A DNA stretch of 64,000 bases from Chloroflexota bacterium (GTDB lineage: Bacteria > Chloroflexota > Chloroflexia > Chloroflexales > Roseiflexaceae), in assembly GCA_013388755.1 (NCBI GenBank), contig JACAEQ010000070.1, positions 1 to 64,000 on the forward strand. The letters run 5' to 3'. The translations under genes and the position numbers were made by a program. Positions within the stretch are counted from its first letter, which is position 1. Each line of letters begins with the position of its first letter. Shown here in pieces: positions 1 through 64,000 of the stretch. The notes under the pieces are model-generated. The model was given only the letters and a program-made list of their open reading frames with translations, did not search any database and was not told the DNA's origin.

Positions 1-432
1 CAGGGTCTCCTCTACAGTCACTTTGCCAGCAAAGACGACCTTCTCCGGGCAATCTTCCAGCAGAGCGTCCAGAACGTCTTCGAGTCGTTCGCCCTCGCCG
101 AGGAAGGCGATCCGTCCCGCTCACTCGTGGCGCGGATTATCGTGGCCGCCTTCGCCGTGCTGCGCGCCAACCGTGATTTCTGGCGGCTCTCCTATGGTGT
201 GCGTATGCAGCAGCCGGTGCTTGCGGTCCTTGGGCCCGAGCTCTCCGATTGGACAGCCTCCATCCGCACGACGATGGAGCGGGCGCTCCGCCAGTCTGGC
301 GTTGCCCGGCCCGAGATCGAGGCCGCGATCCTCTTCGCCACGATCGACGGCGTCGCCCAGCACTACGTCCTTGACCCGGAGCACTATCCGCTCGACGCCG
401 TTGTCGAGGCCCTGACCCTGCGCTATGCATAG
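1..432 (+). CDS. TetR/AcrR-family transcriptional regulator, C-terminal part (5' end outside window)
   Basis: The frame is open from base 1 and ends at a TAG at 430-432. Its first residues read GLLYSHFASKDDLLRAIF, the typical end of a TetR helix-turn-helix, where the recognition helix is followed by YxHFxSKxxLL. The remaining ~120 residues form the ligand-binding and dimerisation part, which varies between family members and does not reveal the effector. The DNA-binding start of the gene lies upstream of the window. TetR proteins usually repress a neighbouring efflux or catabolic gene; the gene it controls cannot be identified here, because the next supported gene starts 300 bases downstream and encodes a DinB-fold protein of unknown role. 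Confidence 0.85.
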   Translation, partial: QGLLYSHFASKDDLLRAIFQQSVQNVFESFALAEEGDPSRSLVARIIVAAFAVLRANRDFWRLSYGVRMQQPVLAVLGPELSDWTASIRTTMERALRQSGVARPEIEAAILFATIDGVAQHYVLDPEHYPLDAVVEALTLRYA

Positions 433-484
433 TGTCGCCATGCACTCCTGCGCTGGCCGCTCCGCATAACCCCTGGGAGGTACG

Positions 485-667
485 ATGCGTCGCCTGCAAC
501 TGGTTGAAGTGGTCTCGTGCCTGCGAAGCTACACCATCAACGAGCTGCGAGCCCTGGCGGAGCAGGTGCCGGGAGCCGTGGGCGACCACCGGGAGATCGG
601 TGTGGAGCGGACGGCTGCGGCATCGCCTGGCATCACCTATTGTATGGGCGTGCCCCGCACACGTTGA
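485..667 (+). CDS. Small ORF of unknown function in a 313-base gap
   Basis: This 60-codon frame begins at an ATG preceded by a purine-rich GGGAGG four bases upstream, which is the main reason to list it. The predicted product has no recognisable motif, signal peptide or membrane segment. It may be a real small protein, a remnant of a larger gene, or chance. Nothing else was recognised between the TetR fragment and the DinB gene (433-745). Confidence 0.22.
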   Translation: MRRLQLVEVVSCLRSYTINELRALAEQVPGAVGDHREIGVERTAAASPGITYCMGVPRTR

Positions 668-745
668 TCCTGACGCGTAAGTTGACGTATCGGACATGGC
701 GGTTCCAGCACCAGCAGGCCCGCCACAACGACGAAGCGAGGGAGT

Positions 746-1351
746 ATGGCCATCACCATTGCGACTGCCGACCTGCCCGCCTTGCTCGCTGAAGCTGCCA
801 CTGTAGGCGCCGAGTTCGAGCGCCGCTTCGGTGGCCTGAGCGAAGCCCAGTTGAACTGGCAGCCCAACCCCGAGGAGTGGAGCATCGGCTACTGCGTTGA
901 GCACGTGATCACCGCCAACAGGAGCTACATCGCGCCCATCGAGCACGTCCTCGCGGGGACCAGGAGGCCCACCTTCTGGGAGCGGGTCCCGCTGCTGCCG
1001 GGTCTGTTCGGCTCGCTACTCATCCGCGCGCTGGCGCCTGGAGCCAGCGGGCATGTGCGGGCGCCGAAGGTCTTTCTGCCCAGCACGACCGCCGTTCCTG
1101 GTGATGTGATGGCCCGCTTCGACACGCAGCAGCGTGAGCTGATCGGCCTGATGGAACGATGTAGCGCCCTGGACCTCACATCGATCATCATCACTTCACC
1201 TGCCGCATGGTTCGTTACGTACAGCCTCCTTGACGCCTTTCGCATCATCGTCGTGCATCTGCAGCACCACTTGCACCAGACATCAAAGCTCCTCGCGTTG
1301 CCCGAGTTTCCCGGCGCCGGGCCAACGCGCGCAGAGAGCCACGCCGATTAG
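746..1351 (+). CDS. DinB-superfamily (DinB_2-like) protein
   Basis: The 201-residue product has the layout of a DinB/YfiT four-helix bundle: an opening helix ending in LNWQPNPEEWSIGYCVEHV, then a C-terminal helix with VVHLQHHLHQ. His in CVEHV and the His residues of HLQHHLHQ sit where the family places its metal-binding triad. The segment around LNWQPxPxEWSI is the usual DinB_2 signature. Members include thiol-dependent S-transferases and many damage-induced proteins of unknown reaction; the substrate cannot be predicted. The SD-like GGGAG lies very close to the ATG, so the start is plausible but not certain. It stands alone between two gaps. Confidence 0.75.
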   Translation: MAITIATADLPALLAEAATVGAEFERRFGGLSEAQLNWQPNPEEWSIGYCVEHVITANRSYIAPIEHVLAGTRRPTFWERVPLLPGLFGSLLIRALAPGASGHVRAPKVFLPSTTAVPGDVMARFDTQQRELIGLMERCSALDLTSIIITSPAAWFVTYSLLDAFRIIVVHLQHHLHQTSKLLALPEFPGAGPTRAESHAD

Positions 1352-1538
1352 GGGGTTTCACCGCACTACCGCAAAAGGAACGCTGTCGTCTTTGTCATGC
1401 TGCGCTGGCGCTGCGGGCAACAGCGTGCGCTCTGCGCGATTGCCTCTAGTAGTCCGTCAAAGCTGATTTGAATAACAGCCAGCATGCTGGCATCCTGGTT
1501 CCAGGCTCAGGTTCGTACTCACCACCAGGAGACCAGCG

Positions 1539-1660
1539 ATGCCGAAGAAAGCCTTCCAGGTGCAGTTGTCGCTCGCCGAACGCGCCCGCTTGCAGGCGTT
1601 TGTCAGCAGCGGAAGCGCCGCAGCCCATACCCATATCCACCTGGTTCAGCACGAGTATGT
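1539..1660 (+). pseudogene. IS630-family transposase N-terminal remnant
   Basis: A frame opening MPKKAFQVQLSLAERARLQ followed by AFVSSGSAAAHTH resembles the first ~40 residues of IS630-type transposases, where an LTxxERxxLxxLxxSGxAxA pattern starts the helix-turn-helix. After about residue 40 the similarity stops, and no DDE catalytic domain exists in the following bases before the Rieske gene. No terminal inverted repeats were found. This is best read as a decayed insertion-sequence fragment. The rest of the gap 1352-1755 shows nothing recognisable. Confidence 0.5.
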
Positions 1661-1755
1661 TACACTGACAAATGCTTCTGGCCGGTCGTTGACAAGATAC
1701 ACGACGGACAGGCTCTTGGCACAATCGGCGCCCCTGTGTACCATGCCACAATGAG

Positions 1756-2829
1756 ATGAGAGAGGAGACACCATTGATCGCGCGCGCTGATCTGCCCATC
1801 CCGCAGAGTTGGTATGCTGTGGCCTTCACAGATGAACTGCCCCCCGGCAGCCTCCTGACCCGGCAGCTTGCCGGTGGCGATATTATCGTCTTTCGCACGC
1901 GGGGTGGCGCTGTGGGTGTGAGCGATCCCTTCTGCCCGCACCTGGGCGCCCATTTCGGTTTTGGCGGAATGGTTGAGGGTGAGGAACTGCGCTGCCCATT
2001 CCATGGCTTCCGCTTTAACACGAACGGCGCATGTACGGCGACTGGTTACGGCACGAAGCCACCACCCAGGGCACACCTGCGGATGTGGCCGTGCCGCGAA
2101 CTCAATGGAATCATCTTCGCCTGGTACGATCCGCATGGCGCGGCGCCTCACTGGGAACCTGTTCCACTCGATGCGGCCGGGTGGACGCCGCTGATCCACA
2201 CTGCCTTCTCGCTGCGCGATCATGTTCAGGAGACGGTAGAGAACAGTGTGGACATCGGCCATTTCGGCATCGTTCATGGCTACAGCGACGTACGGGTACT
2301 GCGCGAACTGGTGATCGATGGTCCGCGGTTCCGGGTATGCTACGCGGCGCGCCGGCCCATGCCGGTCTTTGGGCGGTTGGGAGCACAGGTGTCCTTCGCC
2401 TTCGACCTGTGCATCAGCGGTCTTGGCTACTCGCTCGTAACCACCACCGTCGAGGGTATGGACATCCAGACCCGGCTCTTCATCCTGGCTACACCAACAG
2501 AGCCGGGGCGAATCGCGCTCCGGCTTGCCCTCAGTCTGCGCGAGATCATCCGCCCGGAGCGAATCCACCCGCTGGCGGCAGTGGCTCCGCGACCGCTGCT
2601 GAATCATGTCGTCGCGCGGGTAATCCTCGCTTCGCTGGCCCACGACGTGCGCCAGGACATCCCGATCTGGGAGCATAAGCGCTACCTTGAACGACCGGCC
2701 CTGGCCGAGGGCGACGGCCCCATCGGTCGCTTCCGGCAGTGGACGAGGCAATTCTACCTGCAGCCGGAAGCAGAGGCAGGGCGGCCAGAGGTGAACACCG
2801 TAGAAAAACTGCAATGCTTCAGCAACTGA
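1756..2829 (+). CDS. Rieske [2Fe-2S] ring-hydroxylating-type oxygenase, oxygenase component
   Basis: The 357-residue product carries a Rieske domain with C60-P-H62 and C80-P-F-H83 binding the [2Fe-2S] cluster, followed by a catalytic domain with DIGHFGIVH (D166, H169, H174), the mononuclear non-haem iron site with the bridging Asp. Length and the late IWEHKRY segment resemble the KshA / cholesterol-7-desaturase (DAF-36/Neverland) branch of Rieske oxygenases rather than the aromatic-dioxygenase alpha subunits; this is a pattern judgement. No reductase or ferredoxin gene is adjacent, so electrons must come from elsewhere. The start could instead be a TTG at 1774, which has a well-spaced GGAG before it. 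The 3' end overlaps the next gene by 16 bases, suggesting co-translation. Confidence 0.85.
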   Translation: MREETPLIARADLPIPQSWYAVAFTDELPPGSLLTRQLAGGDIIVFRTRGGAVGVSDPFCPHLGAHFGFGGMVEGEELRCPFHGFRFNTNGACTATGYGTKPPPRAHLRMWPCRELNGIIFAWYDPHGAAPHWEPVPLDAAGWTPLIHTAFSLRDHVQETVENSVDIGHFGIVHGYSDVRVLRELVIDGPRFRVCYAARRPMPVFGRLGAQVSFAFDLCISGLGYSLVTTTVEGMDIQTRLFILATPTEPGRIALRLALSLREIIRPERIHPLAAVAPRPLLNHVVARVILASLAHDVRQDIPIWEHKRYLERPALAEGDGPIGRFRQWTRQFYLQPEAEAGRPEVNTVEKLQCFSN

Positions 2830-3215
2830 CGGTGCGCACTTCTGCCGGCGAGTGCCTGATTGACATCACGGGGGAGGTGGAGCGCGCGGTCCGGGCGGCG
2901 AACGTTGCGGAGGGCACGGCGCTGCTCTACGTGCCCCACACCACCTGCGGGATCACGATCCAGGAAAACGCCGATCCGGGCGTCCAGCACGATATGATCA
3001 TGGTGTTGCGCCGGATCTACCCCCGCAAGGACCCTGCCTATCGCCATATCGAGGACAATTCGGCCTCGCACCTTCAGGCCAGCACCATGGGCTTCTCGCA
3101 TTTTGTCTTCGTTAGCGGCGGCAGGCTTGTTCTTGGCCGCTGGCAGGCGATCTACCTGGCCGAGTTCGACGGCCCGCGCACCCGCACGGTGCTGGTGAAG
3201 GTACTGCGCGACTGA
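2814..3215 (+). CDS. YjbQ / UPF0047 family protein
   Basis: The 133-residue product begins MLQQLTVRTSAG and contains YVPHTTCGITIQENAD and SHLQASTMG, the conserved His/Glu and Ser-containing blocks of the YjbQ (UPF0047) family. Members are small trimeric beta-sandwich proteins; several rescue thiamine-phosphate synthase mutants, leading to the annotation 'secondary thiamine-phosphate synthase', but the natural reaction is not settled. The start at 2814 is inside the Rieske gene and was chosen because family members start right before this beta strand. Overlap with the Rieske gene implies one transcript, though no functional link is known. Confidence 0.85.
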   Translation: MLQQLTVRTSAGECLIDITGEVERAVRAANVAEGTALLYVPHTTCGITIQENADPGVQHDMIMVLRRIYPRKDPAYRHIEDNSASHLQASTMGFSHFVFVSGGRLVLGRWQAIYLAEFDGPRTRTVLVKVLRD

Positions 3216-3346
3216 GGTAAGGGTATTTTTGTTAACGCGCCGCGCCCAATCTACCATTAAACAATCTGCAATCGCACCTGGCCGCCAGGGTCCGGCATGT
3301 ACACTCACGAAGGATGGTGCCGTCATAGCCTGTGGGCGGTGCCGGC

Positions 3347-4315
3347 TCAGGCGAGCAACGCGCGGGTGGTGCGCAACGCCTCGCCGAATGCATCCCAGAA
3401 GCCTGGCTTGATCTCCAGGATGAGATCGCCGTGGTAGCCGGAAAGGCGATCGAAGACATCACGGTACGGTATGCTGCCCCACCCGGGCGGCATATGAATG
3501 TCGGCTTCGCCGAACGCCCAGCGGTCGCGTTCAGTATCGAAGCCCTGGTCGAGCCGGCCAAAGTTGTCATTCACATGAAGATGGCGCGTCCATGGCGCGG
3601 CGGCGCTGATCGCCTCCAGGTAATCGAAGCCCATGTCGTGCGCGGCAATATGCAGGTGCGCGATATCAAGCGTCAGGCCGACAGCCGGGTGGTCGATCGC
3701 CTCGAGCTGTGCGATGATTGGCTCGATGCGCAACCGGGCGTGGTGTTTCAGCAACGCTTCGCGCGGCAGCCCATGAGCGGCGATCAGGGTGTGTTCCCAC
3801 TGGTGGGAGTCGCCGTTCTCCATGCCAATCACGACCCCCGCAGCCTCGGCCAGCGGCGCAAGGGCCTTGAAGGCTTCGACTTCACGCCGCGCGCCAGCGG
3901 CGAGTTCGTCATCGGTGAGCAGTGTGCGTCGCACACCAGAGCGCGCCAGGTCAAGCGCCTGCAGGCCGCTGTGATACACGAGCCGCGTTGCGCCCAGCAC
4001 CCGGCAGATCTCGATCTGGCATGTCATGATGCGGCGGCACAGGTCGTGACGCGGATCATACGCCAGATTAAGGCGCGAGATGCCGTGGATGCTGAAGCGC
4101 AAGCCGGAATTGCGCAGCACAACGGCCAGATCGGCGAGCTGGCGATGTCGCACCTGCCCGTCAACGATCGTTGCGAACCCGGAGGGGTCGAGTTCAACCA
4201 GTGTATAACCCATGTCACGTAGCCGTCCGAGCGTCTCCTCCAACCCGGCAAGCGTCGGAGGAGCGTCGGGGCGGGCGGCAGCGATCCCGATGTTTGTGAT
4301 CTGCATACTGCTCAT
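3347..4315 (-). CDS. Sugar phosphate isomerase/epimerase-like TIM-barrel protein (AP_endonuc_2 fold)
   Basis: The 322-residue product has the alternating strand pattern of xylose-isomerase-like TIM barrels: an opening strand NIGIAAARPD, GYTLVELDPSG, a metal-binding Glu in VIGMENGDSHQWEH, Asp/His in GLTLDIAHLHIAA, and HLHVNDNFGR near the C-terminus, ending LILEIKPGF. These are the usual divalent-metal ligands of this superfamily. The substrate cannot be read from sequence. It is the last gene of a minus-strand cluster behind a sugar-binding protein and two permeases, with 62 bases after the binding protein, so it most likely acts on the imported carbohydrate or its product. An in-frame ATG at 4306 is an alternative start. 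Confidence 0.8.
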   Translation of the reverse strand: MSSMQITNIGIAAARPDAPPTLAGLEETLGRLRDMGYTLVELDPSGFATIVDGQVRHRQLADLAVVLRNSGLRFSIHGISRLNLAYDPRHDLCRRIMTCQIEICRVLGATRLVYHSGLQALDLARSGVRRTLLTDDELAAGARREVEAFKALAPLAEAAGVVIGMENGDSHQWEHTLIAAHGLPREALLKHHARLRIEPIIAQLEAIDHPAVGLTLDIAHLHIAAHDMGFDYLEAISAAAPWTRHLHVNDNFGRLDQGFDTERDRWAFGEADIHMPPGWGSIPYRDVFDRLSGYHGDLILEIKPGFWDAFGEALRTTRALLA

Positions 4316-4377
4316 CCATATGTGACGGGCAGCATGGCGGCGCGCAATGCGCCGCCTTCTACCCGCGAGTGGTCCAG

Positions 4378-5757
4378 TCAGGCTCCGCCCAGCGCGCGCT
4401 TAATGGCCGCGTCTGCTTCCGCCTTCAGCTTCTTCTGCCCTTCTTCGGGCGAGAGCTGGCCAAGCAACACGTCATTGACGACATTTGCCGTGATCTGGCC
4501 GCGCACCTCGGTGAGTGCCGGACTGGGCGGCAGGATCGTTGCATACGGGGCAACCTCGTCCACCAGCTTGCGCGCAGTGGGATTGCCTTCATAGTATGCC
4601 TTGAGGCCCGCGTCATTCAACGCCGACCTGGTGGATGGGAAGTAATTGGTCGAAGCCGCCCAGCGCGCATGAACGGCCGGGGTGAGCAGCCACTTGATCC
4701 ACATCCATCCGGCAAGCTGTTGTTCGGCGCTGGTCTTTGGTATGGCGTTGACCGGGCCGTACGTCTCGGTGACCGGTTTCGGCGTGTTGCGCTGGAAGGG
4801 CAGGCGTGCATCCCAGGCGAACTTTACATCCTTGCTGAAGCGCGCCGTGTTGCCCGAGCTATCCATGAAGTAGATGCTTTGCCCGGCGATGAAGGCATCA
4901 CGGGCGCTCTCTTGCGGCACTGCCAGCAATGCCTCATCTGAAAGCGCGCGCCACCAGGTCATAATCTCAAGTGCTTCCGGCGCATCGAAATTCGACTCGT
5001 TGCCGCCTTCCTTCAACCACTCGACACCATACGTCTTCAAGGTTGAAATATAGCGGTCGCCGGCACCGCCGATCAACCATCCCGGCACACCACCGTTGGC
5101 TTTGGAGACCGCGCGAACATGATCGGGGAACTCGTCCCAGCTGGCCGGCGGCGCGTCAACGCCGGCTTTCTTGAGCAGGTCAACGTTCCAGAAGGTCGTA
5201 AAGGCGCTGAACCCCTGGGTGAACGCCATCGTGCGGCCTTCGTAGATGGCCAGCTTGTGGCGATTAAACTGGTTCGGCAGAATATCCGCGATCTGTTCCT
5301 GGGTCAGGCCATGCTCCGGGCTGTTGATATACTCATCGAGCGGAACCAGGATGTTGCTGGCATAATACTGGGTAACATCATAATCGTCGGCCATCACGGC
5401 GCCCGGCATCCCGCCACCAGCCGCCGCTGCGCGCACCTTCTGATTCAGTTCCTGGATGTTGCCTTGAGCGATCGAAGTCACCTCGATCTGCCCTTTCATC
5501 TGCTCGTTGAATTCGGCAGCAAATGTCTCCAGCAATTTGGCCGAGTCGCCGCCGATACGGTGCCAGTACTCGATCTTGACTGTGCTGCCGGTCTGGCTGA
5601 CCGTAGCCGGCGCGCTGGTTGGTGCAGACGCGGCGGTTGCCGCCGGCGCGCTGGTCGGCGCGGGGGCGGCCGCCTGCTGGCCGCATGCCGCCAGCATTGA
5701 GGCACCCAGCGCGCTGAATGCGCCTGCCAGAAAACGACGACGGGTGATCCTCTCCAT
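4378..5757 (-). CDS. Carbohydrate ABC transporter substrate-binding lipoprotein
   Basis: The 459-residue product starts MERITRRRFLAGAF, a twin-arginine signal, followed by a lipobox ending SMLAAC (cleavage before Cys about residue 25) and an Ala/Pro/Thr-rich linker, so it is exported folded and lipid-anchored. The mature part has the extracellular sugar-binding (SBP_bac_1) pattern: VKIEYWHRIGGD, FNEQMKGQIEV, and a late TETYGPVNAIPKTS with helix-rich C-terminus. Start chosen at 5757 because AAGGAG lies 7 bases upstream. It lies 57 bases downstream of the two permease genes, forming a typical sugar importer; the ligand is unknown. Confidence 0.9.
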   Translation of the reverse strand: MERITRRRFLAGAFSALGASMLAACGQQAAAPAPTSAPAATAASAPTSAPATVSQTGSTVKIEYWHRIGGDSAKLLETFAAEFNEQMKGQIEVTSIAQGNIQELNQKVRAAAAGGGMPGAVMADDYDVTQYYASNILVPLDEYINSPEHGLTQEQIADILPNQFNRHKLAIYEGRTMAFTQGFSAFTTFWNVDLLKKAGVDAPPASWDEFPDHVRAVSKANGGVPGWLIGGAGDRYISTLKTYGVEWLKEGGNESNFDAPEALEIMTWWRALSDEALLAVPQESARDAFIAGQSIYFMDSSGNTARFSKDVKFAWDARLPFQRNTPKPVTETYGPVNAIPKTSAEQQLAGWMWIKWLLTPAVHARWAASTNYFPSTRSALNDAGLKAYYEGNPTARKLVDEVAPYATILPPSPALTEVRGQITANVVNDVLLGQLSPEEGQKKLKAEADAAIKRALGGA

Positions 5758-5814
5758 GGTGATACTCCTTCTCTGCTCCTGAGGCATCTATCAGGAACAC
5801 GACAGGTGGCAGGG

Positions 5815-6708
5815 CTATCCTTTCAAGCCCGCACTCACAACGCCAGAAATAAACTGCCGCTGGATCAACAGAAACAGGACGATAATCGGCAGGGTCACAA
5901 GAATGGATGCTGCCATGAGTGTGCCATAATCGGTCAGAAACTCTGTCTGGTAATAGGTCATCGCTACCTGGACCGGCCGCAACGACTCGCTCCGGGTCAC
6001 GATCAACGGCCAGAGCAGGCCGTTCCAGCGCCCGATGAAACCAAAGACTGCGACCGTCAGGAGCGTCGGTAGCGTCAGGGGCGTCATCACGCGCCACAGG
6101 TACCCGAAACTGCCGCAGCCATCAATCTGCGCCGCCTCCCAGTATTCGTGTGGTACGGTCATGAACGCCTGGCGCAGCAGAAACACATTGAATGCGCCGG
6201 CAAGGCCGGGCAGCACGATCGCAATGTAGGTATCGTACAGGCCGCTCCCGCCTGCGCCGAAGAGATCATTACCGCCAAGCAGCGGGAAGCGCCGGATGGT
6301 CACAAAGTTTGGTATCAGCGTCACTTCGTTCGGGATCATCGTTGTCGCAAGCACGAGCAGAAACAACACCTCTCGACCGCGGAAGCGCAGCATGGCAAAG
6401 GCATAGCCGGCGAGCGTACAGATCAGAACCTGGAGCGTTGTGCCGGTGACGGCAATCACCGTCGAGTTGAGCAGGTATCGTCCGAGTGTGCTCGGAGGCG
6501 CATTCCAGGCCTGCGCGTAATTTTCCGGATGCCACGACTCCGGCCAGATCGTTGGCGGGAAACGGTTGCTCTCCTCAATATTCTTGAACGATCCGAGTAG
6601 CATCCAGATGAATGGAAAAATGACCAGCAGTGCTCCAGCGATCAACAACACATAGCTGAGGGCCGAGCTGAACTGCCGGCGGTTATATTGCGCGAGAGAT
6701 GGTGACAT
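5815..6708 (-). CDS. Carbohydrate ABC transporter permease, MalG type
   Basis: The 297-residue product has about six hydrophobic helices and the EAA loop EYWEAAQIDGCGSFGYLWRV, which docks to the ATPase subunit. The C-terminal end QRQFISGVVSAGLKG is the classic MalG-type ending. It starts three bases after the upstream permease stop, so the two are co-translated and form the heterodimeric channel. There is no ATP-binding subunit in this cluster; as in other msm/mal-like systems a shared ATPase encoded elsewhere is expected. Confidence 0.92.
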   Translation of the reverse strand: MSPSLAQYNRRQFSSALSYVLLIAGALLVIFPFIWMLLGSFKNIEESNRFPPTIWPESWHPENYAQAWNAPPSTLGRYLLNSTVIAVTGTTLQVLICTLAGYAFAMLRFRGREVLFLLVLATTMIPNEVTLIPNFVTIRRFPLLGGNDLFGAGGSGLYDTYIAIVLPGLAGAFNVFLLRQAFMTVPHEYWEAAQIDGCGSFGYLWRVMTPLTLPTLLTVAVFGFIGRWNGLLWPLIVTRSESLRPVQVAMTYYQTEFLTDYGTLMAASILVTLPIIVLFLLIQRQFISGVVSAGLKG

Positions 6709-6711
6709 ACA

Positions 6712-7773
6712 TCACTGATCGTATGAAGTGCGGCCAAGGATGCGGAACTGCACAATCGTCAGGCCAAGGAGAATAAAGAACAGCAGAAAGGCCACCGCCG
6801 CCGCATAGCCGACGCTATTGGAACGTTCGTAGAAGTTGCGGAAGATGAACACCGGCATGGTCAGCGTAGTATCAAGCGGGCCACCTGCCTCGCCGCGCCC
6901 CATGCCGCTGTTGCGCGTCAGGGCAAAGATTGGATCGAACGCCTGAAATGCATTGATCGTGTTGACGATTACCAGGAAGAGGGTGATCGGCTTGAGCAAC
7001 GGCCACACGATCAATCGCAGCAACGCCCATCCATCCGCGCCATCCATCCGCGCCGCTTCGTAGAGATCAGATGGAATATTTGTCAATCCGGCAAGATAGA
7101 TCACGATACTGTAGCCAAGCGACGCCCAGATACTGTATACAATAACGACAACCAGTGCCATGCTCGGGCCGGCGGCAATATCTGGCCACGACTCCAGGCC
7201 GCCCACCTGGAACCATTGCAGCACGCGCTTGGCTGCCGGTATTGGATCCTGCAACCATTTCTGCGGCGGCAGGCCCAGGCCCTCCAGCACTGCATTGACC
7301 ACACCAATACGCGGATTGAAGATCCAGGTGAAGACCATCGCCACCGCGATACTGCTGGTGATATACGGCAGAAAATAGGCCAGGCGGAGTGCCGCGCGCC
7401 CGCGCCGCACCCCCTGGAACAGCATATAGGCAAGCACGAAGGACAGGGCAATGGTAGGCGGCACCCGGCCAAGCACATAATAGACCGTGACGATCAGGCT
7501 CTCCAGGACCTCGCCCACCACGATACGATCGGCGTAATCGCGCGTGACAAACCCCTCGCCAAAGAGACGCTGATAATTGCCAAAGCCGATGAACGCAACC
7601 GGCCCGACATCCCAGCGCCACAGGCTGATCCAGAGATTGAAGAAGATCGGCCAGAACTCAAACAGGATCAGGATGATCAGTGCCGGAAGAATGTAGATGA
7701 CCCCACCCCAGCCGCTCGTTCGGCGGACTTCGCGGCGCGATCGCGCAATCGCTGCCCGAATGGTTGTCTCCAT
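6712..7773 (-). CDS. Carbohydrate ABC transporter permease, MalF type
   Basis: The 353-residue product begins with a basic cytosolic segment (METTIRAAIARSRREVRR), then a first helix IYILPALIILILFEFWP, several further helices, and an EAA loop DLYEAARMDGADGWALLRLI near residue 260. These mark the larger MalF-like partner in a sugar importer. The start at 7773 was preferred over an in-frame upstream ATG because an AAGGGAT motif precedes it and the family starts here; the upstream 58 codons have no family character. It is the first gene of the minus-strand importer cluster. Confidence 0.9.
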   Translation of the reverse strand: METTIRAAIARSRREVRRTSGWGGVIYILPALIILILFEFWPIFFNLWISLWRWDVGPVAFIGFGNYQRLFGEGFVTRDYADRIVVGEVLESLIVTVYYVLGRVPPTIALSFVLAYMLFQGVRRGRAALRLAYFLPYITSSIAVAMVFTWIFNPRIGVVNAVLEGLGLPPQKWLQDPIPAAKRVLQWFQVGGLESWPDIAAGPSMALVVVIVYSIWASLGYSIVIYLAGLTNIPSDLYEAARMDGADGWALLRLIVWPLLKPITLFLVIVNTINAFQAFDPIFALTRNSGMGRGEAGGPLDTTLTMPVFIFRNFYERSNSVGYAAAVAFLLFFILLGLTIVQFRILGRTSYDQ

Positions 7774-8121
7774 ACGCTGATCCCTTTGCGATCCCGACGC
7801 CTGATCGCCATGCACGCTACCCTGCCCATGCAGCAGCAGTGGCAGGCATGGGTGCAAAACGCGAAACTTGTTCAGGGCACGCGGGAGCGGCCCGCGAGCG
7901 ACCCTTGCACAGCTTCGAGCTCGTATAAGGTATCTTTTATTCATCATTGTGCTCGTACTGTATAGGGTACACAGGTTAACATTGTCTCAAGAATGGGCGA
8001 CACCAGCGTTAATGGCGTATGGCACGGTTGTTAATCTGTGGTTGTGGAAGTTGTTCGCACGTCTCTGGGAGCACAGACGGTTACAGAATGCGTGCGGCCA
8101 GGAGGGAAGGGTGCAAACCGG
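7774..8121 (-). promoter_or_regulatory. 348-base upstream region of the sugar-importer cluster
   Basis: No gene is supported here. Being upstream of the first permease on the minus strand, this stretch should hold the promoter. An AT-rich patch at about 7925-7995, with TATAAGG and TGTATAGGG on the plus strand, contrasts with the GC-rich surroundings and is the best candidate location. I cannot define -35/-10 boxes or an operator with confidence. Confidence 0.35.
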
Positions 8122-8970
8122 CTACACCAGGACGGAGAGGCCATCGTACGCCACATCATAACCGCGTGCCGTGGCACGACGTGTCAATGCAGGGTGCGAT
8201 GGATTGCTATGGTGGGCAAGGTGATGGGCGTACACTCGCGCGTCGCCGGCCAGCAACCCCATCGCGCGCATCCGCGTCACCTGCTCGATGAACTGATCGG
8301 CGTTGAGGTGGCCGGTGGAGCGTTCGCCGTCACCAAAGGTATGATCAAGTGCAACAGCATGGATCGGGCCACTGGCGGCGGCCAGCATCCGCCATGCATC
8401 CTCAGCGAGCGGGCCCGTGTCGGTCGCATAGAAGAGACGCCGCCCCTCACGTTCGATCAGGAATAGCATGGCCTCAGGGGCATGGGTCGCCGCAATGCTC
8501 GTGACGCGGTACGGTCCGACCTCGAATGTCTGACCGGACGCAACCTGGCGGATACGCACATTGAGCTTCTGTTCGGCCTCCGGGCCGGTGAGGGCACCGT
8601 CCGGCGCGTGGCGCTGCAACGCCGCCGCAATCCTGGCCAGCGAAGGCGACGAGGCGTAGAACTCCAGCACCGGCGCGGTCGTCACACCACAATAAGCACT
8701 GCGTGACAAAAAATGGGCCGGGTCAAGATGGTCCTCATGGTGATGGGTCTGAAGGCAGTAGCGAATCCGGTCAAGCGGCGTCGCATGGATCTGCGCCGCT
8801 GCCATCAGATCCGGCCCGAGATCAATCAGTAATTCGCCATCAATCAGTGCCGACGACCGTTTGCGCAGACTGGAGCCGCCAAGCGAACGGGCCTCGCGGC
8901 AGTTGCCGCAGGCACAGAACGCATTCGGATACCCTTCGGAGGCTGCCGTACCAAGGAACGTCACCAGCAT
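8122..8970 (-). CDS. Metallo-beta-lactamase-fold hydrolase, PhnP-like
   Basis: The 282-residue product starts MLVTFLGTAASEGYP and then has a CACGNC cluster, which in PhnP-type proteins binds a structural zinc. The catalytic motif THHHEDHLDP supplies the HxHxDH metal ligands; ATDTG and HHLAHH give the later Asp and His ligands. Known PhnP hydrolyses cyclic ribose phosphate in phosphonate metabolism, but no phn genes are nearby, so only a phosphodiesterase-type activity is suggested. The start at 8970 fits the family start and follows AGAAGAGG. It stands alone on the minus strand between the importer cluster and a PLP enzyme. Confidence 0.85.
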   Translation of the reverse strand: MLVTFLGTAASEGYPNAFCACGNCREARSLGGSSLRKRSSALIDGELLIDLGPDLMAAAQIHATPLDRIRYCLQTHHHEDHLDPAHFLSRSAYCGVTTAPVLEFYASSPSLARIAAALQRHAPDGALTGPEAEQKLNVRIRQVASGQTFEVGPYRVTSIAATHAPEAMLFLIEREGRRLFYATDTGPLAEDAWRMLAAASGPIHAVALDHTFGDGERSTGHLNADQFIEQVTRMRAMGLLAGDARVYAHHLAHHSNPSHPALTRRATARGYDVAYDGLSVLV

Positions 8971-9133
8971 ATGATGCGCCTCTTCTGTAGCAGGCAGAAC
9001 GCCGATGCACAACCGCCGGAAATCGGCAAGACATGCAGCGGGTTCGTACACGCGTACGCCGTCAGTTGCCTGCATACTACTTGTCCGGCGTTAAGGGCGC
9101 ATCAATAGCGCGTTAAGCGGCGCGCAGGGTACC

Positions 9134-10408
9134 TTATACTGCTGCGAGCGCCTGCTCGAGATCGGCAATCAAGTCATCCGGATGTTCGACCCCGATCGAC
9201 AGGCGCACCATGGCCGGCGTGATGCCCAGCTCCAGGCGTTCCTCCGGATCAACGTCGGCATGGGTCATGGTGGCGGGATGTTCGGCCAGCGATTCGGTGC
9301 CACCCAGGCTGACGGCAAGGTGGATGAGCTTGAGTGCGTTCAGAAACCGGAAGGCCTCGGCCTCGCCACCAGCGACCTCGAACGAAATCATGCCGCCGGG
9401 AGCGATGCACTGGCGCTGATAGACGTCATACTGCGGGTCGCCGTCACACAGGTTGCCCAGGTAGTGTACCCGCGCCACTTTCGGGTGCGCGTTCAGGAAT
9501 TCGGCAACGTGCCGCGCGTTCTTCATCTGCGCCGTCATGCGCAACTTCAGGGTCTCCAGGCTCCGCAACAACAACCAGCCAGTGTGCGGCCCGGCCATCG
9601 TGCCAAAGATCGTCCGCATAATCTTGACGCGATCAAGCAGGCTACGATTGCCCAGGCAGACGCCGGCAATCACGTCGCTGTGCCCGCCAATATACTTGGT
9701 AGCCGAATAGAGCACCAGATCGGCGCCAGACTTGAGCGGTTGCTGCCAGAGCGGGCCAAGAAACGTGTTGTCCACCGCCGTCACGATGCGGCGCGTGCCA
9801 CTCAGACTTTCTGCCAGCGCTGCGTAGGCCGCGATGTCAACCAGGGCATTCGTCGGGTTGGCGGGTGTCTCGATAAACATCAGCGCCAGCCGGTCGGCAA
9901 GGCCCAGGCGGCGCAACTGGGCTTCCGCCTCCGCTGGCGGCGCACCGGCGCGAAAGCCGATGACCCGGATGCCGAACTGTGGCAGTACCTGCTTGAACAG
10001 ATAGTCGGTGCCGCCATAGACTGGTTCGCTGTGGAGCAGCACGTCGCCAGGGCGCAGAAAGGTCAACAGGGTTGTGCTGATCGCCGCCATGCCACTGGCG
10101 AAGACGGCGGCTGCTTCTGCCTCATCCCACAGGGTGAGCCGATCTTCCAGTATTTCAAGATCCGGATTGTTGAGCCGGCTGTAGATCAGCCCCATTTCCT
10201 CACCGGCGTCGGGCGCGCGCAGGCCATAGGCCAGTTCGAAGAATGCTTTGCCATCCTCAGCAGATTTGAAGACGAAGGTAGACGTCTGGAAGATCGGGAT
10301 CTTTGCAGCGCCTTCCGAGAGCGCCGGCTTGTAGCCGTAACTCATCATCAGGCTTTCAGGGGACAGCGGGCGCCCGTTCAAATACCCTTCCGGTTTTCGT
10401 TGTGTCAC
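9134..10408 (-). CDS. Cys/Met-metabolism PLP-dependent enzyme (cystathionine gamma-synthase / methionine gamma-lyase family)
   Basis: The 424-residue product belongs to the trans-sulfuration fold-type I enzymes. YSATKYIGGHSD contains the PLP-binding Lys, YSRLNNPD is the phosphate-contacting segment, FASGMAAIST the cofactor-cradling loop, and AVSLGGTESLAEHPATMTH the C-terminal substrate-specificity stretch. Whether it is a synthase, gamma-lyase or beta-lyase cannot be decided from motifs alone. The GTG start at 10408 was selected because a strong AAGGAGG lies 7 bases upstream; the next candidate ATG upstream lacks this. It sits 47 bases after the phosphoesterase gene on the same strand. Confidence 0.9.
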   Translation of the reverse strand: MTQRKPEGYLNGRPLSPESLMMSYGYKPALSEGAAKIPIFQTSTFVFKSAEDGKAFFELAYGLRAPDAGEEMGLIYSRLNNPDLEILEDRLTLWDEAEAAAVFASGMAAISTTLLTFLRPGDVLLHSEPVYGGTDYLFKQVLPQFGIRVIGFRAGAPPAEAEAQLRRLGLADRLALMFIETPANPTNALVDIAAYAALAESLSGTRRIVTAVDNTFLGPLWQQPLKSGADLVLYSATKYIGGHSDVIAGVCLGNRSLLDRVKIMRTIFGTMAGPHTGWLLLRSLETLKLRMTAQMKNARHVAEFLNAHPKVARVHYLGNLCDGDPQYDVYQRQCIAPGGMISFEVAGGEAEAFRFLNALKLIHLAVSLGGTESLAEHPATMTHADVDPEERLELGITPAMVRLSIGVEHPDDLIADLEQALAAV

Positions 10409-10455
10409 CGTGGTGCCTCCTTGCAGTTGTGGGAACAGCATCGTTCCACAGACTA

Positions 10456-11163
10456 TCACTCACTACGCGGCCCGAAAAACCACTGCGCCACCTGCAACTC
10501 GTCGGCTGCCAGGCGCTGCCGCTGCACTTCGGCATAGACCGCCCGGCAATCATACGCAACACTCCGCAACAACATGCGGCCATCTTCGATGATACAGTAG
10601 TGCGCTTCCTGATCGGGGTCATCCAGCCGGCGGTACGAGGCACTGCCGGGATTCAGCCAGACCTCCCGCTCTCCCAGCGTCATGATCCCCTGACGATGCG
10701 TATGGCCCAGAATCAGACGGTCAATCTGCATGTCAGGGAAACGCGACCGGCAGAAGGATGCATAGGCATGCCGGCTGAGGATCAACTCGTAGTTGCGGTA
10801 GAGATGCGTCATGCCATACCAGATGCCGTCAAGTTCGAAGGTGACCGCTTCCGGCAACGCCAGCAGAAATGCCACGTCGTCCGCTGCGAGCCGGCGCGCA
10901 TTGTGATGGCGCCACTGCAGCACGCGCTCGGAGACATGCCAGAGCGCCGTGTCATGAAACGTTTCCGCGACGTGACGATCATGGTTTCCCTGCACGCACA
11001 CCACACGGTGCGCGCGCATCCAGTCGAGCACCTCGCGCGGGTGCGTCCCATAATCAACCAGGTCCCCGGCGCAATAGATCGCGTCGGCATCGTGCTCACG
11101 CGCCCAGATCGCTTCGAGCGCGATAATGTTGCTGTGAATGTCGGAGAGGATGAGTGCTTTCAT
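10456..11163 (-). CDS. Calcineurin-like metallophosphoesterase (YfcE/MJ0936-type)
   Basis: The 235-residue product begins MKALILSDIHSN and continues with CAGDLVDYG, QGNHDRH and GHTHRQ, the complete set of two-metal phosphoesterase motifs (D-x-H, GD, GNHD, GHxH). Small single-domain members of this group act as phosphodiesterases on cyclic nucleotides or model substrates, but the physiological substrate is usually unknown. The start was placed at the Met before the first metal motif. It is upstream of, and probably cotranscribed with, the PLP enzyme. Confidence 0.88.
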   Translation of the reverse strand: MKALILSDIHSNIIALEAIWAREHDADAIYCAGDLVDYGTHPREVLDWMRAHRVVCVQGNHDRHVAETFHDTALWHVSERVLQWRHHNARRLAADDVAFLLALPEAVTFELDGIWYGMTHLYRNYELILSRHAYASFCRSRFPDMQIDRLILGHTHRQGIMTLGEREVWLNPGSASYRRLDDPDQEAHYCIIEDGRMLLRSVAYDCRAVYAEVQRQRLAADELQVAQWFFGPRSE

Positions 11164-11255
11164 GGCCCCATAGCATACCAGATCGGCGCAAGATGCGCGA
11201 TCGGGCACCGTCGCAGGAGTGCGCCAGCGTACCGTCTACGTCCCTTCCAGAAGCG

Positions 11256-11269
11256 AGCTTCCGGAAGCT
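11256..11269. repeat. Perfect 14-base palindrome of a dispersed CTTCCGGGAAG-type repeat
   Basis: AGCTTCCGGAAGCT is perfectly self-complementary and lies between the divergent phosphoesterase and hypothetical genes. On the minus strand the flanks read CGAACAGC...GCTTCTGG, similar to copies near 25679 and 62177. Confidence 0.55.
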
Positions 11270-11389
11270 GTTCGTTCCGTTACATCCGGGGCGCAAACGG
11301 TGGTACCATGGTGCATCGCGACTGCCGTTTGCATACGCCAATATCGCCTGCCTGGCAGTTCTCCGGCCCATGGTGGTGAGGAAGGCTGT

Positions 11390-11866
11390 ATGGCCCTTCA
11401 GGATAAAATAGAACCCCGGCAATGGCAGATCCTTTGCACGGCACCGTGGGCCGTGGGGCTGTATATAGCGACGGCTGTCGGTGGGAAAATACAGGAAGTG
11501 CGTGAACTGCTGGTCCTTGGCGCTGCGCTGCATCGGGCGCTCGAACGCGATCTCGAGCACGACCTGATCGGCGCGGTTGCGGCAACAGTGCTGCGCGAGG
11601 CGCCAATCGGTGGCGCGTCGGGCCTGGGCCCCGGCGACCGCCCGGCGCTGCTGCGCGCGGTGACGGCGGCAGGCAAAGCGACTGCACAGTTGCCAGACGG
11701 GCAGCACTTCCGCCACTGGTTGCTGGAACTGGCACGTGAGATCGCCGCTGCCGAGCGCGACGGCGGGTGGCTGGGAATCGGCGCCGAAGCGATGCATACC
11801 GCAGAACAGGCTGCGCTGGCGGAGATTGCCGAAGCGCTGGGGCTGCTGGATTCCGATTGCAGGTGA
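11390..11866 (+). CDS. Hypothetical protein, predicted all-helical
   Basis: The 158-residue product starts MALQDKIEPRQWQ after a GAGGAAGG motif. It has no signal peptide or membrane helix. Alternating Ala/Leu/Glu patterns (EVRELLVLGAALHRALERD and later HTAEQAALAEIAEALGLL) suggest a helical bundle, with an internal helix pair resembling TerB-like folds, though I cannot confirm this. Codon usage resembles neighbours, and the reverse-strand frames lack such regularity, so this strand is preferred. It is divergent from the phosphoesterase gene; function is unknown. Confidence 0.6.
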   Translation: MALQDKIEPRQWQILCTAPWAVGLYIATAVGGKIQEVRELLVLGAALHRALERDLEHDLIGAVAATVLREAPIGGASGLGPGDRPALLRAVTAAGKATAQLPDGQHFRHWLLELAREIAAAERDGGWLGIGAEAMHTAEQAALAEIAEALGLLDSDCR

Positions 11867-11980
11867 GCAATCTCCAATCGTGCAGTTCCAGGCAACCTCG
11901 TCGAGCATCAGCGCGATCCTATCCCCATCCAGATACGCCGTGCCCGATCTCCCGTCAGAAATCCGCAATCAGCAATCGCG

Positions 11981-13009
11981 CTATGACCTCTCCCGCCCAT
12001 CATGTGTACCCTCGAGCTTCGTTGCCTGCCTGGCCTGCCGTGACCTGCGCAGACGCCGCGGGATGATCGTCACCGGCGCAGGGCCTGCATACGTGCGCAA
12101 CAACTCCAGGCGGCCGAGCGGATCAACACCCACACTCAGAGCGAGGCTGCCGTCGGGGCAGGCATTGATGCAGACCTGGCAGAGCGTACACTCGCTGGAG
12201 AGCACACGAACGCCATGGTGCGTGTAGTCGGTGATACGAATATCCATCGGGCAGGCGGCGACACACTCGCCGAGGGCATTGCATTTTTGCGGATCGCCGC
12301 GCACTTTGAGCAATGAGAAGCGTGCTGCAGGAAGCGCCAGCACGCCGGCCGGACAAAGATATTTACAAAACGCGCGATTGTCGTGAAGAACAAGGGCCAG
12401 TGTGACGCCAAGCAGATAATAGAGCGCCACACCGCTGAGAAACCAGATAAGCGCCTCAAACGGGCCGGGCAGGTAGCTGTAGCTGAACCAGAGCCCGGCA
12501 ACGAGCGCCAGGCTCACCGCCAGGTGAATGTAGCGCAACCAGGGCCAGATCCCGCCACGGCGACCCTCGCTATGCCGAAACGGTAAGAGATCGAGCAGAG
12601 CGCCGGTCCAGCATGCCCACCCGCAATAGACGCGACCAAAGATAAGCGGACCGATCAGTTTGGCGATGACAAAATGCAGAAGGGCGGCGCCGAAGATACC
12701 ACTGAAGAGCTCGAAGAACAACCCTTCGACAGCGACAATCGACTGTTGCGCCAGAACCCGCGCCAGCGCCGCTGCAAGCATCCCCAGGCCGATAGCCGCA
12801 ACCAGCGGGCGACGGCCGGCAATCCGCTTCCCAGGAGACAGACCCAGATAATAGGTTACGCCGGGCGCGACAACCGTTCCGAGATAGCCGAAGAAGATCA
12901 ATGGGGCCAGCGAATGGCTGAAGAGCCAGGCAATGACGCCAACGCCCCACAGGCCGGCGGCGACGCTGCCCGCCACAAGCAATCGCGTGCGCAACGACAG
13001 CGCCGCCAT
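11981..13009 (-). CDS. Membrane polyferredoxin, NapH/RdxA-like 4Fe-4S protein
   Basis: The 342-residue product has about five or six N-terminal membrane helices, the intramembrane-proximal cysteine pairs CGWACWTG and CKYLCPAG typical of NapH/NosR/RdxA proteins, and two C-terminal ferredoxin-like motifs. The second, CTLCQVCINACPD, is a full CxxCxxCxxxCP site. The first reads CNALGECVAACP and has Leu where the second Cys is expected. Such proteins pass electrons between quinol and periplasmic partners. No nap, nos or cco genes are nearby, so the partner is unknown. The start at 13009 was chosen over an ATG seven codons upstream because AAGGGGG precedes it. Confidence 0.82.
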   Translation of the reverse strand: MAALSLRTRLLVAGSVAAGLWGVGVIAWLFSHSLAPLIFFGYLGTVVAPGVTYYLGLSPGKRIAGRRPLVAAIGLGMLAAALARVLAQQSIVAVEGLFFELFSGIFGAALLHFVIAKLIGPLIFGRVYCGWACWTGALLDLLPFRHSEGRRGGIWPWLRYIHLAVSLALVAGLWFSYSYLPGPFEALIWFLSGVALYYLLGVTLALVLHDNRAFCKYLCPAGVLALPAARFSLLKVRGDPQKCNALGECVAACPMDIRITDYTHHGVRVLSSECTLCQVCINACPDGSLALSVGVDPLGRLELLRTYAGPAPVTIIPRRLRRSRQARQATKLEGTHDGRERS

Positions 13010-13117
13010 TCCGGACCCCCTTTCACGCATGGTGATCCATGGTAACGCCTCTGGCTGTTCGTTGAGAAGCCCTCTACCAACCAGCCGTAAAGATGCGGCA
13101 ACGGAAGCGGGCAGACG

Positions 13118-14089
13118 TCAGGCAGCCCGTCCCAGATCGCTGCGACGCGCAAGCATTGCCAGCGCCCGTCCGGCTTCGTCAATCGTCGCATAGCGCCACG
13201 GCAATGGCGCGGTGGCGCGTGCGATGATCTGTGCCAGCTCCGCCGAAGGCGCCGGAACAAGCGCCGCCAGCGCACAGCCGACTGCATAGATGTCATTCGA
13301 CGGTGCAACCAGGCCGCGCATCTGTTCGATGCTCGCATAGTCAGGCGTGCATGTCAGCTCGCCTGGATTATAGGCAATGCCCACACGCCGCGCCGATCCC
13401 CAGTCGATCAGGACCGGCTCGCCGCGACGGTTGAGCATCAGGTTGGCCGGCTTCAGATCCTGGAACACATACCCGGCGCGGTGCAATGCCCCGAGCGCCA
13501 GGCAGACCTCCGTCATGATCCAGATGATGTCGGAGGCGGTGAGATCGCCGGACCCTGCCAGCGCATCGAGCGTCCATCCATCAATGTACGTCATCACCAG
13601 CGTGCCGCCGCCGGTATGCTCCTGGTAATCGAGGTAGCGCGGTGCCATGATCGGCAGGCGCGCCCACTCGATCCAGTAGAGCATACCGGCCTCACGCCGC
13701 AGATCATGCGGTGCAACGCCGGGCCGCGTGCGCTTGATAATGCATCGCAGGCCGGTCATGCCATCAATCGCCAGCGCCACCTCGTGAAACGTCGTCCGGC
13801 TCAGAACTGACGTCACACGATACCGTGGCAGGCAGCGTGGAGCCGGCTGGTGCAGCAGCAGCACCGGCGTGCCCGTCCGGCGCTGGACAATGGTCGTTGC
13901 CACCGATGGCCGGGCGCGATTGTGGCGTATTCCTCCCGGGCGCCGTGCACGCCCGGCCAGCAGATGGCCGGTCAGCAGGCACAGGCCCGCGCAGGCCAGC
14001 GCGCCGGCATCCATTATGCGAACCGTTTCATCACCCAGGAAGAACAGGATCGCCGCCAGCGCCAGGAGCGCAAGTCCCAGGCCGGTCAT
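13118..14089 (-). CDS. Membrane-anchored serine/threonine kinase-like protein
   Basis: The 323-residue product starts with two hydrophobic helices (GLGLALLALAAILFFLG and DAGALACAGLCLLTGHLL), then a basic linker and a protein-kinase fold: LRCIIKR carries the likely ATP-binding Lys, GYVFQDLKPANLML the catalytic loop with FQD replacing HRD, and VLIDWGSAR the magnesium loop with DWG replacing DFG. A later TPDYASIEQ resembles the activation-segment APE region. No glycine-rich loop is clear, so activity may be altered. The ATG overlaps the stop of the upstream PH-like gene (ATGA), indicating translational coupling and probably a functional pair. Confidence 0.75.
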   Translation of the reverse strand: MTGLGLALLALAAILFFLGDETVRIMDAGALACAGLCLLTGHLLAGRARRPGGIRHNRARPSVATTIVQRRTGTPVLLLHQPAPRCLPRYRVTSVLSRTTFHEVALAIDGMTGLRCIIKRTRPGVAPHDLRREAGMLYWIEWARLPIMAPRYLDYQEHTGGGTLVMTYIDGWTLDALAGSGDLTASDIIWIMTEVCLALGALHRAGYVFQDLKPANLMLNRRGEPVLIDWGSARRVGIAYNPGELTCTPDYASIEQMRGLVAPSNDIYAVGCALAALVPAPSAELAQIIARATAPLPWRYATIDEAGRALAMLARRSDLGRAA

Positions 14090-14541
14090 CGCACCCTCCC
14101 TGCACCCGGCACACGCTGGACGTAGGCCAGGCATGCCTGCAGATGCCGGAACTCGGCGATGGTACGCAGCGTGAATACCTGCCCATCACAGGTAATCGTC
14201 AGGTGGCCATAATCCATCCAGCGGGCCAGCGGACCCTGGCTGATGATGACGCCGGCGCGGTGCAACGGGATCGGCTCCTCGCGCTGGAAGAGCAACCCGC
14301 GCCGCAGCAGCAACGTGTCGCCGCGCACAACCAGCGCAATCGCCGTCTCAAGGTACGCGACGCGCGCGGCCAGGAAGACCAGGACGACTACCAGCAGAAG
14401 GGCAGGCGCCGCATTGTGTACCACGGCGGCCCCCGCCAGCCCCCCGCACACGGCCAGGAGCATCCCGACCTTGATCATCGTCAGGCGCCGGTGAGGACGA
14501 AATACATACTCGCGAACGACCGCATGTGACGACCTGACCAT
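14086..14541 (-). CDS. Small membrane protein with PH-like (bPH/YdbS-type) domain
   Basis: The 151-residue product has two hydrophobic helices (MIKVGMLLAVCGGLAGAAVV and ALLLVVVLVFLAARVAYLE) followed by a soluble beta-rich domain with LVVRGDTLLLRRGLL and IPLHRAGVIISQGPLARWM. That order resembles bacterial PH-domain membrane proteins. A GGGAGG precedes the start at 14541. The stop overlaps the start of the kinase-like gene, so the two are co-translated. The PH-like part might place or regulate the kinase at the membrane; this is inference. Confidence 0.6.
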   Translation of the reverse strand: MVRSSHAVVREYVFRPHRRLTMIKVGMLLAVCGGLAGAAVVHNAAPALLLVVVLVFLAARVAYLETAIALVVRGDTLLLRRGLLFQREEPIPLHRAGVIISQGPLARWMDYGHLTITCDGQVFTLRTIAEFRHLQACLAYVQRVPGAGRVR

Positions 14542-14803
14542 TCCAGCCTCCCGTTCCTCCCCGTGCACGCTGACGCCGTTACGACTGGCATCGCCGGGGA
14601 GGTCGGCCTCAGTATGACTGAGGCGATCGAGAAAAATCTGAGATACGGCTGAGATTTGCTGATTTTCTGGAAAGATCGGTCGTTAGACGGAGGAGGTGTG
14701 TAGCCAATCTGTAATCTACACGATCCGGAGTGCAGCAGTACCAGACCACCAATCATGCGGGCAGGCTGCGACTCCCTATGCGCCACCAGGCAGGTCTTAT
14801 GAT

Positions 14804-15094
14804 CAATACTATTAGGCCGTCGCCCCCACCCCGGCCCGTCCCCGCTGGAGGCGGGAGTCCGGCTCCTCCCCTCAGCAGAGGGCGGTTAGTGCCTATCCGA
14901 AAACCCATGGGCATGCGGTCAGTGCGCGGAGCGCCAGCGACCGCGTGCAGCGAGCGCAGCGTGGCTGAAGCACTCGAGCGGCGTGAGCGGAGATTGCTTC
15001 GCTCGCGCTCGCCATGACAGTGACCATCTGGTGTTCGGACAGGCTCTTAGGCGGGGGGCTGTACGGTGTGTAAAGCCTTATTTGAAAGATACTG
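14804..15094. mobile_element. Miniature element, family 2, copy a (interrupted)
   Basis: The element starts with CAATACT and ends with TTTGAAAGATACTG. Its reverse-orientation match is the intact copy at 21736-21872: both share GC-rich CCCCCACCCCGGCC-type blocks and CCTTATTTGAAAG near one end. It is flanked by ten-base direct repeats GTCTTATGAT (14794-14803) and GTCCTATGAT (15095-15104) with one mismatch, as expected for a target-site duplication. A family 1 element with its own TTA duplication is inserted inside it. No ORF is present, so it would need a transposase supplied in trans. The rest of the gap 14542-15153 shows no gene. Confidence 0.75.
14889..15046 (+). mobile_element. Miniature element, family 1, copy a (158 bp, nested in family 2 copy)
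   Basis: Termini are GTGCCTATCCGAAAACC and, on the other strand, GAGCCTGTCCGAACACC, matching at 14 of 17 bases. TTA lies immediately on both sides (14886-14888 and 15047-15049), while the uninterrupted family 2 copy has a single TTG-containing block at the matching place; this identifies a 3-base target duplication. The interior is GC-rich, without a coding frame. A nearly identical 158-base copy lies inverted at 20342-20499. Confidence 0.82.
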
Positions 15095-15153
15095 GTCCTA
15101 TGATTGCTACAAATGATCGATTCGCCGTGTCTGGCGCCGTGTGGACGGTTCCG

Positions 15154-17307
15154 CTACGATATGGGATGTTCCGCATCGCCGCCGGCAAGATCACGAATGC
15201 GCCGGTCAAATTGCCGCACCAGGTCCATGTCGCCGCACGCGCGCGCGACGCGCCGTGCATCGCGAAGTATTGCGAGGTCGTCGCCACCGTAGTACAGCAG
15301 TCTGTCCACGACCGACAGAATGTGCCGGCGATCATCAGGTTCACCACGTTGCTGATAGCAGTCGATCAGGAGGCGCGCCATGTTCCAGCGCTGCCGGTTC
15401 CATGTTCTTCTGGCGTATTCAATGCTATATACGTTCGAGACAAACTCCGGCATATAGTCGCCCGACAAGATGTCGAACGCCTGCCGTAGCTGCTCGATGG
15501 CGCTTGCGAGCTGGTCCGCCTCGAGATCACGGCGCGCACTGTCGTACAACATGAGCGCCTTGTCGGTATCCAGCATCCACGATTGATCGCGATGCAGGAT
15601 CACCATTGCGCCTTCGATAATCAGCGCCCCGCCCATGCCCCAATCGTGCAGCGTCTGGCGTAGACCGGAGATCAGGTGGTTTGTATCCGTGTCTTCGCTT
15701 TGAGCGCCACGACCTTTGCGATGATCTGCCGCAATCTCCGCCAGGGTGTCGCGCGACACCGGTTCATCAATGCGCACGACCACATACATCAGCATCCCTT
15801 TGAGCATATTGATGCCGATGCGCCGTGACTTCCCGACCGGTTTGCCGTCCTTAGAGATGGTGAAGCTCCCGATCGTGGTAATCCTGACCGGAGCCGTGCG
15901 CGGGGCGACCAGCGGGGAACTTGCCTGGAGGTCCGCCGGGCTATCCTGCTGCGTCGCGGTCGCTGTTTCAGTCTGTGCGCGCTCGATGTACAGCGTCAGG
16001 AGGTATCCGACAAGTTCCAGGTAATACTCCTCAAAGCGCGCCCAGCCGCCAGGCGTCTCACGGTTGCCAAAGAGCAACGCACCACGCTGCACCCGCGCCG
16101 CCGGCAGCGGAAGAACGAAGTCGGTTCCGGCGCGGCCACGTGGATCTCCAGGCATATGCGCCCGGAGATCCGCCATCGTCATCTCGGGCGGCTTCGCGCC
16201 CCAGTACGCCAGGAGTCGCGGCGTATCGCCTTCGAACCAGAACAGCGCAACACGCGAAACACGTATCAACTGCGCCAGATCGCGCAGAAACTCGGCAATC
16301 GCCTGTTCCAGCGGTTTGCTGGCGCCTGCCTGGCGCGTCATGTTGCGCAGGATCCGGCGCAGCAGGCGTATTGAGGGTGCCACGCGCACATAATCGAGCG
16401 CGCCACGCAGTTGATCCAGGCCAAAGTGGGTTGTAATCACCAGCGGCACAAGGAGAACGCCAAGGATGCGCAGATAGGGCACGAGTGCGTCGTTGCGCAT
16501 CACAATGAAGAGCACGATCAGCACGGCCTCATAGACGCCGACGATCGCAAAGCTTGCGAGCCCGCTGACGATATAATCGCGCCCGCCTCCCACATGGCGC
16601 TGTGTGAAGATCAGCGCACCATAGCCGGCAAGCACGATGCCAATGCCGAGCGCGCCGTGGCCGGCCTGGTCGGCGATGGCTGCAATGTCCGGGCACATTC
16701 CGGTACAGGCGCCAGTGAACGGTTCGATCCACTGCACCATCTGCGTCACGACCAGCAAGACACCGCTGCACGCCGCGAGACTTGCTGCCATCAGCAGAAG
16801 CTGTAGCCCGCGCCGCGCATCCGGCACGCGCTCACGCCGATACCGGCGCCAGACAGCAAACCACGCCGTGCCAAGCGTTCCAGGTACATACAGGCCGAAG
16901 AGGAGCAACAACGCGCCCGGCCGTAGCGGCGACTGCGCCATTGCCGCGCTATCGTTCGCGAGCATGCCGGGAACGAAGTGGAAGAACGTGAAACAGGCGG
17001 CAGCAACCAGAAATGCGTTACGAAGCAAACGTGAAGTCGGGGTGAAGCCGTATAGCCCGAGCGTCCAGGCCGGCCAGAGCGCCAGCACGAATGACGTCAC
17101 AGCGAAACGCACATGGGGAAGCGCCAGATGATTCGCCGTGTTCAGGTCTGTGGCCAGCGCCTCAATCAGAAAACGAACACCAAGGATGATGAGCGCCCAG
17201 CGGAACAGGCGTGTGGAACGATGATAGCTCGTGCGACCCGCGAGGTGGAGACCGGTCCAGAAACTAGCGATACCTCCTGCAATTGACACGCATAACGGGA
17301 CGTCCAC
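15154..17307 (-). CDS. Membrane-integrated regulator: N-terminal membrane domain, GAF-like domain, C-terminal winged-helix/BTAD domain
   Basis: The 717-residue product opens with about seven to eight hydrophobic helices (residues 1-290), resembling sensor modules rather than a transporter. Residues ~300-450 have a GAF-like character (AIAEFLRDLAQLIRVSRVALFWF, later FVLPLPAARVQRGALLFG). Residues ~480-600 read VRITTIGSFTISKDGKPV and GKSRRIGINMLKGMLMYVVV, the winged-helix start of SARP/BTAD regulators, and the last ~110 residues are the helical BTAD part (YDSARRDLEADQLASAIEQLRQAFDILSGDYMPEF, described here by its ends). A membrane-bound SARP-like protein could couple an envelope signal to transcription. 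It lies downstream of the T-box-led regulator but is separated by a strong terminator, so it likely has its own promoter in 17308-17460. Confidence 0.7.
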   Translation of the reverse strand: MDVPLCVSIAGGIASFWTGLHLAGRTSYHRSTRLFRWALIILGVRFLIEALATDLNTANHLALPHVRFAVTSFVLALWPAWTLGLYGFTPTSRLLRNAFLVAAACFTFFHFVPGMLANDSAAMAQSPLRPGALLLLFGLYVPGTLGTAWFAVWRRYRRERVPDARRGLQLLLMAASLAACSGVLLVVTQMVQWIEPFTGACTGMCPDIAAIADQAGHGALGIGIVLAGYGALIFTQRHVGGGRDYIVSGLASFAIVGVYEAVLIVLFIVMRNDALVPYLRILGVLLVPLVITTHFGLDQLRGALDYVRVAPSIRLLRRILRNMTRQAGASKPLEQAIAEFLRDLAQLIRVSRVALFWFEGDTPRLLAYWGAKPPEMTMADLRAHMPGDPRGRAGTDFVLPLPAARVQRGALLFGNRETPGGWARFEEYYLELVGYLLTLYIERAQTETATATQQDSPADLQASSPLVAPRTAPVRITTIGSFTISKDGKPVGKSRRIGINMLKGMLMYVVVRIDEPVSRDTLAEIAADHRKGRGAQSEDTDTNHLISGLRQTLHDWGMGGALIIEGAMVILHRDQSWMLDTDKALMLYDSARRDLEADQLASAIEQLRQAFDILSGDYMPEFVSNVYSIEYARRTWNRQRWNMARLLIDCYQQRGEPDDRRHILSVVDRLLYYGGDDLAILRDARRVARACGDMDLVRQFDRRIRDLAGGDAEHPIS

Positions 17308-17464
17308 AAGAACCTCCTTCTGCTAACCGCGGAGGAGCACGGACAATCTCGATACATCGGGTTCTCATTGGTATAACCTTTGTGATTATCTGGAAAAGCA
17401 TCTGCACCATGTCTCTGGTTCATGATATACCGCGAATGAGCGCGCGTGTCAAGGCTAGATTCCG

Positions 17465-17501
17465 TAAAAAAAGAACAACGCTGCAATGATGCAGCGTTGT
17501 T
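17465..17501 (-). terminator. Intrinsic terminator after the T-box-led regulator
   Basis: AACAACGCTGCA (17474-17485) pairs perfectly with TGCAGCGTTGTT (17490-17501) across a four-base ATGA loop. On the minus strand the stem is followed by a run of seven T (complement of 17465-17472). It lies 41 bases after the stop of the 706-residue regulator and separates it from the membrane regulator gene. Confidence 0.9.
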
Positions 17502-17542
17502 GCAGAGGTGACTGGCGCACGGCCACACCTGTTGGCGACAGG

Positions 17543-19663
17543 TTACACCTGACGCCAGTCGCCGTCCCGGAAGATCCAGATCGCCCGGCTGCTTTCGCGG
17601 GTGCGCTCATAGATCGCATCTATGATCGACGTCAGGCGCACGCGGAGTTCCTCGCGATCGTCGTGCGACACATCATACAGCTCCTGGTACGACAACTCCT
17701 GAAGCGCCGCGCTGATGGTGATCGTCGTGCGCTCGCAACACCCGGCAATCGTCACCGGCAACATCTGCACACGGCTCGCGACGCGCCGGACGCTCGCGAC
17801 GGCCTCGTCGAGCGTGTAACCATCCAGTATCAGTAAGGTGTGGTCATTTTTGAACCAGTATCCGCAAACGCCAGGAACGATCTGAGCCACAGCCTGCTGC
17901 ACGTGGCGCTGTGCCGCAAGGAGAAATGGCTCGTAGCCGCGCTCCTGGCGGGTGTGCGTGTGATCAATATCGAGAACCACCAGCGTAATAAACCGGCGTG
18001 ACAGATGATCTGCGCCGGTACGTGTACTTTCCTCGCCGCCAACCGCCGCGGCAACTCGTTCCCAGATCGCCTCCAGTTGCTGCAAGCCGCGCTCAAAGTC
18101 GGGGCCGTGGAGATCCATACCGTCGAACCAGCGGATATACTCAGCGACATGCGCATGCAGCAATCCATCATGCGTGCGGCGCAGGCGCGTTAACCACCAC
18201 CGGCCAAGCAACTCGCTGAGAATGTTGCCGAATACCAGCGCGACGAATGCCATATCGCTCGACAATTCCCGGGCCGAATGCCGCGATGCCAGGTAAAGCA
18301 CGCCAAACGGATGTGTGTCCCAGTGGGAAAGTAATGGGACGGCAAGCGCCACCTGGCAGCGTTCCTCCTGTGCGGCGAGTACCCGGTCATCGGTAGCCGC
18401 CTCGCGCGTGAAGAATGGTTCGCGCGCCAGAAATGCCTTCCCGCTCAGACCATCGCCCCTTTCGCGCAGGCTAACACGCACCGTCCGGGCGATTTCTTCA
18501 GGATATCCGGCATGCGCCAGTATGGAAAGATAGGCCGGCTGGTAGAGATCGTTCGGCAACAACAGGCATGCCATGCTGTCACCGGCTTGCGCGCCGAAGA
18601 TCAGGCTGCGCACCCGCTGCATCAGGCGTGTCAGCGCTTCACGCGTATGCGCCAGCCGGTAGCCATCCGAGCGGTAACGATATCCGTGGGCCTTCGTCAC
18701 GGCGCGAAACTCCGGGAAAATGGCATGGCACATGCCGATCATCCAGTCAAGCAGGTGCTTGCGCGCCGGCACCCGAATATCGAGCCGCGGCGGCAATCCA
18801 TCGACCGGCGCCGCCTGAACCATGAAGACAACCGTCAGGCCAGACTCGTCAGACGGGCGATACGAGCAGAACTGCGCCGCTTCCGGCACCGGCACGTTCC
18901 ACGGTTCACGGCTGTAAAACAACACGATACTGCTGTCATCGTCCGGCGCCAACCCCTCACCGGTGCCCGGTATGCGCTCGCCAAGGACTGCGGCCCGGTC
19001 GAGCGCAACGAGCATATCCTGCGGATATTCTGCGAGTGATTCCCCCGCTGCCTGCACGGCCGCCGCAGACGATGTGTCAATCACCTTCTCGGCCACAAAC
19101 ATGGCGATAATACGTGCCGAAGCAAACTGCTCGTTCAATTCGCGTTGTGCCGCAAAAATGACCTGGCTGGCAAGCCGGGAAAGGAGAAATCCGTCGGTAA
19201 TGGCATCCCCTTCGCGCTGCAGCACATCTGCGATGCTCCGGAATCCGCCACGATCGATCCGGTGCGCATGTTGCCGGACCATTTCGGCCGCCTGTGCCGG
19301 CCGCTGACCTTGCCGGAGGAGTTCAGCAAACACCGCCAGGCGTCGCAGGTCAGCAAGGGAGTAGTAGCGGGTTGCTCCAGGGGGCAGGGCAGGATCGCGT
19401 TCAAGGCCATGCAACTCTTCAAAATAGCGGATCTGGGTGTCTTTCAGGCCGACGAGCTCGGTCACGCGGCCAATACCGATCGTCAGGTGATCGCGCCACT
19501 GGTCAACTCCAGGCAGGACGCGCTCCAGCAATTCCGAGAACTCACGCTCGCGGCATACCTGGTCGTCGGGCGACACTTTGAGGCCGTTGCGCTGCCCCCG
19601 GCTGTCGTGGCCGTTGCCCGCACGCACATCGTAATCGGCAACAGGCGCTGGCAGTGTGGCCAT
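17543..19663 (-). CDS. Multidomain regulator: MerR-type HTH, GAF-like region, degenerate GGDEF-like domain
   Basis: The 706-residue product has a MerR-type DNA-binding region at ~60-125: TIGIGRVTELVGLKDTQIRY followed by FEELHGLERD and ATRYYSLADLRRLAVF match the helix-turn-helix, wing and second helix. Residues ~230-330 are of unassigned fold, ~350-510 have GAF-like traits, and ~560-690 resemble a GGDEF domain (VVLDIDHTHT, then YWFKNDHTLLIL where GGDEF is expected), so catalytic residues are missing. The start at 19663 has AAAGGGG before it. Directly upstream lies a T-box leader, implying induction by uncharged tRNA. The role is probably a starvation-linked transcription regulator; the targets are unknown. 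Confidence 0.72.
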   Translation of the reverse strand: MATLPAPVADYDVRAGNGHDSRGQRNGLKVSPDDQVCREREFSELLERVLPGVDQWRDHLTIGIGRVTELVGLKDTQIRYFEELHGLERDPALPPGATRYYSLADLRRLAVFAELLRQGQRPAQAAEMVRQHAHRIDRGGFRSIADVLQREGDAITDGFLLSRLASQVIFAAQRELNEQFASARIIAMFVAEKVIDTSSAAAVQAAGESLAEYPQDMLVALDRAAVLGERIPGTGEGLAPDDDSSIVLFYSREPWNVPVPEAAQFCSYRPSDESGLTVVFMVQAAPVDGLPPRLDIRVPARKHLLDWMIGMCHAIFPEFRAVTKAHGYRYRSDGYRLAHTREALTRLMQRVRSLIFGAQAGDSMACLLLPNDLYQPAYLSILAHAGYPEEIARTVRVSLRERGDGLSGKAFLAREPFFTREAATDDRVLAAQEERCQVALAVPLLSHWDTHPFGVLYLASRHSARELSSDMAFVALVFGNILSELLGRWWLTRLRRTHDGLLHAHVAEYIRWFDGMDLHGPDFERGLQQLEAIWERVAAAVGGEESTRTGADHLSRRFITLVVLDIDHTHTRQERGYEPFLLAAQRHVQQAVAQIVPGVCGYWFKNDHTLLILDGYTLDEAVASVRRVASRVQMLPVTIAGCCERTTITISAALQELSYQELYDVSHDDREELRVRLTSIIDAIYERTRESSRAIWIFRDGDWRQV

Positions 19664-19680
19664 CGGTTCCCCTTTCTCAA

Positions 19681-19945
19681 GCAAGGAGCCCGTCCTGGCA
19701 CGGTCAAGGACCACGCCGGGACGGGCTGACCACAACCCGCGGTACCACCCCGCTTGGCAAAGCGTGCTGAAGCTCTGCCCACTCACGACGCTTAACGCGC
19801 GTTCACGGCCGGGTTCACCCTCGGCTGAGGTTTTCCCCGGCAGGCGTCACAGCGGAAACAGGCGCACCACACTCCCCGGCTTCCACCATCCCGGGGTCGC
19901 TGATGCAGGCTCTCGCCGATATTCTGTGACGTTTCCCCTTCACTT
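19681..19945 (-). promoter_or_regulatory. T-box riboswitch leader
   Basis: Read on the minus strand, GGGTGGTACCGCG (19738-19750) is the hallmark T-box sequence. Upstream are CGTTA (19793-19797, F-box), a Stem I region with the distal-loop-like GATGGTGGAAGCCGGGG, and base-helix strands GTCACAG (19924-19930) and CTGTGAC (19846-19852). The bulge UGGU predicts a tRNA with discriminator base A. GCGGGTT (19734-19740) can pair with AGCCCGT (19721-19727) to form the antiterminator, which excludes the hairpin at 19687-19727. The specifier codon could not be fixed; the candidate loop TGTTTCCG allows Phe or Val among A-discriminator tRNAs. The regulated gene is the 706-residue MerR-type protein. The upstream stretch 19946-20341 shows no gene. 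Confidence 0.9.
19687..19727 (-). terminator. Terminator/attenuator hairpin of the T-box leader
   Basis: On the minus strand AGCCCGTCC (19719-19727) pairs with GGACGGGCT (19687-19695), and the interior GGCGTGGTC/GACCGTGCC extends the helix with two wobble pairs. It is mutually exclusive with the antiterminator. No T-run follows; the sequence continues CCTTGCTTGAG into the ribosome binding site of the regulator. Whether it stops transcription or affects translation is unresolved. Confidence 0.7.
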
Positions 19946-20341
19946 GCCGGCGCGCCACACCATACGGTGGCGACATGACATCAACATCCGGCACACAATG
20001 GGTCGAAAAGTACACTATCTCTAGACGGAGTATACACCCCCGGCATGGCGCAGTCAATATCATCTCGAAGAACGGCGCGCAAACAATCGCCACTTCGATA
20101 GTATGTCGCAATCCGCGTGAATTGCCGTCACCGGTCGCGGTCGTCACGATCGGGAGTTCGGGGGATGCCCCCGCAATGAACCATCGGCGACGAGTCGGGA
20201 CGCAGCGTGCTGTGTCTACGTCAGCGCCATGCGACATCGAACCGCCGACGCACAAACGGCATGGTTCCCCCAGGTGTGAACAAATACCCATCGAGACGCC
20301 CCGGCGAGGCATCGCAGGTATCCGCCGGGGCGGCTCCATTA

Positions 20342-20499
20342 GAGCCTGTCCGAACACCAGATGGTCACTGGCATGGCGAGCGCGAGCGAAGCAATCTCCT
20401 CGCGCGCCGCTCGAGTGCTTCAGCCACGCTGCGCTCGCTGCACGCGGTCGCTGGCGCTCCGCGCACTGACCGCATGCCCATGGGTTTTCGGATAGGTAC
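20342..20499 (-). mobile_element. Miniature element, family 1, copy b (158 bp, inverted)
   Basis: This is the same length as copy a and nearly identical to it in the opposite orientation, with ends GAGCCTGTCCGAACACC and (other strand) GTACCTATCCGAAAACC. TTA precedes it at 20339-20341; GTA follows, so the duplication is imperfect on that side. It lies 17 bases from the stop of the cyanophycinase-like gene. No ORF. Confidence 0.78.
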
Positions 20500-20516
20500 G
20501 TAGTCGGTAGGGAACC

Positions 20517-21560
20517 TTATGCCGGTTCGACAACCGGCCCATCAGGGGTGTCACGCACCTGCCAGCCGCGTTCAGCAATCGCGCGACGCAGCATATCTGC
20601 AACCGCCCAATCACGCCGTTCGCGCGCTTCCTGGCGATTCAACACCAACGCATGGATGTCGTCAGGCACGGAAGAGGGCACTTTTGCCGAAGAGAGACTT
20701 TCCATCTCAGCCCACACCTCCGGCGGAATACCGTCGGCAGGTTCGGGCAGGCGGAACGGGCCCAGCGCCGCGAGCGGGAATATGGTCTTGCGGGCGAAAC
20801 GCTCCTCTGTGGCTTCGTGTATTATCGTGACGCCACCCCTGCCCAGTACATGCCCCGTGCCAGTGGCAAGATCGATCAGCAACGCCGTATGCTCGTCAAT
20901 GCCGACGATTGTGAGCTCTGAAGGAAGCATTGTACGCAGCCGGGCAAAACGTTCGGCTCCCATATAGCAATGACTGGTATCCAGTTCCGCGCCACCTTCT
21001 GAATTGTTCCAATGCGGCACAATCACCAGAGCCAGACCAAAAGCGCCGAAGAAGTCAAGCCCTGCATGCCAGTGGAGTTCGTCGCCGACTTTGTAAATCT
21101 CATATACCGGCAATGCCACCCGGCCAAACGCAATCGTGGCAGCGCTGGCGGTAACAATTGCGGCGCCACGACGGTGGCGCGCCTTTACCCGATGCCATGC
21201 CAGGCTATCGGAAAGCTGCCTGACAGTGTAGGTCGGGCTACCTGGCCCAAGAAAGATAATGTCGGCCTCACGCAACGCCGCCGTGGTCTCAGGCGCGTCG
21301 GGGCTTGCCGGCGTACCACGTGCCCGCGCCGGCAGAACATCAATATGCGGCTGGCTGTTCTGCAGCCGAATTCGCAAATGATCGGCGACTTTACCGGCAA
21401 CCAGCGCCGAGTTCGGCTGAAATCCCGCCGGCGTTTCGAGTACCGCAATTCGCAGCGGCACCGCATAACGTGCGGCGATCGCATCATAGACGACCCCACT
21501 GGCCGGCGCCGTCTCGCCTGAACCAAGCAACGCTATGAGACCAGGAGCAGACGCAGTCAT
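20517..21560 (-). CDS. Cyanophycinase-like (peptidase S51 fold) protein with CysRS-type C-terminal tail
   Basis: The 347-residue product begins GLIALLGSGETAPASG and contains ADIIFLGPGSPTYTVRQLSD, VTASAATIAFG at the nucleophile-elbow position and VGIDEHTALLIDL, all features of the S51/cyanophycinase group (class I glutamine-amidotransferase-like fold). The usual GTSAGA elbow is altered to TASAAT but keeps Ser. After ~residue 295 a separate segment reads ALVLNRQEARERRDWAVADM then RAIAERGWQVRDTPDGPV, which closely resembles the C-terminal tRNA-anticodon-proximal tail of cysteinyl-tRNA synthetase. The role of this tail here is unknown; substrate could be a peptide. The gene is monocistronic and its promoter region abuts miniature element 2b. 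Confidence 0.75.
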   Translation of the reverse strand: MTASAPGLIALLGSGETAPASGVVYDAIAARYAVPLRIAVLETPAGFQPNSALVAGKVADHLRIRLQNSQPHIDVLPARARGTPASPDAPETTAALREADIIFLGPGSPTYTVRQLSDSLAWHRVKARHRRGAAIVTASAATIAFGRVALPVYEIYKVGDELHWHAGLDFFGAFGLALVIVPHWNNSEGGAELDTSHCYMGAERFARLRTMLPSELTIVGIDEHTALLIDLATGTGHVLGRGGVTIIHEATEERFARKTIFPLAALGPFRLPEPADGIPPEVWAEMESLSSAKVPSSVPDDIHALVLNRQEARERRDWAVADMLRRAIAERGWQVRDTPDGPVVEPA

Positions 21561-21735
21561 CTTTGCACCTCGGCTCTGTTATGGCACGACTCTCCGCGTC
21601 TGATGTGAACCATTCTCACATGTATCATACTATAATACATGACATGCGTTCGTCGAGCATGCAGATCATCTCGTACGGGCGCCCCTTGTATTCGCCTGCA
21701 GCAGGGCCGCCCATGTCTGATCGCACTACCAGGTC

Positions 21736-21872
21736 CAATACCTTTCAAATAAGGCGTTCTACACCGCACAGCCCCCCCACCCAACCTCCTCCCGCTGGGG
21801 GGAGGGGTCGGACTCCCTCCCCCGGCGGGGGAGGGCCGGGGTGGGGGTGACGGGCGTATGTGAAAGGTATTG
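21736..21872. mobile_element. Miniature element, family 2, copy b (intact, 137 bp)
   Basis: Perfect 12-base terminal inverted repeats: CAATACCTTTCA at 21736-21747 and TGAAAGGTATTG at 21861-21872. Exact ten-base direct repeats CTACCAGGTC flank it (21726-21735 and 21873-21882). The interior is a GC-rich imperfect palindrome (CCCCCCACCC... to ...GGGTGGGGGTG). No ORF. It sits between divergent genes, ending 26 bases before the SDR start. The remainder of 21561-21735 has an AT-rich patch (21620-21660) but no gene. Confidence 0.9.
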
Positions 21873-21898
21873 CTACCAGGTCAGGGAGTTGTCCATAT

Positions 21899-22765
21899 AT
21901 GAAAGACTCACCAGTCTGCCTCATCACTGGCGCAACATCCGGGATCGGTGAAGTGACGGCGCGCGAACTGGCGCGTCGTGGCATGCGCGTGGTCATCGTT
22001 GGTCGCAGCGCCGAGCGCGCCGCTGCAACAGCCGAACGCATCAAACAGGCAACCGGCAACGATGTCGAGCCGCTCCTTGCCGATCTCTCATCACAGGCCG
22101 GGGTGCACCATGTGGCCGAGGAGTTTGTGCGCCGCCACAGGCGCCTCGACATCCTGATCAATAATGCTGGCGGTTTTTTTACCACACGCCGGCTCAGCCT
22201 GGACGGCATCGAATTGACCTGGGCGCTGAACCATCTGAGCTACTTCCTGCTCACCAATCTGTTACTCGATGTGTTACACGCCAGCGCGCCGGCCAGGATC
22301 ATCAATGTCGCATCGGACGCCCATCGTAGCGGGACGATGCGCTGGGATGACCTGCAGTATGCACGGGGCTACAACGGCTGGGGCGCCTACGCCCAGTCGA
22401 AGCTGGCCAATATCCTCTTCTCAAACGAACTGGCGCGGCGGCTGGCAGGATCAGGAGTAACGTCAAACGCGCTGCATCCCGGATTCGTGGCAACGCGCTT
22501 CGGCCTCAACAACGGCGTGCTGTGGAACACCCTCTGGTCGCTGATACAGCGCTTCGCCATCAGCCCGGAGCAGGGCGCACAGACTTCCATCTACCTGGCT
22601 ACGGCAGCGGAGGTTGGCAGTGTGAGCGGTGGATACTTCGATAAATCGCGCGCGGTGGCGCCGTCGCCACTGGCGCAGGATGTGGACGCGGCGGCACGGC
22701 TGTGGCAGATCAGCAACGGCATGGTCGTCAGCTCTGCGCCAGTTCCTTCAGGCGACGCACATTGA
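21899..22765 (+). CDS. Short-chain dehydrogenase/reductase
   Basis: The 288-residue product has the Rossmann motif TGATSGIG near residue 10, the NNAG motif after LDILI, a catalytic Ser in INVASDAH, and YAQSK (Tyr/Lys active site). Overall pattern, including LNHLSYFLLTNLLL and ALHPGFVATRFG, is like retinol-dehydrogenase-type SDRs (WW-domain oxidoreductase relatives). It probably oxidises or reduces a carbonyl using NADP(H); substrate unknown. Start at 21899 has AGGGAG ten bases upstream, part of the duplicated target sequence beside miniature element 2b. Its last 38 bases overlap the convergent Crp-like gene. Confidence 0.87.
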   Translation: MKDSPVCLITGATSGIGEVTARELARRGMRVVIVGRSAERAAATAERIKQATGNDVEPLLADLSSQAGVHHVAEEFVRRHRRLDILINNAGGFFTTRRLSLDGIELTWALNHLSYFLLTNLLLDVLHASAPARIINVASDAHRSGTMRWDDLQYARGYNGWGAYAQSKLANILFSNELARRLAGSGVTSNALHPGFVATRFGLNNGVLWNTLWSLIQRFAISPEQGAQTSIYLATAAEVGSVSGGYFDKSRAVAPSPLAQDVDAAARLWQISNGMVVSSAPVPSGDAH

Positions 22766-23378
22766 CCAGCGTGATGCCCGATCGATCGATCGTGAGCAGG
22801 CGAGCGTCGTGGAACTGGTTAATCACTTTCGTGACCGTCTCGCGGTAGGCATTGATCATTTCCGCCAGCTGGCGATGGCTATGGCGCGGCACGTTGGCGG
22901 CGTGTGGACCGCCGTGTCGCTGGGCGAGATCCAGCAACAGCGAGGCGAGCCGGGCCGGAACCGATTTGAATGCCACTTCATCGAGTCGCCGGCTCACGAC
23001 GGCTCGATGGCGCGCCACATCATCAAGCAGTGCAACACCTAGCTCCGGGGCGCGTTCCAGTAGCGGCGGCAACTCATCGCGGTGAATACACACATAGCTG
23101 GCCTGGTTGACGGCCTGGGCATAGGTATCGTAGCAGGACCCATCACTCATGGCGACGTGACCAAAGAACTGGCCGGCCTCGATCATTCGCAGGGTGAGAA
23201 CACGCCCCTCATTCGAGCGGAGAAACAGACTGATCGTTCCCGACTTCAGGACGAACACACTATCGGCCGTATGGTGCGGCGTGTATACGAGCGCACCGCG
23301 CTCAACACGCTCAACCACGCGACCGTCGGTCAGTATGCTCCATCCGGCATCACTATAGCGATCAGACATCAAGCTCAT
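22728..23378 (-). CDS. Crp/Fnr-family transcriptional regulator
   Basis: The 216-residue product has an N-terminal cyclic-nucleotide-binding-like beta-roll (LKSGTISLFLRS, IEAGQFFGHVAMSDG) and a C-terminal winged helix with RHSHRQLAEMINAYRETVTK and VINQFHDARLLTID, matching Crp helix-turn-helix. The usual effector contacts of E. coli Crp are only partly kept, so cAMP binding is not assured. GGAGGA lies five bases before the ATG at 23378. The gene converges with the SDR and their coding regions overlap by 38 bases. Upstream frame extension into the miniature element was rejected. Confidence 0.88.
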   Translation of the reverse strand: MSLMSDRYSDAGWSILTDGRVVERVERGALVYTPHHTADSVFVLKSGTISLFLRSNEGRVLTLRMIEAGQFFGHVAMSDGSCYDTYAQAVNQASYVCIHRDELPPLLERAPELGVALLDDVARHRAVVSRRLDEVAFKSVPARLASLLLDLAQRHGGPHAANVPRHSHRQLAEMINAYRETVTKVINQFHDARLLTIDRSGITLVNVRRLKELAQS

Positions 23379-23520
23379 CGTTCCTCCGCTGAAACGCGCG
23401 TGCCGGCGACAGCGCGGCGGTCGCTGGCGCCCGCGTGGGCTGCACATACTGTACAATGTGAGGGCTTCGCCCACAACTGGCGAGCCGCCGGCGTGCGGCA
23501 GCACACCGTACCGCTGGTTA

Positions 23521-23682
23521 GCGCGTATCCGAACAATCACGGGCATGCTGTCATTACGAGGAGCATCAGCGACGAAGCAATCTCGACGTGGGAAGGAGAT
23601 TGCGTCGCGGATCCTGCCGCGAGCGCAGCGTGGTGGTAGCGGCTCGCAATGACACCGAAGCATCTGACATTCGGATAGGATC
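23521..23682. mobile_element. Miniature element, family 1, divergent copy e (~162 bp)
   Basis: TTA precedes GCGTATCCGAACAA, and the other end reads TTCGGATAGGA, matching family 1 ends. The inside forms a long imperfect hairpin: TGTCATTACGAG near 23550 pairs with CTCGCAATGACA near 23645. It lies in the 446-base gap 23379-23824, which otherwise shows no gene. The right-hand boundary is approximate. Confidence 0.6.
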
Positions 23683-23824
23683 CTGGCCCGGACGACCGCC
23701 TGAAGCGCGATCCCGGGCTACCGCACGATCATGCGCGTCTCGCGAGCAGGAAGCCCGCTCTCTCGCCGGGCCGCGCCTGTGTATTGTACCACAAGTACAC
23801 TGACGTTAAGGTGAACAGGGAGCA

Positions 23825-24358
23825 TTGCTGTTGGTTTCGCACCGTACCATCACTGTTGTGACCACCTATCTCGAGATTCCGGCCCGGGCTGCCTTTCGGC
23901 CATCGTTCACGGCCGATCCGGAGATCGCGGTCCTTGAATCGCGCGTTCCGTTCCCGGCATTCTACCGCTTTCTCTACCAGGCGGTCGGCGCGAACTATCA
24001 CTGGACCTTGCGGCTTGGCTGGACGGATGATCAACTCGCGACATACCTGGCACAGCCGGGCGTTACCCTGCTGGTACTCTACGTGTGCGGCACGCCGGCA
24101 GGGTATGTTGAACTCAACGCGCATTCCGACGAACCGGGGGTCGAGATCGCCTATTTTGGCCTGGTTCCCATGTTCCATGGGCGCGGCCTGGGGAAGCACT
24201 TGCTCTCTGTCGGCGTGCAACGCGCCTACGACGACGGCGCCGAACGCATCTGGGTGCATACGTGCACGCTCGATGGGCCGTATGCGCTGGCAAACTACCA
24301 GGCGCGCGGCTTCGTCCCATACAAAACGACGACCGAACCGCTGATACTGCCGGAATGA
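23825..24358 (+). CDS. GNAT-family N-acetyltransferase
   Basis: The 177-residue product carries the acetyl-CoA-binding segment IAYFGLVPMFHGRGLGKHLL, including the R/Q-x-x-G-x-G/A motif as HGRGLGK, after beta strands GYVELNAH and VEIAYFG. The C-terminal NYQARGFVPYKTT matches the typical end of GNAT proteins. The acceptor is unknown. The start is uncertain: TTG codons at 23825 or 23831 follow GGGAG; 23831 has better spacing. The stop codon overlaps an ATG (24355), but the sortase start is placed 15 bases later; both are probably one operon. Confidence 0.8.
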   Translation: MLLVSHRTITVVTTYLEIPARAAFRPSFTADPEIAVLESRVPFPAFYRFLYQAVGANYHWTLRLGWTDDQLATYLAQPGVTLLVLYVCGTPAGYVELNAHSDEPGVEIAYFGLVPMFHGRGLGKHLLSVGVQRAYDDGAERIWVHTCTLDGPYALANYQARGFVPYKTTTEPLILPE

Positions 24359-24372
24359 GGAGCACACAACCT

Positions 24373-25095
24373 ATGATCCTGACCGTGCAACGCCTGCTCG
24401 TCTCTGTGATGCTACTGGCCATGCTGACAGGGTGTGGCCCGGCGCCCGGCGCGACTATGCCAACGATTGCTCCTGCGACTGCGCCCGTGATAACGCCTTC
24501 CACCATCCCGACCGCTCAACCCACCGCAGCACCCACAGCTCCGCCTACCCGCATGCCCACCGCAACCCTCATACCGGCTGCCACCCCGACGGCGGCACCG
24601 TCACCGGTTCCGACCACCCCTGCAAGCGCGTCGCCGCCGGCCAGGCTGATCATTGACGCAATCGACCTCGACCGTGCGCTTGTTCCCGTCGGTCTCGATG
24701 CGAATCGTGTGCCGGTCGTGCTTGATCATGACGTCGGCTGGTACAGGCTCGGCGCCATGCCGGGGCAGGGCGAGAATATCGTTCTCTGGGCGCACGTCCT
24801 GCGTTTCCGCACGGCGCCACACATACCGGCGCCGTTTGCGCGCCTCAAAGAGTTGCGCCCCGGTGCAACGGTGGTGCTGCTCGACGAACGTGGCACGCCG
24901 CATCGCTACGTTGTGACGCGCCAGGTATGGGCCGCCCCGGACGAAGTCGAGTATATGCTACCGCAAGGCCGTGAGCAGGTGACCATGATTTCGTGCATCG
25001 GCGATAAGGTCATTGCGGATGGCAGTGTTGAAATGACCCATCGCCTGATAACCATTGCCGAGCCGGAACTGTCAATATCGAGCGTTGACCGTTGA
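24373..25095 (+). CDS. Sortase-family protein with lipoprotein-type signal
   Basis: The 240-residue product begins MILTVQRLLVSVMLLAMLTGC, a signal peptide whose LTGC fits a lipobox, then a ~75-residue Thr/Pro/Ala-rich linker. The catalytic domain has LWAHVLRF (His), VTMISCIG (Cys, in place of TLxTC) and MTHRLITI (Arg), the sortase triad in order. It resembles class E/F-like sortases of Chloroflexota and Actinobacteria. Sortases join proteins to surface acceptors; no LPxTG-type partner was noticed nearby. GAGGAG precedes the start by 10 bases. It follows the GNAT gene closely. Confidence 0.83.
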   Translation: MILTVQRLLVSVMLLAMLTGCGPAPGATMPTIAPATAPVITPSTIPTAQPTAAPTAPPTRMPTATLIPAATPTAAPSPVPTTPASASPPARLIIDAIDLDRALVPVGLDANRVPVVLDHDVGWYRLGAMPGQGENIVLWAHVLRFRTAPHIPAPFARLKELRPGATVVLLDERGTPHRYVVTRQVWAAPDEVEYMLPQGREQVTMISCIGDKVIADGSVEMTHRLITIAEPELSISSVDR

Positions 25096-25107
25096 AGCGC
25101 TGCGTGT

Positions 25108-25602
25108 TTAACGTTTCCCCAGTTCATCGCCACGCCAGCGAATGTTACCGCGCAGCAGCAGATTGGACGCATTCAGCTTGTATGCCAGGTCACGCGCCAG
25201 GTTCCGAATAACGATGAAGCCGATATGGGGGTTGCGCTCTGCCAGTGCGTCAAACTCCGGCGCGCGCATCACGATCAGTGTCGTCGGCTCGCTGGCGACG
25301 ACCGTCGCCGTGCGCGCCGCGCCGCCAAGCAACGCCTGTTCGCCAAAACATTGCCCGGGGTAGAGCGTGTTGATCGTCGAGGGGGACGATGTACCGTCGG
25401 GCGTGCGCGTGGTGATCATGACGCGCACCGACCCTTCGTGAACCACATACAATTCTTCGCCAGCATCGCCTTCTTTGAAAATGGTGTGGCGGGCAGGCAC
25501 ACGTAAGGCTTTGCACAGGCCGGCGACCATCACCAGTTCGTCATCACGCAGGCCGGCGAAGATCTCGACTTTTCGCAGATTATCGATGACACGCGCGCTC
25601 AT
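25108..25602 (-). CDS. Cyclic-nucleotide-binding domain protein
   Basis: The 164-residue product is a stand-alone cNMP-binding beta-roll: KVEIFAGLRDDELVMVAGLC, IFKEGDAGEELYVVHEGSV and FGEQALLGGAARTATVVA, the last matching the phosphate-binding cassette (FGE...R-[TS]-A-T). No DNA-binding domain follows, so it is likely a ligand-sensing partner or a regulator of another protein. The start at 25602 has AGGAG upstream. It converges with the sortase gene across 12 bases. Confidence 0.82.
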   Translation of the reverse strand: MSARVIDNLRKVEIFAGLRDDELVMVAGLCKALRVPARHTIFKEGDAGEELYVVHEGSVRVMITTRTPDGTSSPSTINTLYPGQCFGEQALLGGAARTATVVASEPTTLIVMRAPEFDALAERNPHIGFIVIRNLARDLAYKLNASNLLLRGNIRWRGDELGKR

Positions 25603-25678
25603 CAACGGGCTCCTGGCAGGCATTCCGCCTGATAATCGGAGGTGTGACGAAATGCTTTGCGTACACGTGCCGGAAGCA

Positions 25679-25700
25679 CGCTTCCCGGAAACGCTGGTTC
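25679..25700. repeat. Dispersed CTTCCGGGAAG-type imperfect palindrome, copy b
   Basis: On the minus strand this reads GAACCAGCGTTTCCGGGAAG then CG. It differs at two of 22 positions from the copy at 62177-62198. It lies in the divergent intergenic region before the hypothetical gene at 25782. Confidence 0.55.
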
Positions 25701-25781
25701 GGCCGTTGCGTCACACCCGAGAGTCGGGTTTCGTGTACAATTAAAGTATAGCACTCCACGACATGCAAAGAGAGGGTACCT

Positions 25782-26357
25782 GTGGGTAAGCAATCACGTG
25801 CGAAGCGCGAGCGTCGCGAGCGTTCCAGTGACCTGGCAACCATTACCAGTTGCGAGGGAACCTGGCTTGAACGCGCCCCGGACGCTGAAGAAATAACCAG
25901 GATCGACGTTGCCGGCAGAATGCTGCGCGGTATGCGAATGCAGGCGCTCCAGCTCGGCGCCGACCGCGACGCCTTCAACCGGTTCAGTCTGGACATCTTT
26001 CGTGACGAGCGCTTCGCTCCATTGCACTTCAGCGACGACCTGATCGAGGCGATTCTCGATGAGATTGGCGAACCACCAGTTGTCGAGGATGAGAGCGATC
26101 CATCGTTCAGCGAATATCTGCTGCGGGCGCTCGGCGTGGTAGCCTCGGCACGTGTTCGCCGCGTGCTGGCGGAACAGGCGCGTCGCTTCCTGCCACAGTA
26201 CGTCGCCGGCGGCCAGCATAAAGAGGCGCTGGCTATCGAGCACAACTGCTATATGACGGTGATGAGCGATGCGGCGACGCCGCTGCTGGTTCAGATGCTG
26301 GTCAGTGGCCTGGCGCGCTATTATGAAACACACGAACCCGATGACGCCGTTGCATGA
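25782..26357 (+). CDS. Hypothetical protein, unknown family
   Basis: The 191-residue product starts at GTG with AGAGGG upstream and has a very basic N-terminus (MGKQSRAKRERRERS), then an acidic helical body with DVAGRMLRGMRMQALQLGAD and ARRFLPQYVAGGQHKEALAI. No signal peptide, membrane helix or known catalytic motif is visible. The basic tail could bind nucleic acid; this is speculative. The reading frame has strong third-position GC bias, supporting coding potential. It is divergent from the cNMP-binding gene. Confidence 0.6.
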   Translation: MGKQSRAKRERRERSSDLATITSCEGTWLERAPDAEEITRIDVAGRMLRGMRMQALQLGADRDAFNRFSLDIFRDERFAPLHFSDDLIEAILDEIGEPPVVEDESDPSFSEYLLRALGVVASARVRRVLAEQARRFLPQYVAGGQHKEALAIEHNCYMTVMSDAATPLLVQMLVSGLARYYETHEPDDAVA

Positions 26358-26447
26358 CACAACACACCTGTCGGAGCAGTTTCCAGCGACATGCCCGGGT
26401 GTTGGCGCAACGCCACGCGCGCCTGGATGCGCCGTGCCCACGCTGCA

Positions 26448-27092
26448 TTAGCTCGCCGGCGGCTCACCGGTGATCGCGGCGATGCGCCATCCCTCCGGCG
26501 TGTTGATCACGACCACATAGAGCTGGTTCGGGCCGCTGCTCCAGCGCGTCGGCAGGTCGGGCACCGGCACGGCATCAACGGTCACGCCATAAATCACTCG
26601 CGCCTCCGCCGTGCGCACAGAGTCGATCCGCATCAGGTTGAGCGATTGCACTGCCAGGGTCGTGCTTTCAAACATTTCGAGCGTCATCCCGGCCCGCATG
26701 TCCGGTGCCAGGAGCCGCCATGCATCCGCCGCGCGCCGCGCGCCGAAGGCGGCGAAATACTCGCGAACAACCTGTTCGGCGGCGCCGATACTGGCCGGAA
26801 GTGCCACGGCGGCCGCTGCCGCGCCGGGGTTGAGCGCCGGCACTGATTGCTGCGCATCTCCGCTGGAGACCGCTTCGGGTGTGGCTACCTGGGCGACGCT
26901 CATCCCCTCCTGGGCCGTGGTCGCTGGCTCGACCCGTGGCATATCACTGCCTGCGGCAGCCGTGAGCATCACCGACGCCGTGGCGATGGCGGGCGAGAGA
27001 ACGGTGGCCGTCGGCTGTGTCGCCATCGGCGCGGTGCGGCCACATGCTGCCAGCAACCCCACGACTCCCACGACCACGATCCAGTTGCGCAT
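26448..27092 (-). CDS. Putative lipoprotein with C-terminal NTF2/DUF4878-like region
   Basis: The 214-residue product begins MRNWIVVVGVVGLLAACG, a lipobox signal (cleavage before Cys17), followed by a long Ala/Thr/Pro/Val-rich linker to about residue 100. The C-terminal ~110 residues (AAEQVVREYFAAFGARRAAD, WRLLAPDMRAGM, GWRIAAITG) resemble secreted NTF2-like or DUF4878 domains with no enzyme motif. It is presumably anchored on the outer face of the membrane. The start at 27092 was chosen because it is the Met before the signal peptide. Function unknown. Confidence 0.7.
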   Translation of the reverse strand: MRNWIVVVGVVGLLAACGRTAPMATQPTATVLSPAIATASVMLTAAAGSDMPRVEPATTAQEGMSVAQVATPEAVSSGDAQQSVPALNPGAAAAAVALPASIGAAEQVVREYFAAFGARRAADAWRLLAPDMRAGMTLEMFESTTLAVQSLNLMRIDSVRTAEARVIYGVTVDAVPVPDLPTRWSSGPNQLYVVVINTPEGWRIAAITGEPPAS

Positions 27093-27267
27093 AACGCCCT
27101 CCTGCTCAACATCGACTCCGGTCGTTCCGCGCCTCTCTTCGCAGGTCATGATACAACAGAATCCGGCGCATACGCGAGTCGCTCACCCTGAATGGTTTCC
27201 CGGAAGCCGCAACACGGCGCCACCCGGCACACTGACACGCAGCGCACGCCATCACGCCCATCACGTG

Positions 27268-27284
27268 GAGCTTCCCGAAAGCTC
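27268..27284. repeat. Dispersed CTTCCGGGAAG-type palindrome, copy c
   Basis: GAGCTTCCCGAAAGCTC is an inverted repeat with GAGCTTCC and a partly complementary right arm. It lies between the lipoprotein gene and the ppsR gene (gap 27093-27320); no other feature was seen there. Confidence 0.45.
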
Positions 27285-27320
27285 GCTCCCGGCAGGCCCG
27301 TGCGAAACACGCACACCCTC

Positions 27321-28166
27321 TCACGCCGCACTGGCCGGTGCCCGCCGCGCGCCGTTCGCATTACGCCACCGCTCCACCAGCGCAATCACCTCGTTGGCAA
27401 TCGACTCGATCGGCCTGTTCGTCACATCAACAACGGCAAAGCCATGCTGCCGGAACAAGCGATCGGCCTGTTCAAGTTCGTCGCTCAGGGCGCCCGGGTC
27501 GGTATAGCGCGCGCCAGGCGGCATGCCCAGGCGCCGCCGGCGCCACTCGCGATGCTCGATCAGTTGCGGCAACCCGATGGTCAGCCCGATGACCCGGCCC
27601 GGATCAAGCTCATAGAGCTGATGTGGTGGGGCAATCTCGCTCACGAGAGGCAGGTTGGCAACTTTCCATCCCAGCACGGCCAGGTAGATGGAGAGCGGAG
27701 TCTTGCCGACACGCGACACGCCCACCAGCACGACATCCGCTTCGCACCACTCGCCTGGATGTGCGCCGTCATCATGCGCAAGTGTGTATTCGATCGCCGC
27801 GATCCGATCGAAATACGTTCGCAGTTGTTCACGGTACAGGCCGGGCCGCCCCAGCGGCGCCTGCCCGAGATCATCGGCAAGCCGGTCAAGCAACGTCCCG
27901 ATCAGGTCAACCTCCGGCACCCGCCATTCGCGAGCACGTTCAATCAGCTCCCGGCGCAGATCCGGCCGCACAAGCGTGTGCACAATGACCGAGCCGCTGG
28001 CGGCAGCCTGCGCCACGATACCGGCCATTTGCGCGCTTTCGCGCACCTGCGGTACCAGTTGCAGCCCCACCTTCGCGTCAGGAAATTGCGCCAGCGCCGT
28101 TCGCACCAGTTGCTCTGCGCTGAAGCCGACACCACCGGAAACAATGATGATCGATGCCGTGTTCAG
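27321..28166 (-). CDS. ppsR: Pyruvate, water dikinase regulatory protein (PSRP, DUF299 family)
   Basis: The product (about 281 residues) contains GVSRVGKTPLSIYLA, the nucleotide-binding P-loop of the bifunctional PSRP kinase/pyrophosphorylase, and ALSDELEQADRLFRQHGF and VDVTNRPIESIA, typical C-terminal blocks. The N-terminal block IIIVSGGVGFSAEQLVRTAL lies upstream of any ATG or GTG, so the likely start is CTG at 28166, five bases after the ppsA stop with GGAAGGGG upstream. GTG at 28106 is in frame but would lose the conserved first block. The protein inactivates and reactivates PEP synthase by phosphorylating its active-site Thr; the partner gene is adjacent. Confidence 0.88.
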   Translation of the reverse strand: MNTASIIIVSGGVGFSAEQLVRTALAQFPDAKVGLQLVPQVRESAQMAGIVAQAAASGSVIVHTLVRPDLRRELIERAREWRVPEVDLIGTLLDRLADDLGQAPLGRPGLYREQLRTYFDRIAAIEYTLAHDDGAHPGEWCEADVVLVGVSRVGKTPLSIYLAVLGWKVANLPLVSEIAPPHQLYELDPGRVIGLTIGLPQLIEHREWRRRRLGMPPGARYTDPGALSDELEQADRLFRQHGFAVVDVTNRPIESIANEVIALVERWRNANGARRAPASAA

Positions 28167-28170
28167 CGTC

Positions 28171-30558
28171 TTACCCCTTCCGTTCTACGTCGTGGACGCG
28201 CAGCCGCGTGCGCACGACAGCATCAGGTGACAGACTGATGGAGTCGATCCCTTCCGACACCAGGAATGCGGCAAAATCCGGGTAATCCGACGGCGCCTGG
28301 CCACAGATGCCAACCTTGCGCCCGTAGCGGTGCGCGGTGGCGATCAGTTCGGCGCACGAGCGTTTCACCGCCCGGATGCGCTCATCGAACAGCGGCGCCA
28401 CCCGCTCTGAGTCGCGGTCTACCCCCAGCGTCAACTGTGTCAGGTCATTCGAACCGATCGAGAAGCCGTCAAAGACCTCGGCAAACTCCTCCGCCATCAG
28501 AATGTTGGACGGGATCTCGGCCATCACATAGACTTCGAGACCATCCTTGCCGCGCTCCAGCCCACCCTCGCGCATCACCTCCAGCACGCGCCGCCCCTCT
28601 TCCGGCGTGCGGCAGAAGGGCACCATCACGATCAGGTTCTTCAGGCCGAAGGTCTCGCGTACCCGGCGAATGGCCGCGACTTCCAGCATGAAGCCTTCCT
28701 TGTAGTCGGGATGGTAGTAGCGACTGGCGCCGCGCCATCCAAGCATGGGGTTTTCCTCGCCGGGTTCGAACAGCGTACCGCCGAGCAGGTGTGCATACTC
28801 ATTGGTCTTGAAATCGGACAACCGCAGAATAACCGGCCGGGGCCAGAAGGCTGCCGCGATCGTACCAATCCCGCGCGCCAGCACATCAACGAAATACTCA
28901 GTCTTGTCGGCATATCCGCGGGTCAGCGCATCTACCTCGCGTTTGATCGATTCGGGCAACTGATCGTAGCGCGTCAGCGCCAGCGGGTGAATGCGCACCC
29001 AGCTGGCGAAAATGAACTCCATGCGCGCCAGGCCAACACCGTCGCTCGGGATCTGCGCCAGTTTCATCGCCTGTTCCGGGTTGCCGACATTCATCATGAT
29101 CTGCGTGCGCGTCGGCGGGAGTGCCGCCGGGTCCACCTCCTCAACGGTATGCGCCAGCGCACCCGCATACAGGTAGCCGACCTCGCCTTCGGCGCAGGAG
29201 ACGGTCACCGGCGCACCATTCGTCACGGCGCGCATCGCACCGCTGGCGCCGACGATCGCCGGAATACCCAGTTCGCGTGCCACGATGGCCGCATGTGAGG
29301 TGCGCCCGCCACGCTCGGTAACGATCGCGCCGGCCAGCTTCATAATCGGTTCCCAATCGGGGTTGGTGATCTCGGTCACCAGCACTTCCCGCGGCTGGAA
29401 CTCGGCCATCTGTTGTGGGCTGCGAATGACATGTGCCGCGCCGACGGCGACAGCGTCACCGACGGCCAGCCCCTGGGCCAGCAGCGGGCCGCGCTCGGTA
29501 AGCTGGTAGAGTCGCAGTGTTGCGCCACGTTTCTGGGCATGGACAGTTTCAGGACGCGCCTGCACAATGAATACCTCGCCGGTGCGGCTATCCTTCGCCC
29601 ACTCAATATCCATCGGCGTCGCGACGCCACGCTTCGCACTGTAGTGATCTTCGATCGCCAGGCTCCAGCGCGCAAGCTGCAGAACATCATCATCATCGAG
29701 CGAGAACCGCGCCCGATCGGCCGGCAGCACCGTGATATTCTTCAGCCGGTGATCATTGCGGTCGTAGATCAACTTGAGTTCTTTCGCGCCGCACTGCTTC
29801 CAGATAATCGGGCGGTAACCCTGGCGAAGCGTCGGCTTGTGCACATAAAACTCGTCGGGGGCGACGCGCCCCTGGACGATATTCTCGCCAAGCCCCCAGA
29901 TCGACGTGATGAACACCACATCGCGGAAGCCAGTCTCGGTATCGAGGGTGAAGATCACGCCCGAACTGGCATCGTCAGCGTAGACCATGCGTTGCACGCC
30001 GATCGATAGTGCAACTTTGAAATGATCGAAACCCATATCCTCACGGTAGCTGATGGCGCGCGCCGTAAACAGGCTCGCCAGCGACTTCTTGATCGATTCG
30101 AGCAACTCGGCCTCGCCATGAACGTGCAGGTATGTTTCCTGCTGCCCGGCGAAACTGGCCGTTGGCAGATCCTCCGCCGTCGCCGACGAACGCACCGCTA
30201 CTTCCAGATCCTCGACTCCGCTCCGCCGCGAGAGTTCAGCGTATGCGGTGACGATGTCACTCGCCAGCTCGGCAGGATACTCACCCTTGAGGATCAGGTT
30301 GCGGATGTGGCGCGCGCGCCGCGTGAGATCCTGGACATCGCCACGATCCCAGCCCGCCAGCAGATCGCGGATTGGCGCCTCAAGCCTGTTATGCGCGAGA
30401 AACAGGCGATAGGCATCGGCTGTGACAGCATACCCGTCGGGCACCTGCACACCGAGCGCCGCCAGTTCACGCCGCATTTCGCCAAGCGACGCATTCTTCC
30501 CACCAACAAGCGGCACATCATTGATGCCGATATCATTGAACCAGCGCACCCATCGCAT
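28171..30558 (-). CDS. ppsA: Phosphoenolpyruvate synthase (pyruvate, water dikinase)
   Basis: The 795-residue product is full length. The N-terminal ATP-grasp domain starts NDVPLVGGKNASLGEM and includes VRSSATAEDLPTASFAGQQE. The central phosphohistidine domain has GGRTSHAAIVARELGIPAIV (His and adjacent Thr as the PSRP target). The C-terminal PEP-binding TIM barrel ends with VGICGQAPSDYP, including the catalytic Cys, and FLVSEGIDSISLSPDAV. It converts pyruvate, ATP and water to PEP, AMP and phosphate for gluconeogenesis. The ppsR regulator follows immediately, so activity is probably controlled by reversible phosphorylation. Confidence 0.96.
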   Translation of the reverse strand: MRWVRWFNDIGINDVPLVGGKNASLGEMRRELAALGVQVPDGYAVTADAYRLFLAHNRLEAPIRDLLAGWDRGDVQDLTRRARHIRNLILKGEYPAELASDIVTAYAELSRRSGVEDLEVAVRSSATAEDLPTASFAGQQETYLHVHGEAELLESIKKSLASLFTARAISYREDMGFDHFKVALSIGVQRMVYADDASSGVIFTLDTETGFRDVVFITSIWGLGENIVQGRVAPDEFYVHKPTLRQGYRPIIWKQCGAKELKLIYDRNDHRLKNITVLPADRARFSLDDDDVLQLARWSLAIEDHYSAKRGVATPMDIEWAKDSRTGEVFIVQARPETVHAQKRGATLRLYQLTERGPLLAQGLAVGDAVAVGAAHVIRSPQQMAEFQPREVLVTEITNPDWEPIMKLAGAIVTERGGRTSHAAIVARELGIPAIVGASGAMRAVTNGAPVTVSCAEGEVGYLYAGALAHTVEEVDPAALPPTRTQIMMNVGNPEQAMKLAQIPSDGVGLARMEFIFASWVRIHPLALTRYDQLPESIKREVDALTRGYADKTEYFVDVLARGIGTIAAAFWPRPVILRLSDFKTNEYAHLLGGTLFEPGEENPMLGWRGASRYYHPDYKEGFMLEVAAIRRVRETFGLKNLIVMVPFCRTPEEGRRVLEVMREGGLERGKDGLEVYVMAEIPSNILMAEEFAEVFDGFSIGSNDLTQLTLGVDRDSERVAPLFDERIRAVKRSCAELIATAHRYGRKVGICGQAPSDYPDFAAFLVSEGIDSISLSPDAVVRTRLRVHDVERKG

Positions 30559-30576
30559 GACGCTCCTCCCTTCCCG

Positions 30577-31443
30577 TCACTGGCCGTAGCGCCACCGGTA
30601 GTAGTGCTGGCCGACATTGCCCATCTCAACACGGAATGCCGGTGGGTTCGCCGGGTTGTAGGTCAACACGCGCCGCTCGAACACCTGGAACAGGATTGGC
30701 CGTTCGACACCGCCAACCCTGACCTTCACCCAGTAGGCGCCCGAAACCGGCAGACCAAACACAAAGAGCGGGTCATAAACCTGGGCCATGACATAGCGCC
30801 CGTTCTCATACACCAGGCCGCGCTGGTACATGAAGTCGAGGAAGGCACGCGCCACACCGTGGTTATTGTCGCCGCGCAGCAGCATTGTCGCCGGGTCATT
30901 GATATAGTCGTTGAAACCGGTTATCGTCCCATCCGGGTTGATGAACCCGGTGGCCGGGCGATTCAGATCGTTCGGGTTGACCGCGCCAGGGTTCTGGTAG
31001 AAGCGCAACAGGTCGGCATAGGTGGGGAACTGGTCCGGGTCGCCGATGGCGCTGACCTTCGCCGGTGTGCGCCACTCGAACAGATTGTAGCCCACCTGCA
31101 TCCGGCCGGTCATCAACTCGATCGGCAGCAGACCATTGGTGACATACCAGGTCGCAAACGGGTCGCCCGTCGGGTCGTTGATCTCCATCCGGCTCTTGTC
31201 GAAGTATTGCACCACGCGCATCCCTTCGACACCTTCCAGCAGCGGCTCACGTAGCGGCGGCGTGTTCGGCGCAGGCCCCCACGTCCACGATCGCCCGCTG
31301 ATCTGTTCGGCGACCGCGCGATCCTGGCGATTCCAGACTCGCTGGAACGCCTCGTTACCGAACGCCGGCGCCGCGGCCGCGGGCATCGCCGCGGCCAGCA
31401 TCGTCACAAGAGAGAGAAGCAGGAGAGGTACCGTTCGTCGCAT
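30577..31443 (-). CDS. Secreted protein with VQYF-type module
   Basis: The 288-residue product has a signal peptide (MRRTVPLLLLSLVTMLAAAM then PAAAA). The mature part starts FGNEAFQRVWNRQDRAVAEQ, then SWTWGPAPNTPP and MRVVQYFDKSRMEI, a module that resembles the VQYFER modules of the secreted proteins at 53.4-56.1 kb. The C-terminal FRVEMGNVGQHYYRWRYGQ also looks like a recurring surface-protein ending in this lineage. No catalytic motif was found. It precedes ppsA by 18 bases on the same strand, but a functional link is doubtful. Confidence 0.7.
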   Translation of the reverse strand: MRRTVPLLLLSLVTMLAAAMPAAAAPAFGNEAFQRVWNRQDRAVAEQISGRSWTWGPAPNTPPLREPLLEGVEGMRVVQYFDKSRMEINDPTGDPFATWYVTNGLLPIELMTGRMQVGYNLFEWRTPAKVSAIGDPDQFPTYADLLRFYQNPGAVNPNDLNRPATGFINPDGTITGFNDYINDPATMLLRGDNNHGVARAFLDFMYQRGLVYENGRYVMAQVYDPLFVFGLPVSGAYWVKVRVGGVERPILFQVFERRVLTYNPANPPAFRVEMGNVGQHYYRWRYGQ

Positions 31444-31545
31444 CGTCGTGCCTTTCTGCGCATCATCGCGCCCGGCGCCGGTCGACGAACCTGTGAGGAT
31501 GGATCGAACACGCGGCAGACCCTGTCGGGCCGGCGCCGCTATCCC

Positions 31546-31578
31546 GGGAACGCCGGCACACGGTGCACCGGCGTTCCC
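31546..31578. terminator. Strong hairpin in the 674-base gap 31444-32117
   Basis: GGGAACGCCGG (31546-31556) pairs with CCGGCGTTCCC (31568-31578), an 11-bp perfect stem without a T-run. It may be an RNA structure in the 5' region of the minus-strand secreted-protein gene or a transcription barrier. The rest of the gap has a second stem, CCTCGCGG/CCGCGAGG (around 31808-31834), and the upstream region of the plus-strand sugar importer, but no supported gene. Confidence 0.4.
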
Positions 31579-32117
31579 TCATCTCACCAGTATAGATCAC
31601 CATCTGCGGTTCGCGAGAAAACATACCGCTACACCAGGGAAACAGAACCATCCCCACAACGCCCCGCATGTGCTCGCAATGATTTCGTTATGTGGCTGTA
31701 TACAATGCGGAGAACGATGGTGAAGGGTGGCTCGCGAGCCGCCACCGAATCATCTTGTTCCTGATTTGCTGCTCAATCACCGGCATCACCAGGCGAAACC
31801 AGCGGCCTCGCGGGCCCACAACGGTCCGCGAGGTCTCCTATTCTGCCCTGTGGCGCATGTTTCCCCGTATGTTGCCGTTCCTTTTCGCCGTACACCGCGT
31901 ACCTGTGATAACGTAGAAAGCCTGAGAGGGCAATTCCTGCGTCACGCTCCAGTGCGTCCCTGTTCGCGCATCTGCTGTCTCGGCCTACTGCCGTCCACGG
32001 TTCAGTGTGCGGCAGCGGCCTGGTTGTCGGTTGCAATCATCTGAAGGAGGTATGTACCGATCGCGTAAGAACGTAGCCTATCGCTCTGACAACGATGTCG
32101 TGTGAAGGAGGCTCACA

Positions 32118-33413
32118 ATGCGACACCGCAATGGATGGACACTCTTCTCACTGCTCGCGCTCGTCGCACTGATTCTCGCGGCCTGCGGCGCGCAACCCCC
32201 GAGCGGCGCGCAACCCACACAGCCTGCGGCTGCACCCACGGCAGGCGGCAAGCTCGAGATGTTCTCCTGGTGGACCGCCGGCGGCGAGGCAGATGGCCTC
32301 AATGCCATGTACGACCTCTACAAACAAGCAAATCCGGGTGTCGAGGTAATTAACGCCACCGTGGCCGGCGGCGCGGGCACGAACGCCAAGGCCGTGCTCT
32401 CGACACGCCTGACCGGCGGCGACCCGCCCGACTCGTTCCAGCTCCATGCCGGCCTGGAAGTCGAGAAATACGAACCGCAGAAATACCTCCAGCCGCTGGA
32501 TGACCTGTATGCCGCCGAAGGTCTCGAGACTGTCTTCCCCAGGGATCTGCTCACCCTGCTGAAGTACCAGGATCATTACTGGGGCGTGCCGGTCAACATC
32601 CACCGCGCCAACGTCATGTGGTACAACAAGCAGATCTTTGCTGACAACAACCTGACCCCGCCGACGACCTGGGAGGAGTTCTACGCAGTCGGCGATGCGC
32701 TGAAAGCCAGAGGCATCGTTCCGCTGGTCATCGGGACCAAGGAAGGCTGGGAGGCCGGCCATACCTTCGAGACAATCCTGATCTCGACGCTCGGCGCGGA
32801 TGGGTATCGCGGCTTGTGGACCGGCCAGACCCGGTGGACCGATCCAAAGGTCACGCAAGCGCTCGAAACCTTCAAGAAAGTCATGACATATGCCAACACC
32901 GACTATGCCGCGCTGACATGGAGCGACGCGGCGCAGTACCTGGTGGACGGCAAGGGCGCGATGCATATCATGGGCGACTGGACCGACGGCTGGTTCACCT
33001 CGAAGGGATATACCGGCTACGGCTGGGCGCCGGTGCCGGGAACCAGGGGTGTGTTCGATGCGCTCTCCGATAGCTTCGCCGCCGCAAAAGGCGCACCCGA
33101 CCAGGCAAACCTGATGGCATGGCTGAAACTGGCCGCATCAAAGGAGGGACAGGAGGCATTTAACCCAAAGAAAGGCTCTATCTGCGCCCGCACCGACTGC
33201 GATCCGGCGCTGTTCAACCCATACCTGCAGTCGGCGATGAAGGACTGGTCAACCGATGCGATCGTTCCGAGCGTCGCCCATGGCGCGGCAGCCGTCGAGA
33301 AGTGGGCCACGGTCTACAAGGACATTCTGAATACCTTCGCGACCACCGGCGACGTGGCGGCGGCCCAGCAAGCACTGCAGCAGGCGTGTGTCGATAACGG
33401 CGTGTGCAAGTAG
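32118..33413 (+). CDS. Carbohydrate ABC transporter substrate-binding lipoprotein
   Basis: The 431-residue product starts with a lipoprotein signal ending LALVALILAAC (Cys about residue 22). The mature region has LEMFSWWTAGGEADGLNAMY, VINATVAGGAGTNAKAVLST and FPRDLLTLLKYQDHYWGVPV, the pattern of SBP_bac_1 sugar-binding proteins, ending with two Cys-containing segments (SICARTDCDPALF and QQACVDNGVCK). GAAGGAGG precedes the start. It opens a plus-strand importer operon with two permeases; the sugar is unknown, and no ATPase gene is present. Confidence 0.92.
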   Translation: MRHRNGWTLFSLLALVALILAACGAQPPSGAQPTQPAAAPTAGGKLEMFSWWTAGGEADGLNAMYDLYKQANPGVEVINATVAGGAGTNAKAVLSTRLTGGDPPDSFQLHAGLEVEKYEPQKYLQPLDDLYAAEGLETVFPRDLLTLLKYQDHYWGVPVNIHRANVMWYNKQIFADNNLTPPTTWEEFYAVGDALKARGIVPLVIGTKEGWEAGHTFETILISTLGADGYRGLWTGQTRWTDPKVTQALETFKKVMTYANTDYAALTWSDAAQYLVDGKGAMHIMGDWTDGWFTSKGYTGYGWAPVPGTRGVFDALSDSFAAAKGAPDQANLMAWLKLAASKEGQEAFNPKKGSICARTDCDPALFNPYLQSAMKDWSTDAIVPSVAHGAAAVEKWATVYKDILNTFATTGDVAAAQQALQQACVDNGVCK

Positions 33414-33607
33414 CACAACGCATCTGGTACAGGGGCCTGAAGATCCGTAGGGAGTTCCGGGAGCGCGGGCGGCCCGCCTGCTCAGACTGGATGCAGGCAA
33501 GCTGCCCGCGTTCCCGGACCGCAACTTCCTGCGGCCTTCCACAACGCAGTACTGGCAAGGGCCGCCTGCGCGCTGCCCTGACGACGAGACTTCCACGAGG
33601 AAGCGCA

Positions 33608-34651
33608 ATGCAGCAGGTCAAGGCATCCACTGCCGCGGCGGCATCGCGCCCGGCCACGCAATGGCTACGCAAGAACCGCGATCGCCTGATCGCCATTGGC
33701 TTGATCAGCCCGTCGGTGATTGCGATTGCGGTATTCGTCTACGGTTTCATCGGATTCACGGCGTTTTCGTCTCTGACACGCTGGGATTCGCTGACCCCTG
33801 ACTTTACGCTGGTCGGGCTGCGTAACTATACCCGCCTGTTCACCATCGACCGTTTTCTCAGCGACCTGCGCAATACCGTGACCTTCACGGCGCTGTTTCT
33901 GGCCGCATGCCTCGCGATCGGCCTGGGGCTTGCCATTCTGCTCGACCAGGGGGTCAAGGGCGAGGCAATCTTCCGCACGATCTTCCTCTTTCCGATGGCG
34001 ATCTCGTACATCGTCACCGGTGTCGTCTGGCGCTGGTTGCTGAATCCCGGTACGATCCAGACTGGCAGTTCGGGCATCAATCTGCTGTTTGAACGCCTCG
34101 GGCTGGGGTTTCTGAAATCACCCTGGTTTACCGACCCGACGATCATCCACATTCCGCCGGACTCGTGGCCAGGCGCGTGGCTCGTCCAGAACGGGTTCGG
34201 CGTTCTGGCCAGCCCGCGCGTCGGCATCTCGGTGGCGATGATTTCCGTTGTGCTCGCCGCAACCTGGCAGATGTCGGGGTATACCATGGCGCTCTACCTG
34301 GCCGGGTTGCGCGGCGTTCCCGACGAATTGCGCGAGGCTGCACGCGTTGACGGCGCAACGGAGCTCCAGGTCTACCGGTATGTCGTGCTGCCGATTCTGC
34401 GGCCAATTACCCTGAGCGCCGTGATCATTCTTGGCCATATCTCGCTGAAAATCTTCGACCTGGTGGTGTCAATGACCGGGCCGGGGCCGGCATTTGCAAC
34501 CGATGTGCCGGCATTCTTCATGTTCGACACGACGTTCCGCGGCAATAATTTCGCCCAGGGCGCCGCGATCGCCACCATGCTGCTTTTCACGGTCGCCCTG
34601 TTGATCGTGCCCTACCTCGTCTATACGACGCGAACCGAGGCCGAACTATGA
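33608..34651 (+). CDS. Carbohydrate ABC transporter permease, MalF type
   Basis: The 347-residue product starts [18 protein letters not shown] with a basic stretch before the first helix ([19 protein letters not shown]). Several helices follow, and the EAA loop [20 protein letters not shown] sits near residue 250. GAGGAAG lies upstream of the start at 33608; upstream in-frame codons lack family similarity. It is 194 bases after the binding protein and overlaps the next permease by four bases. Confidence 0.92.
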
Positions 34652-35532
34652 CCGCGCCTGCACTTTCGCGCCGCGCGCCGGCCCACCGGAGCCCCCGGCC
34701 AATCCGGGTCGTTATCTACATCTTGCTGGCCAGTGCCGCGCTCTTCTATCTCCTGCCGGTCTATCTGCTGATTATTACCGGCATGAAGAGTTTCCAGGAA
34801 GTCAGCCTGGCGCGTATGTGGGATCTGCCATCTGGTATGCATTTCGACAGCTATGCCAAAGCCTGGAACGGGAAGGCGTCGGAGGGGATCAGCGGTCTTG
34901 CGCCGAACTTCCTCAACAGCATGTATCTCACGATCCCGGCGACGCTCCTATCAGCACTGCTTGGCTCGGTAAATGGCTACGTGCTCTCGAAGTGGAAGTT
35001 TCGCGGTTCGGATATCCTCTTTCCGGTGCTGTTGTTCGGCATGTTCATCCCCTACCAGAGCATCCTGATCCCACTGGTGCAGGTATTGCAGCGGATGGGA
35101 TTGTATGGCTCGTTGCCAGGCCTGATCTTTGTCCACGTCGTTTACGGCATTCCGATCACGACCCTGATCTTCCGCAACTATTATGCGGCCATTCCGACTG
35201 AACTGCTTGAAGCGGGCAAGATTGACGGTGCGGGGATCCTGGGGCTGTACCGTCATATTCTGCTGCCAATCTCCATGCCGGGGTTCGTGGTCGTCATGAT
35301 CTGGCAGTTTACGTCGGTGTGGAACGACTTCCTCTTCGGCGTGATCGTCACCAGCCGCCCGGCGGTGCAACCGATCACGGTGGCGCTCAACAACATGGCC
35401 GGCAGCTATATCGTTGAGTGGAACGTGCAGATGGCCGGATCGATCCTGGCCGCGCTGCCGACGCTGCTGGTCTATATTCTTCTTGGCCGCTATTTCATGC
35501 GCGGCCTGCTTGCCGGCTCGCTGAAGGGGTGA
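34648..35532 (+). CDS. Carbohydrate ABC transporter permease, MalG type
   Basis: The 294-residue product begins at ATG overlapping the stop of the upstream permease (ATGA). It contains about six helices, the EAA loop [20 protein letters not shown] and ends [12 protein letters not shown], the usual MalG ending. Together with the MalF partner it forms the channel for the binding protein at 32118. The following 510 bases (35533-36042) show no firm gene apart from the promoter and operator described below. Confidence 0.93.
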
Positions 35533-35957
35533 GCGGTGCAAGGCACCGCGTGATCTGCCCCGCTGCCAATGTTGAGACGCCCCGGCGGCGCGTTTTTACC
35601 GTGGACATCCCGGATTCGCTGGTGCAGCCGAGCGATGATTTTCCCCGGTCGTACACAGTTGCGCTCGCGCAACCCCTGGACCCGCACCGTTTTTCACTGT
35701 ATGCCAGCAACGTTGTTCTACTCCACAACATCGATGATATCCCATTCTGGAATACCGTGTCGGTCTGGCACCACTGGTCGGTCGCTTCGTCATGGTCATG
35801 AGCACGATCGGCCGCAAGAGCAGCCAGCTTCGCCGCACGGCGATCCTCCACTTCACCTGCGGTGATCGGGCGGATCCATGCAGTCCGAATCACGCGTGGC
35901 GCGATACAGCGGTGACTGGAACCTGCCGTTCGTAGCCGGTGAACGGGTTTTGCCTGC

Positions 35958-35986
35958 TTGCACGTCGGCAGGAGATCCTGTATACT
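35958..35986 (+). promoter_or_regulatory. Sigma-70-type promoter of the GntR/tungstate operon
   Basis: TTGCAC (35958-35963) and TATACT (35981-35986) are separated by exactly 17 bases, close to the vegetative consensus. The predicted start point is about 35993, some 50 bases before the GTG of the regulator gene. Confidence 0.7.
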
Positions 35987-36000
35987 GCGTTTTTGTCGGA

Positions 36001-36016
36001 TTTGTCTGCATACAAA
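36001..36016. promoter_or_regulatory. Candidate operator TTTGT-N6-ACAAA
   Basis: TTTGT (36001-36005) and ACAAA (36012-36016) form a perfect inverted repeat of five bases per arm around CTGCAT. It lies just after the predicted transcription start, suitable for autorepression by the adjacent GntR-type regulator. The spacing is within the range used by GntR dimers. Confidence 0.5.
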
Positions 36017-36042
36017 GACACCATCTGCAGGAGGCGCAGCCT

Positions 36043-37017
36043 GTGGCAATCACCTCGCACGTGTACGAGCGACTGGCCGGTGAGCTGGCAGCCGCTATCC
36101 GGCGCGGCGACTGGCGACCGGGGCAATGTCTGCCGACCGTGCGGGCGCTTGCGGCAGAGCGCGGCCTCGACCCGAACACAGTAAACAGGGCTTACCGAAT
36201 GCTGGCACAGCTCGGCCTGGTCGAAGCACATGCCCGCCGCGGCACCGTTGTGCGCACTCTTGCCTGCCCCGCCACCACTGGCGCACCCGGCGAGGCGAGG
36301 CATATCTCGTGTGACTGTAGCCACGACTTCGGGATGAATCTTCTTGCGCGGCAACTCCAGGATGCGGGCGTCGCCCTGGAGCTGCGGATCTGCGGTAGCA
36401 CCGCGGCTCTGCGTGCGCTGGCCAGCGGAGAAACTCAGCTGGCGGGCTGCCACCTGATCGATGATGATGGCCAGCACTACAACCACGATGCGGCCGCGCG
36501 CCTGCTGCCGGGCCGGCCATTACGCATCATTACGCTGGCCGAACGATCACAGGGCTTGATCGTGCGTCAGGGCAACCCGCTCGCCATCCGCTCGATCGCT
36601 GATCTGGCGCGGCCGGGGATCCGGCTGGCGAATCGCCAGTCCGGCTCTGGCACACGCGTCCTGCTCGACCGCATCCTCGCCGCGCATGGTCTCACCGGTG
36701 CAGAGCTGAACGGCTACGATCGCGAGCTTCCGACGCATCTGGCCGTTGCCGCTGCCATCGCCAGCGGCAGCGCCGATGTGGGTTTCGGCGTTGCCGCCGC
36801 CGCCTACGCTCTTGAGCTCGATTTCTTCCCGATTACTTCCGAGCGCTATGAACTGGTATTGCACGAGGGGAGCCTCGATGCACCCTGGTTCGGCCCCTTG
36901 ATTGAGACCATGGCTTCCCCCCGGTTCCATACTGCGCTCAAGGCGCTCGGCGGCTACGATACAAGCTACACCGCCTGGATCAGGTCCATCCGCTACAGCG
37001 GCGAGCAGCAACCATGA
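36043..37017 (+). CDS. GntR-type HTH fused to periplasmic-binding-fold domain; candidate tungstate/molybdate regulator
   Basis: The 324-residue product starts at GTG, eight bases after AGGAGG. Residues 1-75 form a GntR winged helix: HVYERLAGELAAAIRRGDWR, GQCLPTVRALAAERGLDPNT, VNRAYRMLAQLGLVEAHARR. Residues ~100-320 resemble a ModA/TupA-like PBP_like_2 domain with LRICGSTAALRALASGETQL, LANRQSGSGTRVLLDRIL and YDRELPTHLAVAAAIASGSADV. Such fusions sense oxyanions or their cofactors in the cytoplasm. It lies 52 bases upstream of a tupABC-like operon in the same direction, so it most likely regulates tungstate or molybdate uptake. Confidence 0.82.
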   Translation: MAITSHVYERLAGELAAAIRRGDWRPGQCLPTVRALAAERGLDPNTVNRAYRMLAQLGLVEAHARRGTVVRTLACPATTGAPGEARHISCDCSHDFGMNLLARQLQDAGVALELRICGSTAALRALASGETQLAGCHLIDDDGQHYNHDAAARLLPGRPLRIITLAERSQGLIVRQGNPLAIRSIADLARPGIRLANRQSGSGTRVLLDRILAAHGLTGAELNGYDRELPTHLAVAAAIASGSADVGFGVAAAAYALELDFFPITSERYELVLHEGSLDAPWFGPLIETMASPRFHTALKALGGYDTSYTAWIRSIRYSGEQQP

Positions 37018-37069
37018 TCCATGGACGCGCCGCTTCGGATAAGCGCCTGGTTGCGAGGAGTAGGGATCG

Positions 37070-37966
37070 ATGCAACTGAAGCGCCTTCTCGCCACGCTCG
37101 CCATGCTGCCGCTACTCGCTGCCTGTGGATCATCGCCGGTCGCATCAACCCCTGCTGAGCCGCCTGGCACGGCTGGCGCAGCCGCTGCCTCACCAGTACT
37201 GCGCCTGGCAACCACCACCTCGACCGCTGACTCGGGCCTGCTCGATGCAATACTACCTGCATTCGAGGCCCTGAGCGGTGCAAAGGTCGAGGTGATTGCC
37301 ACCGGCACCGGCCAGGCCCTTGAGCTTGGCGCCAACGGCGATGTCGATGTGGTCCTCGTCCATGCCCGCGAGCGCGAGGAGGCGTTCATCGCAGCAGGCG
37401 ACGGGATCAACCGGTATCACGTGATGTACAACGATTTTGTGATCGTCGGCCCTGTGGACGACCCGGCCGGGATCAAGGACAACCCGCGCGCCAGCGCTGC
37501 CTTCGCCGCTATCGCAGCCGCCAGGGCAACCTTCGTCTCGCGCGGCGATGAGAGCGGCACGCACGCGAAGGAACAGTCCATCTGGGCTTCTATCGGCATG
37601 ACCCCGACCGGGACACTGGTCTGGTATCGTTCTCTTGGCCAGGGGATGGGTGAAACCCTTATCACCGCCAATGAGCTTGGCGCTTATACCCTTACCGACC
37701 GCGCCACCTGGCTCTCGACGAGAAAAAACGTGCCGAATCTGACCTTGCTGGTTGGTGGGGCGACGATCGAAGACAACCCTGATCGTACCCTGTACAACCC
37801 CTACAGTGTGATCGTGGTCAACCCGGCAAAGCACCCCACGGTTAACCACGAACTGGCCGTGCCATTTGCGAACTGGCTTACCAGCCCTGAGACCCGGGCG
37901 GTAATCCGCGATTTCGGGCGCACTGAGTACGGCCAGTCGTTGTTCTTGCCAGAGGTTGCCCCATGA
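37070..37966 (+). CDS. tupA: Tungstate-type ABC transporter substrate-binding lipoprotein
   Basis: The 298-residue product starts MQLKRLLATLAMLPLLAACG, a lipobox signal. It carries LRLATTTSTADSGLLDAILP, the TupA oxyanion-binding start (TTTSTxDSGLL), GTGQALELGANGDVDVVLVH, and SRGDESGTHAKEQSIW, the second binding loop. These residues favour tungstate (TupA) over ModA or WtpA. AGGAG is located nine bases before the start. It is followed by a permease (ATGA overlap) and ATPase, forming a complete importer for the tungsten- or molybdenum-cofactor pathway. Confidence 0.88.
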   Translation: MQLKRLLATLAMLPLLAACGSSPVASTPAEPPGTAGAAAASPVLRLATTTSTADSGLLDAILPAFEALSGAKVEVIATGTGQALELGANGDVDVVLVHAREREEAFIAAGDGINRYHVMYNDFVIVGPVDDPAGIKDNPRASAAFAAIAAARATFVSRGDESGTHAKEQSIWASIGMTPTGTLVWYRSLGQGMGETLITANELGAYTLTDRATWLSTRKNVPNLTLLVGGATIEDNPDRTLYNPYSVIVVNPAKHPTVNHELAVPFANWLTSPETRAVIRDFGRTEYGQSLFLPEVAP

Positions 37967-38661
37967 ACGATCTCCTTGAAGTGCTGCGCCAGGCCATCAC
38001 ACTCCTGCTCGAGAGAGACTCCGCCACCTGGGAGATTACCAGGTTATCGCTCTACGTCTCTGGAGCGGCCCTCGGGTTGAGCACCGTCGCCGGGTTACCC
38101 CTGGGCGCTCTGCTGGCTCTGCGATCCTTCCGGGGCCGGCGTCTACTGGTCGCCCTGATCTACACCGGCATGGGTCTGCCACCGGTAGCAGTGGGGTTGT
38201 GTGTGTATCTACTGTTGTCGCGCAGCGGGCCGCTGGGCGACCTGGAATGGCTCTTCACACCGCAGGCGATGATCCTGGCCCAGACAATCATCAGCCTGCC
38301 GGTGGTCGCCGGGCTCACGATGACATCCATTCAGGGCGCCGATCCCGCCCTGCGCGTGCAACTGCGGGCACTCGGCGCTAGCCCGCTTCAGGTGACCATG
38401 GCGCTCCTCTGGGAGGTTCGGTCCGGGGTGCTGGTAGCGCTGATCGCCGGCTTTGGCGCGATTATTTCTGAAGTAGGGGCCGTGATGCTGGTTGGGGGTA
38501 ACATCGCGGGCTCCACTCGTGTGCTCACGACGGCGATTGTGCTCGAAACGCGTAAGGGGCAATTTGACCTGGCTCTGGCTCTGACCTTCGTGCTCCTGGC
38601 ACTCACCTTTGCGATCAATATGGGGACGCTGCTGCTCCAGCAGCGCCTGACACGCCGATGA
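37963..38661 (+). CDS. tupB: Tungstate-type ABC transporter permease
   Basis: The 232-residue product has about five helices and a typical permease loop LRVQLRALGASPLQVTMALL followed by GFGAIISEVGAVMLVGGNIA, characteristic of TupB/ModB-type permeases. The start overlaps tupA's stop, and its own stop overlaps the ATPase start, each by four bases, so the three subunits are co-translated. Confidence 0.9.
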   Translation: MNDLLEVLRQAITLLLERDSATWEITRLSLYVSGAALGLSTVAGLPLGALLALRSFRGRRLLVALIYTGMGLPPVAVGLCVYLLLSRSGPLGDLEWLFTPQAMILAQTIISLPVVAGLTMTSIQGADPALRVQLRALGASPLQVTMALLWEVRSGVLVALIAGFGAIISEVGAVMLVGGNIAGSTRVLTTAIVLETRKGQFDLALALTFVLLALTFAINMGTLLLQQRLTRR

Positions 38662-39374
38662 GCAATTACATGCTCCGAAATGTCAGCAAGCGTTACGGCA
38701 AACGTACGGTGCTGCACATTGACCGGCTCACCATCCACGCCGGGCGCACCCTCGCCATTCTTGGCCCCAGCGGCGCCGGGAAATCAACCCTGCTGCGCTT
38801 GCTGAACTTCCTGGAGACGCCCGATACCGGGCAGATTGAGTATGATGGCCGGCTCATCGTCCATGGCCGGCTGCCGCTGACAACACTGCGCGAAGTGACG
38901 ACTGTGTTTCAGCGGCCATTACTGCTCGATACGACAGTCTGGCAGAACGTCGCCTACGGGCTCCGCCTGCGTGGGCGCGTCGAGCGCGAAGCGGTGGTCG
39001 CCGCGCTGCAACAGGTCGGGCTGGATCGGCTGGATCGGGTATCGGCGCGCATCCTCTCGGGCGGTGAAGCCCAGCGAGTGGCGCTGGCACGAGCACTGGT
39101 CATAAAACCGCGCGTGCTCCTGCTTGATGAGCCCACCGCGAACCTCGACCCGGCGAATGTGACCATTATCGAGGAGGTGATCCAGCGTCTGCGGCGCGAG
39201 GGAACGACGATCGTGATCGTCACCCATCATCTCTTTCAGGCGCGCCGCCTGGCCGACGACGTCGCCCTGCTGATGGACGGCGCTCTGATCGAGGCCGGCT
39301 CCGGCGAGCAGATCTTCCAGCAACCCCGTGACCCACGCACGGCGGCCTTTATCGAAGGGAGGATGGTGTACTGA
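38658..39374 (+). CDS. tupC: Tungstate-type ABC transporter ATP-binding protein
   Basis: The 238-residue product has a Walker A GPSGAGKSTLLRLLN, Q-loop TVFQRPLLLDTTV, signature LSGGEAQRVALARAL, Walker B VLLLDEPTANLDP and switch His in VIVTHHLFQ. The sequence lacks the extra C-terminal TOBE/Mop domain of ModC, consistent with TupC. It energises uptake by TupAB. A short hairpin, GAGGAG/CTCCTC at 39423-39438, lies after the stop in a 284-base gap with no gene. Confidence 0.92.
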   Translation: MSNYMLRNVSKRYGKRTVLHIDRLTIHAGRTLAILGPSGAGKSTLLRLLNFLETPDTGQIEYDGRLIVHGRLPLTTLREVTTVFQRPLLLDTTVWQNVAYGLRLRGRVEREAVVAALQQVGLDRLDRVSARILSGGEAQRVALARALVIKPRVLLLDEPTANLDPANVTIIEEVIQRLRREGTTIVIVTHHLFQARRLADDVALLMDGALIEAGSGEQIFQQPRDPRTAAFIEGRMVY

Positions 39375-39658
39375 CAAACGCCAATTGTGGATTGCTTGAT
39401 GGCAGGTAATCGCCCCGAACGAGAGGAGAGTGCTCCTCGCTGGCGCTCCTGGTCATGAACGTTCCGTTGGCGAGGGTGTGCCAGCCTCAGGAAGCAGTCC
39501 ACCGAACACTGCCGCCATTGCATTCTCCAGGTGGATTGGCTCTTCTCTCAAGCCGGTGCTGTCCTCTGGCAAACGGCCTGACATCGACGATTCTGCACAA
39601 GAGACGCGAGGCAGGGAGTCTGGCACAGACATCGTGCCCCATACCTCGCGTCTGCTCC

Positions 39659-40492
39659 CTACACTCCGCTGAAGGCGGCAAATCCACCATCCACCGGCAC
39701 GACGACACCATTGACGAATGCGGCTCCCGGCCCACACAGCCAGAGTAACGTTGCCACCAGGTCTCCCGGATCGCCGAAACGCCCGGCAGGGGTGTGCGCG
39801 ATGATCGTCGCGCCGCGCGCTGTGTGTGTGCCGTCCGGCTTGAGCAACAGCGCCCGGTTCTGTTCGCCAACAAAGAACCCCGGCGCGATGGCGTTGACCC
39901 GCAACCCGGGGCCGTAGCGCCGCGCGAGTTCGACTGCCATCCAGCGTGTCAGGTTGTCGACTGCCGCCTTGGCGGCGCTGTACCCGGCCACCCGGGTCAG
40001 GGCGCGTTGTGCCGCCATCGACGAGATATTGACGATGGTTCCCTGCCCGCCGGCGTCAATCATGGTCTGACCGAAGACCAGTGACGGCAACAACGTTCCC
40101 ATGAGATTCAGGTCGAACACTGCGCGAAATGCTTCGGGATCGAGATTGTCCAGGGTTGCATCCGGCGCCAGCGTCGCGCCGGGCATGTTCCCGCCGGCGG
40201 CATTGACCAGGATATCAACCTGCCCCCAGCGATCGAGAATTGCCGCGCATGCAGCTTCAACCTGCGCACGCTCGCGGACATCGGCGCTGAGCGCCAGCCC
40301 TTCGCCGCCCTCGGCCTCGATTGCCGCGACGACCGCAGCCGCTGGTTCGAGCCGTCGCGCCAGCACAGCCACGCGCGCCCCGGCGCGCGCCAGGCCGGCC
40401 GACATCGCCGCGCCAAGCACGCCACTCCCGCCGGTGACCACAGCAACCTTTCCTTTCAGGCCAAAGAGTGTTGCCAGATACGCCTCAGACAT
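39659..40492 (-). CDS. Short-chain dehydrogenase, D-mannonate-oxidoreductase-like
   Basis: The 277-residue product has TGGSGVLGAAMS (nucleotide binding), VNAAGG (in place of NNAG), INISS as IVNISSMAAQ, and YSAAKAAVDN (Tyr/Lys active pair). The insertion GGNMPGATLAPDATLDNLDP and VNAIAPGFFVGEQNRALLL are typical of the SDR branch acting on fructuronate/mannonate. It is divergent from the GH13 gene, with a GAACGC-GAAA-GCGTTC hairpin at 40520-40535 in between. A role in uronate or sugar-acid metabolism is probable but unproven. Confidence 0.83.
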   Translation of the reverse strand: MSEAYLATLFGLKGKVAVVTGGSGVLGAAMSAGLARAGARVAVLARRLEPAAAVVAAIEAEGGEGLALSADVRERAQVEAACAAILDRWGQVDILVNAAGGNMPGATLAPDATLDNLDPEAFRAVFDLNLMGTLLPSLVFGQTMIDAGGQGTIVNISSMAAQRALTRVAGYSAAKAAVDNLTRWMAVELARRYGPGLRVNAIAPGFFVGEQNRALLLKPDGTHTARGATIIAHTPAGRFGDPGDLVATLLWLCGPGAAFVNGVVVPVDGGFAAFSGV

Positions 40493-40648
40493 GCCATTCC
40501 CCCTGTCAGGCCGGTTCACGAACGCGAAAGCGTTCCGTGAGACGCAGAACATATCTATGGTACCATGGTCACCGTCCTGGTTGCACGAGGCGCCCGGCAA
40601 GGGTGACCACGCACCTTCCGGCTACCAGGTTCCGCAAGGAGGAACAGT

Positions 40649-42589
40649 ATGGCCTTTGCCGACGATATACTCAGCCGGCAGCGACCCGCAAGCATCCGGC
40701 GCGACATCCATCTGCCGCGTCGCACAGCGTACTATCCATCACCGGTTGACTGGCGTGATGAGGTGATCTACTTTCTGCTCGTCGATCGGTTCAGCGACGG
40801 GCGGGAAGATACTCGCCCGCTGCTTGACCGCCGCTACCTGGCATCGGCTCGCCCGGCGCTGCCATCAGGCGAATCGTGGCGCTGGGATCGCTGGGCGGAG
40901 TCAGGTGGAGACCGCTTCCAGGGCGGCACCATTTGCGGCATCACTTCCAAACTGGACTACCTGGAGCGACTCGGCATCACCACAATCTGGCTCAGCCCGA
41001 TCTGTAAGCAGCGCAGCCATCTCGATACCTATCACGGGTATGCGATCCAGGACTTTCTCGACGTTGACCCGCGGTTTGGTACGCGCCAGGATCTGGTGGA
41101 CCTCGTACGCGCCGCCCACGAGCGCGGGATGCGCGTGTTGCTCGATATTGTGTTCCAGCACTCCGGGCCGAACTGGCAGTATCCTCCCGATACGCCTGGC
41201 GGTGCGGAGATGCCACGCTATACCAGCGGGCACTACCCGTTCGGCAACTGGGTTGACGCCACCGGCGCCGTGTTGACCGGCGCTCCCGATATTGATGATG
41301 CCGCCTGGCCGGATGAGGTTCGTAACGTAGACTATTACACCCGCGCCGGCGCTGGCGACCTGGGGGCCGGCGACATTGGCGACCCACTCGCCGAACACAA
41401 ACGCACCGATTTCTTTACATTACGTGACTTCAACCTTGATGCCGCAGGCGCGCTGACCGACCTGGCGCTGTGTTACAAATACTGGATCGCACTCACCGAC
41501 TGTGATGGCTTCCGTCTCGACACCCTCAAGCACGTCTCGCTCGAACAGGCGCGCAATTTCTGCGGCACGATCAAAGAGTTCGCCGCCAACCTGGGCAAAA
41601 CGAATTTCTTCCTGGTTGGTGAGGTGGCGGGCGGCGATCTGGCAGCGACACGCTATCTTGACGTGCTGGATCGCAACCTGAATGCCGCGCTTGACATTGG
41701 CGAGATGCGTCTGGCGCTCGGCAATGTCGCAAAAGGCGCATCTCACCCACGCACATACTTCGATGGCTTCGTCCCCGGCCTGGCGGTGATGGGTTCACAC
41801 CGTAACCTTGGCAGCCGCCATGTATCGATTCTCGATGACCACGATCACGTCTTCGGTGCCAAACGTCGCTTTGCTGCCGATGCGATGACACAACACCAGG
41901 CGACGGTTGCAACTGCGCTACAGTTCTTCACGCTCGGCATTCCCTGTATCTATTACGGCACCGAACAGGGACTGGGCGGGCCGGAACCGTCAGAACGACA
42001 ATGGCTGCCGGAGTGGGGAAGGTCCGATCGTTACCTGCGCGAGGCAATGTTTGGCCCGCTGCATCCGCGCGCATCCGGGCGCGCCGGGCTCGACGACACG
42101 ACGCGTGATACGTCATTGCCGGGCTTCGGCCCGCTGGGAACCGCCGGGCATCACTGCTTCGATGAGCAGTATCCCACCTACACGCGGATCGCGGCGCTGG
42201 CGGCCCTGCGCGCATCATTTCCGGTGCTGCGGCACGGGCGCCAGTACCTGCGCCCGATTGCCAACTTCGGCCAGCCATTTGCCATTCCCGCCGCAGGCGA
42301 AATCGTCGCCTGGTCGCGCATTCTCGATGATGAAGAAGCATTGTGCATTGTCAATCCGCATGGTATTGCAGAGCGCGGCGGCGATGTCATTGTGGACGCG
42401 GCGCTGAACCGGCCCGGCGCAACACTTGAAGTCATCCTGAACACGGCGCAGGCCTCCGATCCGCATGGTTACACTGGCCCGCATCCGGTAGGGCAGAAGC
42501 TGCCGGTCAAAGTGCGCGATGGAGCCTCGTATGTCGAGATCCGTGGCCTGCCGCCGGCCGAAGTGCTGGTGCTGACGAACCGGCCGTAG
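40649..42589 (+). CDS. Glycoside hydrolase family 13 (alpha-amylase-type) enzyme
   Basis: The 646-residue product shows the GH13 regions in order: YHGYAIQDFLDVDPRFGT and DIVFQHSG (regions I), DGFRLDTLKHVS (catalytic Asp nucleophile, region II), FLVGEVAGGD (Glu acid/base, region III) and SILDDHDHVF (Asp and His, region IV). There is no signal peptide, so it acts in the cytoplasm, perhaps on maltodextrin, glycogen or trehalose-like substrates. A C-terminal beta domain (ALCIVNPHG) is present. GGAGGAA lies before the start. It is divergent from the SDR gene. Confidence 0.93.
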   Translation: MAFADDILSRQRPASIRRDIHLPRRTAYYPSPVDWRDEVIYFLLVDRFSDGREDTRPLLDRRYLASARPALPSGESWRWDRWAESGGDRFQGGTICGITSKLDYLERLGITTIWLSPICKQRSHLDTYHGYAIQDFLDVDPRFGTRQDLVDLVRAAHERGMRVLLDIVFQHSGPNWQYPPDTPGGAEMPRYTSGHYPFGNWVDATGAVLTGAPDIDDAAWPDEVRNVDYYTRAGAGDLGAGDIGDPLAEHKRTDFFTLRDFNLDAAGALTDLALCYKYWIALTDCDGFRLDTLKHVSLEQARNFCGTIKEFAANLGKTNFFLVGEVAGGDLAATRYLDVLDRNLNAALDIGEMRLALGNVAKGASHPRTYFDGFVPGLAVMGSHRNLGSRHVSILDDHDHVFGAKRRFAADAMTQHQATVATALQFFTLGIPCIYYGTEQGLGGPEPSERQWLPEWGRSDRYLREAMFGPLHPRASGRAGLDDTTRDTSLPGFGPLGTAGHHCFDEQYPTYTRIAALAALRASFPVLRHGRQYLRPIANFGQPFAIPAAGEIVAWSRILDDEEALCIVNPHGIAERGGDVIVDAALNRPGATLEVILNTAQASDPHGYTGPHPVGQKLPVKVRDGASYVEIRGLPPAEVLVLTNRP

Positions 42590-42820
42590 GCCATGGGCTG
42601 GCCACATGGACATGCTATGCTGTGGAGCAACCTGCCGCTGCCACGTAGCTGTTCTGGTTGAGGCACAGCGCATGGCATGCGTACAGATCACCCTGCTTCT
42701 CGGAACTCCCGGTGTGCCGTTGTGGCAACGCAATGACGACGCCCGAATCATACATGACGATGAGGCCTTGCAGCGCGTTCGCGCCTATATTGTGGCAAAT
42801 CCTTCGCGTCAGCGAAAACG

Positions 42821-44440
42821 TCAAAGCGTTCCGGTACCGCCCTGGTAGAACAGCGGCGGTCGCGCACGGTGGTGCGCCGTCGCTTGCTGGTACGCCGCCG
42901 CGACCGCCAGGATCGTCGCCTCGTCATCGAGGTGCCCCGTAAAACTGATGCTGGTTGGCAGACCACCAGGCGTGAAGCCATTCGGCACAACCACCGCCGG
43001 ATGGCCAGTCAGGTTGGTCAGCAGCAGATTTGTGCCGAATGATGGCGCAACATACAACGCCACACCGGCAAGGCGCCGATCCAGCTCCTGGATGAGGAGC
43101 GTCCGCACGCGGTTGGCCTGCACATACTCAACCGCTGGAACCAGCCGCGCCCGGCGCAGGACATTCGGCCAGGCATCCTCGATCTGGCGCACCAGCAGGT
43201 CATCACGATTGCTGCGCGTCAATTCATCAAAGGCACTTGCTGCCTCAACGTCGAGAATGATGGACAACGCCTCAACCGGTAGTTCCGGCAGTTCGATCGG
43301 TATCAACTCGGCGCCCAGGTCACGCAGGACATCCAGTGCGATGGCGTCGTTCTCGCGGCTTTCCGGGTCATCATCATCAGGTGCGGTAGCAAACGCCGAT
43401 TCCAGGTAGCCGATCCGCACACCACGCAGATCAGCCGGCGCCGGCGGGCGAAATGGCGCCGCGCGTGTCGCCGGGTCGCGCGGATCCGCCCCGGCAATAG
43501 CCGCGAACACCAGGGCGCAATCTTGCGCCGAACGGCACATCGGCCCGATCTTGTCCATGCTCCAGGCCAGTGTCATGGCACCGTACCGGCTGACGCGGCC
43601 AAAACTCGGCCGTAGCCCGGATACGCCACACACCGAGCCGGGTGAAACGATCGAACCCCAGGTTTCGGTGCCAATTGCGAATCCAACCAGCCCTGCCGCT
43701 ACAGCGGCGCCCGATCCTGCTGAGGAGCCACTCGAACCACGGTCGAGGTTCCAGGGATTGCGTGTCTGCCCGCCAAACCATACATCACCCCAGGCGAGTT
43801 CACCCAGCGACAGCTTGGCAACCAGCACCGCACCCGCCCCGGCCAGCCGTTCGACGACCGCTGCGTCAGCATCAGGGATTTGATCGCGGTACGGCAGTGC
43901 TCCCCATGTCGTCGGGATGCCGGCGGTTGCCAGCAGATCCTTCGCGCCCCACGGAATGCCATGCAATGGACCACGGTCGATGCCCGCGGCCAGTTCGTCG
44001 TCTGCACGGCGCGCCTGTGACCCGGCCAGTTCGGCGGTCAGCGTCACGACACAGTTGAGGCTCGCATGGTGGTGCTGCAAACGTTCCAGGTAGATGTTCG
44101 TCAATTCGACCGATGACAGGCGCCGTGCACGCAACAGGGCGCCGAGCTCGGCAACCGTCGCGAACGCGATATCATCAGTGGTATGCCGTGCATCAAGAGT
44201 GTCAGGCGCCGGCGCACGATCCGGCCACGACGGCAGTTGGTGCGGTGGGACAAACGCGCGCGGGTCGAATGGCAGCGCAGGTGCAATGTCATTCGGCAAT
44301 CGAACCCCTCGCATGAGACGATACTTCTCGCGCAACGCGCCGAGGCCGGCGCGCATAAGTTCACGTTCAGTTTCGCTGAACGACAGATCGACCAGCGACT
44401 CGGCGGCGGCAATAACATCGGAGGTGATATCGGCATGCAT
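42821..44440 (-). CDS. Amidase-signature family protein
   Basis: The 539-residue product has the amidase signature with catalytic Lys in PWGAKDLLATAG, the Gly/Ser-rich loop GSSGSSAGSGAAVAAGLVGF containing the cis-Ser, and GTETWGSIVSPGS with the nucleophile Ser. It resembles GatA but has an N-terminal extension of about 80 residues, and no gatB/gatC is nearby, so it is more likely a general amidase than part of the tRNA amidotransferase. A GGAG motif precedes the ATG at 44440; an ATG at 44452 is less well placed. Convergent with the GH13 gene across 231 bases with no clear terminator. Confidence 0.88.
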   Translation of the reverse strand: MHADITSDVIAAAESLVDLSFSETERELMRAGLGALREKYRLMRGVRLPNDIAPALPFDPRAFVPPHQLPSWPDRAPAPDTLDARHTTDDIAFATVAELGALLRARRLSSVELTNIYLERLQHHHASLNCVVTLTAELAGSQARRADDELAAGIDRGPLHGIPWGAKDLLATAGIPTTWGALPYRDQIPDADAAVVERLAGAGAVLVAKLSLGELAWGDVWFGGQTRNPWNLDRGSSGSSAGSGAAVAAGLVGFAIGTETWGSIVSPGSVCGVSGLRPSFGRVSRYGAMTLAWSMDKIGPMCRSAQDCALVFAAIAGADPRDPATRAAPFRPPAPADLRGVRIGYLESAFATAPDDDDPESRENDAIALDVLRDLGAELIPIELPELPVEALSIILDVEAASAFDELTRSNRDDLLVRQIEDAWPNVLRRARLVPAVEYVQANRVRTLLIQELDRRLAGVALYVAPSFGTNLLLTNLTGHPAVVVPNGFTPGGLPTSISFTGHLDDEATILAVAAAYQQATAHHRARPPLFYQGGTGTL

Positions 44441-44634
44441 GGCAGGCTCCATCTGGGGTGGCTCTTCCTGTGCACTTCGCAGTGTAGCATACGGTACGCC
44501 TGTGCCTCATATGCTATAATGCCGCCGCAACCGGCAACAACACAACGCGATTGCGGCCTCACCGCTGCACAGCATATGGCAAACGCCATCCAGATCGTTT
44601 GCATCTGAACAGCATATCATGAAAGGATCCGCCA

Positions 44635-45126
44635 GTGGCATCGAAACAGTGGGCATCACCGCCTGCCATGCAGATCGATCCGGCCAGGCAATACACCGCG
44701 CGTATCGTGACGAACAGGGGCGAAATTGTTGTGGCGCTCGCCGCAGCCTATGCGCCGAAGACCGTCAACAATTTCGTCTTCCTGGCCAACGAAGGGTTCT
44801 ATGACGGCGTCAAGTTCCACCGCGTCATCAGCAACTTTGTCATCCAGGGTGGCGATCCGACAGGAACCGGGCGTGGCGGCCCCGGGTACCAGTTTGACGA
44901 TGAGGTTGACCCGAAAAAGAACCCGCTGAAGCACGAAACCGGCGTGCTCTCGATGGCCAACGCCGGCCCGGGGACCAACGGCAGCCAGTTCTTCATCACC
45001 CATTCGCCCCAGCCGCACCTCGACGGGCGCCATACGGTGTTCGGCAAGGTCACCAGCGGCATGGACGTGGTCAATGCCATTCGCCAGGGCGATGAGATGA
45101 TCAAGGTCACGATCGAAACGATCTGA
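44635..45126 (+). CDS. Cyclophilin-type peptidyl-prolyl cis-trans isomerase
   Basis: The 163-residue product contains [20 protein letters not shown] and [20 protein letters not shown], the catalytic Arg, Gln, and Phe/His blocks of cyclophilins. No signal peptide is present, so it is cytoplasmic and likely assists protein folding. The GTG start at 44635 follows AAAGGAT. It is divergent from the amidase gene. Confidence 0.94.
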
Positions 45127-45181
45127 TCGTGATCCGTCGTGCCCGCCTTTCTGGCTGCACCGAGTACATCCTGTGGTTGCC

Positions 45182-45772
45182 ATGACCCGATCCACGCCAT
45201 CACTCACAGCCCGCCTGGCGCCAGTTGGCGGGGCTGTCGCACCGCAACTTGCAGATATCGGCGCAGATGGCCTCGGCACAGGCGCGGCACGTAAATCACG
45301 GCTGCACATCGCGCCATCCCCCGGGCCACATAACGCGCTCTGGTATTTTCCGCGCGTTACGGGTGGGCACCTGCGCGTGGCCCGCAACGCCGCGCTGATA
45401 CAGCTGGCGCGCTATATGCCCTCATTGTCGCTCAAGAACGCCATCTATCGCGCGCTGGGCATGCGGGTGGGCAGGCATGCAGCAGTCGGCCTGATGGTAA
45501 TGTTCGATATCTTCTTCCCCCAGGATGTAACGCTGGGCGAGGACTGCACAATCGGCTACAATTCGACCGTGTTGTGCCATGAGTTTACGCGCCATGAATG
45601 GCGCCGCGGCCTGGTCTGGATCGGGCATGATGTGACCATCGGTGCCAATACGACGATTCTGCCGGGGGTGATCATCGGCGACGGCGCGACCGTCTCGGCG
45701 ATGAGCCTGGTGAACCGGGATGTGCCGCCCGGCGCGTTCGTCGGCGGCGTCCCGGTACGGCGGTTGCGCTGA
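45182..45772 (+). CDS. Acyltransferase with left-handed beta-helix (hexapeptide repeats)
   Basis: The 196-residue product has a hexapeptide-repeat region in the C-terminal half (FPQDVTLGEDCTIGYNSTVL, VWIGHDVTIGANTTILPGVI, IGDGATVSAMSLVNRDVPPG), with His in CHEFTRHEW at a site similar to acetyltransferases of the maltose/galactoside O-acetyltransferase group. The first ~70 residues are not similar. The start is uncertain: 45173 (GTG) or 45182 (ATG). Acceptor unknown. It is followed by a membrane protein 55 bases downstream. Confidence 0.82.
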   Translation: MTRSTPSLTARLAPVGGAVAPQLADIGADGLGTGAARKSRLHIAPSPGPHNALWYFPRVTGGHLRVARNAALIQLARYMPSLSLKNAIYRALGMRVGRHAAVGLMVMFDIFFPQDVTLGEDCTIGYNSTVLCHEFTRHEWRRGLVWIGHDVTIGANTTILPGVIIGDGATVSAMSLVNRDVPPGAFVGGVPVRRLR

Positions 45773-45827
45773 GGACGAGTCGGGTGGGAACGTTCCTGAT
45801 ATCTCCGATACACAAGGCTTGCTGTTT

Positions 45828-46448
45828 ATGCTACTGTACCTGCTCGACCGGCTCTTTGAGCTGATCCTGCGCAATCCGCTGCTTTTCTGGGCCTGCGCGC
45901 TCGCCAATCTGGTCGGCTTCGTCTGGGGAGCCGCCGTGTGGTACGGCCCGATGCTCGCGGCCTCACCAGTATGGGCATGGATCTTTATCCCTGACTGCCC
46001 GCTGGCGGCACTACTGGGCACGATTGCGCTATTCGGCTTGCGGCGCGCGTGGCGCTGGCCCACGTTCTATGCGCTGACGGCATTCGCCTGTATTCACTAT
46101 GGGATCTGGACGATTGTGTTCTGGTTGCGACAGTGGGCAGGAGCGGGCGTCATCGAACCGTTTGAGGCGGTGCTCTTCGTCACCCATATCGGTCTGCTCT
46201 GCGAGGGGGTGCTGGTGACAACCCGCATCGGCGACCCGGGTACAGCACAACGTGTCGCCATCATCAGCTGGTTCATACTGGCGCTGTTCGTTGACTATGG
46301 TCTTGGCTACCACCCGCCATTGACCAGCCACGTCACGTTCGAGTTTGTGCTCTGGCTGACGGTCGCCCTCACCGGCAGCTTGAGCCTGGCCCTGCTGGTG
46401 TTGCCACGCCGCAGCGCGCGGCCGGCAGGCATGCCGGCTACAGTATAA
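45828..46448 (+). CDS. DUF1405-family membrane protein
   Basis: The 206-residue product has about six hydrophobic helices; FIPDCPLAALLGTIALFGLR near residue 55 (a DCP loop), WPTFYALTAFACIHYGIWTI and LFVTHIGLLCEG match DUF1405 proteins. Members are membrane proteins of unknown role in Bacillota, archaea and Chloroflexota. The start at 45828 was chosen before the first helix; upstream codons overlap the acyltransferase. Probably cotranscribed with it. Confidence 0.8.
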   Translation: MLLYLLDRLFELILRNPLLFWACALANLVGFVWGAAVWYGPMLAASPVWAWIFIPDCPLAALLGTIALFGLRRAWRWPTFYALTAFACIHYGIWTIVFWLRQWAGAGVIEPFEAVLFVTHIGLLCEGVLVTTRIGDPGTAQRVAIISWFILALFVDYGLGYHPPLTSHVTFEFVLWLTVALTGSLSLALLVLPRRSARPAGMPATV

Positions 46449-46690
46449 CCGCTTCGGCTCGACCTGACAGCGTACCTGCAATTGGCGCCGCTTCTTTCGG
46501 TTGGCTTTGCGCGACGCCTTTTCATCTTGCGCTTGCCTTTCTTCTTTGCCGCGGCAGCGGACTTCCTGGTGGGCGCGCGTGGCGCATGCACCGCTGCTGA
46601 TCGTGCCCCCACTGACTCGCGCATCTGGCGGTTTTGTTCAGCAAGGCGCTGTGCCGACGCCTGCACCAGCGTGTCAGTCATAGACACCAT
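46307..46690 (-). CDS. Possible small basic protein (doubtful)
   Basis: A minus-strand frame of 127 codons begins with MVSMTDTLVQASAQRLAEQN and has a Lys/Arg/Ala-rich middle part (KSAAAAKKKGKRKMKRRRAK), similar to bacterial histone-like tails. An AAAGG motif is near the start. However its last third overlaps the end of the DUF1405 gene and has no recognisable character. It may be a real short basic protein with a later stop difference, or chance. Confidence 0.3.
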   Translation of the reverse strand: MVSMTDTLVQASAQRLAEQNRQMRESVGARSAAVHAPRAPTRKSAAAAKKKGKRKMKRRRAKPTERSGANCRYAVRSSRSGYTVAGMPAGRALRRGNTSRARLKLPVRATVSQSTNSNVTWLVNGGW

Positions 46691-46741
46691 CCTTTGCCAA
46701 GAAAAAACCCGGCAGAATGACTGCCGGGGCGAACCACATGG

Positions 46742-46828
46742 CGGGGAGGGTGGGATTCGAACCCACGTGGGTTTTCAGGCCCAACTCGTTTTCGAGACGA
46801 GCACGATCAACCGCTCCGTCACCTCCCC
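46742..46828 (-). tRNA. tRNA-Ser (anticodon CGA)
   Basis: On the minus strand the acceptor strands GGGGAGG and CCTCCCC pair; the anticodon arm CTCGT-CTCGAAA-ACGAG gives anticodon CGA. A long variable arm (TTGGGCC..., pairing within ~17 bases) marks a class II tRNA, and the T-loop is GGTTCGAATCC. The CCA end is not encoded. It decodes UCG. Confidence 0.95.
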
Positions 46829-46888
46829 AGGAAGGGGATACTATATCAAAGGCGGCTCGCCGGTCCTGGCGTAGCCGCCTCCATTGAC

Positions 46889-46965
46889 TGGCGACTCTGG
46901 GGCGATTCGAACGCCCGACCTCTTCCTCCGCAGGGAAGCGCTCTAATCCACTGAGCTACAGAGTC
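46889..46965 (-). tRNA. tRNA-Arg (anticodon GCG)
   Basis: Minus strand: acceptor GACTCTG pairs with CAGAGTC, D-arm TAGCTCAGTGGATTAGAGC, anticodon arm CTTCC-CTGCGGA-GGAAG with anticodon GCG, T-arm GGGCGTTCGAATCGCCC, then discriminator G and an encoded CCA. GCG anticodon for Arg is less common than ACG. It sits 60 bases upstream of tRNA-Ser on the same strand. Confidence 0.93.
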
Positions 46966-47178
46966 ACATCCTTTACGTTGCTACTATACCACGAGTTCGC
47001 ACACCGTGCAACTCACAGAAGGTGCACTCGTGCACCGCGACGGCGCGGAGGGAGCTGGGATGCGTTACGCCCACCATCAATGTTCGTGTACCATATGCGC
47101 GATCTCAGGCAGCGCCGAAGCATCTCCGTCGCTCCGGGGCAAACCGGCACTGCCGTACCGACGAAAGGATACACCCTT

Positions 47179-47529
47179 ATGCGTGCCAGCCGGCAACGAG
47201 AACGACAGGCGCTGGAGCAACAGAAACGCCTTGCAGAAGCCCGCGTGCGCCAGAGCGAGCGCCTGGTGCGCGAGACGATTTCGCGGATCGCCGAGACACT
47301 CGGCGAGACCGAGGAACGACAGCGCAGGCAGATCGCGCGGGTGGTAGATGTCCTGGGTGTGGAGCTCGCCCTGGCGTTGCTCGATGAAACCCTGCAGATT
47401 GAAGCATCCGGCGGAATGACCACAGCCGATGGTTCGCGGCGCCGCACGCCGGGCGGGGTCTATCTGACACTCCTCAAGCAGCGCCTGGTTGCTGAGGGGC
47501 GGAAGGACGACCTGAAAAAGATCATATAG
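47179..47529 (+). CDS. PHAX-type RNA-binding domain protein
   Basis: The 116-residue product starts with a basic coiled-coil-like helix (MRASRQRERQALEQQKRLAE), then ETISRIAETLGETEERQRRQ and ARVVDVLGVELALALLDETL, and ends SRRRTPGGVYLTLLKQRL followed by VAEGRKDDLKKII. The RRTPGGVYLTLLKQR part matches the RNA-binding domain of eukaryotic PHAX (phosphorylated adapter for RNA export), also known in some bacteria. It likely binds RNA. AAAGGAT lies upstream of the start. It is divergent from the two tRNA genes and 214 bases away. Confidence 0.8.
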   Translation: MRASRQRERQALEQQKRLAEARVRQSERLVRETISRIAETLGETEERQRRQIARVVDVLGVELALALLDETLQIEASGGMTTADGSRRRTPGGVYLTLLKQRLVAEGRKDDLKKII

Positions 47530-47952
47530 CAGCCGCGTACCGGCGCACTGACGTTCAGCGCGCCCAACCGGTCCCGGGTGCCCACCAGGCGAGCGTCGCG
47601 GAGGCTCGCTCATGTCAGGCATGGCGTCACACCCCGGGCGCGTTATCCTGTTGCATGCCTGCTATCCTCAATGGTATACTGGCGGCATCCGTGCAGACCA
47701 GAAATCAGGTCACGCTCCTGACGTACGCACCGGCATGGCGACGGTCATAGCGATGCGCCTGCCGACGGCATCGTATCTGGCGGTATTTCTGGTGATACAT
47801 CGTGACGAGTGCTCGAACCCTGTGCTCGACACCGCAGACGCCAGGCACGGGGCGTGGTTTGCTCGCAGCAGGTGAGTGGTCACGCCGGCGCTGCTGCCAG
47901 CAGGCGCCGGACGGATTGACGGGTTCAATGCGCACAACAAGGATGTTGGGCC
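47530..47952. other. 423-base intergenic region before ppk
   Basis: No supported gene. GCGAGC and GCTCGC (around 47589-47609) form a short inverted repeat reminiscent of the dispersed palindromes. A TATACT at 47674-47679 may belong to the promoter of the polyphosphate kinase gene, but no matching -35 box was established. Confidence 0.4.
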
Positions 47953-50079
47953 ATGAGCGTCATGCTTGAGCGTATTGAGAGCGAGATGTCGACCATAGCC
48001 ACTGCATCGTTGTATTTCAATCGTGAACTCAGCTGGCTGGAGTTCAATCGTCGCGTCCTCGAAGAAGCGATGGATGAACGGCACCCGCTGCTGGAACGGG
48101 TGAAGTTCCTCTCGATCTTCAGCACCAACCTCGACGAGTTCTATATGATCCGCGTCGCAGGGTTGAAGCAGCAGATCGCGGCCGGTGTACAGAGCCGTTC
48201 GCCCGACGGCATGACTCCGGCGGAACAACTGGCGGCGATCCGTCGCGCGACGATACCGCTGCTGGAGGTGCACCGCGCGTGCTGGCTCGATGATATCAAG
48301 CCGAAACTATGCCAGCAGGGCATTCATCTGCTGGATTATGACCAGTTGACGGCGGAACAGCGCGCAACATGTACCTCGTATTTCGAGCGCGAGGTGTTTC
48401 CGGTGCTGACGCCGCTGGCCTTCGATCCCACGCATCCGTTCCCGCATATTTCGAATCTGAGCCTGAACCTTGCCGTCGTGATTCATGATCCCGATCACGG
48501 CGAATTGTTTGCGCGCGTCAAAGTGCCGGCTGTGCTGCCGCGTCTTGTGCCTGTGGAAGGTGGCGCCTGCGACGGCCCGGAAGACATCCCCCCCGAACGC
48601 CGCTACTGTTACACCTGGCTCGAACAGATCATTACCGCCAACGTGGCTGCGCTGTTCCCCGGCGAAGAGATTATCGAGTGTTATACCTTTCGCATTACGC
48701 GCAACGCCGATATGGAGATCGAAGAAGAAGAGGCGGGTGACCTGTTGCGCATGATTGAAGAAGGGGTGCGCCAGCGCCGATTCGGCGCAGTGGTGCGCCT
48801 CCAGGTGCAGCACAACATGCCTGAACGCGTGCGAGGCCTGCTGCTGGCGAACCTGAAACTGACGCTCGATGATCTCTATGAGATGCGCGGGCCACTCGGC
48901 CTCGCCGACCTGATGTTTCTCACCAGAATCGACCGGCCGGATCTCAAGGATCCGCCGTTCTACCCGTCACCGCCGGCGCCGCTGCACCACGCGCGCAGCA
49001 GCGATGAAATCTTCGGTGCGATCCGCCAGCAAGATATTCTGCTGCATCACCCGTTCGATTCTTTTCAACCACTGGTGACGCTGATCCAGGCGGCGGCTGA
49101 GGACCCGAACGTGCTGGCGATCAAGCAGACGCTCTACCGCGTCGGGTCAAACTCGCCCATCGTCAAGGCGTTAATGCATGCCCGCGAACAGGATAAGCAG
49201 GTGACCGTCCTGGTCGAGCTCAAGGCGCGCTTCGACGAAGAAAACAATATTATCTGGGCCAAACAGCTCGAGCGCGCCGGCGTCCACGTGGTCTACGGCT
49301 TGCTGGGGCTGAAGACGCATGCCAAACTCGCACTGATCGTTCGCCGCGAGCAGGATGGGTTGCGCCGCTATGTTCACCTCGGCACTGGCAACTACAACGC
49401 AACGACAGCGCGGATCTATACCGACCTTGGTTTACTCACCGCGCGCACCGATATCGCGGCTGACGTCTCCGAGTTGTTCAATCGCCTGACTGGCTTCTCA
49501 CGCCAGCGCCACTATCGCAAACTCCTGGTCGCGCCGGTTGGTATGCGTGACCATCTGGCCCGGTTGATCGAACGCGAGATCGCCCATGCCGCAGCAGGGC
49601 GCCAGGGGCATATTATCTTCAAGTGCAATGCGATCGTTGACCCGAAAATGACCGACCTGCTCTACCGCGCCTCACAGGCGGGGGTGAATGTGCAATTGAT
49701 TGTGCGCGGCATCTGTTGCCTTCGCCCCGGCGTTCCCGGCTTGAGCGATACTATCGAAGTGCGCAGTATCGTCGGTCGCTTCCTCGAACATAGCCGCATT
49801 TATTACTTCGCCAATGATGGTAAGCCGCAAGTGTATGTTGGCAGCGCCGATCTGATGGAACGCAACCTGGATCGTCGTATCGAAACACTCTTTCCGATCG
49901 AGGCGGATACCTTGATTGACGATATCCGCAAACTCCTGGACGTGTATTTACGCGATACGGTGCGCGCGCGCATCCTGCTTGCCAATGGCTCATATGTACG
50001 CGCACAACCCCTTGATGGCCAGGCGCCATTCGATAGCCAGGAGTATCTCAGCCGCGGCAACATGACGCCGCCGGAATGA
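47953..50079 (+). CDS. ppk: Polyphosphate kinase 1
   Basis: The 708-residue product has the four-domain Ppk1 layout: N-terminal YFNRELSWLEFNRRVLEEA, head domain, and two phospholipase-D-like catalytic domains. Key segments are LKTHAKLALIVRRE (autophosphorylated His region) and YVHLGTGNYNATTARIYTDL. The late GICCLRPGVPGLSDTI and YYFANDGKPQVYVGSADLM complete the family. It polymerises phosphate from ATP and acts in phosphate/energy storage. Its stop overlaps the thpR start. Confidence 0.97.
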   Translation: MSVMLERIESEMSTIATASLYFNRELSWLEFNRRVLEEAMDERHPLLERVKFLSIFSTNLDEFYMIRVAGLKQQIAAGVQSRSPDGMTPAEQLAAIRRATIPLLEVHRACWLDDIKPKLCQQGIHLLDYDQLTAEQRATCTSYFEREVFPVLTPLAFDPTHPFPHISNLSLNLAVVIHDPDHGELFARVKVPAVLPRLVPVEGGACDGPEDIPPERRYCYTWLEQIITANVAALFPGEEIIECYTFRITRNADMEIEEEEAGDLLRMIEEGVRQRRFGAVVRLQVQHNMPERVRGLLLANLKLTLDDLYEMRGPLGLADLMFLTRIDRPDLKDPPFYPSPPAPLHHARSSDEIFGAIRQQDILLHHPFDSFQPLVTLIQAAAEDPNVLAIKQTLYRVGSNSPIVKALMHAREQDKQVTVLVELKARFDEENNIIWAKQLERAGVHVVYGLLGLKTHAKLALIVRREQDGLRRYVHLGTGNYNATTARIYTDLGLLTARTDIAADVSELFNRLTGFSRQRHYRKLLVAPVGMRDHLARLIEREIAHAAAGRQGHIIFKCNAIVDPKMTDLLYRASQAGVNVQLIVRGICCLRPGVPGLSDTIEVRSIVGRFLEHSRIYYFANDGKPQVYVGSADLMERNLDRRIETLFPIEADTLIDDIRKLLDVYLRDTVRARILLANGSYVRAQPLDGQAPFDSQEYLSRGNMTPPE

Positions 50080-50678
50080 TGGAGCATCGTGGGTTGAGTG
50101 TGGCGCGGCGCCGTCTCTTTATCGCAGCCGAGCTCCCGGAAGATCTCCGGCAGGAACTCGTTCTGCTGCAACAACGCCTGCGACGCAGCAATCCGCCGGT
50201 TCGCTGGGTTGACCCGGCAACGATGCACCTGACACTCTGGTTCCTGGGTGATGTTGCTGAGGAACAGCTACCGCACCTGACGCTGGCGCTCACCGATGCA
50301 TTCGCCGATCAGGTCGCCGTTACCGTGCATCTCACGCACGTAGGAGCATTTCCGAATGTGCGGCGGCCATCCGTCATCTGGGCCGGTCTCGCCGATGATC
50401 AGCATGGCCTGCGCGCATGGTATGCGTCGCTTGCCAGGCAGCTTGACCCGCTCGGCTTCCCGGCCGAATCTCGACCGTTTCAACCTCACCTGACGCTCGG
50501 GCGCGTGCGCCGCGAGGCATCCGCCGAACAACAGACCCGCCTGGGAGCCACTATCCGCACCATGACGGTCAGCGTGCGCGACACCTGGAGCTTACGGCAT
50601 ATTGCGCTGTTTCAGAGCGAACTGCACCCTGAAGGCCCGCGCCATACCCCGCTCGCGCGCGTTGACCTGGTTGAATGA
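50076..50678 (+). CDS. thpR: RNA 2',3'-cyclic phosphodiesterase (2H phosphoesterase)
   Basis: The 200-residue product begins with RRLFIAAELPEDL and has two HxTx motifs, MHLTLWFLGD and PHLTLGRVRR, the active site of 2H phosphoesterases (ThpR/LigT). It opens 2',3'-cyclic phosphates of RNA ends. The start overlaps the ppk stop, so the two are co-translated; no functional link is known. Confidence 0.92.
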   Translation: MMEHRGLSVARRRLFIAAELPEDLRQELVLLQQRLRRSNPPVRWVDPATMHLTLWFLGDVAEEQLPHLTLALTDAFADQVAVTVHLTHVGAFPNVRRPSVIWAGLADDQHGLRAWYASLARQLDPLGFPAESRPFQPHLTLGRVRREASAEQQTRLGATIRTMTVSVRDTWSLRHIALFQSELHPEGPRHTPLARVDLVE

Positions 50679-50705
50679 TCGCCGTATCAGGGGTACAATG
50701 GCAGC

Positions 50706-51923
50706 ATGGTGCGTGGACGACTCATTACAGTGGCATTGTGGCTGCTGATCATTACGGCAGCCGTATTTCTGTTTGAGCGCGCCATCATTGTTGTCGGGTT
50801 CTTCGCAACACCACTACTCCTCTTTGCCGTCGCCTGGCTGATCGCGATCGTGTTGCAACCCCTGGTATCACGGCTGACACGGCTCGATCTGCCGCCCCTT
50901 ATGCGCATCAGCCGGGGAGTCGTTGCTCCGCCGCGCCATCTCTCGCGTGTGCTTTCGGTCGCACTGATCTACGTGGCCCTGTTTGCGATCATGCTCGTGT
51001 TTCTCCTCTCGTTCGTGCCAACGATCATCCAGCAGCTTTCGACGCTCACCAGCTCGGTCCCTGACACGGTCAACTCGATCGCCGGCTGGATTGGCCGCAT
51101 TGAAGGCAGTCTGGAGCGTTTCGGGTTTCGGGGCGACCTGACGGGCATTGTGCAACCTGAGGCGATTGCCCAGCAACTCACCGGCATCGGCACCACGATG
51201 TTGCAGCAATCGCTCGGTCTTGCAGGCAGTATCGCTTCGGTGCTCTTCAATGTGTTCCTGGTGTTGATCCTGAGTTTCTATATCACGCTCGACGGCCCGC
51301 GGATCGGCCGGGGCCTGATCGCGATCCTGCCTGCCGGCTGGCATGACGAGGCTGACCGCTTTTTCGTTGTCGTCGACCGGGTATTCGGTGGGTTCATGCG
51401 TGCCCAGTTCATCAATTCGCTGCTGTATGGCCTTGCCAATGCGATTGTGATGGCATTGTTCGGCCTGGGCGATATTGCGCTCGCCAGTGTCATCGCCGGT
51501 ATTCTGGTGCTCATCCCGCTGGTTGGAGGCTTCTTCGCCCTGATTCCTCCGGCGCTGTTCGCCATTCTGTACATGCCCGACCGGTTGCTGCTGATGCTGG
51601 CGGCGCTGCTGCTGGTGCAACAGGTGCTGTTCAATGTCGTCATGCCGCGCCTGGTCGGCCAGGCGATCGGGTTGCATCCGCTGCTGGTCTTCGCTGCGCT
51701 GCTGGTCGGCGGCACCATGGCCGGTGTCTGGGGCGTGTTGTTTGGCATTCCGGTCGCCGGCGTCATTGCATCCATTGCCCAGTTCTTCTATGAGCGCGCT
51801 CGCCTGGGCACCGGCCCCGTTGCCCTGCATTCACCGGCTCAACCAGCCGTACCGGCTGACACGCCTCCGGTAACCGAACCACATCCTCCTGTTGCCGAAC
51901 ACGCCCCTGGCCGGCAGCCGTAG
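50706..51923 (+). CDS. AI-2E family transporter-like permease
   Basis: The 405-residue product has about seven to eight membrane helices, a long external loop after LSFVPTIIQQLSTLTSSVPD, and the conserved C-terminal region LVPLVGGFFALIPPALFAIL written here in part, GQAIGLHPLLVFAALLVGGT and GVWGVLFGIPVAGVI, typical of the AI-2E (PerM/TqsA) family. Members transport various solutes or ions, so the substrate is unknown. A Pro-rich tail is cytoplasmic. It follows thpR by 27 bases. Confidence 0.9.
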   Translation: MVRGRLITVALWLLIITAAVFLFERAIIVVGFFATPLLLFAVAWLIAIVLQPLVSRLTRLDLPPLMRISRGVVAPPRHLSRVLSVALIYVALFAIMLVFLLSFVPTIIQQLSTLTSSVPDTVNSIAGWIGRIEGSLERFGFRGDLTGIVQPEAIAQQLTGIGTTMLQQSLGLAGSIASVLFNVFLVLILSFYITLDGPRIGRGLIAILPAGWHDEADRFFVVVDRVFGGFMRAQFINSLLYGLANAIVMALFGLGDIALASVIAGILVLIPLVGGFFALIPPALFAILYMPDRLLLMLAALLLVQQVLFNVVMPRLVGQAIGLHPLLVFAALLVGGTMAGVWGVLFGIPVAGVIASIAQFFYERARLGTGPVALHSPAQPAVPADTPPVTEPHPPVAEHAPGRQP

Positions 51924-52029
51924 CCGCCGCGTTGCTTGACGTGCGCGCTCCGGTCTTCTACAATGTCGCCGTCTACGAGACGTCGTCGCACGTCATGCGC
52001 CGATCCTGAGCTGAGTGCCACGTAGTGCC

Positions 52030-53208
52030 ATGGATAGCCGCACCGGCAAGACGCGCCCTGCCTGCCTGAACTATGCGCTGATCGGACTGCTGAGCATGAT
52101 GAGCGGCATTATTGGCGTCGCTGTTGGCGGTGCGCTGCTCTGGCTGTTTGTCGCTCGCCCGCTCGCAGGCCGGCCCGCCCTGACGCCCACGCCAGTGGTC
52201 GCCACACTATCGCCGACTGCACCACCAGCGCCGACACCGACGCTGGAAGGATTTCCTGCCGATATCGTTCGCACGGCGCCGGCACAGATTGCGCGCACTG
52301 TCGGGCCGGCAGTCGTGACGGTGGTGTCGCAGCTTCCTTCGCAAACCAGTTTCTTTGGTTCCTTCCAACCGCCCCCTGCCCGCGGTTCGGGGGTCATTAT
52401 TGACCCGCGCGGCTACATTATGACGAATCACCACGTCATTGAGGGTGCCCAGCAACTGTATGTCATTCTTGCCGATGGCCGGCAACGCCCGGCGCGCCTG
52501 GTCGGCAGTGATTACCCCTTCAGCGACCTGGCGCTGGTAAAAATCGAGGGCGAGCATTACCCGGCAGCTACGCTCGGCGACTCCGATGCGTTACAGGCCG
52601 GCGAGTGGGTGGTGGCGATTGGCAGCGCCCTGGGCGATTTTCGAAACTCGGTCACGGTCGGCGTGATCAGCGGTCTTGGCCGCTCGCTGCAAACCAGCGG
52701 CGCCGTGCTCGATGATCTGATCCAGACCGATGCGCCGATCAACCGTGGCAATTCGGGCGGCCCGCTGCTCAACCTCGATGGCCAGGTGATCGGCATCAAT
52801 ACGGCGATTATTCGTGGCGGCGCCGATCAGGCCGAAGGGATCGGGTTCGCTATTCCCAGCAATACAGTGCGCTATGTGGCCGACCAGTTGATCGCCAGCG
52901 GCTATGTGGCTCGCCCCTACCTGCCGCTCAACGGCATCCCGATCACCCCACGCCTTGCCGCGCTGTATAACCTGCCGGTCGATTACGGCCTGTTCATCCA
53001 GGCGGTCGGTCGTGGTACGGCGCTGGACGAGGCCGGTGTGCAACCCGGTGACATTCTTCTGTCGCTTGGCGGTGAACGGATCGATGAGCAACACCCGTTG
53101 CTGCGCATACTGGCGCGCCACCGGGCCGGCGAAGACGTTGAACTCGAGATCTGGCGCGACGGCGCAACCCGGCGCGTGCGCGTGACCCTCGACGAGTGGC
53201 CGCGATGA
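52030..53208 (+). CDS. Trypsin-like serine protease, HtrA/DegP type
   Basis: The 392-residue product has an N-terminal membrane anchor (ALIGLLSMMSGIIGVAVGGA), a Pro/Thr-rich linker, a catalytic domain with TNHHVIEGAQQ (His), SDLALVKIE (Asp) and NRGNSGGPLLN (Ser), and a C-terminal PDZ domain (LFIQAVGRGTALDEAGVQPG, then DILLSLGG). It is a surface-anchored stress protease. The ATG at 52030 was preferred over GTG at 52015, which would add five residues before the membrane helix. It is the last gene of the plus-strand ppk block. Confidence 0.94.
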   Translation: MDSRTGKTRPACLNYALIGLLSMMSGIIGVAVGGALLWLFVARPLAGRPALTPTPVVATLSPTAPPAPTPTLEGFPADIVRTAPAQIARTVGPAVVTVVSQLPSQTSFFGSFQPPPARGSGVIIDPRGYIMTNHHVIEGAQQLYVILADGRQRPARLVGSDYPFSDLALVKIEGEHYPAATLGDSDALQAGEWVVAIGSALGDFRNSVTVGVISGLGRSLQTSGAVLDDLIQTDAPINRGNSGGPLLNLDGQVIGINTAIIRGGADQAEGIGFAIPSNTVRYVADQLIASGYVARPYLPLNGIPITPRLAALYNLPVDYGLFIQAVGRGTALDEAGVQPGDILLSLGGERIDEQHPLLRILARHRAGEDVELEIWRDGATRRVRVTLDEWPR

Positions 53209-53389
53209 GAGTCGATTCTGCGCCGTTCCCCGCGAACGGCCTGGCGCAGTACACGCCCGCCGCACGAGTCATGGATCGGTAACTTCCCCGTCAGCCGTGT
53301 GTCAGCCATCCGTCAGTGGATCCTACTATACTTGTGTCAGTCAGCAGGTTAAAACATTGCGAACTGAGAAGGACGAAGAGAGCGTGAAG

Positions 53390-54270
53390 ATGCAGACGGA
53401 GACGTACACCCGAGGCCTCCTGTCGCTGCTCGCGCTGGCGGCGATCATCGCCGGAGCGCTCACCTGGCCTGGCCAGGGGCGCGCCGCAGCGCGGAACCCC
53501 TCGCAGGTCCCCGACACCTATCCACCATACGTTGCCGAACACTATCCCCAGACGGGTCACGCCGCGGTGAATTCGTTCGAGTTATTCTGGCGCAATACGC
53601 CGAATGCGCTCTTCGTGCCGGGGTATCCGATCTCGCGCCCGTTTCTTGAGGAAAGCTTCACCAATCCCGGCGAGTGCTATCGCGTTCAGTACTTCGAACG
53701 CGCCGTCCTGGAGGAGCATCCCGAGAATGCTGGAACGCCATACTACATCCCTGGCCGCCTGATGGGGAACCAGCTCGCGAGAGGACGCGAGGGCGAGCCG
53801 GCGTTCCAGGACGTCCCCAACCCCGGCGATGGCACGTGGGATATGGCGGTCTGGCCGTTTTCGGCCGCCCGATCTCCGATCAGTTCCAGGAAGTCAATCA
53901 GGCCGACGGCAAGACGTACCGGGTACAGTACTTCGAGCACCAGCGCATGGAGTGGCACCCTGACGAGCCGGATCCGCGCTATCGCATCCTGCCGGGCTTG
54001 CTGGGCAATGAGTATCGCGACGCCAATCACCGCGGCAATCCGGCCTTCACACCGGCGCCGCGCGAAGATACGCGTTCTCAGCCGCGGCCTTTCGTCTACG
54101 GGTATAACGCCCATCTCTATCAGAATCGCGAACCATGGCAGGATCGCGCTCGCGTGCTGCAACTGGTGAAGCATAGCGGCTTCGCCCGGGTGCGCCAGCA
54201 AGTGCGCTGGATGAACCTGCACGATCGCTCCGGCGCAATCTACTGGGAAGAACTGGACGACATCTCGTGA
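53390..54270 (+). pseudogene. Decayed tandem paralogue of the secreted VQYFER/glycoside-hydrolase protein
   Basis: The start MQTETYTRGLLSLLALAAII is a signal peptide, followed by ARNPSQVP and GHAAVNSF, FVPGYPISRPFLEESFTNPG and YRVQYFERAVLEEHPEN, closely matching the next gene. After NPGDGTWD about 70 bases are missing relative to that gene and the frame changes; the alternate frame continues with QFQEVNQADGKTYRVQYFEH to RSGAIYWEELDD and then stops at 54270, just before the hydrolase domain. The break and early end mark it as a pseudogene. A CTTCCCGGAAG repeat lies right after it (54290-54300). Confidence 0.82.
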
Positions 54271-54355
54271 TGATAATGAACCGGGTGAAGCTTCCCGGAA
54301 GGAATGCCAACAGGTATCAGGGCGACCACGCAAGGTCCCGTAAAGGAGAGATTCC

Positions 54356-56143
54356 ATGCGCACACGACGACTCGTCTCGCTCGCGCTGTTGCTCACACTG
54401 GCCAGTCTGGCGCTCTGGCCCCTGCGCACGACGGCGGCGGCGCGCAACCCGGACGAAGTGCCGCCAACCCAGCCGCCATTCAAGGCGCGGTTGTTTAGTG
54501 AGACCGGCCATACAGCCGTTAACTCGTTCCTCTCGTTCTGGGAAAACACGCCAAATGCGCTCTTCGTCCTTGGTTACCCGATCTCGGCGCCATTCATTGA
54601 GGAGAGTTTCACCAATCCGGGCGAGTTCTACCGCGTCCAGTACTTTGAGCGTGCTGTCCTGGAGGAGCATCCGGAGAATTATGGTACGCAGTACTACATC
54701 CTCGGGCGCCTGATGGGGACGGAGATGGCAAAGGGTCGTGGCGGCGAAGAGGCATTTCAGGCCGTGCCCAACCCCGGCGACGGTACATGGGATGAGTTTA
54801 CCGGCCATACACTCCGTAACTCGCCGGCGCCGTTCCGCTCTTTCTGGCTCAACAACGGCGGCCTGGCTGTCTTTGGCCGCCCGCTCTCTGAGCAGTTCCA
54901 GGAAGTGAACCAGGCCGACGGCCAGGTCTACTGGGTGCAATACTTCGAGCGCCAGCGCATGGAGTGGCACCCTGACGAACCTGATCCGCGGTATCGCATT
55001 CTGCTCGGGTTGCTGGGTAATGAGTACCGCGATGCCCATCACCAGGGGAACCCGGCTTTCACACCGGGCGCTGCGCCGCCACCTGGCCCGCCCGCGCCAT
55101 CGGGCGACTTCGCCTATGGCTACAACGCCTTGCTTTACGGCCAGGGAACCACCAGCTGGCAGGATCGCCCGCGCGTGCTGCAACTGGTGAAGAATAGCGG
55201 CTTCGGCTGGGTGCGCCAGCAGGTGCGCTGGATGGATCTGCATGATCGCTCCGGCGCGATCTACTGGGCCGAACTGGATAACATCGTCGAGGATTCTCAT
55301 AATGCCGGCGTGAAGTTGTTGCTGAGCATTGTGGCTGCACCAGGCTGGGCCACGCCTGACGGAAGGAACGGTCTACCGTCGCGCGAGCACTTCGGCACGT
55401 TCTCCTATTTCATGGGTGAGATGGCCAGACGCTACAGTGGCAGGGTGCAGGCCTACGAGATCTGGAACGAACAGAACCTGGCGGTCGAGAACGGTGGGCG
55501 CGTCTCGAATGCATCATTCTACATGGATATGCTGGTGCAGGCCTCCCAGGCGATCAAGGCCAACGATCCAGCGGCACTGGTCGTGTCAGGGGCGCCGTCA
55601 AGCACCGAGACCAACGCGCCAACGATTGCGATCAGTGATATTACCTTCCTGCGCCAGATGTTCGCTGACCCGCGCTTCCGCGCCAATGTCGATATCGTCG
55701 GGGTCCACCCGGGCGGCGCCGCCAACCCGCCCGACACCTTCTGGCCCGATAATCCGGGCCCGGGGCCAGGATGGACCAATAGCCGCGAGTTTTATTTCCG
55801 GCGTGTCGAGGATGTGCGCGCCCTGATGGTCCAGGCCGGCCTGGGCGACATGAAGATGTGGGTAACAGAGTTTGGCTGGGCCACGCGCAACAATACGCCG
55901 GGGTATGGGTTCGGCAACCAGACAACGTATGACGAACAGGCGCAGTATATTGTGCGCGCCTTCCAGATGGCGCGTACCAACTATGCGCCATGGATGGGTG
56001 GCATGTTCCTGTGGCAACTGAACTTTGCCGTACCATGGCGCGCCAATGGCAATGAATTGCACGAACAGGCCAGTTATGGCGTCATCAACGGCGACTGGAG
56101 CCCACGGCCGGCATACCTGGCGCTGCAGGCGATGCCGAAGTAG
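54356..56143 (+). CDS. Secreted protein: VQYFER modules plus clan-A glycoside hydrolase domain
   Basis: The 595-residue product has a signal peptide (LVSLALLLTLASLALWPL) then two copies of a ~90-residue module, each with a GYPIS or GRPLS start and VQYFER centre (residues ~45-125 and ~165-225). From ~245 a TIM-barrel hydrolase follows: VRQQVRWMDLHDRSG, LLLSIVAAPGWATPD, YEIWNEQNLAVENGG (acid/base Glu after Asn) and MWVTEFGWATRNNTPG (nucleophile Glu). This is the GH39/GH5-like pattern. The exported enzyme probably acts on extracellular polysaccharide. AAAGGAGA precedes the start. Confidence 0.87.
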   Translation: MRTRRLVSLALLLTLASLALWPLRTTAAARNPDEVPPTQPPFKARLFSETGHTAVNSFLSFWENTPNALFVLGYPISAPFIEESFTNPGEFYRVQYFERAVLEEHPENYGTQYYILGRLMGTEMAKGRGGEEAFQAVPNPGDGTWDEFTGHTLRNSPAPFRSFWLNNGGLAVFGRPLSEQFQEVNQADGQVYWVQYFERQRMEWHPDEPDPRYRILLGLLGNEYRDAHHQGNPAFTPGAAPPPGPPAPSGDFAYGYNALLYGQGTTSWQDRPRVLQLVKNSGFGWVRQQVRWMDLHDRSGAIYWAELDNIVEDSHNAGVKLLLSIVAAPGWATPDGRNGLPSREHFGTFSYFMGEMARRYSGRVQAYEIWNEQNLAVENGGRVSNASFYMDMLVQASQAIKANDPAALVVSGAPSSTETNAPTIAISDITFLRQMFADPRFRANVDIVGVHPGGAANPPDTFWPDNPGPGPGWTNSREFYFRRVEDVRALMVQAGLGDMKMWVTEFGWATRNNTPGYGFGNQTTYDEQAQYIVRAFQMARTNYAPWMGGMFLWQLNFAVPWRANGNELHEQASYGVINGDWSPRPAYLALQAMPK

Positions 56144-56155
56144 CCGCGCCAGAGC

Positions 56156-56183
56156 ACAGGGGCGGCCGGGCGGTCGCCCCTGT
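56156..56183 (+). terminator. Terminator-like hairpin
   Basis: ACAGGGGCG (56156-56164) pairs with CGCCCCTGT (56175-56183) across GCCGGGCGGT, 13 bases after the stop of the 595-residue hydrolase gene. There is no T-run. Confidence 0.55.
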
Positions 56184-56413
56184 TGACTCCGGCAACCGTA
56201 ACCTCATCGCCCACTCACTCGTCATCAGAGTCGAATCAGCCCCGTTTCAGCGTTCGTCTAGCCGGAGCAACCCGACGGTACGCTATAATATGGCGGGTCC
56301 TACGATGCACCCGCGTGTAAGCGGGGCAGCGCGCCAGCCGGCACCATGGAGCGGTACGTCCGCTCCATAACATTGTTGGCAGGCTGAGGTTCTGTGTTGA
56401 TAAGGAGCATACT

Positions 56414-57772
56414 GTGAAGATTCCTGTTCGCTACCCGCGCTGGGCAGCGTTCGCGTTGCTGCTCGGAATACTGGCGCCAGCGCTCGCCGCGTGCGGTGAG
56501 ACGGCCGCCAATCCGGGCGTCACACAACCGACTGCGGTGATCAGCGCACCAGCCACACCGCCATCGGGCGGGGTCGTCGATCCAACCGCCCCGCCGCCGA
56601 CACCTCCGCCAACCGGCGTGGCCCGGCCAACCAGCCCGCCACCAACCGAAGAACCGCTCGATCTGACGTTCCCGATGACGCTGCCCCGGGTGCAGCATGG
56701 CATAGTGACCCATCTGTACTATACCGATCGCGAACGGGTACTGACCCTCACCGATATCGCTGGCTATACCTGGATTCGCCAGCAGATTCAGTGGAAAGAT
56801 ATCGAAGGCCCCGAGCCCGGCGATTATAAGTGGGGTGAACTCGACAATATCGTCAATGATGTCGCGGCACGAAACATCAAGCTGCTGATCAGCATCGTCA
56901 AGTCGCCGTCGTTCTACAATCCGACCAATGGCCTGCCACAGGATCCAGTAACCATGGGCAATTTCGTGGAGGCGCTGGTCCGGCGGTATGGAACGAAGAT
57001 CGCCGCGATTGAGATCTGGAACGAGCAGAATCTGGCAGTGGAAAATGGCGGTCGCGTGACGGTCGAAGATGCCGGTCATTATGTCGAAATCCTGGTCGAA
57101 AGTTATAAGCGGATCAAGGCCGTCGAGCCACGGATCTTCGTTCTGGCCGGCGCGCCATCGTCCAGCGGCGTGAATGATCCGGCGCTGGCCGTTTCCGATG
57201 AAAACTACTACCGCGCCATGTACGAGTACAAAGATGGCCTGATCAAGGATTACTTCGATGCACAGGCGGTCCATCCCGGCGGCGCGGCCAACCCGCCTGA
57301 TACGTTATGGCCGGAGAAGCCGAGCTATATCGAGGGATGCAACCCGGCGCCGGATCGTTGCTGGAATGATCATCCGACTCACTACTTCCGGCATGTGGAG
57401 AATGTGCGCCGGTTCATGGTCGAAGAAGGGGTCGGCGATCATCAGATCTGGATCACTGAATTCGGCTGGGCGACGCCGAACAATACACCGGGCTACGAAT
57501 TTGGCAATTATGTGTCGCTTGAACAGCAACGCGACTATATTATCAGCGCCATGCGACGCATTGATGAGGTGTACCGCACGCCTGAGGGAAAACCCTGGGT
57601 CGGCGTGACCTTCCTGTGGAACATGAATTTTGCGGTGCTGTGGGGCGCGCAGGGTAACCCGGATCATGAGCAGGCGGCGTTTGGCATCCTCAACCCGGAT
57701 TGGAGTCCGCGCCCTTCATTCCTGGCGATCCAGAGTTATCTTGCCGAACAACGGCAACGCCAGGGCGGGTAA
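56414..57772 (+). CDS. Glycoside-hydrolase-like lipoprotein (clan A TIM barrel)
   Basis: The 452-residue product starts with a lipoprotein signal ending APALAAC (Cys about residue 27) and a Pro/Thr-rich linker. The catalytic domain parallels the preceding gene: IRQQIQWKDIEGPEPGDYKW, IEIWNEQNLAVENGG (Glu acid/base), AVHPGGAANPPDTLWP and IWITEFGWATPNNTPGYEFG (Glu nucleophile). It lacks VQYFER modules. It is likely a surface-anchored glycosidase working with the secreted paralogue. No neighbouring transporter shares the operon. Confidence 0.88.
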   Translation: MKIPVRYPRWAAFALLLGILAPALAACGETAANPGVTQPTAVISAPATPPSGGVVDPTAPPPTPPPTGVARPTSPPPTEEPLDLTFPMTLPRVQHGIVTHLYYTDRERVLTLTDIAGYTWIRQQIQWKDIEGPEPGDYKWGELDNIVNDVAARNIKLLISIVKSPSFYNPTNGLPQDPVTMGNFVEALVRRYGTKIAAIEIWNEQNLAVENGGRVTVEDAGHYVEILVESYKRIKAVEPRIFVLAGAPSSSGVNDPALAVSDENYYRAMYEYKDGLIKDYFDAQAVHPGGAANPPDTLWPEKPSYIEGCNPAPDRCWNDHPTHYFRHVENVRRFMVEEGVGDHQIWITEFGWATPNNTPGYEFGNYVSLEQQRDYIISAMRRIDEVYRTPEGKPWVGVTFLWNMNFAVLWGAQGNPDHEQAAFGILNPDWSPRPSFLAIQSYLAEQRQRQGG

Positions 57773-57803
57773 AGCCTCCTTCCTCGCACGATCAAAACGC
57801 GCA

Positions 57804-57837
57804 AGAAGGCCTCACAGAACTGTCTGTGAGGCCTTCT
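57804..57837. terminator. Strong 15-bp hairpin terminator after the glycosidase lipoprotein gene
   Basis: AGAAGGCCTCACAGA (57804-57818) pairs perfectly with TCTGTGAGGCCTTCT (57823-57837) around ACTG. It begins 32 bases after the stop. There is no strong T-run on either strand, but the stem is long and could act in both directions. Confidence 0.8.
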
Positions 57838-57851
57838 GGACATTGTGCTAT

Positions 57852-57961
57852 GTGCCTGTTCGAAGAATGATGGTTGGATGGCATTGCGTGCGTCGCTCAC
57901 GGCACGCTATCGCTTGCACTCCGCGCAATGATCAGAGACGTAGCGGTTTTCGGATAGGCAC
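57852..57961. mobile_element. Miniature element, family 1, short copy c (110 bp)
   Basis: Ends are GTGCCTGTTCGAAGAA and (other strand) GTGCCTATCCGAAAACC, agreeing with the family 1 ends. The internal sequence is shorter than copies a and b. No clear target duplication was found. It lies between the hairpin and the receiver gene. Confidence 0.6.
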
Positions 57962-58009
57962 CACGTACCACGCGCGATCTGCTCTACCGCAACGAACGAA
58001 ACCGCGAGG

Positions 58010-58393
58010 CTACCGCAGCACGTCACGCACAATCTGCTCCAGGCGATCGAGCGGGAATGGCTTGGGCAGGTAGTAATCCACACGCTGCTCACGCGCGCGT
58101 TTTTCCAGTTCCGGCGTGGCATAGGCCGTGATCAGCACCACGCGCGTATCAGGCGATGTCTCTTTGATCGCCGCCGTCAATTGAAGCCCGTTCATGCCGG
58201 GCATGTTGTAATCGGTAATCACCAGCGGCACCGGGCGCAACGCGATCTGTGCCAGCGCCTCCGCGCCACCGTTCACCGTCACGATATCGTACCCGCCGGT
58301 CAGGTCGCGCATCAAACGGTGAAGAATAATAAGGATATCAGGCTCATCCTCTACCAGAACGATCGCCGGGTTTCGAGTCGATTGGTCAGGCAT
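58010..58393 (-). CDS. CheY-like single-domain response regulator
   Basis: The 127-residue product has IVLVEDEPDILIIL (acidic pair), LVITDYNMPGMNGLQL (phosphorylated Asp), VVLITAYAT (Thr/Ser switch; here T) and YYLPKPFPL (Lys), so the full receiver active site is present without output domain. GAGGAG precedes the start at 58393. It is the last minus-strand gene downstream of an exopolysaccharide cluster, but separated from it by a 255-base gap, so a direct role in that cluster is uncertain. Confidence 0.93.
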   Translation of the reverse strand: MPDQSTRNPAIVLVEDEPDILIILHRLMRDLTGGYDIVTVNGGAEALAQIALRPVPLVITDYNMPGMNGLQLTAAIKETSPDTRVVLITAYATPELEKRAREQRVDYYLPKPFPLDRLEQIVRDVLR

Positions 58394-58478
58394 AGATGCG
58401 CTCCTCGCCACCGTGATTTAACCGGGACGATATTATCGCTATTCTATCATAGTGCAACGGCGCGGGCAACCGCAGTTC

Positions 58479-58560
58479 GTGCCTATCCGAAGAACGGTGT
58501 GGTTGGATGGCATTGCGCGCGAAGCGAATCAATCGAGCGGCGTGAGCGGCATGGCTGCTG
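58479..58560. mobile_element. Miniature element, family 1, truncated copy d
   Basis: The left end GTGCCTATCCGAAGAACGG is followed by GGTTGGATGGCATTGCG, also found in copy c. No matching right end was found before the kinase gene, so this copy is truncated. The right boundary is approximate. The remaining part of 58412-58648 has no gene. Confidence 0.5.
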
Positions 58561-58648
58561 CATGCGCCAGCCACGTCGCCCCGCCGACGGGCGAACATGG
58601 CCGCGCAGGTAAGGCGCCCGCATTTCCAGGAGACATATGATAGAGTTA

Positions 58649-59323
58649 TCAGGCATAGTAACCATATTCGCCGTCAAGGCGTGCGCCATTGAGCACGACG
58701 CCGACAATGTTGGCTTTCACCTTCTCAAGAATCTCACGCGCGCGCCGCGCCCGATCGCGGCGCGTGCGCCCTGCTTCCAGCACCAGCAAGACCCCGTCAA
58801 CGCGTGTTGCCAGCACGGCGGCGTCGGTGACGGCAATCACCGGGGGGGTATCAAACAGCACCATGTCCGCCAGACCGCGCAAACGATTGATAACCGCTTC
58901 CATGCGGCGCGAACCCAGAATGTCAGCCGGGCGCGGCGGCAGCGGGCCGCTCGCAAGCAGGCTCAATCCCGGCACCCCGGTCTCTTGAAGCGGCGGCGGA
59001 GCGTCATCCTGCGCCAGGATCATGCTGGTCAACCCGGCCTCGTTCGATAACTCGAACAATGTATGGAGCGATGGCCGTCGCAAGTCGCAATCCACCAGGA
59101 TGACACGCTGCTCGGCCTGGGCGATCGTCACGGCCAGGTTCGCCAGCGTCGTCGACTTACCTTCGTCGGGCGCGGTACTGGTCGCCAGCAAGGTATGCAA
59201 CGGTTTGTCAAGGCTGGAAAACTGGATATTGGTGCGCAGCGTGCGATACGCTTCGGCTGCGGGCGAACGCGGATCGCGCAGCGCAATGAGTGGCGAGTGC
59301 TGGTAGCCGTTGCTGGTATTCAT
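58649..59323 (-). CDS. CpsD/CapB-type bacterial tyrosine kinase
   Basis: The 224-residue product begins with AAEAYRTLRTNIQFSS, has Walker A-like TAPDEGKSTTLANLAV, Walker A' VILVDCDLRRPSLH and Walker B ADMVLFDTPPVIAV, and ends in the tyrosine-rich tail GEYGYYA. These define BY-kinases that autophosphorylate and work with Wzz-like activators in polysaccharide export. The start at 59323 avoids an extended frame with no homology. The adjacent Wzz-like gene supplies the membrane activator domain. Confidence 0.92.
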   Translation of the reverse strand: MNTSNGYQHSPLIALRDPRSPAAEAYRTLRTNIQFSSLDKPLHTLLATSTAPDEGKSTTLANLAVTIAQAEQRVILVDCDLRRPSLHTLFELSNEAGLTSMILAQDDAPPPLQETGVPGLSLLASGPLPPRPADILGSRRMEAVINRLRGLADMVLFDTPPVIAVTDAAVLATRVDGVLLVLEAGRTRRDRARRAREILEKVKANIVGVVLNGARLDGEYGYYA

Positions 59324-59366
59324 AGAACCTGTGAGCGCATGGTGCGCGCATATGATGGCCGGGCGT

Positions 59367-60062
59367 TCAACGTTTTGCTGCGAGCACGCCGCTCGCACCT
59401 TTCGTCTCACCTCCAGACGGCGGGATCGCGCCGAGAGTCGCAAGCTGCACATACCGTTCAACGTCGGCCGGCGTCTTGAGCGTATCGTCGAGCGCCTCCA
59501 GGACAAATGCCAGCAGCAGGCCGAGCACCAGGCCGAGTACAGCGCCAGCAAGCATATTGACCCGTGTCTGCGGGCGGTGGAGCACCGGCGGCGTGGCCGG
59601 CTCAAGCACGGTCATGCTGATCCGGTCGGTGCCTTCCAGCGTATTGTTGCGCGCACTCACCAGTGCGACCATGTTGTTGCCGATGGCATCCGCCAGGCGT
59701 TGCGCCGTCGCCGGATCGGGATAGTCCACCTGAACGATCATTTTGCGCTCGTCCGGGCGCGGCTGAATCGCCACGCGGCGCAACAACCACTCCGGCGTGC
59801 GGTCGAGGTGCAGTTCGTCGCTGATCTTCTGCAACTGTGGCCGCGCCAGCGCGATTTCACGGAAGCTGCTCATGCTGTTCTGCAGCACGATGGCGAGGCC
59901 GTTGTCGATCCGGTTGGGCACCACCAGGTAGCTCGCCTCGGAACGGTAGACCCGCTCTTGCAGCCGGCTGAATACGAACGCGCTCGCAACCGCCACTGCT
60001 GCGGTGAGTGCGATCACCCACCAGCGACGGCGCAAAACGGTCAGATAGTCGGTCAGTTGCAT
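59367..60062 (-). CDS. Wzz/chain-length-determinant-like protein (activator of CpsD)
   Basis: The 231-residue product starts MQLTDYLTVLRRRWWVIALT, with membrane helix one near residues 15-35, an extracytoplasmic domain containing coiled elements (SMTVLEPATPPVLHRPQTRV), and helix two (MLAGAVLGLVLGLLLAFVLE). The C-terminus TPADVERYVQLATLGAIP matches Wzz proteins that contact the BY-kinase. It precedes the kinase gene by 43 bases and probably forms its activating partner. Confidence 0.88.
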   Translation of the reverse strand: MQLTDYLTVLRRRWWVIALTAAVAVASAFVFSRLQERVYRSEASYLVVPNRIDNGLAIVLQNSMSSFREIALARPQLQKISDELHLDRTPEWLLRRVAIQPRPDERKMIVQVDYPDPATAQRLADAIGNNMVALVSARNNTLEGTDRISMTVLEPATPPVLHRPQTRVNMLAGAVLGLVLGLLLAFVLEALDDTLKTPADVERYVQLATLGAIPPSGGETKGASGVLAAKR

Positions 60063-60232
60063 AGGCCCCTCAATCTTGCAGGTTCCGCAGGAACCGTTGA
60101 CACAGTTCCTGAACTGGTATCTTTCCACCAGCGGAGCGAGGTGACGCAGTCGCCTGCACTTCGCGCTGGCGCAGAACCGCAGGAGACCGCCGGGTTTCGC
60201 CAATCGGCGGCACACTGCGGCCTCCGATACAA

Positions 60233-60847
60233 TCACGCCGTGGCTTCCGCGCGAGTCGTTTCCCGGTAGTATACTCCGAAGATCAGCAGTGTTCCGGCCA
60301 GCAATCCGGCAAGCGCACGTAAGGTCATCGCCATCGCCACGGCGCGCGGCCCGTTCGCGCGCGCCGCCTGACCCGGCGGTTCGAGCACCACCACATTCAC
60401 GAACGTCCGCCCCGGTGCAGCCGATGGATCGCCCCACAATGCCAGGCCACGCGCCTGTACCACGTCCAGGGCAGCCACGACGATCGCCTGTGCCTGCGCC
60501 GCATCGCCGGTTTCGGCCCACAGGGTCACGACGCGGCGCTGGTTCGACGCGCCGAGTGCCATACGCACACGCTCAGGTGCGACATCAACGCCGCCGCGTG
60601 CCAGCGCGGCGCTGACCTCGACGCTGAACGGTACCCCCTGAACGATTGCCGGCAGATCATACGCGAGGGCGTCCTCGGTGTCAAAACGACGATCCTCGCT
60701 GCGCGTGATCAGCATACTCGCAGAAGCGCGGTACCGCGGCGGTTCGACCAGAGCAAACCCCAGGCTCAAGCATGCCGCCAGCAACGCCGGGGCAATAGCC
60801 AGGCGCCAGCGCTGGCGCACGATAGCAAGATAGGTCAGGAGTTCCAT
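60233..60847 (-). CDS. Second Wzz-like membrane protein
   Basis: The 204-residue product begins MELLTYLAIVRQRWRLAIAP, similar to the start of the 231-residue protein, has a first helix (LAIAPALLAACLSLGFAL) and a second near the end (LRALAGLLAGTLLIFGVYY). The central domain is divergent and lacks the C-terminal kinase-contact part. It sits between the glycosyltransferase and the other Wzz-like gene, with a 170-base gap to the latter without gene. Confidence 0.78.
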   Translation of the reverse strand: MELLTYLAIVRQRWRLAIAPALLAACLSLGFALVEPPRYRASASMLITRSEDRRFDTEDALAYDLPAIVQGVPFSVEVSAALARGGVDVAPERVRMALGASNQRRVVTLWAETGDAAQAQAIVVAALDVVQARGLALWGDPSAAPGRTFVNVVVLEPPGQAARANGPRAVAMAMTLRALAGLLAGTLLIFGVYYRETTRAEATA

Positions 60848-60862
60848 CGCTACTCGCGCCTG

Positions 60863-61981
60863 TCACTCGCCAGCAACGACATCGCGTTCCTCACCGGCGG
60901 CGATCCCGTAACGAGTCGCCAGGAACGCGCGCAACCGTGCCAGAAATACTTCGCTGCCGAAGCGTTCGGCATGGCGTCGGATGGCTCCTGCATCGTACCG
61001 ATCGGTGCAGGACGCCGCAATTGCTGCCGCAAGCGCCTCAACTGTCTGCTCGGTGAAAAAGCGCCCGGTTCCACCCTCGATTACTGTATCCAGCGCCCCC
61101 CCTGCCGCATAGGCGATTACCGGCCGGCCAGCCGCCATCGCCTCCAGCGGAGTGATACCGAAATCCTCCTCGCCGGGGAACAGATACGCCCGGCAACCGG
61201 CAAACAACTCCCGGCGCCGGCCCTCCGCAACATACCCCAGAAACTCGACCGTCGGCCCCGCCATCGCCTGTAACCGCGGCCGGTCACGCCCATCGCCGAA
61301 TACCTTCAGCGGCAACCCCAGCCGCGTACATGCCTTGACGGCGAGATCGAGCCGTTTGTAGGGAATAAGCCGGCCGCCTGCCAGGAAGTAGGCCCCTGGC
61401 GGCTGCGCGCGAAACGCAGGAAGATCAACCGGTGGAGCAATCACGGTTGCATCACGCCCGTAGTAGCGCGCGATACGCTGCGCGACGGCGCGTGAGTTGG
61501 CGATAAAGGCGTCAACTCGCTGCGTCGAGACGACATCCCACATACGGAGAAGCGTCATCAGCGGCATGAGCGCCGCCCGGCGAGCGGCGCCGAATGCCTC
61601 GCGCGCAACATACTCCGACGTGCGCCAGGCAAATCGCATCGGTGTATGGCAATAGCAGACGTGAATGGCGCCAGGGCGCGGAATAACGCCTTTGGCGAAG
61701 GCGCTGCTGCTGCTGATGACCAGGTCGTAGGCGCTCAAATCAAAGCTTTCGAACGCCGACGGATAGAAAGGGACATACGCTCGAAACAGGCGACGCCACG
61801 CCGGCAATCGTTGCATCCAGGAGGTGCGAATATCCCAGGTGCGGTAGGCGCGCGGCATGACATCCGGGTCGTAGACTGATGTGAAGACTGGCGCCGCCGG
61901 GAACAACGTATGGAGTGCCTCGAGCACACGCTCCGCTCCGCCATACTGGTTCAAATAGTCGTGGACAAGCGCAACGCGCAT
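60863..61981 (-). CDS. Glycosyltransferase family 4-like protein
   Basis: The 372-residue product starts MRVALVHDYLNQYGGAERVL, the N-terminal Rossmann motif of GT-B enzymes, and has YLFPGEEDFGITPLEAMAAG with the E-x7-E nucleotide-sugar contact followed by PVIAYAAGGALDTV. This combination is typical of GT4 transferases acting in exopolysaccharide or O-antigen synthesis. The start at 61981 is the Met before the first strand; an extension upstream has no homology. It leads the minus-strand cluster, 15 bases before the Wzz-like gene. Confidence 0.93.
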   Translation of the reverse strand: MRVALVHDYLNQYGGAERVLEALHTLFPAAPVFTSVYDPDVMPRAYRTWDIRTSWMQRLPAWRRLFRAYVPFYPSAFESFDLSAYDLVISSSSAFAKGVIPRPGAIHVCYCHTPMRFAWRTSEYVAREAFGAARRAALMPLMTLLRMWDVVSTQRVDAFIANSRAVAQRIARYYGRDATVIAPPVDLPAFRAQPPGAYFLAGGRLIPYKRLDLAVKACTRLGLPLKVFGDGRDRPRLQAMAGPTVEFLGYVAEGRRRELFAGCRAYLFPGEEDFGITPLEAMAAGRPVIAYAAGGALDTVIEGGTGRFFTEQTVEALAAAIAASCTDRYDAGAIRRHAERFGSEVFLARLRAFLATRYGIAAGEERDVVAGE

Positions 61982-62176
61982 TGGCACATCCAGCCAGGTG
62001 AATGCAGGCGTACCCCTGAGTGCGGTAGCAGCATACCCGTTCGTGGGTGTGCCACTGGCGCTCTGCAGTGCCGGTATGGCCAGGCGCACTCGATAACCGC
62101 TGCCATCAGTAGTGGTATTATAGATCGTACCGGCGACGATGGAACGCTTTCGCGATGGTGTGACGGAACATTCCAC

Positions 62177-62198
62177 GAACCAGCACTTCCGGGAAGCG
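62177..62198. repeat. Dispersed CTTCCGGGAAG-type imperfect palindrome, copy e
   Basis: GAACCAGCACTTCCGGGAAG then CG matches copy b (25679-25700, minus strand) at 20 of 22 positions. The CTTCCGGGAAG core is an odd-length palindrome. A weaker second copy, CTTCTCGGAAG, follows at about 62270. It lies in the divergent gap between the glycosyltransferase and the DinB-fusion gene (61982-62296), where no other feature was seen. Confidence 0.55.
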
Positions 62199-62296
62199 CA
62201 CGCTGCCGCTGGAGCCAGCGCGCTGCGGCTCAGCGCGCTCCATCGGGCGCGGAGCCTGCCAGGCGGGCTTCTCGGAAGCTCACGCCCGGCGCGTCC

Positions 62297-63358
62297 ATGC
62301 CCGACCATTCGTTCCACCCCTTCTGCGAAGATCGTATCAAACCATTGCCCATGATGATCGATGACGCCGATGCACGCCAGCTCTTTGCACGCGCAAGCAT
62401 GGGGCAGACAGCCTATCATGTGTGGGCGGAACGAGCGCGCAAGGAACGCCGCTTCAACACCGCGCGCCTGTTCGATGCTTTGAGCGCCGCACGTCTGGCG
62501 CGCGCCGGCGCAGCCTTTCACCGGCTCGGCGGCATCCGGTCGACTGCCGAAAACGTCGCCAGCGCGCTGGCCGGCCTGGCCGTCGACGCCGGTGACGCTG
62601 GCCGCGCCACCGGTACGACAGATTTTGCGCGCGAACTCCTGGCGCGTGCGCAGCGCGCCGCCAGTGAAGGGCGCGACCTGCGCGCAAGCGAACTCGGCGA
62701 CCTGTTTGTCTGTACCACCTGTGGCGAATTGCAGGAAGGCGAACTCAGCGGCGCGTGCCCGCAGTGCGGTACGGTCGCAGAAGCGCACCGGGCATTTCGA
62801 GCGATCGAGGCAATGGGCACACTCGGCCCGCACGCGATCATGGCGTTTCTGGAGCATACGGAAGAAGCACTACGTGCCCTGGTCGCCGATCTTGATGAGG
62901 CATCGCTTTCGCGCCGTATGACTGCGACCACGCCATCACTCAAGGAGCAGATCGGCCATCTTGCCGACATGGACGCGGTGTTTCGCGAACGCGCCTGGTT
63001 ACTGCTCGAAACGGAGCATCCGGTGCTGCCGCCGGCGCATCCGCCAACGCTGGACTCTGCCGCCGTCTATCGTGATCAACCGATTGATGCCGTGCTCGAC
63101 GCCTACCACATGACACGGAAGCAGACATTGAGCCTGCTCCGCGGCCTCACCAGCGCCGCCTGGCATCGATCCGGCTCCCATGAACTGTACGGCACGATTA
63201 ACCTGCTTCACCAGGCCAACTGGGTCATCTATCATGAACGTAGCCACCTGATCGATATGGCGCAGCTACGCCACGATCTGATCGCCGGCGACCGGCGCCG
63301 CTACCAGGATGCCACGGTCACCGGGGTGGTCGTCACCGGGTCGAATGAAGGTGAGTGA
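62297..63358 (+). CDS. Rubrerythrin-like/rubredoxin-type zinc ribbon fused to DinB domain
   Basis: The 353-residue product has a helical region (~20-130) resembling rubrerythrin (FARASMGQTAYHVWAERARK, RFNTARLFDALSAARLARAG), but the Glu and His iron ligands expected there are mostly lost. A CTTCGELQEGELSGACPQCG segment (~137-156) gives the CxxC...CxxC pairs of a rubredoxin/zinc-ribbon. The C-terminal ~170 residues form a DinB domain (HTEEALRALVADL, LKEQIGHLADMDAVF, LLHQANWVIYHERSHLIDMA). Start at 62297; an alternative is 62354. Redox or metal-binding role likely; reaction unknown. Confidence 0.78.
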   Translation: MPDHSFHPFCEDRIKPLPMMIDDADARQLFARASMGQTAYHVWAERARKERRFNTARLFDALSAARLARAGAAFHRLGGIRSTAENVASALAGLAVDAGDAGRATGTTDFARELLARAQRAASEGRDLRASELGDLFVCTTCGELQEGELSGACPQCGTVAEAHRAFRAIEAMGTLGPHAIMAFLEHTEEALRALVADLDEASLSRRMTATTPSLKEQIGHLADMDAVFRERAWLLLETEHPVLPPAHPPTLDSAAVYRDQPIDAVLDAYHMTRKQTLSLLRGLTSAAWHRSGSHELYGTINLLHQANWVIYHERSHLIDMAQLRHDLIAGDRRRYQDATVTGVVVTGSNEGE

Positions 63359-63396
63359 CAGGTTGAACCATCATCATTGCTCCCGGGCCTGTTCCT

Positions 63397-64000
63397 ATGA
63401 CACGCAACACACACCAGCGATCCTCACGTACTGACCGGCGCTACGATATTGACGAGGTGACGCCGGGGCGGTTCGTCGTGCGCAATCTGCGTGCGGCACC
63501 GCTCTTGAAAACCGAAGGCGACCTGGAAGGCCGCCTGTTCACGCTGCATTCACAGCGACGCGATGGCTTGCTGGCGCGTTTGCGCGAACGCGGGTTGCGC
63601 GTGCGCACGCTGGACGATCGCATACGCACCCTCCCTCGACTTCCTCACCCTCCTGTACCGGGCGCCGGCGCCTGGCAGCCACTACCGCCAGACGAGCGCT
63701 GGAGCGTGTTCGACCCGTCGCACCTCGACTGGATTCCAGCCACGGTCGAAGACCGTGACGGCCAGGCCATGGTCTTCGTGCACGCAGGGCAGATCGTGCG
63801 CCGGCGGCGTGGGCGTCGCGCGCCGGCCTATGCGCTGGTGGAACCAGGAGCAGGACTGCGCACAATTGACGAAACTGCGGCGTTATTGCTTGGCTATGCG
63901 CAGGCAGCTCCAGCGATACCGGCACTTCAGGCCCGGCGCGACGGCGAACGCATCGTGTTGCCGCTGCACCCGCTACCACCACCGCACCATGCCTTCCTGC
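63397..64000 (+). CDS. Hypothetical protein, 3' end outside window
   Basis: A frame starting with ATG at 63397 stays open to the last base (201 codons). The product starts MTRNTHQRSSRTDRRYDIDE and has a basic, Arg-rich N-terminal half; later DERWSVFDPSHLDWIPATVE and AMVFVHAGQIVRRRRGRRAP suggest a beta-rich region. No family was recognised. No clear ribosome binding site was seen. It follows the DinB-fusion gene by 38 bases on the same strand and is probably in the same transcript. Confidence 0.65.
   Translation, partial: MTRNTHQRSSRTDRRYDIDEVTPGRFVVRNLRAAPLLKTEGDLEGRLFTLHSQRRDGLLARLRERGLRVRTLDDRIRTLPRLPHPPVPGAGAWQPLPPDERWSVFDPSHLDWIPATVEDRDGQAMVFVHAGQIVRRRRGRRAPAYALVEPGAGLRTIDETAALLLGYAQAAPAIPALQARRDGERIVLPLHPLPPPHHAFL

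Follow-up and report, generated by a model that had tools for sequence, protein, structure and literature searches.

A conserved T-box leader before a MerR/GAF/GGDEF-like regulator in Roseiflexus and its relatives, with likely control of translation

Introduction

T-box leaders normally switch on amino-acid genes once tRNAs run short of amino acid, and each is assumed to recognize a single codon and to control, by feedback, the genes for the corresponding amino acid. Of 897 T-boxes surveyed, 8% were found before genes whose function was unknown or whose tie to amino-acid metabolism was unclear, and the specifier could be aligned in almost all orthologous T-box groups (PMC2494555). A regulatory protein has a precedent as a target in the anti-TRAP gene rtpA/yczA of Bacillus subtilis, which is under T-box control (PMC11255114), and translational T-boxes, mostly with a short Stem I, are known in Actinobacteria (PMC1262725, PMC7583486).

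Here we describe a T-box leader on the minus strand of a 64,000-nt stretch of Chloroflexota DNA (the window) which precedes the gene of a large regulator, and which is real, conserved, and unusual in its target, its decoding region and its probable output. A sequence-only reading of the window had proposed that the leader controls a regulator instead of an amino-acid gene; the target is indeed unusual, although anti-TRAP anticipates it in kind. Our literature search, which was thin on subscription journals, two main T-box surveys included, found no publication on this leader.

Results

The match to Rfam family RF00230 that had been proposed as a check extends over 19935-19714 of the minus strand and covers all model positions 1-219 (E 2.5e-8), but at 43.8 bits it stays below the gathering score of 93 bits. 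Seven of the eight other T-boxes of the 5.08-Mb window genome, which precede ileS, pheS, thrS, serS, glyS, proS and a trpB-like gene, likewise fall below this score, so the curated cut-off is uninformative in this lineage. The leader is a T-box far beyond a chance match, as it recurs before the orthologue of the regulator in six other genomes and shows covariation.

Every element named from the sequence alone (the T-box sequence GGGTGGTACCGCG, the F-box, the base of Stem I, the antiterminator and the hairpin) lies on the minus strand where it had been placed. Stem I (19846-19930), within the RF00230 match and with two-sided changes in its helices, is closed by GTCACAG (19930-19924) and CTGTGAC (19852-19846), and conservation marks two elbow-binding strands in its apical part (19878-19902): CAGCGAC (19902-19896), identical in seven of seven leaders, and TGGTGGAAGCC (19888-19878), the GGUG strand, invariant at 8 of 11 positions. 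Stem II (GCCGGG...CCCGGC, 19808-19841) is paired in 100% of alignment cells and has two pairs changed on both sides; the F-box CGTTA (19793-19797), aligned to the Rfam consensus CGUUA, is nearly invariant; and Stem III (GGCAGAG...CTTTGCC, 19756-19779) has three pairs changed on both sides across the leaders. The T-box and antiterminator occupy 19718-19751, with GGGTGGTACCGCG at 19750-19738 and the bulge UGGU at 19747-19744, and the T-box is invariant at 14 of 16 positions in the seven leaders. In the antiterminator helix GCGGGTT (19740-19734) pairs with AGCCCGT (19727-19721) around the loop GTGGTC, and UGUGGUCA (19727-19734) forms part of the antiterminator loop. A competing hairpin, AGCCCGTCCCGGCGTGGTC with GACCGTGCCAGGACGGGCT (19687-19727), is exclusive with the antiterminator; it is paired in 99.2% of cells and is predicted with a probability of 0.48-1.0.

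In an alignment of eight leaders the canonical fold (Stems I, II and III plus the antiterminator) is paired in 91.8% of cells and carries 14 pairs changed on both sides against a shuffle mean of 5.8, a count that none of 500 shuffles reached. Kinship of the leader sequences inflates the shuffle test, for this fold and for the OFF structure described below, and a control in which the pairing partners were slid along the alignment, which left 34-46% of cells paired, therefore matters as much. By eye there also seems to be an extra stem 5' of Stem I, formed by GATGCGCC...GGCGCATC in the Roseiflexus leaders (about 1138-1212 in L014, and in relatives), by AATGCGCC...GGCGCATT in G065 and by TGCCGG...CCGGCA at about 19995-19931 of the window.

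The leader is preceded by a sigma-70-type promoter, TTGACT-17-TATACT (20029-20057, minus strand), with 10 of 12 consensus matches, and transcription would start near 20022; TTGAC[AT]-17-TATACT is found upstream in all eight genomes that have the leader or a remnant of it. The regulator gene (17543-19663, minus strand) starts with an ATG at 19663, exactly 23 bases beyond the end of the hairpin at 19687, and encodes 706 residues with a MerR-type helix-turn-helix (Pfam MerR_1, residues 64-131), all as first read from the sequence, and with a GAF domain (Pfam, residues 341-465). Its C-terminal domain is GGDEF-like, lacks the GGDEF motif and gives a weak match to SiaD. The best Foldseek matches, obtained with a structure model of moderate confidence (mean pLDDT 72), are diguanylate cyclases and GAF domains, and the C-terminal region thus appears to resemble a diguanylate cyclase fold with a degenerate GGDEF. 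An intrinsic terminator directly follows the gene (17474-17501, minus strand; a 12-bp stem, then CTTTTTTTAC with seven Ts), and with a promoter of its own and so strong a terminator just 3' of the regulator, the transcript in this genome probably carries the regulator alone. The conserved promoter before the leader and the terminator after the gene bear out the assignment of the leader to the regulator transcript and rule out a mis-assigned one.

The downstream neighbor (membrane/BTAD-like, 15154-17307) adjoins the regulator in almost every relative examined, whether a T-box is present or not. Elsewhere in the window, a 347-aa protein (20517-21560, minus strand) gives a weak S51-like peptidase match, and its C-terminal domain matches PF23493, the anticodon-binding domain of cysteinyl-tRNA ligase (E 4e-8); a dispersed repeat of ~150 bp, with about 40 copies in the genome at 90-97% identity, occurs at 14898-15047 (minus strand) and 20335-20490 (plus strand).

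The regulator is present in 14 of the 158 genomes of the class, all of them in the same order, and a scan of named genomes found it only in Roseiflexus MAGs. The T-box leader precedes it in the window genome, in five genomes of the Roseiflexus group and in the divergent genome G063; the six relatives, which the sequence-only reading had asked to be checked, carry the same leader before the orthologue, and none has a synthetase gene there instead. A further genome, G067, has a decayed copy in which the T-box is changed to GGUGGUGCUGCAGC and the hairpin and the start pairing are intact. No T-box was found in the upstream sequence examined for the sister-family orthologues. A firm clade (100/100) in the protein tree unites the window with the Roseiflexus group; G063 and the T-box-less G020 are placed beside it, not firmly, and the history of the leader may equally be an ancestral gain with one loss or a later gain or transfer. 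That the regulator was recently inserted behind a synthetase leader is ruled out, since the relatives share the order of leader and gene with syntenic flanks. Across the class, a covariance model of the 3' domain scores strongly (100-149 bits) only with the eight known leaders; no other strong platform of this kind was found: the remaining hits score no higher than 37 bits, and most of those read precede valS, ileS, leuA or proS.

The mutually exclusive antiterminator and hairpin first read from the sequence are present, but the hairpin has no good U-run and folding favors control at the start of translation. Behind the hairpin the tail reads CUCCUUGCUU in the window and UUCCUURCYU in Roseiflexus, and the U-tract scores of the regulator leaders are 1.8-3.5 (window 2.3, G063 1.8, Roseiflexus 3.4-3.5) as against about 5-5.8 in most control T-boxes. 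In place of a U-run, CUCCUU (19688-19683) is predicted to pair with the Shine-Dalgarno sequence AAAGGGG (19675-19669), a helix (19669-19688, minus strand) paired in 87.5% of cells. In folds of the 3' domain the UGUGGUCA segment of the antiterminator loop pairs with UG[AG]CCAC[AG] across the start codon (UGGCCACA in the window, 19655-19662, minus strand), where the only variable positions across seven leaders are purines opposite U, and this predicted helix encloses both the hairpin and the short helix over the Shine-Dalgarno sequence. Its probability is 0.76-0.97 in seven leaders as against 0.18-0.51 with shuffled coding starts; the fraction of shuffles as high is 0-0.055 per leader, modest for each one, and the leaders are related. 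The first nine bases of the coding sequence are conserved at six positions, the next nine at none. The OFF structure as a whole (hairpin, Shine-Dalgarno helix and start-codon helix) is paired in 96.3% of cells with four pairs changed on both sides (3/500 shuffles as high), and the pairing is predicted in all of the close leaders; G063 has a different 8-bp pairing slightly downstream rather than the UGUGGUCA-start register. Because UGUGGUCA lies within the antiterminator loop, the antiterminator and the start-codon helix should be mutually exclusive. In constrained ON folds the Shine-Dalgarno sequence is still mostly paired, a point against the translational model, and its release through an alternative ON hairpin, AGGA/UCCU, was set aside as weak and unconserved.

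Taken together, the lack of a proper U-run and the predicted pairing over the start codon indicate that control is probably exerted at the level of translation, and on these folding models we consider translational control of the regulator likely. The leader might instead be an ordinary transcription-attenuating T-box with a weak terminator, in which the hairpin and UUCCUURCUU stop transcription, perhaps aided by Nus factors, and the start pairing is incidental. The canonical arrangement of hairpin and antiterminator is what one would expect of such a leader, and the U-tract scores of the Roseiflexus leaders overlap those of three control T-boxes (two pheS and one trpB-like, 3.0-3.5); however, the tails of the window and of G063 score only 2.3 and 1.8 where six or seven Ts are usual for the other T-boxes of these genomes, and in seven leaders the start helix, always in one register, is more probable than shuffling would lead one to expect, so that we regard attenuation as unlikely, if still deserving of weight. 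A U-run is also missing from other T-boxes of the class, such as the second member of a tandem pair that precedes an ileS-like gene, and leaders of leuA whose tail reads CCGCUUCGAUUUC (examples are L181 in G087, L183 in G115 and L195 in G116), and T-boxes without a U-run may be commoner in this phylum.

The decoding region, which is eroding, is the other unusual part. Of the leader segments compared, the 3' side of the specifier loop, TGTTTCCG (19853-19860, minus strand), is the least conserved: 2 of its 10 positions are invariant among six leaders and none among seven. The loop E motif (AGUA / GAA), present in most control T-boxes, was looked for in the regulator leaders and is absent. By a rule taken from the control T-boxes (triplet, one base, then helix), the triplets are CCG in G066, G068 and G069, CCC in G063, UCG in the RS-1 type, CUG in G065 and UCC in the window (19856-19854; the alternative register gives CCG, 19855-19853), and with one G-U tolerated every one of them could be read by tRNA-Pro anticodons. 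The bulge is UGGU in all intact leaders, which fits the discriminator-A tRNA predicted from it at the outset: the discriminator is A in tRNA-Pro (all three of the window genome), Phe, Ala and Leu. Bulge and triplets together suggest tRNA-Pro, and the best reading, made over few independent lineages and with one choice of register, is that this tRNA would be sensed with loose decoding. With the specifier itself unconserved and loop E missing, sensing of a single amino acid is a prediction, for which proline fits best. The UCC of the window is a serine codon, which counts against tRNA-Pro; a serine reading is rejected, however, as the four tRNA-Ser of the window genome have discriminator G and its serS T-box uses UGGC. 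Readings as Phe, Ala or Arg each fit single leaders only.

Among other T-boxes of these genomes, those before the trpB-like gene (L082, L087, L117, L123, L132) have the specifier UGG and the bulge UGGC, as expected for tRNA-Trp. The leuS, serS and thrS T-boxes of the window genome (L001, L085, L086) first precede another gene (methyltransferase-like, NUDIX-like or for a small membrane protein), with the synthetase next.

A more radical view of the variable specifier is that the T-box no longer reads the anticodon at all, the elbow and ACCA contacts being sufficient, so that uncharged tRNA in general (with discriminator A, perhaps G), and with it a shortage of amino acids overall, would be reported to the translation of a broad regulator, again with the antiterminator loop hiding the start codon. 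This would suit a leader that hardly varies in its elbow strand, F-box and T-box, lacks loop E and is least conserved in the specifier strand, in genomes where the control specifiers stay constant (ileS AUC, pheS UUC, thrS ACC, serS UCC, trpB-like UGG). Nevertheless, all triplets are compatible with tRNA-Pro given one G-U, and the independent lineages are few; we think codon-independent sensing, and the general relay to translation that it would imply, distinctly improbable. Least probable of all, and in our view very doubtful, is a decaying T-box that has lost tRNA sensing and persists as a constitutive translation-damping structure, as the variable specifier, the missing loop E and the mutated T-box of G067 beside its intact hairpin and start pairing might suggest, for seven genomes, the divergent G063 included, show strong constraint on the T-box, elbow strand and F-box, and Stems I-III carry compensatory changes.

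Discussion

The reading that we favor, and whose chances we would put at about even, is that the regulator mRNA carries a working T-box riboswitch of its own, which senses a discriminator-A tRNA and hides the start codon in its OFF state. An uncharged tRNA of this kind, with tRNA-Pro under loose decoding as the best candidate, would dock on the Stem I elbow motif, and its free ACCA end would pair with UGGU and stabilize the antiterminator, which would retain UGUGGUCA in its loop. In the absence of uncharged tRNA, the 19-bp hairpin would form and free UGUGGUCA, whose pairing with the start-codon region would restrain translation of the MerR/GAF/GGDEF-like regulator. The expected sign of the switch is thus that amino-acid starvation would give more regulator. 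The analysis establishes the T-box itself, its conserved association with this gene, the competing pairings and the missing U-run; tRNA identity, tRNA binding, the level of control and its sign are what we infer.

With a T-box RNA kept across genera before a regulator, the signal would fan out to the targets of that regulator. The leader also offers a natural test of how T-box specificity is shared between the codon on one side and the elbow and tRNA end on the other. Finally, if the output is the hiding of a start codon, searches trimmed to the U run, as in TBDB (PMC7778990), would tend to miss such leaders.

It is instructive to set the leader beside the systems that it most resembles. Like the T-box of the anti-TRAP gene rtpA/yczA (PMC11255114), it would control a regulatory protein and not an enzyme, transporter or synthetase, but anti-TRAP, a small zinc protein, is linked to tryptophan by way of tRNA-Trp, whereas the protein here is large and MerR/GAF/GGDEF-like. 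With the translational T-boxes of actinobacterial ileS (PMC1262725; PMC7583486) it shares the absence of a terminator U-run and an OFF state for which pairing of the initiation region is predicted; those leaders, however, hide the Shine-Dalgarno sequence in a sequestrator and mostly have a short Stem I without the elbow motif, while the regulator leader has a long Stem I and an antiterminator loop predicted to pair with the start codon. The proS T-boxes of the same family have the same UGGU bulge, with the proline codon CCC as specifier, and differ in the GAA retained ahead of the triplet, in the U-run at their end and in the gene that follows, prolyl-tRNA synthetase. Measured against RF00230 itself, the leader has the Stem I with its elbow motif, Stem II, F-box, Stem III, UGGN T-box, and antiterminator with competing hairpin, and it departs from the family in lacking loop E, a conserved specifier and a U-run, and in having a regulator as its target.
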